IMG/VR virus record: IMGVR_UViG_3300008448_000513
Location: 1 to 26,862 of that record
DNA: 26,862 nucleotides
Origin: a virus
Reading direction: 5' to 3' (one strand)
Made by a program: the position numbers and the translations under genes. The stretch's first letter is position 1, and every line of letters starts with the position of its first letter. Of this stretch, positions 1 to 26,862 are shown in pieces. The notes below the pieces were generated by a model. The model saw nothing but the letters and a program-made list of their open reading frames with translations, was not told the origin of the DNA and did not search any database.

Positions 1-308
1 GGCACGCCCGCCTCACGCAGCATGTGCACATCGAACTTCATGTTGTGATTGACCAAGAGCTTGATGCGCTTGGCTTCGTCACGCAGATGCTCGACGTAAC
101 GGGGCCGCTGGCGGATGTCCACGTACCCTTTGTACATGGTGTCCCCATCGTAAGCGGCGACCGCAATGCCGAACGCTTTGTGCCCCCGGTACCAGTGAAG
201 GCCGGTAGTCTCGACGTCGATCGACACGATGGGAAAATCGCCCAAGTCAGCCGGTATCTCGCCGGACACGACCGACTTGGGTTTCAAATCAAGGGATTCG
301 ATCCGCAC
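1..308 (-). CDS. DNA polymerase, 3'-5' exonuclease N-terminal part (partial)
   Basis: Only the first 102 codons are inside the window; the gene continues past the left edge. The translation contains a DEDD-type proofreading exonuclease pattern: Exo I 'SIDVETTGL' with the catalytic D and E, and Exo II 'NHNMKFDVHML'. This arrangement near the N-terminus is usual for phage family A DNA polymerases, so the role is probably replication with proofreading. A free-standing exonuclease cannot be excluded because the polymerase domain is not visible. The start is GTG at 308, chosen because AAGGAG lies 8 nt upstream (322-317) and no in-frame ATG precedes it. It overlaps the end of the helicase gene by 25 bases, which suggests translational coupling. 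It is the last visible gene of the leftward replication operon. Confidence 0.85.
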   Translation of the reverse strand, partial: MRIESLDLKPKSVVSGEIPADLGDFPIVSIDVETTGLHWYRGHKAFGIAVAAYDGDTMYKGYVDIRQRPRYVEHLRDEAKRIKLLVNHNMKFDVHMLREAGV

Positions 309-1561
309 AGGTATAGCTCCTTCGCAGCCCGGGTTATGGCGACATACTGGACACGCAATTCGGCATCGCGGTTAAGCTCGATGCCAAGCAGGGTGCGCGC
401 AGACAGGGTAAGGTCGACGACCACGCGATCGGCTTCCATTCCCTTCGCTTGGTGGATCGTTCCGATCGTGATCTTGACGTCTGCTGTCGGGTCCCACTGG
501 CGATAAAATTCGATCCATGCCGGGTGAATCTTGGCCGGGTCGCCATTGCGCAGAGCGATCGCCGTGCGGGAAGTCCACGGGCTACCGCCGCCGATCACCT
601 CGTACGGGATCATTTCGTGGTGCAACGCCTGCCGCAGTTCCTTCATCTGGAACCGATCGCGCACCAGAATCATGCCGCCGCCCGCTTCATCGAACTGCTG
701 CAGGGGGAACCCGTTCAGGTCCCCGTACCGGCGCACCCTGCCTTGCCGCTCCGCGTACTTGAATTCCTTCGGCACGCGCATACTGATGTTGTTCAATACT
801 TTGTCGTGCGCCAGTTCGTGGACCGCCAGCGGCACCCGGTACGACTGATTGAGCACCTGCTGCTCCAACCCGTGGTGGTTGGCGAAATCGACCATGCCGT
901 GCGGGTTCGCGCCATTCCATTCGTATATGGCTTGGTCATCGTCCCCTGCGATGATAATGTTATCTGCGTTACGGGCCAGCTTTTGGATGCACGCCCACTG
1001 GAGATTCGTGCAATCCTGTGCTTCGTCTATGATGACCGTGCCCCATGCCGGATCCGGTGTGCGCAGGAATCCGTGCAGCATGTCATCGAAATCGAGATAT
1101 CCGTACGTCTCCTTCCACTGAGCGTATTCTTTGCAGAATCGCTCGAAGTCATGCCGGGGACCGGGCGCACCCTGACGTTCGAATGCTTCCATCAGCGGCA
1201 TCCCGGTATTGTTGGTCATCGAGTACGCGGACAGGAACAGGTCGCCCATCTGCAATTCCTCGTCACCCTTGATGTCGCCCTTGAACTGCCATCCGGTCTT
1301 AGCGCCGAAATCAGCGCGCTTCTTGTCGTCGACCACGGACTCGCGGTTAACGCCCAGCACGCCGTACGCCAAAGCGTGAATGGTGGACGCGCGCACCCTG
1401 TGACCGTCGCCCAGCCGCGAAACCGCTTCCTTCGCGGCCGACTTGGTGAACGATAGGAATACGGCGGAGCGATCGCCGAAGTCGATCTCGTCTTTGATCA
1501 ACTTCACCAATCTGTGGGTCTTGCCGGTGCCCGGGGGGCCGAAAATAGCTATCTTATTCAT
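284..1561 (-). CDS. UvrD/Rep-like superfamily 1 DNA helicase
   Basis: This is an ATP-driven DNA helicase of 425 residues, probably unwinding DNA during phage replication. The SF1 motifs appear in order: Walker A GPPGTGKT at residues 8-15, motif Ia 'FLSFTKSAAKEA', Walker B VIIDEAQD at 176-183, motif III 'AGDDDQAIYEWNGA' near 205-218, motif IV 'QSYRVP', motif V 'TIHQAKGMEADRVVV', and motif VI 'VQYVAITRAAKELYL' close to the C-terminus. It is much shorter than bacterial UvrD (about 720 residues), so the accessory subdomains are reduced, as in small phage SF1 helicases. GAGGAA precedes the ATG. A stable hairpin (1579-1605) lies in the gap from the upstream gene. The 3' end overlaps the DNA polymerase start. 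Confidence 0.95.
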   Translation of the reverse strand: MNKIAIFGPPGTGKTHRLVKLIKDEIDFGDRSAVFLSFTKSAAKEAVSRLGDGHRVRASTIHALAYGVLGVNRESVVDDKKRADFGAKTGWQFKGDIKGDEELQMGDLFLSAYSMTNNTGMPLMEAFERQGAPGPRHDFERFCKEYAQWKETYGYLDFDDMLHGFLRTPDPAWGTVIIDEAQDCTNLQWACIQKLARNADNIIIAGDDDQAIYEWNGANPHGMVDFANHHGLEQQVLNQSYRVPLAVHELAHDKVLNNISMRVPKEFKYAERQGRVRRYGDLNGFPLQQFDEAGGGMILVRDRFQMKELRQALHHEMIPYEVIGGGSPWTSRTAIALRNGDPAKIHPAWIEFYRQWDPTADVKITIGTIHQAKGMEADRVVVDLTLSARTLLGIELNRDAELRVQYVAITRAAKELYLCGSNPLI

Positions 1562-1578
1562 CTATGTGTTCCTCGCGA

Positions 1579-1605
1579 AGCCCGCCGCCATGACAGCGGC
1601 GGGCT
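1579..1605 (-). other. Perfect intergenic hairpin upstream of helicase gene
   Basis: Perfect 10-bp inverted repeat (arms 1579-1588 and 1596-1605, AGCCCGCCGC and its complement) with a 7-nt loop. It lies between the 1623-2420 gene and the helicase ribosome-binding site. No T-run follows on the minus strand, so it is not a standard intrinsic terminator. It may stabilise or process the mRNA or partly attenuate it. Confidence 0.6.
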
Positions 1606-1622
1606 GGTTTACAGCATGGGTG

Positions 1623-2420
1623 TTACATGTCGGTGTTGGTGCCCCCCGTGTCGTCGCCCTCGTAGCCGCTGGTGTCCATCTTGATGACACGCCCGCCCGC
1701 GCTCACGGCCTTGTACAAATCCTCGGCCTGCAGGTAGACCTTCTTGGACGGGAACCCGGTGTGCGAGATCACGAAGTTCCAGAAGGAACCCTTGTCGTTC
1801 TTCTCCGAACCGGTACTGATGCGGTACACCCGGCTGAACCGATCGCCGCCGGCCAGTCTGATGATGGAGTTCCACTGGCGGGAAACCTTAGCCTTGGTGC
1901 GCGGCATGGGAATGATGATCTCCTCGCACTTGCCGGTCTCGCGGTTGATGAGCAGGCAGATATGCGTCGGCGTGTCCATGACGGCCAGCCCCTGCTTGTT
2001 CTCTTCCGCCGCGATGCGTTCGTTCGCCTGCTCCGGATCCGGGAACGATCCCAGAAAACCGCCGCCCTGCTTGCGATCGCGCCACACGAGGAACATCTTG
2101 CTGTAGTGCGCCGGGACCACGAACACTTCCTTGCCGTAGTTCTGGTTCGTGACGCTGTTGACCAGATCACCCGGTTCGGCACCCGGGATGTAGCCGGGGT
2201 CGCCCTTGGTGACGGCGGGCGACAGCGCCTGCAGGACTTCGAGTCTGGGAATGATCAGGTCGTCGGTCCCGACGTTCTCGCTGCCGCGCTGCGAGTTCAT
2301 GTCGATGTAATCCGGAACCTGATCCTGCACGAGCACCATCGCCTCGTCGGGCCTGTTCGCCAGTGCGGTGGTCTTGGGCGGAACGCTCTTTGCTGCGGTT
2401 TTCTTCGCTGAACTTGCCAT
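1623..2420 (-). CDS. Conserved-looking phage protein of replication operon, unknown function
   Basis: 265 residues, not assigned to a named family. The first 20 or so residues are lysine/alanine-rich and probably disordered ('KKTAAKSVPPKTT'). Then comes a compact domain beginning with 'GTDDLIIPRLEVLQALSPA', a wording I associate with phage replication-region proteins of unknown role. It has alternating hydrophobic strands ('EVFVVPAHYSKMFLVW', 'HICLLINRETGKCEEIIIPM') and ends in an acidic, glycine-rich tail ('YEGDDTGGTNTDM'). Basic/aromatic strands plus an acidic C-terminal tail resemble phage single-stranded DNA-binding proteins such as T7 gp2.5. That role would suit a gene next to two helicases and a polymerase, but it is inference only. 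AGGAGA precedes the ATG with good spacing. Confidence 0.85.
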   Translation of the reverse strand: MASSAKKTAAKSVPPKTTALANRPDEAMVLVQDQVPDYIDMNSQRGSENVGTDDLIIPRLEVLQALSPAVTKGDPGYIPGAEPGDLVNSVTNQNYGKEVFVVPAHYSKMFLVWRDRKQGGGFLGSFPDPEQANERIAAEENKQGLAVMDTPTHICLLINRETGKCEEIIIPMPRTKAKVSRQWNSIIRLAGGDRFSRVYRISTGSEKNDKGSFWNFVISHTGFPSKKVYLQAEDLYKAVSAGGRVIKMDTSGYEGDDTGGTNTDM

Positions 2421-2468
2421 GTTTCTATCTCCTGAGATTTACAGTTCTACGCCTCGGGTTGGGTCAGA

Positions 2469-2936
2469 TCACGACTTTGTGATCGAGGCCCGGGTGAACG
2501 GCGTAATTTTCACCACTTGTTCGTCCGGCACCGGCTGCTGCTTCTTCATTCGGTCCTTGAGAAAAGCTTTCAGGGTCGACGCATTGATCGTTTCTTGCAT
2601 CAGATCCTTCTTCTTCATCTTGGCCAGCCACGCCTTGAGTCCCAGCTTGTCCGTCACTTTGACATACATGTCGCCGGTCAGGGACAGACGGCCGATTCCT
2701 TCCAGCTTCACGCTCTCGACTCCGTCGTCTTCCATCTTGGACGGCAGCAGTTCCAGACGGACGACGTCGTAGTAGGCGTTCACCTTGCTGAGCTTGGCTT
2801 CCACCTCGTCCTTGATCTTCGCGATCTTGGTCATTTCTTCTGCCAGTTCACGTACCGAGAGACCCTTGTACTTGTCACGGGCCTCCTGCTTGTGCGTGTC
2901 GTAATTGGGAGCTGATTCTATATCGTCTTTATTCAC
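2469..2936 (-). CDS. Hypothetical protein, helical, replication operon
   Basis: 155 residues, function not recognised. The N-terminal half is charged and probably coiled-coil ('LAEEMTKIAKIKDEVEAKLSKVNAYY'), followed by 'SVKLEGIGRLSLTGDMYVKVTD' and a lysine-rich helical C-terminus. A helical N-terminus followed by a small beta unit is common in small phage accessory replication or recombination proteins of unknown role. The start is set at GTG 2936, not the upstream ATG at 2999. GGAG lies 8 nt before this GTG, and the GTGA overlap with the stop of the preceding gene is the coupling style used throughout this operon. The longer version would overlap the upstream gene by 67 bases and add a non-typical arginine/proline-rich leader. 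Confidence 0.8.
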   Translation of the reverse strand: MNKDDIESAPNYDTHKQEARDKYKGLSVRELAEEMTKIAKIKDEVEAKLSKVNAYYDVVRLELLPSKMEDDGVESVKLEGIGRLSLTGDMYVKVTDKLGLKAWLAKMKKKDLMQETINASTLKAFLKDRMKKQQPVPDEQVVKITPFTRASITKS

Positions 2937-3262
2937 GCCGTCTTCTCCATACGAAGCTCCAACGGGAGCGGGAAATACGCGCGGTCGCGGTTCGACCAAC
3001 GCAACATCTTGACGCTGAACCGTCCCATCTGGCCCAGCATCATGAACACGACAGCCGAAACGTACGGGGATCCGGCAATCAGGAAAAAGTCCTCCGGGTC
3101 GGTGGCGCGCAGCTTGGTGCGCAGGCTGGCCATCAACCTTTCGTTATGGATGGAGTTCTTCATGTTGTTCAGGTCGTCGCGCGTCAAAAATTGCACATCG
3201 CCGAAACGCTCGGCGTCGGAAAAGTCGTGCGACGTCTCTTGTATTACCCATACCGTGCTCAT
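2933..3262 (-). CDS. Hypothetical protein, 109 aa
   Basis: A small protein of unknown function. It begins 'MSTVWVIQETSHDFSDAE', continues with 'FGDVQFLTRDDL', and has a hydrophobic stretch 'DFFLIAGSPYVSAVVFMML' that is too polar at its edges to be a clear membrane helix. It more likely forms the core of a small alpha/beta fold. TAAGGAG sits upstream of the ATG with ideal spacing. The gene lies 11 bases after the SNF2-like helicase and overlaps the following gene by GTGA, so it belongs to the replication operon. No family assignment is offered. Confidence 0.8.
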   Translation of the reverse strand: MSTVWVIQETSHDFSDAERFGDVQFLTRDDLNNMKNSIHNERLMASLRTKLRATDPEDFFLIAGSPYVSAVVFMMLGQMGRFSVKMLRWSNRDRAYFPLPLELRMEKTA

Positions 3263-3273
3263 CTGTCGTCTCC

Positions 3274-5028
3274 TTATCTTGCTTTCACTAGGGGATTCTT
3301 GCCCGCCGCGATTTGCTGGCGGATATAGTCCGCTAGGTCCATCTTCGCGTCAATTGCCTGTAGCACCAGTTCATCCACCGAATCTTCACAGATCAGATCA
3401 ACGTAGGTTACCGATTTGGTCTGCCCGATCCTGTGCGCTCGGTCTTCGGACTGTCGGCGGTGCACCATGCTGAACGAGTTCGAATAGTAGCACACCAGTG
3501 TGGCCGCTGTCAACGTGATTCCGGTGCCGCCGGTTGTCTGGTTGGCAACGATGCCGCGCACCCTGCCGGCCTGATACTCGTTGCGCAGTGCCGCCCGGTC
3601 GTCGTCGTGCACCCCTCCGTGGTACTGGCCAATAGGTCCCAGCCCCGCTGCCTCCAGCGCGGCGGCGATCGCCTCGATTTCCGGTCGGTATACCGCCCAC
3701 ACGATGTATTGCCTGCCCTCGCCCGCTTCCTTGATCGTGTCGATCAGCTCGATTATCTTCGGGTTTTTCTGCGGCGATATGACCGGTATCGTGTCACCCA
3801 CTTTTACGATGTGCTCGCCTTTTTTCTGCGTCCATTTGACTTCTTCGCGCTTGAACACGGTAAATCCACCGGACACCTGATGCTTGCGCAACGCCTCTTC
3901 TAACGAATTCGACAGGGCGAACGTCTCGCCTTTGACGGTGAATGCTTTGGTCTTGTCGATCTCCTTGTAGTAGGCGATTTGTTCTGCCGTCATCTTGACG
4001 TATCGACGCTTGTACACCTTGGGCGGCAGGTTGAGACCAGCTTCCTCCTTGGAAACCTGATACACGTACGGCCGGATCAGATCCATCAACTCCGGCATGT
4101 TCTGGTACCCGACTACTTCCATGGGCTGGCGGGTGCGCGGATCCCGGAATCCACCCATGATGGCGTACCGGTTCCGGAACGAATAAAAATCGCCGCACCC
4201 GATGATGTCCGGGTTCAGGAATTCGAATTGCGAGAACAGATCCATGACCGCGTTAGCGATCGCGGTGCCGGTCAAAGTTATTCTGACGCTCGCCATGCGG
4301 GCCAGCTCGATTATGCGCTCTGTGCGGATGGACTTGTGGTTGGCGATGAAATGCGACTCGTCCATGACGATCAGCACTTTTTGGTGGCAGGACATGAACC
4401 GGGCAGCTACCGCGTGCGCCTGCCCGAAGCTCATACTTTCCGTGCCCATGACTGCCACCTTGAAATCATGCTCTTTCCACATCCACTCGTCGAACGCCTT
4501 GCTTTTGCCCGCGTCTAGCAGCTTGACGCTGACCGGTATGGGCGCATGTTTCGTTATCTCCTCCTCCCAAGACCGGCGCACCGAATGCTTGACTATGACC
4601 AGAACAGCGCCGATCCTGCCTTCCATTCTCATAGCGCACATGCCGTCGATGGTCATCTTGGTCTTGCCGGTGCCCATCTCCCCGTGTACGGCCCATTCAT
4701 CCTTGCCGTACAACCGGTTAAGACCGGCAATCTGGTGTGCGCCCGGTTTAGTCTTGAACGCGTACCACGCCGGGAACCCGACTTCATCGGCCTTTTCAGC
4801 CTTGGCCTTGTATTCCTTCAGGACGGCAAGCACTGCCGGTGTGCACTCAGCGCCGGGTAGCTTGGTAAGCTTGGCTACTTCTTCGACCACCATGCGCACC
4901 TTGGGCGCAGTCCACGCTCGAAGCGTCTTGTTCCAGCGCTTGGACACGAGATCCGATAGGGCGTCATTCGCCCACACTTGGCAACGGATGACGAAACGAG
5001 CCTTGCTGGCATCATAATCAATGTTCAT
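3274..5028 (-). CDS. SNF2-like superfamily 2 helicase/ATPase
   Basis: 584 residues. An N-terminal region of about 90 residues ('RCQVWANDALSDLVSKRWNKTLRAWTAP') precedes a two-lobed SF2 ATPase core. Walker A is GEMGTGKT (residues 116-123), motif II is DESH (223-226), motif III is 'RITLTGTAIAN', motif V is 'GGTGITLTAATLVCYYS', and motif VI is 'QSEDRAHRIGQ' (526-536). The 'EDRAHRIGQ' signature is typical of SNF2/Rad54-type translocases, which move on duplex DNA rather than unwind it. Phage versions often sit in replication modules and may remodel or help unwind template. ATGA overlaps the stop of the primase gene, so the two products are probably made together. Confidence 0.95.
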   Translation of the reverse strand: MNIDYDASKARFVIRCQVWANDALSDLVSKRWNKTLRAWTAPKVRMVVEEVAKLTKLPGAECTPAVLAVLKEYKAKAEKADEVGFPAWYAFKTKPGAHQIAGLNRLYGKDEWAVHGEMGTGKTKMTIDGMCAMRMEGRIGAVLVIVKHSVRRSWEEEITKHAPIPVSVKLLDAGKSKAFDEWMWKEHDFKVAVMGTESMSFGQAHAVAARFMSCHQKVLIVMDESHFIANHKSIRTERIIELARMASVRITLTGTAIANAVMDLFSQFEFLNPDIIGCGDFYSFRNRYAIMGGFRDPRTRQPMEVVGYQNMPELMDLIRPYVYQVSKEEAGLNLPPKVYKRRYVKMTAEQIAYYKEIDKTKAFTVKGETFALSNSLEEALRKHQVSGGFTVFKREEVKWTQKKGEHIVKVGDTIPVISPQKNPKIIELIDTIKEAGEGRQYIVWAVYRPEIEAIAAALEAAGLGPIGQYHGGVHDDDRAALRNEYQAGRVRGIVANQTTGGTGITLTAATLVCYYSNSFSMVHRRQSEDRAHRIGQTKSVTYVDLICEDSVDELVLQAIDAKMDLADYIRQQIAAGKNPLVKAR

Positions 5029-6596
5029 AGGTCGCTCTTAAATTCCATTGGTTCGACTGAATGGGACAGAATCGATCGCACCGGCACATGCCACACGTTT
5101 ATCGTCGATTCCCCAACCCGCAGCTTGCAGCTAATCACCCCCATGCCCTTCAATGCGAACCAAAGATTCACGCCCTTCAATTCCTCGCTCTTGGTTCTCT
5201 TCAGATAGTTGATGTAATCCTGCGCCCTGAATACCACGCATCTCTCGCCTTGGACTTTGGCGACCACCGGCATGCCGCGCATGAGCGATTTTCTGTCCTC
5301 CATGTTGTCGCCCTTGGATGACAGGTCGGTCTTGGATGCGAATTCGCGCAGGCGATCGCGCACCACGCCGGTTACGCTGGCCTCGTCCGGCGTTTCAACT
5401 ATCCGAGCTTCCGCCATGAGTGGCTGCAGCAGACGTTCCCATTCATTGGGCTTGATTACCGGGACGATCTTGGTCAGACGCTCGGCAATCAGCTCCCGCA
5501 TGAACCGCCACTCCAGCAACTGCTGCGTCGAAATGTTGGTAACAGGCTGGCCGTCGATATCGATCTGCCAGCGGATCGGTTCGGTCAGGTATTTTACCAG
5601 ATTATTGAACAGGGGCAAAGACTCGGTAGCCTGCAGCCGGTCTGCCTCGTCCGGCGTTATGCCGAATTCACGCTTCAGACACGTGGCCCGGTCGCACAGG
5701 CTGCGGATCGGTTCTTCGTTACAACGATAGCTGTACCCCGGTCGTGCCGCCGATCCGATTGTGCGCTGCATTTCAGCCCGGCCAAGCGGCTTGGTAAACA
5801 TGGCGGAGTTCGCTTCCTTCGCCCTGCCCTCGTACCCGTCCGGGTCCATCTTTTTGAGATAGATGACCGTGTTATACAGCGCTTCGTTCCGCTGGCCTTG
5901 GCCCACGCCTTCCGTGAACATGCGCTGGACGCACGGCGGCGCATTCGGATGGTCGGCTACAGCATGCGTCTTCAGATCCGATTCGTCTACGCGCAGCTTC
6001 TCCGCCAGCGTCAGGAATTCCAGAAGCTTTAGCTTCTTGCCCTCGCGCACAGCGTACCGGTTCGTGTCGTCTCCGCCAAAATAGGGCAGGTTGATCCAGT
6101 TGCCCAACGATTTCTTGCCCTCGCCGCCCTCGCCGCTGCCCAGCCGCGCCTGCTTGGGGAATATCTCGTGCCCTTTGTACCCGACCACCTCGGACCACCG
6201 GCCCAGCAGCGACCGAATCTTGCTGGCGGCGATCGGCTTCTCCATGAACATGTAGCAGTGAATGCCACCGGACTTGGACCGGCAAGCAATAAGCGGCAGC
6301 TTGTGCTGGCGGATCAATTCATCGACCGGATGGATTGGTATATCCTCGTCCGAATCGTGCGCATCGATGTCGATCGCCGCCCACATGCAAGTGTCGTCAT
6401 CCAGTATCGGCACCCCGCCACAGCCAACGGATCCGGATAGGTGCGGCCCGAATTCTTTTGCAGACAGGCCGGTGTACTCGGTGTGCATGCGCCCGCGTCC
6501 CGGGTCGAATCTGCCGGATGATCGGTCGTTGGACACGAACAGTGCGGCCATTCGTTCCTCGGTCGACGACACCGGTGTTTTCTTGGTGGCGGGCAT
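5025..6596 (-). CDS. Archaeo-eukaryotic-type primase (TOTE-like AEP), primase-polymerase
   Basis: 523 residues. The N-terminal catalytic domain shows AEP motifs: 'AIDIDAHD' (74-81) with the metal-binding aspartates, 'RSKSGGIHCYMF' (106-117) with the conserved GxH, and 'GHEIFPKQ' followed by 'GNWINLPYF' (142-173), the layout of TOTE-type primases. The middle region 'GVGQGQRNEALYNTVIYLKK' resembles the primase C-terminal helical domains of phage and plasmid primases. Three cysteines (C292, C301, C306) in 'RCNEEPIRSLCDRATC' could bind a metal or an iron-sulfur cluster. The expected role is making primers, and perhaps DNA synthesis, at the phage origin. GAGGGG precedes the ATG; the stop of the upstream gene overlaps it (TGATG). 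Confidence 0.92.
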   Translation of the reverse strand: MPATKKTPVSSTEERMAALFVSNDRSSGRFDPGRGRMHTEYTGLSAKEFGPHLSGSVGCGGVPILDDDTCMWAAIDIDAHDSDEDIPIHPVDELIRQHKLPLIACRSKSGGIHCYMFMEKPIAASKIRSLLGRWSEVVGYKGHEIFPKQARLGSGEGGEGKKSLGNWINLPYFGGDDTNRYAVREGKKLKLLEFLTLAEKLRVDESDLKTHAVADHPNAPPCVQRMFTEGVGQGQRNEALYNTVIYLKKMDPDGYEGRAKEANSAMFTKPLGRAEMQRTIGSAARPGYSYRCNEEPIRSLCDRATCLKREFGITPDEADRLQATESLPLFNNLVKYLTEPIRWQIDIDGQPVTNISTQQLLEWRFMRELIAERLTKIVPVIKPNEWERLLQPLMAEARIVETPDEASVTGVVRDRLREFASKTDLSSKGDNMEDRKSLMRGMPVVAKVQGERCVVFRAQDYINYLKRTKSEELKGVNLWFALKGMGVISCKLRVGESTINVWHVPVRSILSHSVEPMEFKSDL

Positions 6597-6826
6597 CAGA
6601 TCCCCTCGGTTTCTATTATCTCAGCCGCCAGATCGAAAGCGATGGCGTTGGCCAGCGCGCTGCGATCGCCCTTTTCGCGTGCGTCTATCTGCTTGCACGC
6701 ACCAAGCCCGTACAGGTTGACCATCGTACCGAATGCCACTACCTGTACTCTCAGCCCGATATCGGGCTTGAGCATCAATTCGGCGTAATCGCGCAAAACA
6801 GCCGCTAGGTACGCGTTCGCTATCAT
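6596..6826 (-). CDS. Hypothetical protein, 76 aa
   Basis: A small, mostly helical protein with no recognised family. It is rich in Ala and Leu, begins 'MIANAYLAAVLRDYAELML', and contains 'VQVVAFGTMVNLYGLGACKQ' and an acidic C-terminal helix. AAGGGG precedes the ATG at a suitable distance. It overlaps the zinc-ribbon gene upstream (ATGA) and the primase gene downstream (TGATG), so it is translationally linked to both. Position alone suggests a replication accessory role. Confidence 0.75.
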   Translation of the reverse strand: MIANAYLAAVLRDYAELMLKPDIGLRVQVVAFGTMVNLYGLGACKQIDAREKGDRSALANAIAFDLAAEIIETEGI

Positions 6827-7005
6827 TTCGTCCCCTTCGGTCTGGTTCGGTTACCGCTGAACCCGGACTCGCGCATCTTCTTTCCGCAGATGTCGCACCG
6901 ATGAATTACTTGGCCGGTCTTTGCGGACCTTTTCCCGTGGGTTGCCCTGTTGCGCTGGCACGACTGACACATCGGGCCGAATGGCCCGTATACGAAATTC
7001 GTCAC
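6823..7005 (-). CDS. Zinc-ribbon small protein
   Basis: 60 residues with two CxxC pairs, 'CQSCQRNRATHG' and 'CDICGKKM', separated by about 22 residues. This is the classic spacing of a single zinc ribbon. The C-terminus is basic ('SGFSGNRTRPKGTK'), which would suit nucleic-acid binding. Start GTG 7005: AGGGA ends 7 nt upstream, and an in-frame TAA lies directly before it, so no longer form is possible. It overlaps another plausible gene (6851-7183) in a different frame by 155 bases. The zinc ribbon is the better supported of the two because its cysteine spacing is unlikely by chance. Confidence 0.75.
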   Translation of the reverse strand: MTNFVYGPFGPMCQSCQRNRATHGKRSAKTGQVIHRCDICGKKMRESGFSGNRTRPKGTK

Positions 7006-7183
7006 TTATCATTCCCTGCTGGTGGTTGACCGGCACGCCGCCGAAAACGTCGCGCTTGGCTGCGGCGACCTTGGACTCCATCACCTTTATTTCAGCGGCT
7101 ATGTCTCGCCGCTGCAAGAAATAAAGCTCCTCAAGCCGGGCCTGCAGCCCGCGTAAGGTGAACATCGCCATGAGTCTGAACAT
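6851..7183 (-). CDS. Possible coiled-coil protein overlapping zinc-ribbon gene
   Basis: 110 residues if read to its stop. The first 50 residues look real: a hydrophobic start 'MFRLMAMFTLRGL', then a heptad-like helix 'LEELYFLQRRDIAAEIKV'. AGGAGAG is well placed before the ATG at 7183. The last half, which overlaps the zinc-ribbon gene in another frame, reads like an out-of-frame shadow rich in Arg, Pro and Ser. Either this is a true out-of-frame overlap, or the C-terminal part is tolerated read-through, or one base is wrong and the real gene ends near 7009. No function is assigned. Confidence 0.45.
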   Translation of the reverse strand: MFRLMAMFTLRGLQARLEELYFLQRRDIAAEIKVMESKVAAAKRDVFGGVPVNHQQGMISDEFRIRAIRPDVSVVPAQQGNPREKVRKDRPSNSSVRHLRKEDARVRVQR

Positions 7184-7193
7184 CGTCTCTCTC

Positions 7194-7274
7194 CTATTTA
7201 TTAGGCCACTGCCAGATAAGGCCAGCGACGATAACGGCCAAAAATCCGCACATAACGAGATCACCGGTCAGCAT
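7194..7274 (-). CDS. Very small single-span membrane protein (26 aa)
   Basis: 26 residues with one hydrophobic segment ('VMCGFLAVIVAGLIW') and a short polar end 'QWPNK'. GGAAGGA lies about 8 nt before the ATG at 7274. A longer in-frame version from 7292 lacks a ribosome-binding site. Its neighbours are a lipoprotein and a two-span membrane protein, which makes a cluster of three tiny envelope proteins. It is probably an inner-membrane peptide, but no function can be given. Confidence 0.5.
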   Translation of the reverse strand: MLTGDLVMCGFLAVIVAGLIWQWPNK

Positions 7275-7311
7275 CGATCTCGTCCTTCCCATTCGCGAGA
7301 AATAACGCTTT

Positions 7312-7644
7312 TCATTGCCCCGCCAGCAAAGTCGCATTCCACACACCCGGTGCGCAGGCCGCAACGTTAGCGACCGTCTGCGCGGGCGGGCTGAAGTCGG
7401 CGTTATAGACCGCCCAAACCAACGCGACCTTGATCGCAATGAACGGGAGCCAGCCGTGCTTGAGCAGCGCGGCGACGATCGGGTTGGCCTCCATCAAGCC
7501 GACCTTGGAAACGCCGACGTAGGTCGTCGCAACGTCCAACGCTTGACAGGCGACGAAGGTTTCTTTGCTGGATGCGACCGTCTGGATGGTCGCGCAGCCG
7601 GACAGGCTTAGCATCAGCGCGAGTGCCGCAAATGCTTGCTTCAT
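7312..7644 (-). CDS. Lipoprotein with DUF5658-like membrane segment
   Basis: 110 residues. A lipoprotein signal peptide is clear: 'MKQAFAALALML', then lipobox LSGC with the lipid-modified cysteine at position 17. The rest carries 'LDVATTYVGVSKVGLMEANP' followed by 'FIAIKVALVWAVY', a D..TT....G..E.NP pattern I associate with DUF5658-type membrane proteins, and a second hydrophobic stretch near 'VANVAACAPGVW'. It would be anchored in the envelope. ATGA overlaps the stop of the upstream two-span gene, so the two are co-translated. A role in lysis (spanin-like) or in superinfection exclusion is conceivable, but no enzyme or cognate spanin partner is visible. Confidence 0.8.
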   Translation of the reverse strand: MKQAFAALALMLSLSGCATIQTVASSKETFVACQALDVATTYVGVSKVGLMEANPIVAALLKHGWLPFIAIKVALVWAVYNADFSPPAQTVANVAACAPGVWNATLLAGQ

Positions 7645-7820
7645 ACCAAGCTCCAGACCAGCAACCCAACAAACCCCAGCATGCAGACGCCGAGCAGGAT
7701 TTCGGCGATCCGTTCATGCTCCAGATAGTCGGCTGTGACGAACACGCACCAAGCGACCAGCGCACCGGTAGACGCGACCAGCCACGCGAACGACTTGATG
7801 TACCACGACAAACGCTTCAT
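7641..7820 (-). CDS. Small two-span membrane protein (59 aa), holin-like size
   Basis: 59 residues. It starts 'MKRLSWYIKSF', has a first hydrophobic helix at about residues 10-30 ('WLVASTGALVAWCVFV'), a charged turn 'DYLEHERIAE', and a second helix at about 41-59 ('ILLGVCMLGFVGLLVWSLV') that ends at the stop codon. GAGGAGAG precedes the ATG. The gene overlaps both neighbours by ATGA. Size and topology fit a small holin or an envelope-modifying peptide. Without an endolysin nearby the lysis role is only a guess. Confidence 0.75.
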   Translation of the reverse strand: MKRLSWYIKSFAWLVASTGALVAWCVFVTADYLEHERIAEILLGVCMLGFVGLLVWSLV

Positions 7821-8653
7821 TTCGCTCTCCTCATGCGGTTGCCCAAATTCATCCTCTGCTGGCCCGGGTTCAGGTGCCCGTACTTGGATTTCAACTCATC
7901 GATGCGCGCTCCCAGCCACTTGGCCGCGATCTTGTACGCGTCGTCGAGCGTCTTGCCGCGCAATGCTTCAGCCACTTGGTCGCCAATGTCGCGCAGACCG
8001 GATTCCTTCATTCGCTGCTCGGTCTCGAGCTTCTGCTTGGTCGGTTGCGGCATGTACGCTTTGCCCCGGACCGGCGCGACTTCCACCAGATCGGCGTGGA
8101 CGGCAAAATATGTGGACTTCAGGTCCAGTGGCGCACCCGGGCGAACCGCAACATCGGTAATGTGGACGTACGACGTTTCGTCCCACGATGCCGGTGCTTT
8201 CGCGATCCAATACCGCTGGTCACGATACCACACGGATTGGCCAGCCACCAGCGCACCAGACTCGTGCTTCCGTGGGCGTGCCTTTTCGGGTATGGTAAGT
8301 GCGACATGGGGTTGTGCACGCAGACCTTTTTCGCCAACCAGTGCGATCGCGGCCCAAGCCTCGGGCGTGACCTCTGCAGCTTCCTCGACCACGACCAGAT
8401 CGTGCGTCTGGCCGGAGATTTTCTCGACCTTGGCGCGCTTGGCCTCGGGCGTAGCCGCTTCCGCTTCCGCCATCGCGGCAAGCGCGCGTGCCCGTGCTGC
8501 GACCTTGGCGCGCTTGGTCTTCGGCTTGACTACGATTTCCTGTACCGGCACTTTGACTTCCGCTTCGCGATCGACAACGACCGGCCCGCCGTCTAATTCC
8601 GCCATCGCGGCAAGCGCGCGTGCCCGTGCTGCGTCTCTATCTCGTCTATTCAT
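7817..8653 (-). CDS. Repeat-containing protein with shared C-terminal 'RMNLGNR' domain
   Basis: 278 residues. The N-terminal 75 residues are Ala/Arg/Lys-rich and carry an internal duplication: 'AARARALAAMAE' occurs twice and 'KRAKV' twice, produced by a perfect 37-bp DNA repeat. A middle beta-rich domain ('GQSVWYRDQRYWIAK', 'DVAVRPGAPLDL') follows. The C-terminal 58 residues (221-278) match the C-terminus of the 10618-11388 product: LRG, LD..YK, AK.LG and 'KYGHLNPGQQRMNLGNR'. The charged tail and the shared module suggest a nucleic-acid-associated protein, but the function is unknown. It is driven by its own promoter (8681-8709) and heads the operon leading into replication. GAGG precedes the ATG. 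Confidence 0.85.
   Translation of the reverse strand: MNRRDRDAARARALAAMAELDGGPVVVDREAEVKVPVQEIVVKPKTKRAKVAARARALAAMAEAEAATPEAKRAKVEKISGQTHDLVVVEEAAEVTPEAWAAIALVGEKGLRAQPHVALTIPEKARPRKHESGALVAGQSVWYRDQRYWIAKAPASWDETSYVHITDVAVRPGAPLDLKSTYFAVHADLVEVAPVRGKAYMPQPTKQKLETEQRMKESGLRDIGDQVAEALRGKTLDDAYKIAAKWLGARIDELKSKYGHLNPGQQRMNLGNRMRRAK
8465..8501. repeat. 37-bp perfect direct repeat, copy 1
   Basis: Identical over 37 bases to 8597-8633. The copies are 132 bp (44 codons) apart, so the reading frame of the host gene is kept and both encode the same Ala/Arg-rich helix. Absence of silent differences points to recent duplication. Confidence 0.9.
8597..8633. repeat. 37-bp perfect direct repeat, copy 2
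   Basis: Second copy of the in-frame repeat at 8465-8501, close to the 5' end of the 7817-8653 gene. Recombination between the copies would delete 44 codons without a frameshift. Confidence 0.9.
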
Positions 8654-8670
8654 CTCGACCTCGCATATGA

Positions 8671-8700
8671 GCAGACCGGCAGTGTATCACGCCGGTCTGC
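8671..8700. other. Perfect inverted repeat around promoter -10
   Basis: 10-bp arms (8671-8680 and 8691-8700, GCAGACCGGC and its complement) separated by 10 nt. The loop contains the -10 of the leftward promoter. It could be an operator for a dimeric regulator, or a hairpin ending the upstream transcript. No T-run follows, so the terminator reading is weak. Confidence 0.7.
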
Positions 8701-8709
8701 TGTTGTCAA
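8681..8709 (-). promoter_or_regulatory. Sigma70-type promoter (extended -10) for 7817-8653 operon
   Basis: On the minus strand: -35 TTGACA (8709-8704), 17-nt spacer, TGA then -10 TACACT (8686-8681). The TGA stop codon of the 8706-9023 gene lies inside the -35 hexamer. The -10 sits inside a perfect inverted repeat. Confidence 0.85.
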
Positions 8710-9023
8710 CGACTCTTGATGATCCGATGCTTCTTCGGTCGTCTGGCCTTCGGTCTCGGCGCGTATTCGGGAAGCTCGCGCGTGAAATCGGTCGACTGCA
8801 TGTAGCTCAGGCCAGCTTGGGTGATGAAATAGGTGTCGGTGTCGCTGCGCCCGACCAGACCTTCACGGCGGATTTGCCACACCATCGCGTCTACTGCGTG
8901 CTGGCTGAAAGCGTGACCGACGCAATCCGTCCGGATGTTGGCGATCGTCGCCGTTGGGGAAGTGGCGATCGATTCCAGCACCATGGCCCGGTGCTCGGTA
9001 GCTGCCCGGTACCGGGCCTTCAC
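8706..9023 (-). CDS. Small winged-helix-like DNA-binding protein candidate
   Basis: 105 residues. The pattern is helix ('RAATEHRAMVLESIATS'), then 'ATIANIRTDC', a recognition-like helix 'SQHAVDAMVWQIRREGLVGR', and a beta hairpin 'DTDTYFITQAGLSYM', which is how a winged-helix domain reads. The C-terminus is very basic ('PRPKARRPKKHRIIKSR'). A transcription-factor role is inference from this layout, and the family is not named. Start GTG 9023 overlaps the upstream stop as GTGA. Its own stop codon forms part of the next promoter's -35. It could regulate the promoters of this zone, which carry inverted repeats. Confidence 0.8.
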   Translation of the reverse strand: MKARYRAATEHRAMVLESIATSPTATIANIRTDCVGHAFSQHAVDAMVWQIRREGLVGRSDTDTYFITQAGLSYMQSTDFTRELPEYAPRPKARRPKKHRIIKSR

Positions 9024-9301
9024 AGTGCCCGCCCTTCAGCGATAAGCGCTTCCATCGAAGGCCGCGACACGCTGATCGAATTGGTCACGGTACCGTGCGT
9101 CGACACGCGCAGTGCGCCATTCTTGCCGACATGCCAGTGGGACGGCGTGTTGCATTTCACCAGACTGCCATCGCCAGCGTGCCGACGCGCCAGAGACGTC
9201 CGGGTGAAGCATTTCCAGCGCGATGTCGTTTCCACTGGCTTTTCGCCGCGCGCCAGCAATGCTTTGACGATCGCGTCGCTCCTGTTCAACAATTTCGCCA
9301 T
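9020..9301 (-). CDS. Hypothetical protein, 93 aa
   Basis: 93 residues of unknown function. An N-terminal helix 'MAKLLNRSDAIVKALLARGE' leads into a beta-rich middle containing 'RWKCFTRTSL', 'SLVKCNTPSHWHVGKNGALR' and 'STHGTVTNSISVSRPS'. The W-x-C, C, HWH pattern could be metal-binding, but this is not established. AGGAGA precedes the ATG. The gene is first in a two-gene unit with the winged-helix-like gene and is read from the promoter at 9396-9424 through a leader of about 90 nt that can fold into two hairpins. Confidence 0.8.
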   Translation of the reverse strand: MAKLLNRSDAIVKALLARGEKPVETTSRWKCFTRTSLARRHAGDGSLVKCNTPSHWHVGKNGALRVSTHGTVTNSISVSRPSMEALIAEGRAL

Positions 9302-9327
9302 CTTAGCTATCTCCTATGTGGGTGAAT

Positions 9328-9380
9328 GGCTGGCTCTCCCCCAGCCCGGGCGCATGGGGCTAAATGCCCGCTGGCTGCGC
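9328..9380 (-). promoter_or_regulatory. Structured mRNA leader with two hairpins and a competing pairing
   Basis: On the minus strand, GCGCA/TGCGC (9380-9376 with 9354-9350) encloses GGGC/GCCC. It is followed by GGCTGG/CCAGCC (9346-9341 with 9333-9328). A second GCCAGC at 9375-9370 could also pair with the GGCTGG arm. The leader could therefore switch between two folds ahead of the 9020-9301 gene. The role is inferred. Confidence 0.4.
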
Positions 9381-9395
9381 CGTGTACCGACTGCC

Positions 9396-9424
9396 AGTGT
9401 ACCACGCCCCCCGGGGGCTGTCAA
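9396..9424 (-). promoter_or_regulatory. Sigma70-type promoter for 9020-9301 / 8706-9023
   Basis: Minus strand: -35 TTGACA (9424-9419), 17-nt spacer, TGG then -10 TACACT (9401-9396). The TGA stop of the 9421-9672 gene is inside the -35, exactly as at 8704-8709. The spacer is a near-palindrome of C and G runs. Confidence 0.88.
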
Positions 9425-9672
9425 CGGCCTTTATGCAAGACCTGTACGGCCACCCGGACGACCAGCTGGATTTCGTGGAGCGGAATGTCGGTCGGCAGGA
9501 CCAACTCCGCGCCCGCGCCCAGCCGGACCACGATGTCGTAATGGCCCGGGCGGCGTGCCGTGATTGCCACAAGTGCGCCGCATTTAGGCAGGTCGTCCAG
9601 CATGTTGCACACATATCCGCGCACATATTGCGCGATCTCGTACTTGCATTCCTTGCTGTTCTCGTCTGCCAT
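9421..9672 (-). CDS. Hypothetical protein, 83 aa
   Basis: Begins 'MADENSKECKYEIAQYVRGY' and continues with 'ARRPGHYDIVVRLGAGAELV' and a hydrophobic C-terminal helix 'HEIQLVVRVAVQVL'. It reads as a small alpha/beta protein, function unknown. The start at ATG 9672 is chosen over 9711 because the repeated leader AGAGGAGAGACGAA, found in front of several genes here, directly precedes it. The longer form would run back through the structured intergenic element. The gene follows copy A of the repeated RNA element and ends inside the next promoter. Confidence 0.8.
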   Translation of the reverse strand: MADENSKECKYEIAQYVRGYVCNMLDDLPKCGALVAITARRPGHYDIVVRLGAGAELVLPTDIPLHEIQLVVRVAVQVLHKGR

Positions 9673-9689
9673 TTCGTCTCTCCTCTGTA

Positions 9690-9743
9690 GGGCAGGTCGC
9701 CCGTGCCGCACCCGGTCGCCCAGATGCGGCCCGTGGGATCCGC
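9690..9743 (-). ncRNA. Repeated structured intergenic RNA element, copy A
   Basis: 54 nt between a stop codon and the next ribosome-binding site. It starts with the constant GCGGATCCCACGG, then stem GCCGCA/TGCGGC with T-CTG, a 6-nt loop and CGG-G at the top, and ends with the constant ACGGGCGACCTGCCC, which can form its own small hairpin (GGGC/GCCC). The stem sequence differs from copies B and C, but pairing is kept. It may act as a cis-acting mRNA element; the function is unknown. Confidence 0.75.
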
Positions 9744-10220
9744 TCAGTGGTGCCTGCTGTCCCAGTAGATTTCCGGCGTCCAGTAATGAGTCAGCTCCTC
9801 GACCGTGGACTCCACCACTGGCCAGAATCCGATCGCGGATCCGTCACCTTCGTGCGCACCAAAGTACACGCCGAATCGCGTGAAGTGACGATCGATCACC
9901 ATTTCGAAGTCGAAGATCAGATCGGCAGCTTCGTCGAGCCAGATCGGATCGCTCGTGGTCTCTGCGCCTACGGCTTGCACGAGCAGATTTTCGGCCCGGT
10001 GGAACAGCTGCCGCACCACCAACCGCTCACCGACCGGCACGAACATCTGCCATGCGATTTCGTTCCTCGCGATCCAGTGGTCCAGCGTGCGCACGCTGGC
10101 ACGCAGCAGGTCGTCGTACCGGAGTGTGCCGTGGCTGATTTCGTCGCCCGGGGCGGGCATCGCGACAAAGCAGAACGGCCCGACGCATTCGGGCTGCTGG
10201 GACTGATTCGATTCGAACAT
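9744..10220 (-). CDS. Hypothetical protein, 158 aa
   Basis: 158 residues with no family recognised. It opens 'MFESNQSQQPECVGPFCFVA' (two cysteines six residues apart), then a helical, acidic body with 'DDLLRASVRTLDHWIARNEI', 'GERLVVRQLFHRAENLLVQ' and 'LDEAADLIFDFEMVIDRHF', and an aromatic C-terminus 'YWTPEIYWDSRHH'. This is an all-helical soluble protein, perhaps host-directed like many small early phage proteins (inference). ATG 10220 is preferred over 10268 because AGGAGAGACGAA directly precedes it. It is driven by the promoter at 10259-10287 and followed by RNA element copy A. Confidence 0.82.
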   Translation of the reverse strand: MFESNQSQQPECVGPFCFVAMPAPGDEISHGTLRYDDLLRASVRTLDHWIARNEIAWQMFVPVGERLVVRQLFHRAENLLVQAVGAETTSDPIWLDEAADLIFDFEMVIDRHFTRFGVYFGAHEGDGSAIGFWPVVESTVEELTHYWTPEIYWDSRHH

Positions 10221-10258
10221 TTCGTCTCTCCTATGTGTGGGCGGGTACCGCAGGGCCG

Positions 10259-10287
10259 ATCGTACCATGCCAACCGGCCCGCGTCAA
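10259..10287 (-). promoter_or_regulatory. Sigma70-type promoter for 9744-10220 / 9421-9672
   Basis: Minus strand: -35 TTGACG (10287-10282), 17-nt spacer, TGG then -10 TACGAT (10264-10259). It begins one base after the stop codon of the 10289-10537 gene. GGGCCG and CGGCCC flank the -10 as a short inverted repeat. Confidence 0.82.
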
Positions 10288-10288
10288 G

Positions 10289-10537
10289 TTACTTGCCGAA
10301 GCGACGCTCGAAATCCCGGACGAGCACGCGGATCGCCCGGTGCTTGGGCTTGGTTTTGCCGTCCGGCTTGCGGGTTTCCGCGTGCCATGCCTGTGCCGCG
10401 ATGAAATTAGCCAGCCGCTTGATGCGCTGCTTGTTCTTGCCGAGCAGACGACCGACCGTCGGCTGCGCCAGACGGCCCTGCAGACGCGTGATGCCGCTGG
10501 TGAGATTGTGGCCCCACTGCTTATCGCTGAATTTCAT
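10289..10537 (-). CDS. Small basic protein, 82 aa
   Basis: 82 residues, strongly basic. It has 'GITRLQGRLAQPTVGRLLG' then 'NKQRIKRLANFIAAQAWHAE', a linker 'TRKPDGKTKPKHR' and a terminal helix 'IRVLVRDFERRFGK'. The charge and helical layout suggest nucleic-acid binding or binding to an acidic host protein, with no direct evidence. GAGGAGAGACGAA precedes the ATG. It is the third gene of the unit that starts at the promoter 11798-11826 and lies just after RNA element copy B. Confidence 0.8.
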   Translation of the reverse strand: MKFSDKQWGHNLTSGITRLQGRLAQPTVGRLLGKNKQRIKRLANFIAAQAWHAETRKPDGKTKPKHRAIRVLVRDFERRFGK

Positions 10538-10557
10538 TTCGTCTCTCCTCTATGTGT

Positions 10558-10615
10558 GGGCAGGTCGCCCGTGCTGCGCACCCGATCGTCCGGATGCGCA
10601 GCCCGTGGGATCCGC
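10558..10615 (-). ncRNA. Repeated structured intergenic RNA element, copy B
   Basis: 58 nt, the longest stem of the three: GCTGCGCA pairs with TGCGCAGC, capped by T-CCG, loop GACGAT, CGG-G. It is flanked by the same constant GCGGATCCCACGG and ACGGGCGACCTGCCC. It begins 2 nt after the stop codon of the 10618 gene and ends about 20 nt before the next ATG. Confidence 0.78.
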
Positions 10616-10617
10616 GA

Positions 10618-11388
10618 TTACTTGGCGGCGAGCACGGCCCGGACGCGGTTACCGAGATTCATCCGCTGCATGCCCACGTTCAGGTGCTTGTACTTGGCAC
10701 GCAGGGCCTTCTCGTCTTCGCCCAGCGCTTTGGCGCTGAATTTGTAGACGGAGTCGAGATCCTGCCCGCGCAGCTTCTCGGCGATCGTGTCGCCGCAGTC
10801 GACCGACACGTGCCCGCCGATCGTGCGCTTCTCGGCGTCACGGTGGTAGCCAACGGCATACCGACGCAGGACACCCGGGCCTTTGACGGGCTGCTCGTCG
10901 TCGCCGCCGACGGGCTTCGTCGCCTTCTTCGCGGCTTTGGCGGGCTTGGTCGCCTTCTTCGCGGCCTTCTTCGCGGCCTTCTTGGCTGCGGGCTTGCTGG
11001 CCTTCTTGGCTGCGGGCTTGGCGGGCTTGGCGGGCTTCACGGTCTCGGTGGTCTCGGTCACGGCGGATGCTCCTTCGATGGTGGCTTGGGTGGTGGTCAT
11101 GGCGGATTCCTCTTTCGTCTGATTGGTGGGTGCTTCGATGGGTGCTGCAACCGAATTGGAACACACGGCGGGCTGGCTGTCAAGTACCTGCCGATCGAAC
11201 AATTCGTCGGCGCTGCAACCGGACCACTGAATCTGCCCGATTCCGTCCACGCTCACGGCCGTCTGGCCATGGGCATCGGCATCTGCGCCCACTCGGTCGA
11301 TGGCGTACTTGCGCGCCCCAGCCAGTGACTTGAACGTCTTACGCTGCGAATATCCGTCGACTGCGCGATACCGGATCTGGATTTCCAT
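10618..11388 (-). CDS. Histone H1-like Lys/Ala-rich protein with shared C-terminal domain; probable two-start or fused gene
   Basis: 256 residues as one open frame. Residues 1-60 form a small beta-alpha domain ('MEIQIRYRAVDGYSQRKTF'). Residues 118-159 are an H1-like run of KPA and AAKK repeats. Residues 199-256 match the C-terminus of the 7817-8653 protein ('KYKHLNVGMQRMNLGNR'). Two starts look real. ATG 11388 has GAGAGGA and RNA element C in front. ATG 11100 (residue 97) has AGAGGA in front and a promoter at 11155-11183 inside the frame. A separate 160-residue protein from 11100 is therefore likely, with or without the long form. The Lys/Ala tail should bind DNA or RNA. The nucleoid-like role is inference. 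Confidence 0.8.
   Translation of the reverse strand: MEIQIRYRAVDGYSQRKTFKSLAGARKYAIDRVGADADAHGQTAVSVDGIGQIQWSGCSADELFDRQVLDSQPAVCSNSVAAPIEAPTNQTKEESAMTTTQATIEGASAVTETTETVKPAKPAKPAAKKASKPAAKKAAKKAAKKATKPAKAAKKATKPVGGDDEQPVKGPGVLRRYAVGYHRDAEKRTIGGHVSVDCGDTIAEKLRGQDLDSVYKFSAKALGEDEKALRAKYKHLNVGMQRMNLGNRVRAVLAAK
11155..11183 (-). promoter_or_regulatory. Internal promoter candidate inside the Lys/Ala-rich gene
   Basis: Minus strand: -35 TTGACA (11183-11178), 17-nt spacer, TGT then -10 TCCAAT (11160-11155). The -10 is weak, but GTACTTGACAGCCAGCC is identical to the strong promoter at 11798-11826, and AATTCG follows at the same place in both. It would start RNA about 48 nt before ATG 11100. Confidence 0.55.
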
Positions 11389-11410
11389 GTCTGTCCTCTC
11401 TCGTCTGTGC

Positions 11411-11464
11411 GGGCAGGTCGCCCGTCAGGCACCCGGGTTAGCGGATGCCTGCCGTGGGATCCGC
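11411..11464 (-). ncRNA. Repeated structured intergenic RNA element, copy C
   Basis: 54 nt with stem CAGGCA/TGCCTG, top T-CCG, loop CTAACC, CGG-G. Flanking constants are the same as in copies A and B. It starts 1 nt after the stop codon of the 11466-11735 gene and precedes the start of the 11388 gene. Confidence 0.75.
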
Positions 11465-11465
11465 G

Positions 11466-11735
11466 TTAGTGCTTGGGGGTCGCCGCCCGGATAGCTGCGC
11501 TGATCGGGTTGACGGCATCGTAAAGCTCCTTCGCCGTCGGCCGCACATTGACGCCCCACTCGACGCCTTCGCCGTCTGCGAATGTCGCAGGGCCGTCGCA
11601 ATCCTGCTCATCGAGCAGATCGATGAATGACTCGCCGCAGACGCCCGTCTCATCAGCCAGCCAGTCGATCGCCGCTTCGACCGTGTCTGCCACGAATGCC
11701 ACATCGCCGTCTCGGGTGATGATCACTGCTGCCAT
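11466..11735 (-). CDS. Small acidic protein, 89 aa, first leftward gene
   Basis: 89 residues, very acidic. It has 'MAAVIITRDGDVAFVADTVE', then 'AAIDWLADETGVCGESFIDL', 'LDEQDCDGPATFADGEG' and a helical C-terminus 'TAKELYDAVNPISAAIRAAT'. The family is not recognised. Small acidic early phage proteins often mimic DNA or bind host enzymes, but nothing here proves that. AGGAGA precedes the ATG. It is the first gene behind the best leftward promoter (11798-11826) with a leader of about 55 nt, so it is probably among the earliest and most strongly expressed genes. Confidence 0.82.
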   Translation of the reverse strand: MAAVIITRDGDVAFVADTVEAAIDWLADETGVCGESFIDLLDEQDCDGPATFADGEGVEWGVNVRPTAKELYDAVNPISAAIRAATPKH

Positions 11736-11797
11736 GTCGTATCTCCTATCTGGGACCCCCGGTGCCGCCGGGCCGGTAATGCAGTACTACAGGACGA

Positions 11798-11826
11798 ATT
11801 ATACCAGACCCCCGGCTGGCTGTCAA
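11798..11826 (-). promoter_or_regulatory. Consensus leftward sigma70 promoter
   Basis: Minus strand: perfect -35 TTGACA (11826-11821), 17-nt spacer, TGG then perfect -10 TATAAT (11803-11798). It is the strongest promoter in the window by sequence. It lies at the edge of the GC-rich divergent region and would start the leftward (probably early) transcript. Confidence 0.95.
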
Positions 11827-12262
11827 GTACCCCCCGGTATCGAGCCGACGAACGGTAGTCGTCTCGCCCCCTGAGCGCGCGCCGACGCGCACCCCCTGCG
11901 CACTCGCGAGCGTGACGCGCTTACCCGGCGCGCGTTCCGTGGGCGTTCCGTCCCGACCCCCGGACGACAGAACAGGACGCACCCGAGCGGGCCGGTAAGC
12001 ATGCGTCTGTTCCGCGCGAGCACGGCACGGCGGATACGGGCGCAGAACAGGGCGCATAGGGCCAGAGGCCCCGACGGACGGGGCGCGTAGGCACATGGAC
12101 CCCCGGTCTGTTCCGTCGTTCCGCGCGCTCGCGTACGCCTATGCGTCCGGAGCCGAGCGCCTCGCGTACGCGCATCGACGCGCATGAAACGGCCAGAACG
12201 GGCCGGTAAGCCACAGGAGACAGGTGCGCAGATGGGCGCGCGCCCGGTAGGGGCGATGGGGC

Positions 12263-12291
12263 TGGACACGGACGGCGGGCTGTGGTATCCT
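12263..12291 (+). promoter_or_regulatory. Rightward promoter for morphogenesis genes
   Basis: -35 TGGACA (12263-12268), 17-nt spacer, TGG then -10 TATCCT (12286-12291). Spacing and extended -10 match the leftward promoters. It would produce a terminase mRNA with a leader of about 415 nt. That rules out a terminase start near 12282, because this lies upstream of the transcript start. Confidence 0.65.
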
Positions 12292-12513
12292 CGGGGTCCG
12301 TCGCGTACGCGCGTGTTCTCCCCGGCCCATTCCCGATGCCCCGTCGCCCTGCTTCCCCCCCTTCCATGCCCGCGCCTTCCGCGCCAGCCAGCATTCGCGC
12401 TTCCCGACCGGGTGCGCTGGCGGAACGGGCGACCGAAAGTGCGCGTGGAACGGGCAAGCCTGCGGCACGCGGAACGGGCGCGAATGCGATCGGGCCGGGG
12501 GGGACGGCGGCAT

Positions 12514-12603
12514 CCGGGGGGCGGCGATCGGGGGCGGCGATCGGGGGCGGATCCGGGGCGGAGACCGGGGGTCCGGAACGGGCGATCGGGGGCGGATCCG
12601 GGG
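12514..12603 (+). repeat. G-run repeat block with quadruplex potential
   Basis: GGCGATCGGGGGC occurs twice in tandem (12523-12535, 12536-12548) and again at 12581-12593. The 23 bases at 12536-12558 recur exactly at 12581-12603. More than four runs of four or more G with loops of about 3 to 8 nt meet a simple G-quadruplex pattern on the plus strand, which is also the mRNA strand of the terminase leader. Confidence 0.75.
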
Positions 12604-12678
12604 GGGATTCGACGGGGGATTCGCCGCGCGCGCGGAACGGGAATGGGCGAATGCCCGCGCGATTGCAGGGAGGGGGGG

Positions 12679-12706
12679 AGGAGGGCCCCAAATGCGGGTC
12701 CCATAA
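12679..12706 (+). other. Strong ribosome-binding site with four-codon minigene
   Basis: AGGAGGG (12679-12685), then six bases, then ATG (12692) opening MRVP and a TAA stop (12704-12706). GTG 12714 of the terminase gene follows 7 nt later in another frame. This is either a leader peptide for re-initiation or a one-base frame error, because a +1 shift after the third codon would enter the terminase frame. Confidence 0.5.
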
Positions 12707-12713
12707 CGGGGGC

Positions 12714-13229
12714 GTGGGTGCGTCGCAGTCCCGACAGACTATTCAGGATACCATTACCTCCGCTCCGGATACCCTGAACGCCGAACTGGATTCATCTCTG
12801 GACACCCTCGCTGCCAAGATTCGCACCCGCAGTTCGAAGCGGAAGGCAGTTGAGATTTTGGCGAAAGCCCACAAGATAGACTTGAAGAACGTGGGCAAGG
12901 GCGAAGACGGCAAGGTGATGCCCCACACCCGGACCGAGCAAACGACCGAACAGGTGATGAGGTATGTCGCCTGTGGTGCGTCGAGGGAAGAGATAGCCGT
13001 GATGATGAATCTTCGGCCAGGGGTCCTGCAGAAACACTATGCGCGCGAGCTAGAGATAGGGTTGACGCAGAACAACATGAAGGTGGCTGGTACATTACTG
13101 GACATGGCGACGTCCGGCGAATTCGAGACCAGCACCATCTATTGGACGAAAGCGCGCATGGGCTGGCGCGACAAGGACACACCGGGCACACAGATGGTTA
13201 ACCCGCTGCAGATCAACATCCACATCTGA
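12714..13229 (+). CDS. terS: Terminase small subunit
   Basis: 171 residues. The C-terminal half is typical of phage small terminases: 'TEQVMRYVACGASREEIAVM' followed by 'NLRPGVLQKHYARELEIGL' (helix-turn-helix), 'NNMKVAGTLLDMATSG' and 'TIYWTKARMGWRDK'. It would recognise phage DNA and load the large subunit for packaging. The frame is open back to 12282, but upstream sequence is low-complexity Gly/Ser/Arg and normal codon use starts only near 12720. GTG 12714 is therefore preferred; ATG 12651 and ATG 12918 (in front of 'MPHTRTEQ') are alternatives. The odd minigene just upstream leaves the true start uncertain. Confidence 0.85.
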   Translation: MGASQSRQTIQDTITSAPDTLNAELDSSLDTLAAKIRTRSSKRKAVEILAKAHKIDLKNVGKGEDGKVMPHTRTEQTTEQVMRYVACGASREEIAVMMNLRPGVLQKHYARELEIGLTQNNMKVAGTLLDMATSGEFETSTIYWTKARMGWRDKDTPGTQMVNPLQINIHI

Positions 13230-13239
13230 GAGAAGAAAT

Positions 13240-13479
13240 ATGGACGTCACGCCCCCTCCGAAAATGTTCAAGGCCATGGAGCACTTGGTGAACAAGTGCG
13301 TCGGCGAAGCCCCCACGGTATTCGAACGGTCTCCGGCAGCGAATAAGTGCCGCGAAGAGCGTGCGGCGATGTTCGATGTGCTTCACCGGTTGGTCGGCCT
13401 GTCGATGCGGGAAGGTGCTGCGCGCAGGGACAAAGAGGTGCGGGAGGCGATCGCGAATGGCCAGCCGATCCCGTCCTGA
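13240..13479 (+). CDS. Hypothetical protein between terminase genes, 79 aa
   Basis: 79 residues, charged and helical: 'MFKAMEHLVNKCVGEAPTVF', then 'ANKCREERAAMFDVLHRLV' and a basic/acidic tail 'REGAARRDKEVREAIANG'. It is not recognised. It starts 10 bases after the small terminase with GAGAGAAG before the ATG, and overlaps the large terminase start by 23 bases, so it belongs to the packaging operon. Small proteins at this position may help terminase, but this is inference. Confidence 0.8.
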   Translation: MDVTPPPKMFKAMEHLVNKCVGEAPTVFERSPAANKCREERAAMFDVLHRLVGLSMREGAARRDKEVREAIANGQPIPS

Positions 13480-15022
13480 AGTCAGTATCCCCCAGACAGG
13501 AAAGCAGCCCGGAACACCGGAGCCTGCTAAGCCGATCGATTATTATCCGCCGGGACCGGTAGCCCGTAACTATCTACGCGACGACTCATTCATCGTCGGC
13601 ATCCGGGGGCCGTTCGGGTCGGGGAAATCTGCGGCCTCGGTCATGAAGATCATCAAGAATGCGCAGACTCAACGCGTCGGGAACGACGGTTGGAAACGCC
13701 GCAGGACGGCGATCATTCGTAACACGTACCCCGAACTGCGCACGACGACCATGAACACTTGGCACCAATGGGTGCCGCAGCACATCGGGAAGTGGCGGGA
13801 ATCCGGCCCGCCGATGCAGCACATCAAGCTGGAGCAGGAGAAAATCGACTGGGAGATCGTGTTCGTAGCACTGGACCGGCCAGATGATTTGAACAAGCTG
13901 CTGGGGATGGAGCTTTCGGATGCGTGGATCAACGAAGCCCGCGAGATACCGAAAGCCGTTCTAGACGGTCTGGCGGGTCGGGTCGGACGTTACCCCCCCG
14001 TCTGGCAGGGCGGGTGCGATAACGTCCAGATCATCATGGATACGAACTCTCCGGACACCGACCATTGGTGGTATACGCTCGCGGAAGAAGATACGAGCGA
14101 TGAAGACAAGCGGCAGATGATCGAATCGACCAGGGAAGCCGAGGAGATTCTCCGCACCGGCGGCATACTGCGCCCCACCCAGAAACTGATGAGCTTCCAC
14201 ACCCAGCCATCTGGCCGGTCGCCGGAAGCGGAAAACGTAAAGAATCTTCGGCCCGGGTACTATACGTTCCTGCAGGCCGGAAAAGACCAAGATTGGATCA
14301 AGGTATACATCGATAACGAGTACGGTTTCGTGATGGAAGGCCGACCCGTGTACCCCGAGTACCGAGAGTCGATTCACAAGCGGGACCACAACGTTATTCC
14401 GGCCCTTGGCATCAGCATCGGAATGGATTTCGGCCTGACCCCGGCAGCCACGATCGAGCAGCGGTTGGCCAACGGTCGGTGGCTGGTTCACGATGAGTTG
14501 GTATCCAAACGCCTCGGTATAACGACGTTCGCGCAAGAACTCGCGCGTATGCTTACGGCCAAGTACCCGGGCATCCCGGTGGTATCGGCACGCGGCGACC
14601 CAGCCGGTGATGCCATGACCCCGGAAGAGTCCACCTGCTTCAAGATTTTGCAAGCTGCGGGCATTGACGCCAAACCGGCACCAACCAATGACCCGACGCG
14701 CCGCAGGGAAGCGATGCGGTATCTGCTGCGCACCCACATCGACGGCGAACCGGGCATCGTGATCAATGGCCGGTGCTTGACGTTGCGCAAAGGCTTGGCC
14801 GGCGGCTTTCATTACAAAAGAGTGCAGGTGTCCGGGGATGCCCGTTACAAAGATCAGCCAGACAAGAATCAGTTCAGCCATGTGTGCGAAGCTTTGGAAT
14901 ACGATCTCGTGTCGGCGGGCGAAGATCGGAACGTAACGACATCCGCCCAGCAGCGCACTCTGATGAATTCAGGCAAGTTGCAGCGATACGCTGAATCAGA
15001 ATACGACATCTTTTCAAGTTAG
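13457..15022 (+). CDS. terL: Terminase large subunit (packaging ATPase/nuclease)
   Basis: 521 residues. It drives DNA into the prohead and cuts it. The ATPase domain has a Walker A-like 'GPFGSGKS' (51-58), a Walker B-like 'ELSDAWINEAREI' with acidic residues near 155-162, and 'QIIMDTNSPDTDHWW', the coupling-motif region. The nuclease domain shows 'ISIGMDFGLTPAATI' with D324 and 'SARGDPAGDAMTPEES' with D381 as likely metal ligands. ATG 13457 is chosen because the frame further upstream reads as a Cys/Arg-rich shadow of the preceding gene; GGGAGG lies about 10 nt before it. Size and motif order fit podoviral terminases. Confidence 0.95.
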   Translation: MASRSRPEVSIPQTGKQPGTPEPAKPIDYYPPGPVARNYLRDDSFIVGIRGPFGSGKSAASVMKIIKNAQTQRVGNDGWKRRRTAIIRNTYPELRTTTMNTWHQWVPQHIGKWRESGPPMQHIKLEQEKIDWEIVFVALDRPDDLNKLLGMELSDAWINEAREIPKAVLDGLAGRVGRYPPVWQGGCDNVQIIMDTNSPDTDHWWYTLAEEDTSDEDKRQMIESTREAEEILRTGGILRPTQKLMSFHTQPSGRSPEAENVKNLRPGYYTFLQAGKDQDWIKVYIDNEYGFVMEGRPVYPEYRESIHKRDHNVIPALGISIGMDFGLTPAATIEQRLANGRWLVHDELVSKRLGITTFAQELARMLTAKYPGIPVVSARGDPAGDAMTPEESTCFKILQAAGIDAKPAPTNDPTRRREAMRYLLRTHIDGEPGIVINGRCLTLRKGLAGGFHYKRVQVSGDARYKDQPDKNQFSHVCEALEYDLVSAGEDRNVTTSAQQRTLMNSGKLQRYAESEYDIFSS

Positions 15023-15033
15023 GAGAGCACAGC

Positions 15034-15258
15034 ATGGGTGGATTTGTGGATAAACTTACCGGGGGTTCGCAACCGGCCCCTCCGCCGAGGCCCATCGAGC
15101 CGCCCGCGCCTCCCAACATCGAGAAGGTCGATGAAGAAGCGCGGTCGCGGGCGATGGCAGACGAACGCAATAAGCGCAGGGGTCGGGCGGCGGCCATCAT
15201 CGCCGGTTCGGCTGGCGGCGCTCCTGTAACGGCTACCAAAGCCCTGACCGGGGAATAA
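15034..15258 (+). CDS. Small proline-rich protein before the connector gene
   Basis: 74 residues: a glycine-rich start 'MGGFVDKLTGGS', a proline run 'QPAPPPRPIEPPAPP', a charged helix 'EKVDEEARSRAMADERNKRR' and a Gly/Ala-rich end. Small proteins of this type commonly sit between terminase and connector genes in podoviruses and are of unknown function, possibly minor virion parts. AGGAGAG precedes the ATG. It ends one base before the connector start, so the two are tightly linked. Confidence 0.82.
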   Translation: MGGFVDKLTGGSQPAPPPRPIEPPAPPNIEKVDEEARSRAMADERNKRRGRAAAIIAGSAGGAPVTATKALTGE

Positions 15259-15259
15259 C

Positions 15260-16900
15260 GTGGAAGAAACCGCTGAGCGGATTTTACGCGACCAGAGCAT
15301 GCTCGAGAATAACCGCTCGACATGGGATTCGCACTGGACCGAAATCGCTGAACGTGCGCTGCCCCGGTACGATGACTTCAACAAGAAGGAACGGACCGAA
15401 GGGCAGAAGCGCACGGAAAAGATTTTCGACAGCACGGCCGTGCTGGCTCTGGACCGTGCCGCCAGCGCGATCGATTCCCTATTGACCCCCAGCACCGGCC
15501 AATGGCATGGCCTCGTGCCGGAGGATGACGACCTTCTCGAAGATCAAGAGGTGATGTTGTTCCTTCACCAATTGACTCGTCGCCTGTTCAGGATGCGCTA
15601 TCGGCCGAAGGCGAATTTCGCTTCCCAAGCCCACGAATGCTATGTGACACTGATGGCGTTCGGCACGCTGGGTATGTTCGTCGACGATGAACTCGGCATC
15701 GGTACGCGGTACAAGTCGTGCCCGACTTCGGAGCTGTATATCGCCGAGAATGCTTCCGGCATGATCGATCTCGTGCACCGGAAGTTCCCGTTCTCGGCGC
15801 GAGCCGCGATGCAGAAGTGGGGCAACAAATGTCCCGAGTTCATCAAAGTGGCTTCGGAAAAAGAGCCATTCAAAAAGTTCGATTTTATTCACTGCGTGAA
15901 ACCGAACATGGAAATGGTGGCGTCGGCCAAAGACTACCGAGGCATGCAGTTCTCTTCGTATTACATGCCGGTTGAAGGGAAGGAGGTGATCAATCGTTCC
16001 GGGTACCGCACCATGCCGTACTCGATTTCGCGCCACGTAACTGCGCCACGGGAAACATACGGCCGCAGTCCGGCCATGATGGTCCTTGCCGACATCAAGA
16101 TGCTCAACGAGATGGAAAAGACCACCATCAGGGCGGCGCACAAGATCGTGGATCCGCCTTTGCTGGTCCACGGCGATGGTTCCTTGGGCGCGTACAACAT
16201 GCGCCCGGGGGCCATCAACTACGGCGGCGTCGATGACAAAGGTAATCAGATGGTCGTTGCCATGAAGATGGGCAGCAATCTTCCGATCGCCTTGGAGCTG
16301 TCCGAGCAAAAGCGGAAAGCTATCAACGACGCGTTCTATGTGACTTTGTTCCAGGTGTTGGTGCAAAATCCCCGTATGTCGGCTACCGAAGCCATGCTGC
16401 GCGCTCAAGAAAAAGGACAATTGCTGGCCCCCACGGTGGGCAGGCAAGAATCCGAATTCATCGGGACGCTGGTAGAACGGGAACTGTCCATCGCTGCGGC
16501 AGCCGGGATGTTGGAAGACATGCCAGCCCAACTCATGGACGCGGGCGGGGGCATCAAAATCAGCCACACCTCTCCGCTGTCCCGTTTGCGTCGGGCCGAA
16601 GACGGCGTAGCTATTTTGCGCACCCTGGAATCCGTGGCCCCTATCGCTCAATACCGGCCAGAAGTAATGGACGTGTTCGACGACGAGGCCATTGTCCGCG
16701 AACTGGCTGAAATCAATAACGTTCCGCCGAAGATCATGCGTTCCGCCGATGCATTGTCGGCCATGCGTGAGCAGAAGGCGCAGCGCCAGGAGCAAGTCGA
16801 CGCACTGGAAGGTGCGCAGACGGCATCAGTCGCAGCCAAAAACCTTGGGCAGGCAGCGCAGGCTGCGGGCTTCACACAACCTGCCCTTATCCCTGAATAG
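15260..16900 (+). CDS. Head-tail connector (portal) protein, T7 gp8-like
   Basis: 546 residues, the usual length for T7-type connectors (about 536). It would form the dodecameric ring at the capsid vertex through which DNA enters and leaves. Recognisable stretches are 'WTEIAERALPRYDDF', 'DRAASAIDSLLTPSTGQWH' (the T7-type 'L.P....W' signature), 'SCPTSELYIAENASG', 'YGRSPAMMVLADIKMLNEM', 'GAINYGGVDDKGNQMV', 'PRMSATEAMLRAQEKGQL' and 'LSRLRRAEDGVAILRTLE'. The start is GTG 15260 with GGGGAA upstream. The C-terminus is Gln/Ala-rich and probably flexible. It is the anchor for calling the virion T7-type. Confidence 0.95.
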   Translation: MEETAERILRDQSMLENNRSTWDSHWTEIAERALPRYDDFNKKERTEGQKRTEKIFDSTAVLALDRAASAIDSLLTPSTGQWHGLVPEDDDLLEDQEVMLFLHQLTRRLFRMRYRPKANFASQAHECYVTLMAFGTLGMFVDDELGIGTRYKSCPTSELYIAENASGMIDLVHRKFPFSARAAMQKWGNKCPEFIKVASEKEPFKKFDFIHCVKPNMEMVASAKDYRGMQFSSYYMPVEGKEVINRSGYRTMPYSISRHVTAPRETYGRSPAMMVLADIKMLNEMEKTTIRAAHKIVDPPLLVHGDGSLGAYNMRPGAINYGGVDDKGNQMVVAMKMGSNLPIALELSEQKRKAINDAFYVTLFQVLVQNPRMSATEAMLRAQEKGQLLAPTVGRQESEFIGTLVERELSIAAAAGMLEDMPAQLMDAGGGIKISHTSPLSRLRRAEDGVAILRTLESVAPIAQYRPEVMDVFDDEAIVRELAEINNVPPKIMRSADALSAMREQKAQRQEQVDALEGAQTASVAAKNLGQAAQAAGFTQPALIPE

Positions 16901-16909
16901 GAGCGCATC

Positions 16910-17050
16910 ATGATCGAAGTACGATACGTAGACGGGCAGCGGCACGAAATCATGGCCGAAACTCCGGTCGAAGAGTCCGGCGTCGAGCCGAGCAGCAACG
17001 CGTCCGAGTCGGATTCGGGCACCACCCAATCAGGCGCTGAAGAGGAATAG
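16910..17050 (+). CDS. Very small acidic protein, 46 aa
   Basis: 46 residues: 'MIEVRYVDGQRHEIMAETPV' followed by an acidic Ser/Glu-rich tail ending 'SGAEEE'. TAGGAGCG lies just upstream of the ATG, and the gene fits exactly between the connector gene and the next gene with no gap, so it is very likely translated. Function is unknown. The location suggests a minor assembly factor. Confidence 0.75.
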   Translation: MIEVRYVDGQRHEIMAETPVEESGVEPSSNASESDSGTTQSGAEEE

Positions 17051-17051
17051 C

Positions 17052-17363
17052 GTGAACTTCCTCACCAAGATCATCTTCCGTCGCAGGCAAGCATATAGGC
17101 ATGTCTTCGGCCAAGAGGGTGATCTTGGCAAGTCTGCACAAATCGTACTGGCCGATCTACACGCGTTTTGCCGGGCGGGGCAGTCAACTGCTGTGCATTC
17201 TCACATTGCCGGGAAGATCGACCCTCTGGCCACCATGATCGCCGAAGGAAGGCGAGAAGTGTGGCTCAGGGTCATCCAGCACTTGAATGTATCTGATGCT
17301 GATTTGCACCGAATCGTTCATCAAGAGGACGATTATATACGCGCTGAATCTGGGACCGACTAA
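17052..17363 (+). CDS. Bbp19-like phage protein
   Basis: 103 residues. After a basic start ('MNFLTKIIFRRRQAYRHVFG') comes 'KSAQIVLADLHAFCRAGQST' and then 'GKIDPLATMIAEGRREVWLR', which fits the Bbp19 family first named in the Bordetella phage BPP-1. Its exact role is not known; it occurs in head-gene clusters, so it is presumably a minor structural or assembly protein. Start GTG 17052 has GAGGAA upstream and follows the stop of the 46-residue gene by one base. Confidence 0.8.
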   Translation: MNFLTKIIFRRRQAYRHVFGQEGDLGKSAQIVLADLHAFCRAGQSTAVHSHIAGKIDPLATMIAEGRREVWLRVIQHLNVSDADLHRIVHQEDDYIRAESGTD

Positions 17364-17377
17364 AAGGGACTCCCGAA

Positions 17378-18298
17378 ATGTTCAAGAAAATTCATCATGT
17401 TTATATGGCGGAAGACTCTGGTGCAGGCAACGGTGGGGCTCCTGCTGCGGGAGCGGAATCCGGAACCCCTGCTGCCGGTTCTCCACCCGCCAGCGGTTCT
17501 CCACCCGCCAGCGGCGGATCATGGTACGAAGGTTTCCAAAATCCGGAAGTCAAAGACTGGCTCAAAGCTTACGGCGACGCGTACCCGAACCCGGAAGCCG
17601 TGGCCACCAAGGCGCTGAACCTCGAGAAATTTATCGGGGTCGAAAAAGCCGGTCGTGGCATCGTCGTCCCGAAATCCGACGCCAAACCGGAAGAATGGCG
17701 GGCGTTCTACAGCAAGGTCGGCGGCGTTCCGGAAAAAGCCGATGGCTACAAGATCCCGGACAGCTTCGCTTCCGATCCTGTCGCGGCGAAGTTCCGCGAA
17801 CACGCCCATTCGGTGGGCATGCCGCCCGCGTTTTTCGATCAATCGCTTTCTTTCATGGAAAAGATGGTCGCTGAAACGCAGGAAGCGCGCCTGAAAGAAT
17901 ACGCGGCAAGGTCCGAACGGGAGATGTCGGAATTGCGTTCCGAGTGGGGAACCGACTACGACAAGAACACGGAACTGGCTCGCCGTGCCGCGAAGTCTTT
18001 CATCCCCCACTCCAGCCCGGAAGAACTGACTGCGTTTCTCGACAAGATGGAAGGCGCTATCGGATCCAAAGCAGCGATGAATCTTTGGTCCAAGATCGGC
18101 CAGGGTTTCGCTGAAGGCGAGTTCATCGGCGGCGACGGAACGGGCGGGGCTGGCGGCATGTCGCCGGAGGGCGCGCGGGTCCGGATCGCTGAACTCAAAC
18201 GGGATACGGAGTTCGGCAAGAAGCTCATGAACAACGATTCCGCGTCCAAAGCCGAGTGGGACAGGCTGCACAAGATCGGATACCCCACCCCGCAATAG
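17378..18298 (+). CDS. Capsid scaffold/assembly protein
   Basis: 306 residues. It has a low-complexity Gly/Ala/Pro/Ser N-terminus, containing a duplicated 'GSPPAS' unit, then 'WYEGFQNPEVKDWLKAYG', 'VPKSDAKPEEWRAFYSKVGG', 'PEKADGYKIPDS' and a highly charged helical body, ending 'EWDRLHKIGYPTPQ'. This is the layout of podoviral scaffold proteins, which fill the prohead and leave before or during packaging. Its place between connector and capsid genes agrees. AAGGGA precedes the ATG at 17378. Confidence 0.9.
   Translation: MFKKIHHVYMAEDSGAGNGGAPAAGAESGTPAAGSPPASGSPPASGGSWYEGFQNPEVKDWLKAYGDAYPNPEAVATKALNLEKFIGVEKAGRGIVVPKSDAKPEEWRAFYSKVGGVPEKADGYKIPDSFASDPVAAKFREHAHSVGMPPAFFDQSLSFMEKMVAETQEARLKEYAARSEREMSELRSEWGTDYDKNTELARRAAKSFIPHSSPEELTAFLDKMEGAIGSKAAMNLWSKIGQGFAEGEFIGGDGTGGAGGMSPEGARVRIAELKRDTEFGKKLMNNDSASKAEWDRLHKIGYPTPQ
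17477..17512 (+). repeat. 18-bp tandem repeat in scaffold gene (two copies)
   Basis: GGTTCTCCACCCGCCAGC appears twice in a row (17477-17494, 17495-17512), adding six in-frame residues (GSPPAS) to the flexible N-terminal linker. Identical copies suggest recent slippage. Confidence 0.95.
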
Positions 18299-18301
18299 GG
18301 G

Positions 18302-18330
18302 TTGCGCGGAGTCTGGCGGTGTGTTAGACT
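18302..18330 (+). promoter_or_regulatory. Promoter candidate for major capsid gene
   Basis: -35 TTGCGC (18302-18307), 17-nt spacer, TGT then -10 TAGACT (18325-18330). Same spacing and TGN extended -10 as the other promoters here. It begins three bases after the scaffold stop codon. Confidence 0.6.
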
Positions 18331-18335
18331 CCGCG
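18305..18335 (+). other. Perfect inverted repeat overlapping the capsid promoter
   Basis: Arms CGCGGAGTCT (18305-18314) and AGACTCCGCG (18326-18335) with an 11-nt loop. In RNA it would be a stable hairpin just after the scaffold gene; in DNA it covers the promoter spacer and -10. No T-run follows. It may work as a weak terminator, a processing site or an operator. Confidence 0.65.
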
Positions 18336-18488
18336 TACGTGATCTGAACACCCCGGGACCCCGTTAGCGCGGGCCGGTGCACTCCTCGGAAAGACGAGGC
18401 GTCTGGCGGGCGACAACCGCAAGTGTGGGTCCAGCATTGGGACACCCTCGCGAAAGGCCAAATCCCAACTTTCCCGAAGGAATACGTC
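18331..18488 (+). promoter_or_regulatory. Long structured 5' leader of major capsid gene
   Basis: About 150 nt without a gene. Several small hairpins are visible: CCTCG/CGAGG with a GAAAGA loop (18384-18399), GCGG/CCGC (18406-18420) and GGGTCC pairing with GGA..CCC (about 18427-18447). AAGGA precedes ATG 18489. The leader could protect or boost translation of the most abundant structural protein. Confidence 0.5.
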
Positions 18489-19379
18489 ATGTCCCAGGCA
18501 ATCCCAACGCATTACGCCGTGCAGTACGCTTCGAACATCGAAATGCTCTTGCAGCAGAGGGGTTCGAAGCTGAGCGGCACCGTCCGCCCGCAGAGCATCA
18601 CGGGCGCGAAAGCAGCCACCCCGGTCGAGCAGATCGGTGCCACCAACGCCCGCAAGCGCACCACGCGGTACCCGACCCTTACGCCGGTCGAAACCCCGCA
18701 CGAGCGTCCGTGGGTCTACCCGTCCGATTACGATTGGATGGATCTCGTCGATTCGATCGACAAGCTCCGCATGGTCGTCGACCCGCAGTCGGCCTACGTT
18801 CAGTCCGGCCAGATGGCGATGGGCCGCGCGATGGACGACGAAATCATCGCGGCGTATTTCGGTGATCGGAAGACCGGCGAAGACGGAGCGACCACCACCG
18901 CCTTCCCGGCGGGCCAGCAAGTGGCTGTCAACTTCGGCGCATCCGGCAACGTCGGCCTGACCGTCACCAAGATCCGCGAAGCGCGTCGTCTGCTGATGGC
19001 GGCGGAAGTCGACCTCGACAGCGACCCGCTGATCATGCCCATGACGGCGAAACAGCACGACAACCTGCTCGCGGAAATTCAGGTCATCTCGATGGACTAT
19101 AACGACCGGCCGGTGATGCAGGAAGGCAAGGTCGCTCGTTTCCTCGGCTTCGAGATGAAGCATGTCGAGCGTCTGCTCACGGACGGTTCTTCGTTCCGCC
19201 GCGTTCCGGCGTACGCGAAATCCGGCATGGTGCTGGCAACGTGGAATACCATCACGACCGACATCAGCATCCGTCGCGATCTCGCTGGCATGCCGTATCA
19301 GGTTTACGTGTACGGCACCTTCGGCGCCACTCGGCTGGAAGAGCGGAAGATGATCGAAATCAAGTGCTCGGAAGCCTGA
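18489..19379 (+). CDS. Major capsid protein
   Basis: 296 residues forming the shell. Key stretches are 'SQAIPTHYAVQYASNIEMLL', 'TGAKAATPVEQIGATNARKR', 'VYPSDYDWMDLVDSIDKLRM', 'AMGRAMDDEIIAAYFGDRKT', 'VTKIREARRLLMAAEVDL' and the C-terminal 'MIEIKCSEA'. This matches a family of non-T7-sequence podoviral capsid proteins expected to have the HK97 fold. The start ATG 18489 is chosen because AAGGA lies 8 nt upstream. The earlier in-frame GTG at 18423 has no ribosome-binding site and lies in the structured leader. Position after scaffold and its own promoter support the call. Confidence 0.92.
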   Translation: MSQAIPTHYAVQYASNIEMLLQQRGSKLSGTVRPQSITGAKAATPVEQIGATNARKRTTRYPTLTPVETPHERPWVYPSDYDWMDLVDSIDKLRMVVDPQSAYVQSGQMAMGRAMDDEIIAAYFGDRKTGEDGATTTAFPAGQQVAVNFGASGNVGLTVTKIREARRLLMAAEVDLDSDPLIMPMTAKQHDNLLAEIQVISMDYNDRPVMQEGKVARFLGFEMKHVERLLTDGSSFRRVPAYAKSGMVLATWNTITTDISIRRDLAGMPYQVYVYGTFGATRLEERKMIEIKCSEA

Positions 19380-19419
19380 TCCCCGACTGACCGACTTCAC
19401 ACCCATTCAGGAGAAAAGC

Positions 19420-20013
19420 ATGAAAAAGTTCTTTGCCCAATTGGCCAGCACGATCACGCTGGCTGTTCTCGCGCCGATCGCGGCGTACGCCGAGCGCATG
19501 TTCTGCATGTTCGTCGTCGTGGCGGCGCGGTCCGTTCCTCTGACCAACGCCGATGCGACCCCCGTTCGCCTGAATTCGGCGAGCGTGGATCGAGCGCGCA
19601 CCCTCAGTGCGCGCGGCGTCGTTTCTGTGGCCAACCCTCAATCCATCGGGTCCACGTTTCGCATGTTTCGGGTGCGCAGCGGTGATATGATCCATTCGAT
19701 TCTGCTGGATTGCACCGCCATCACGGGCGCGGCCGCAGACATCGGCTTGTATCGGACCGCTCGTGATGGCGGCGCGGTGGTCGATGCCGACTTTTTCGGC
19801 TCGGCCGTTTCGTTGGCCACGGCTTTGGCCGCGTCCGACGTTACCCGCGAATCCGGCGTCGTGACCGTCGCGAACATGGAAAAGCCGCTGTGGTCTGCGC
19901 TCGGTCTGGCCGCAGACCCGAACGTCGAATACGACGTTACGCTGACGCTCACGGCCGGTGCCACCGCAACCGGAAACATCTGCCTGCGCGGCGAGTTCAA
20001 CGGGTCATTCTGA
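19420..20013 (+). CDS. Virion structural protein with signal-peptide-like N-terminus
   Basis: 197 residues. The C-terminal 140 residues ('FRMFRVRSGDMIHSILLDC', 'AADIGLYRTARDGGAVVDAD', 'FFGSAVSLATALAASDV', 'SALGLAADPNVEYDVTLTL') resemble proteins often found right after phage capsid genes, probably minor head or decoration proteins. The N-terminus is unusual: 'MKKFFAQLASTITLAVLAP' then 'IAAYA', which reads as a secretion signal with a possible cleavage after AYA, followed by a second hydrophobic stretch 'MFCMFVVVAA'. CAGGAG precedes the ATG with ideal spacing, so this start is credible. Alternatively translation starts at an inner ATG. Confidence 0.85.
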   Translation: MKKFFAQLASTITLAVLAPIAAYAERMFCMFVVVAARSVPLTNADATPVRLNSASVDRARTLSARGVVSVANPQSIGSTFRMFRVRSGDMIHSILLDCTAITGAAADIGLYRTARDGGAVVDADFFGSAVSLATALAASDVTRESGVVTVANMEKPLWSALGLAADPNVEYDVTLTLTAGATATGNICLRGEFNGSF

Positions 20014-20031
20014 TCCCCTGGCCGTAAAACC

Positions 20032-20062
20032 GAAGCCCCGGGCCGACAGGTTCCGGGGCTTC
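20032..20062 (+). terminator. Intrinsic terminator-like hairpin after capsid cluster
   Basis: Perfect stem GAAGCCCCGG (20032-20041) with CCGGGGCTTC (20053-20062), 11-nt loop, followed by ATCATTTC. The downstream T content is modest, so termination may be partial, lowering expression of tail genes relative to capsid genes. Confidence 0.75.
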
Positions 20063-20081
20063 ATCATTTCGGAGACATGAA

Positions 20082-20282
20082 ATGGCAACTCGTCGTTACG
20101 GCCTTTCCAAAGGCGAAAACATCGACCAGATCACGGAAGCGGTCGGAGCAGCCATCGTGACGGACTCGATGGAATTCACCGTCGATTTCGATGCTGCGGC
20201 AAAGCCTTCCCGCGAAGATGTGATCCTCGGGCTGGAAAAGATCAAGATGCACATCATGGACGGTCCGTGGCCCCCGGCCTGA
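20082..20282 (+). CDS. Small conserved-type phage protein, 66 aa
   Basis: 66 residues: 'MATRRYGLSKGENIDQITEA', then 'VGAAIVTDSMEFTVDFDAA' and 'REDVILGLEKIKMHIMDG'. Proteins with an 'RRYGLS.GE....TEAVG' beginning are common in podoviral head-tail clusters; their function is unknown. GGAG lies 7 nt before the ATG. It stands between the terminator and the tail-tube A gene. Confidence 0.8.
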   Translation: MATRRYGLSKGENIDQITEAVGAAIVTDSMEFTVDFDAAAKPSREDVILGLEKIKMHIMDGPWPPA

Positions 20283-20293
20283 GGTAGACAGCC

Positions 20294-20896
20294 ATGGCCA
20301 GCCAAGCAGAAATCATCAATCGAGCACTTACGATTCTCGGAGAAACGGCACGGGTCGTGTCGATCGACGACAATTCGAAGATCGCCCGAGAGGCGAAAGC
20401 TGTCTACAGCACATCGCTTCGCTCTTTGCTGGCCAAGCACAACTGGACATTCGCCAAAGACAGGGCACTGATCCCCGCTTTGTCTGCGGCACCGCTGTTC
20501 GAATACGCTTACCAGTACCCGATTCCCACGGGCGCGCTCAGAATATTGATGGTCGGCGAACACTATGTCGGCATCGACATGACCGATTATCGCGGGTCCC
20601 CGGTCGAAGAATATGCGATAGAGAACGGCAACATCCTCACCAACATGGGGTCGCCGCTGCGAATCAAATATATAAAAGAGATAGCCGACCCCGGGCTGTT
20701 TTCTGCCGCCTTCACTTCGTGTTTTGCAGCCATGTTGGCAGTCGATTTGGCCGAAGCCTTGACCCAATCGACCGGCAAACAAGAAATAGCTATGACCAAA
20801 TTCCGCGATGAGTTGAGGGATGCGGTCCGTTGCAATGCCATCGAACAGCCGCCGGTAAAGGTGGCTGACGATGAATGGCTGATATCGAGACTCTGA
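20294..20896 (+). CDS. Tail tubular protein A (T7 gp11-like)
   Basis: 200 residues, close to T7 gp11 (196). It starts 'MASQAEIINRALTILGETAR', followed by 'AREAKAVYSTSLRSLLAKHN' and 'WTFAKDRALIP', the signature 'R..LL..H.W.FA..R..L' of this family, and 'YQYPIPTGALRILMVGE' (Y-x-P-x-D/G...). It forms the ring between connector and nozzle in the short tail. The stop overlaps a possible start of the next gene as TGATG. Confidence 0.93.
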   Translation: MASQAEIINRALTILGETARVVSIDDNSKIAREAKAVYSTSLRSLLAKHNWTFAKDRALIPALSAAPLFEYAYQYPIPTGALRILMVGEHYVGIDMTDYRGSPVEEYAIENGNILTNMGSPLRIKYIKEIADPGLFSAAFTSCFAAMLAVDLAEALTQSTGKQEIAMTKFRDELRDAVRCNAIEQPPVKVADDEWLISRL

Positions 20897-23391
20897 TGGC
20901 CAAGGCATCGCCCATAATCACCAGTTTCAACGCTGGAGAATTCTCGCCGCTGATGGCTGGTAGACCGGATATCAAGTTTTGGGGCAGCGCTTGCCGCAAG
21001 ATGCGCAATTTCATGCCCACCATTCAGGGTCCGGCAAGGAAGCGTCCGGGCACCTATCTGGTGGCGCAGACGAAAAATAGCTCGCAGCGTTCATGGTTGT
21101 GGGAATTCGAGTACAACACCACTCTTTCCTATATCATGGAAATTGGCAACCAGTACATTCGATTCTTCGCTGGGCACGGGCCAGTAGGTGCGCCATTCGA
21201 AGTCGCCACCCCGTACACCACTGCTGACCTTACAAGGTCAGACGGCATGTTCTCCATGCGCTTTGTCCAGACCGGCGACACGATGTATATCGTGCACCGA
21301 GGTTATAAACAGCGGAAGTTGACCCGCACCGGTCCCGCTACTTTCGCTATCGCCGAATTGACTGCTCGCGGCGGGCCATTCAAAACGGTGGATCCGGACC
21401 AGACCACTACGGTGGTGGCTAGCGCGAATACCGGTTCCGTTACCCTCACTGCTTCCGCATCGATATTTTTGGCGGGCCACGTTGGTGCGATATTCAAGCT
21501 AGAACAAAGGTACCTGGACACGATAGCGCAATGGGAACCCGGCAAAGCTGTTTCTATTGGCGAAGTTCGTCGGTCAGATGGCAAGAATTACAAAGCCGTC
21601 ACAACAGCACACACCGGTACCGTGCGCCCGATTCATTCGCGCGGCACCGTGACGGACGGGGACTCCGGTGTTCAGTGGGAATTCTTGGACAAAGGCGAGG
21701 GCTACGGCATCATCACTGCCGTGGCATCCGGGACGTCCGCCACCATGACTGTCGTGGACCGCATCCCGGACGGCGCAACGGGTGCCAACACTACCACACG
21801 TTGGGCTTTTGGAGCGTGGTCCGACGTGGACGGGTGGCCCGACGCTGTCACCATATACGCCGAGCGTCTGGCTATGGCCAGAGGCACGAAGGTGTGGCTG
21901 TCTGTTGCCGGGGACTACGAGAATTTTGCGGCCAAAGACAGTGGCGGATTGGTTACTGCTGACATGGCCATGTCCATCGACATCACATCCGATAAGGCGA
22001 ATGACATCGAATGGATAGCGCCCACCGATAGCGCGTTGTTGGTCGGCACTTCTGGTGACGAACACGCCATCACGACAGTTACTGATTCAGAGCCGTTCGG
22101 CCCCGATAACGTGCGGTCCAGGAAGCAGAGCGAGTTCGGGTCTCGTCATGCGCCGATCACCCGCATAGGCAATGGCATATTGTATGTTCAGCAATCGGGC
22201 CGTAAAGTGCGGGACATGCAATACGCCGCCGACCGAGACAGCTGGAAATCGCCGGACACCACGGTTTTGTCGGAACACATCACCCGGTCCGGCATCGTAG
22301 ACACGGCTTTCGTCCAAGAACCGGATTCAGTGTTGTGGTGCGTGCTGGGCGACGGTTCTTTGGTGGCGTATTCTTTGGACCGCGACCAAGAAGTAAGGGG
22401 GTGGCACCCGCACCGGATCGGCGGCTACTCTGATTCTGGTAAAACACAATTCGCTGTCGTTGAATCAGTGGCCTCTAAGCCTACCCCAGATGGCAGTCAA
22501 AATGAATTGTGGCTGATCGTTCGGCGGCATATTAATGGGGCAACGGTCCGCCACGTAGAGTACATGACAACGCATCACCTAAAGGGCGACGATCAAGACA
22601 TAGCCCACTATGTGGATTGCGGTCTGACGTTGAATGCCACCCGTTCCGCCAATCTGACTGTGAACAGCGCCGCGCAAGTAGAAGGCAGCGCGAATGTCCC
22701 GTTTATCGCCAGTGCCGGTGTTTTTGCGGCCGGTGACGTCGGCGATTGCATCCACTACAACTACTCGGTCACGAGCATAACCGGCGATGTCATTTGGTCG
22801 CGCGCTGTTGCGGAAATAACTGCTTATGACAGCGCCGTTCAAGTCCGCGCTTTGATTCGGGCCCCGTTTCCACCGGTCACGACCGTCGCTCAAGGCGATT
22901 GGAGGGTGACCGTGGACACGATTAGTGGTCTGTCGCACCTTGAAGGACAAATCGTCGATGTGTGGGCGGACGGATCTCCCCATCCGCAAAGAACGGTGGT
23001 GTCTGGCGGGTTTACTTTGGAGAACAAAGCCAGTTATGTGACTGCTGGCCTGCCGTGCCCGTCAGTGCTTCAACCCAACCCCATCGAAGCCGGGGCAACC
23101 GATGGCACTGCTCAAGGCAAGACCCAACGTCATTCGAGGGTCACCATTCGCTTCGATGAGACGATCGGAGTCAAATACGGAGCCAGCGAAATCGGGCTAC
23201 TGGATGAAATAACCGACAGGGTCCCGGATGACAGGATGGACCAAGCGCTGCCGCTGTTCACCGGGGATCGCGTTGTCGCGTGGCCCGGTGGTTATGATTC
23301 CCCAGCTTTGATAACCATCATTCAGGACAAGCCCGCCCCGTGCACGGTGGTGGCCATCATGCCGCAAGTCACGACGCAAGATTCGCGATGA
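20875..23391 (+). CDS. Tail tubular protein B (T7 gp12-like nozzle)
   Basis: 838 residues, near T7 gp12 (794). It forms the tail nozzle that, with tail fibres, closes and opens the DNA channel. The N-terminus has 'ASPIITSFNAGEFSPLMAGR' and 'CRKMRNFMPTIQGPARKRPG', the standard opening of this family ('NFTAGELSP', 'N....QG...RRPGT'), then 'FEYNTTLSYIMEIGNQYIRF'. The middle has 'YAERLAMARGTKVWLSVAGD' and 'WIAPTDSALLVGTSGDEHAI', and the C-terminal third is beta-rich. Two starts compete: ATG 20875 and ATG 20896, the latter overlapping the upstream stop (TGATG) and giving the family-like 'MAKASPI' beginning. Neither has a strong ribosome-binding site. Confidence 0.93.
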   Translation: MADIETLMAKASPIITSFNAGEFSPLMAGRPDIKFWGSACRKMRNFMPTIQGPARKRPGTYLVAQTKNSSQRSWLWEFEYNTTLSYIMEIGNQYIRFFAGHGPVGAPFEVATPYTTADLTRSDGMFSMRFVQTGDTMYIVHRGYKQRKLTRTGPATFAIAELTARGGPFKTVDPDQTTTVVASANTGSVTLTASASIFLAGHVGAIFKLEQRYLDTIAQWEPGKAVSIGEVRRSDGKNYKAVTTAHTGTVRPIHSRGTVTDGDSGVQWEFLDKGEGYGIITAVASGTSATMTVVDRIPDGATGANTTTRWAFGAWSDVDGWPDAVTIYAERLAMARGTKVWLSVAGDYENFAAKDSGGLVTADMAMSIDITSDKANDIEWIAPTDSALLVGTSGDEHAITTVTDSEPFGPDNVRSRKQSEFGSRHAPITRIGNGILYVQQSGRKVRDMQYAADRDSWKSPDTTVLSEHITRSGIVDTAFVQEPDSVLWCVLGDGSLVAYSLDRDQEVRGWHPHRIGGYSDSGKTQFAVVESVASKPTPDGSQNELWLIVRRHINGATVRHVEYMTTHHLKGDDQDIAHYVDCGLTLNATRSANLTVNSAAQVEGSANVPFIASAGVFAAGDVGDCIHYNYSVTSITGDVIWSRAVAEITAYDSAVQVRALIRAPFPPVTTVAQGDWRVTVDTISGLSHLEGQIVDVWADGSPHPQRTVVSGGFTLENKASYVTAGLPCPSVLQPNPIEAGATDGTAQGKTQRHSRVTIRFDETIGVKYGASEIGLLDEITDRVPDDRMDQALPLFTGDRVVAWPGGYDSPALITIIQDKPAPCTVVAIMPQVTTQDSR

Positions 23392-23834
23392 TAGAAATCG
23401 TGGAGTTCAAGCCCGTTCACCTCGGCATGATGAATATCCAAGCCGAGCAGATGGACGACGCAGTAAATTACACGGACCTGGAGTACGGGGAAGCTCTTCG
23501 CGCCGCAGGTCCGGGGTACACCTGCCTTAAAGGCGACCAAGTCATAGCGTGCGGCGGCAAGGCCGAGCAATGGGCTGGCAGGGCTGTTATTTGGACTGTC
23601 TTGTCGGACATAGCTTGCTTGCACATGACCAGAGTCACCAGATGCGCGCGCCGCGCTTTGGATTTGTGGACATCCGGCAAGGACGAAAGGCTAGAAGCTA
23701 TTGTGCGATCAGGGTTTTTGCCGGGGTCGCGCTGGGCCATGCTTTGCGGCTTCCAGTACGAACACACTGCGAAAAGATTTCTTCCTAATGGCAGCGATGC
23801 CGACATATACGTGAGGCTATCGTGCAAGCAGTGA
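23388..23834 (+). CDS. Internal virion protein A-like (T7 gp13-type, GNAT-like)
   Basis: 148 residues, near T7 gp13 (138). It begins 'MIEIVEFKPVHLGMMNIQAE' and contains 'YGEALRAAGPGYTCLKGDQV', 'CGGKAEQWAGRAVIWTVLSD' and 'GFLPGSRWAMLCGFQYEHTA', a GNAT-like pattern described for gp13-type proteins, which are needed for assembly but are mostly lost from mature virions. The acetyltransferase fold may be only structural. ATG 23388 overlaps the upstream stop (ATGA), so the longer frame from 23340 is rejected. Confidence 0.85.
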   Translation: MIEIVEFKPVHLGMMNIQAEQMDDAVNYTDLEYGEALRAAGPGYTCLKGDQVIACGGKAEQWAGRAVIWTVLSDIACLHMTRVTRCARRALDLWTSGKDERLEAIVRSGFLPGSRWAMLCGFQYEHTAKRFLPNGSDADIYVRLSCKQ

Positions 23835-24334
23835 TGGCGGGCGCTACCGCAGTGAAAGCGATCGGGAGCATAGCCCAAGGTCGCCAGCAAGCCAGACAAT
23901 TGGAGTCGGCCGCGCAAGCGGAAGATTACAACGCCGCCGTTAGCAGGCAACGAGCCGAACAGATAACGGCCTCGTACGGGCAACGTGAAATGGCGCAGCG
24001 TCGTCAAGCTCGCATTGCTCTTGGTCGGCAAGCAGCGGCTGGGGCGCAGTCCGGTGTTGGTCTTGACGGCAGCACAGGCGACCTTCTCAGGCAATCGATT
24101 GTGTTCTCAGAAGTCGATGCCGCCAACATCGTGTACGAGGGTCAACTGGTTTCCACGAATGAATTGAATGAAGCGCAACTGTCGCAATACAGGGCTTCTG
24201 TCAACCGTTCGAACGCCAAATTCGCCAAGAAATCCGGCTACATAAGCGCTGTCGGCGATGTGCTTGGAGGCACCGGCAATTACATGGCTGCAACCGCGAA
24301 GATCGAAGCCGCCAAATCCGGGGGGTCCAGGTAA
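23822..24334 (+). CDS. Internal virion protein B-like (T7 gp14-type)
   Basis: 170 residues, small and Ala/Gln-rich with long helices: 'GSIAQGRQQARQLESAAQAE', 'YGQREMAQRRQARIALGRQ', then 'GVGLDGSTGDLLRQSIVFSE' and a helix 'LNEAQLSQYRASVNRSNAKF', ending with Gly-rich 'GGTGNYMAATAKIEAAKSGG'. T7 gp14 (196 residues) forms the outer-membrane part of the ejection channel, and this gene has the same place and build. GTG 23822 has GAGG upstream; ATG 23834 overlapping the preceding stop is an alternative. Confidence 0.85.
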   Translation: MQAVMAGATAVKAIGSIAQGRQQARQLESAAQAEDYNAAVSRQRAEQITASYGQREMAQRRQARIALGRQAAAGAQSGVGLDGSTGDLLRQSIVFSEVDAANIVYEGQLVSTNELNEAQLSQYRASVNRSNAKFAKKSGYISAVGDVLGGTGNYMAATAKIEAAKSGGSR

Positions 24335-24335
24335 A

Positions 24336-25967
24336 ATGGCTCAAGGCATCCGACTTCAGCCGTACACGCAGCGCACTGCCCCGGGCGCGGCCCCTGATTC
24401 GCGTCAATTTCAGTCCCCCACCGAATTTTCTTCGATCGCTGCCTCCCCCGGGTGGACTAACCTCGGCAGGGGGCTGGATACGTTAGCCGCCGGATTCGCG
24501 GAACGCGACAAAGCTTTAGCTGACTTCCGCTTCAAACAGGAAGAAGAAAACGGACGGGCTTACGCGGCTGCGGAGATCGCGAATGCTCGGGTACAGTGGC
24601 ATGGCGAGCTGTCCACAAGGCACACGAACATGGTGCCGGGGTCCTCCGATCTGGCCGAGACTTTTATCAGGGATTTCGACGCATATAGTCAAGAAGCGAT
24701 TAACCGCGCTCCTACTCGGTCTGCTCGCAGGTTCCTGGAATCGCGGATCTTGGATCTTGGCGCAGACTTGGGGGTGCGCGCATTCGACCTTCAAAACGCG
24801 GCCACTGTCGATTACCAAGAAGACCTGTACAGAAGAGGCATCGACTCGACCAAAAAGCTGATGAACACTGACCCGGCTCAATTCGAAGTCGCATTGGCTG
24901 AGCAACTGGCCGTTATCGATGCATCGGCACTTCCGCCTATTCGGCGTTCTGCCTTGCGGGAGCGTTTGACGAACGAAGTGTCGTCCGCTGCGGTGTGGTC
25001 ACAGATTCAAAGGTCGCCCACTCAGTTCCTCGAAAGTATCGGGTTTGGTGCGCCGGGTCGGACGCGTGCGGGCGGCAACTTGCAAGGCCAGACCGGAAAC
25101 GCAGCGTTCGATACAATGCCATTTGAACGCCGAACGCAGATGCTGGATTCTGCCCTGAAACTGAAGGCGCAGATCGAAGTCGACGCAAGCAAGGCCATAT
25201 CCGACGAAAGAAAACGTTTGGCCGACGACGCCATGAAAGAGGCGTGGTCCCGGGTGTACAGTGCGAAAGGCAACGTCTTGCGCCGCGATTTCATCGAGGC
25301 TATCCGACCGCTGATCAGTGACAACGAGTATAGGTCGCTGTTCGAAGCCATCAAGCCCGAAAAAGGTCCGGCCGGGGGCAATACAGATCCATCCGCGTTC
25401 CGTGATTTGCAGAAGATGATCGAAGATGATCCGAGAGGTGCGGCTAGATTCGCATTCACGCTGCACCAAAATGGCAGGTTGTCGAATAGCGATCTATCGG
25501 CTGCCCTTGGCCGATCTAACGAAAGGTCTCGCCAATCCGGCCCGCGCACTGAATACGAGCGCACCCGCAATTTCGTCATACAGTCAATGGACCCGGGGCC
25601 TATGGTCCAAGATCCGGCTGGCCGGGGACGCATGGCCGAAGCTCTTGATACCTACGACCGCTGGGTGGCTTCCGGCCCGGGGGGCAAACGCACAGACGAC
25701 GAAATCGCCAAATACGGTAGAGAGTTGGTGAATCGGTTCAAGCTGGTCAATTTTTCCGATACCGTGCTTGGTTTGCCTATGCCTCGATCCGGAAATATTC
25801 CGCGCGGCGGAGATCCGGCGTCGATAGAGCAGGGGATCCTTAACGCCGCGCGTGAAGCTCAACGCAGACTTGGTTCGAAACAGATGACCCAACAGGAATA
25901 TGATACCGAGATGGCGATATTGAACCGGTGGCGGCGAGCCACGGAAGGTACGAGGGCCGCGCCGTGA
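24336..25967 (+). CDS. Internal virion protein C-like (T7 gp15-type)
   Basis: 543 residues (T7 gp15 has 747). It starts 'MAQGIRLQPYTQRTAPGAAP', has a short disordered segment, then long helices: 'LGRGLDTLAAGFAERDKALA', 'ETFIRDFDAYSQEAINRAP', 'TRSARRFLESRILDLGADLG', 'DSALKLKAQIEVDASKAISD' and 'AREAQRRLGSKQMTQQEYDT'. It is probably a part of the DNA-ejection tube released into the periplasm. ATG 24336 directly follows the upstream stop. The in-frame extension to 24258 is a shadow of the gp14-like gene. The end overlaps the next gene as GTGA. Confidence 0.85.
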   Translation: MAQGIRLQPYTQRTAPGAAPDSRQFQSPTEFSSIAASPGWTNLGRGLDTLAAGFAERDKALADFRFKQEEENGRAYAAAEIANARVQWHGELSTRHTNMVPGSSDLAETFIRDFDAYSQEAINRAPTRSARRFLESRILDLGADLGVRAFDLQNAATVDYQEDLYRRGIDSTKKLMNTDPAQFEVALAEQLAVIDASALPPIRRSALRERLTNEVSSAAVWSQIQRSPTQFLESIGFGAPGRTRAGGNLQGQTGNAAFDTMPFERRTQMLDSALKLKAQIEVDASKAISDERKRLADDAMKEAWSRVYSAKGNVLRRDFIEAIRPLISDNEYRSLFEAIKPEKGPAGGNTDPSAFRDLQKMIEDDPRGAARFAFTLHQNGRLSNSDLSAALGRSNERSRQSGPRTEYERTRNFVIQSMDPGPMVQDPAGRGRMAEALDTYDRWVASGPGGKRTDDEIAKYGRELVNRFKLVNFSDTVLGLPMPRSGNIPRGGDPASIEQGILNAAREAQRRLGSKQMTQQEYDTEMAILNRWRRATEGTRAAP

Positions 25968-26862
25968 ACGACCAGACCCAAGATCTTTCGTCGACATTCC
26001 TGCAACGCGCGGAAAGCGTTACGCGCCGCAATGACACGGCTGAGATGGAGGCATGGACGCGATCGTTTACGGACCAAGAGCCGACGGCAGGCAGCACCCG
26101 AGTCGAAACTTACAGCCCGCCGACACCGGTCCAAGGAACTCCGCTAGCGGTCCCACCGTCTACCTTACCGAAGCCGGTGGATACGTACAAGCCCGCGCCG
26201 ACTCAGCCGGATGCGATCGGTCGCCCCACCAACACGGGGGCAGGCGGATTTTTCCGCAACATCGCCGAAATCCCTGGCGCGATCGTTCAAGGCATCGATT
26301 CCGCTGTTCACAACGCTCTGGCGTTCGCCAACCCACTGACTGATTGGTTGAATCAAAACGTCGCGGACCTGAGCTACACCAGACAAGCTCCGCAGACCCC
26401 GACCGGCCAGATAACCAAGTCGATATCTGAATTTCTGACCGGGTTCATCCCTGCGATGAAAGGATTGAAAGCGCTCGGCATGACCGGGACGCTAACGACT
26501 CCGGCGGCTGCTGGGGCCATCGCTGATTTCGCTACGCGGGATGGGCATGAAGCGCGGTTGTCCAATCTGTGGCAGGAAGCCGGTCTGCCGAGAAATGTAC
26601 TGACGGACGCGCTGGCTGCAAATCCGAACGACCATGAATTGGTTGGGCGCGCTAAAGCTGCGGTTGAAGGTCTCGGCGTGGGAGTCGCTGCAGACGGCAT
26701 CATTCATGCCATCAAATTTCTCCGGTCAGCGCGCGGTGTTACAGGCGCGCGGCAGGATGAGTCCGAGTACCTTGTTCAGAAATACGGCGAGCTGACCGAA
26801 GCCGACATGGCGAAAGTGCTCGGAGATCCGTCAAAGCCGGTGGTGATTTCTACCGCAGCCCG
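25964..26862 (+). CDS. Internal virion protein D-like large ejection protein (partial)
   Basis: Only the first 299 codons are in the window; the gene runs off the right edge. It starts at GTG 25964 (GAGGG about 8 nt before), reading 'NDQTQDLSSTFLQRAESVTR', then a Pro/Thr-rich linker ('YSPPTPVQGTPLAVPPST', 'TYKPAPTQPDAIGRP'), and helical segments 'NIAEIPGAIVQGIDSAVHNA', 'ITKSISEFLTGFIPAMKGLK' and 'AAVEGLGVGVAADGIIHAIK'. The place directly after the gp15-like gene fits T7 gp16 or the larger virion polyproteins of Bcep22-type phages. A transglycosylase domain is expected further on but cannot be seen. Confidence 0.75.
   Translation, partial: MNDQTQDLSSTFLQRAESVTRRNDTAEMEAWTRSFTDQEPTAGSTRVETYSPPTPVQGTPLAVPPSTLPKPVDTYKPAPTQPDAIGRPTNTGAGGFFRNIAEIPGAIVQGIDSAVHNALAFANPLTDWLNQNVADLSYTRQAPQTPTGQITKSISEFLTGFIPAMKGLKALGMTGTLTTPAAAGAIADFATRDGHEARLSNLWQEAGLPRNVLTDALAANPNDHELVGRAKAAVEGLGVGVAADGIIHAIKFLRSARGVTGARQDESEYLVQKYGELTEADMAKVLGDPSKPVVISTAA

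Follow-up and report, generated by a model that had tools for sequence, protein, structure and literature searches.

Type II hammerhead ribozymes cut between stem III and stem I. The RNase III sites between the early genes of phage T7 are long, irregular intercistronic hairpins of about 20 bp with internal bulges. The put RNA of phage HK022 suppresses termination via the zinc-binding domain of the beta' subunit of RNA polymerase. Type II hammerheads (RF02276) are found at the gene junctions of phages and prophages (Perreault et al. 2011, PMC3088659), while put RNAs have two stem-loops and a position downstream of early promoters (PMC9378689). The ESAS elements of cluster K mycobacteriophages contain imperfect inverted repeats, for which their authors found little support for an mRNA hairpin (PMC3203893).

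We analyzed an RNA element from IMG/VR record IMGVR_UViG_3300008448_000513. The window is the complete record (26,862 bases). The phage is podovirus-like: it encodes a T7-type head-tail adaptor, tail tube proteins, a primase, and two helicases. Megablast did not find a near relative in a phage collection, and the closest relatives of the adaptor that we found in IMG/VR are at or below about 70% protein identity. In bacterial genomes, the only prophage relative was in one distant Verrucomicrobia MAG. As described below, the element is a sense-strand RNA structure between one gene's stop codon and the Shine-Dalgarno leader of the next gene. It shares this slot with type II hammerheads of sister phages, and it probably serves to cut or insulate messages that span several genes.

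Three copies at gene junctions

We confirmed three copies of the element, all on the minus strand: copy 1 at 9690-9743, copy 2 at 10558-10615, and copy 3 at 11411-11464. Each has a 13-nt 5' arm (GCGGATCCCACGG), then hairpin 1, and then a 15-nt 3' arm (ACGGGCGACCTGCCC) with hairpin 2 (GGGC-GACCT-GCCC). The 28 nt of the arms are identical in all three copies. Hairpin 1 is GCCGCATCTG-GGCGAC-CGGGTGCGGC in copy 1, GCTGCGCATCCG-GACGAT-CGGGTGCGCAGC in copy 2, and CAGGCATCCG-CTAACC-CGGGTGCCTG in copy 3. Copies 1 and 3 differ at 12 of 26 positions of the inner hairpin but at 0 of 28 positions of the arms (Fisher p 3e-5). Despite these differences, the inner stem is fully paired in every copy.

Every copy sits 3' of a complete upstream gene. 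Copy 3 begins 1 nt after the TAA of gene A (11466..11735, minus strand; 89 aa, no family match) and ends 22 nt before the ATG of Bn. The ORF Bn-B (10618..11388, minus strand), whose C-terminal domain is phrog_8941, is followed by copy 2, which begins 2 nt after the TAA of gene B and ends 20 nt before the ATG of gene C (10289..10537, minus strand; 82 aa, no family match). Copy 1 begins directly (0 nt) after the TGA of gene D (9744..10220, minus strand), which encodes 158 aa from an ATG preceded by a Shine-Dalgarno sequence and has only a marginal match, to phrog_29605. It ends 17 nt before the ATG of gene E (9421..9672, minus strand; 83 aa). The elements are followed by CACACATAGAGG and similar sequences. 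The element is not coding, because the three copies start in three frames when read on from the upstream genes. These frames, along with the use of both TAA and TGA stops, also rule out a coding extension or stop-codon readthrough. A sequence-only reading of this DNA had described the three copies, and its positions, common arms, and spacings to stop codons and ATGs agree with ours. Its stem pairs, U-G step, and 6-nt loop are correct as well; the top of the stem, given there as three bases, measured 2-3 bp.

The element strand carries four sigma-70-like promoters with 17-nt spacers. The promoter of gene A is TTGACA-N17-TATAAT (12/12; 11798..11826, minus strand), and that of gene D is TTGACG-N17-TACGAT (10259..10287, minus strand). 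The leader of gene D (10221..10252, minus strand), taken from approximately where transcription should start, consists of the hairpin GCGG-TAC-CCGC and then CCACACATAGGAGAGACGAA. This promoter-driven leader closely resembles the end of the element (GGGC-GACCU-GCCC) plus the leader of genes C and E: their own leaders open with GGGC-GACCU-GCCC, and the rest is common with gene D. More broadly, 103-110 promoter leaders in relatives show somewhat more stable folding than their mononucleotide shuffles (mean z -1.4), and hairpins exactly at their transcription starts are not clearly commoner than in shuffles. Across all loci, a short hairpin precedes 20% of AUAGACGA-type leaders, versus 13% in shuffles, which is a modest excess.

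Several other features of this region were observed in passing. The gene order is very compact: genes E and G each end in a TGA that is part of the TTGACA -35 box of the promoter that follows (9419-9424 and 8704-8709, minus strand). Inverted repeats flank the -10 boxes in the promoters of genes H and D (8672-8701 and 10253-10280, minus strand; GCAGACCGGC-GTGATACACT-GCCGGTCTGC and GGGCCG..CGGCCC). They differ in sequence between the two promoters, and similar promoter dyads are found in loci L081 and L104 from related phages. The promoter region of gene A (11795-11836) is repeated at 79% identity, in frame, inside ORF Bn-B (11152-11193). The -10 box of this inner copy is degraded, which looks like the decay of a promoter and the fusion of two genes. 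Before its phrog_8941 domain, gene B has a Lys/Ala-rich repeat (AAKKAAKKATKPAKAAKKATKP; 10900-11030, minus strand) that resembles a histone H1-type tail. Gene H (7817-8653) has a phrog_8941 domain as well, and it contains a perfect 37-nt direct repeat (8465-8501 and 8597-8633). The very GC-rich stretch at 12100-12800 lies between two transcription directions, has repeats of GGCGATCGGGGGCGGATCCGGGG at 12536 and 12581, and is possibly an origin or control region. In other phages (L096 at ~8813-8870, L100:5867-5930, L112, and L116), a small hairpin, CGGTG-GATTT-CACCG, immediately precedes ATAGACGATAGAGGA in promoter-driven leaders; L096 has a tandem duplication of this hairpin together with the leader start.

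Searches for more copies gave little. There is no fourth copy in the 26,862-base contig, and an exact pattern scan of IMG/VR found 0 matches to the arms elsewhere. A loosened scan of IMG/VR gave 2 matches, one of them in an integrase-like gene; neither formed the hairpin, and we consider them chance-like. Comparison of the element to phage and plasmid DNA gave weak chance matches only. The sequence-only reading had suggested searching phages with a covariance model, and the model that we built from the three copies (R1) found nothing at E <= 1 in 24 whole related records. In 80 more loci it had one match, with E of 9.9, which we judged to be chance. The element also matches no family in Rfam 15 by covariance models, which agrees with the earlier statement that it belongs to no described family.

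Like the ESAS, the element is repeated, contains imperfect inverted repeats, and lies just upstream of the starts of small non-structural genes; a consensus that varies between sub-lineages is another similarity. However, the 13-bp SAS motif at the start codon is missing (the leaders are AGAGGAGAGACGAAATG or ACGAGAGAGGACAGACATG, not GGGATAGGAGCCC), which rules out that the element is an ESAS. Also, changes in the element are compensated and strand-specific, while the repeats of ESAS are not compensated (PMC3203893).

Folding of the element

At minimum energy, RNAfold puts each of the three copies into a single long hairpin with bulges and 20-22 bp. In this fold the conserved 5' and 3' arms are paired to one another (GCGG.UC.CC.CG with CG.GG.GA.CUGC), and hairpin 2 becomes part of the long stem. 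The sequence-only reading missed this mutual pairing and proposed two tandem stem-loops. That form can be drawn, as hairpin 1 plus GGGC-GACCU-GCCC, but it is 5.3-5.4 kcal/mol weaker than the long hairpin.

On the coding strand, the folding z scores of copies 1, 2, and 3 are -3.4, -4.3, and -3.7. The opposite strand folds far worse (+0.1, -2.5, and -1.5), because the invariant U-G pairs turn into A-C there. This asymmetry points to the RNA of the coding strand, and it speaks against both a palindrome at the DNA level and a symmetric site for a protein. An intrinsic terminator is ruled out, as there is no U run after the hairpin and no terminator-like site at any element.

That the coding-strand RNA structure is under selection for pairing is well supported. 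Selection on RNA structure had been claimed earlier from the compensatory changes among the three copies; to these we can add hairpins from two other phages, the strand asymmetry, and a structured slot in relatives.

The same slot in related phages

We collected 80 loci from relatives via the C-terminal phrog_8941 domain of gene B. In the closest loci, a strong hairpin comes immediately after the stop of the B homologue, and a purine-rich leader comes next. At this orthologous junction, L081 (record G008) and L086/L087 have the collar of hairpin 1 (GCAUC/GGGUGC), with different arms. When we scanned IMG/VR for the GCATC/GGGTGC hairpin followed by a leader, we found 23 matches, and the only real ones were from G008 (L081/L170) and L086/L162. 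The hairpins of L081 and L086 show further covariation, beyond what could be seen in the three copies. Across the five hairpins (three copies plus two other phages), 97.8% of cells are paired, and in 7 cells both sides have changed; none of 500 shuffles reached either value. With five related sequences, such covariation is supportive but is not proof.

The slot after the stop codon is structured in the relatives as well. The 65-nt segments that follow the B stop in 42 relatives have a mean z of -2.47. Coding controls from these genes average -0.05 (p 4e-12), and the antisense strand averages -1.65 (p 6e-4). In many relatives the slot hairpins are simpler, and a few are terminator-like. In L080, L081, L086, and L091, both the long and the two-hairpin forms can be drawn, and the long form is 2-8 kcal/mol better. 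A pseudoknot between the hairpin-2 loop and the 5' arm seemed suggestive by eye, but we do not claim it, as a permutation test with swapped arms across seven phages gave p 0.09.

In at least four of these relatives, type II hammerheads occupy the slot directly after the B homologue. Rfam's model matches there in L082 (33.3 bits), L118 (32.5 bits), and L117 (26.4 bits), and L092 has a type II hammerhead in this slot by motif only. Hammerheads are also present at other gene junctions in L118 (41.4 bits) and L136 (39.4 bits), as well as in L090, L092, and L152. Only the matches of 41.4 and 39.4 bits reach Rfam's gathering score of 37; the matches below it rest on an intact core in our motif scan, or, for L082, on its Rfam alignment. 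The motif scan required GAA before stem III, UH after stem III, and CUGANGA after stem I, and this core was present in L090, L092, L117, L118, L136, and L152. The type II hammerheads at gene junctions of related phages are at L082:6229-6300, L117:6202-6274, L118:3504-3569 and 6221-6280, L136:2992-3060, L152:1459-1537, L092:5370-5438, and L090:4574-4629 (minus strand).

The element and the type II hammerheads share the slot between the stop codon and the next leader, and both occur in several copies per phage around small genes. The order of parts is also parallel: the ribozyme has a 5' arm, stem III, the cleavage site, stem I, the core, and the leader, while the element has a 5' arm, hairpin 1 (corresponding to stem III), hairpin 2 (corresponding to stem I), and the leader. 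The equivalence of the slot is shown by position. Nevertheless, the element is not a hammerhead: it lacks the core (GAA / CUGANGA / UH), and its 5' arm pairs with the hairpin-2 region instead of with sequence beyond hairpin 2. The motif scan found no hammerhead core in the window, and the elements have no Rfam hammerhead match.

Possible functions of the element

Because sister phages often have a hammerhead in the element's slot, we read the element as a processing or insulation device. We propose, with a probability of roughly 0.4, that it processes or insulates RNA between cistrons and fills the role of the sister phages' hammerheads by a different mechanism, most likely via a host RNase. 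Its recurrence at three gene junctions, with four promoters on that strand, supports a role in processing, as do the compensatory changes, the strand asymmetry, the structured slot of relatives, the hammerheads found there, and the leader of gene D. The element would then be a cis-acting RNA module that parts adjacent small genes in a polycistronic phage mRNA. The transcript would be cut or insulated at the element, with the long irregular hairpin or the junction of hairpins 1 and 2 as the putative target of the RNase. Hairpin 1 would then protect the 3' end of the upstream message, and hairpin 2 would protect the 5' end of the downstream message, just before its ribosome-binding site. Judging from the anatomy of the element, cleavage immediately before hairpin 2 would leave the mRNAs of genes C, E, and Bn with 5' ends like the one that the gene D promoter produces. 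We speculate that a ribosome that finishes translation at the adjoining stop codon may cover the 5' arm and favor the two-hairpin form. Among the roles that the sequence-only reading had left open, RNase processing and translation control fit best.

The RNase III sites of T7 are similar in that the element has an irregular bulged duplex of 20-22 bp in all three copies, where such sites have about 20 bp or more. However, the sequences are unrelated, the arms of the element are invariant, and cleavage of the element by RNase III is putative. Also, this region has several short promoter-driven units, while T7 has one long early transcript. The arms are invariant in the three copies and absent from L081 and L086. 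This pattern hints at recognition of specific sequence, more than a simple RNase III target would need, and at a lineage-specific partner, and it is the main fact that processing leaves unexplained. Other points against processing are the loss of a separate hairpin 2 in the best fold, the missing hammerhead core and Rfam match, the lack of a clear excess of hairpins at transcription starts, and the simpler, in a few cases terminator-like, slot hairpins of many relatives.

The terminating ribosome could act without any cleavage: by covering the 5' arm it would open the long hairpin, hairpin 2 would form, and translation of the next gene would change. The start of the 5' arm just downstream of the stop codon fits such coupling or insulation, and so do the alternative pairings of the 3' arm (with the 5' arm or with itself), which L080, L081, L086, and L091 have as well. 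But neither form sequesters the Shine-Dalgarno sequence, the complementarity of the 5' arm to the hairpin-2 loop across seven phages is no better than with swapped arms (p 0.09), and the hammerheads in the same slot are unexplained, so we consider this switch somewhat unlikely. We have less confidence in an element that acts on transcription, whether as a put-like or protein-dependent antiterminator or as a structure that protects the untranslated gap against Rho. In its favor, the invariance of the arms points to specific recognition, there are several short units with promoters of their own, and two stem-loops, recalling put, can be drawn, although the long hairpin is more stable. However, put RNAs are found downstream of early promoters (PMC9378689), while these elements lie between cistrons and fold best as one long hairpin; the position of the element does not support its being a put RNA, and the analogy that was drawn earlier is weak. 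No terminator-like site coincides with any element, and processing would explain a structured gap too. Overall, a role in transcription is unlikely.

The element might instead be a recently duplicated leader or mRNA 3'-end hairpin that contributes nothing beyond generic mRNA stability. There are only three copies, on one contig and within 1.8 kb, and the leaders are duplicated as well. Simple duplication does not account for the contrast between 0/28 arm changes and 12/26 hairpin changes, for the preserved compensation, or for the structured orthologous slot of other phages, and we consider it quite unlikely. An undescribed class of self-cleaving ribozyme that replaced the hammerheads in the window phage is very improbable. 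Such a ribozyme would explain the slot shared with type II hammerheads, and the two-hairpin form does have invariant unpaired arms around a covarying peripheral stem, which is the pattern of a small ribozyme core. Yet a ribozyme core should be kept, and in the two phages that share hairpin 1 the arms are not; also, the arms pair well with each other, and no Rfam ribozyme matches. Taken more broadly, the idea that either an undescribed self-cleaving ribozyme or a ribosome-gated switch replaced the hammerheads of sister phages, so that unrelated RNAs were recruited for one job, has a low probability in our view.

The element points to a defined slot, reaching from the stop codon to the next ribosome-binding site, which in this group of phages is filled by interchangeable structured RNAs, with hammerheads among them. 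Phages carry many intergenic hammerheads, and a comparison of phages that have a ribozyme at the orthologous junction to those that have this hairpin there makes the message-processing idea directly testable.
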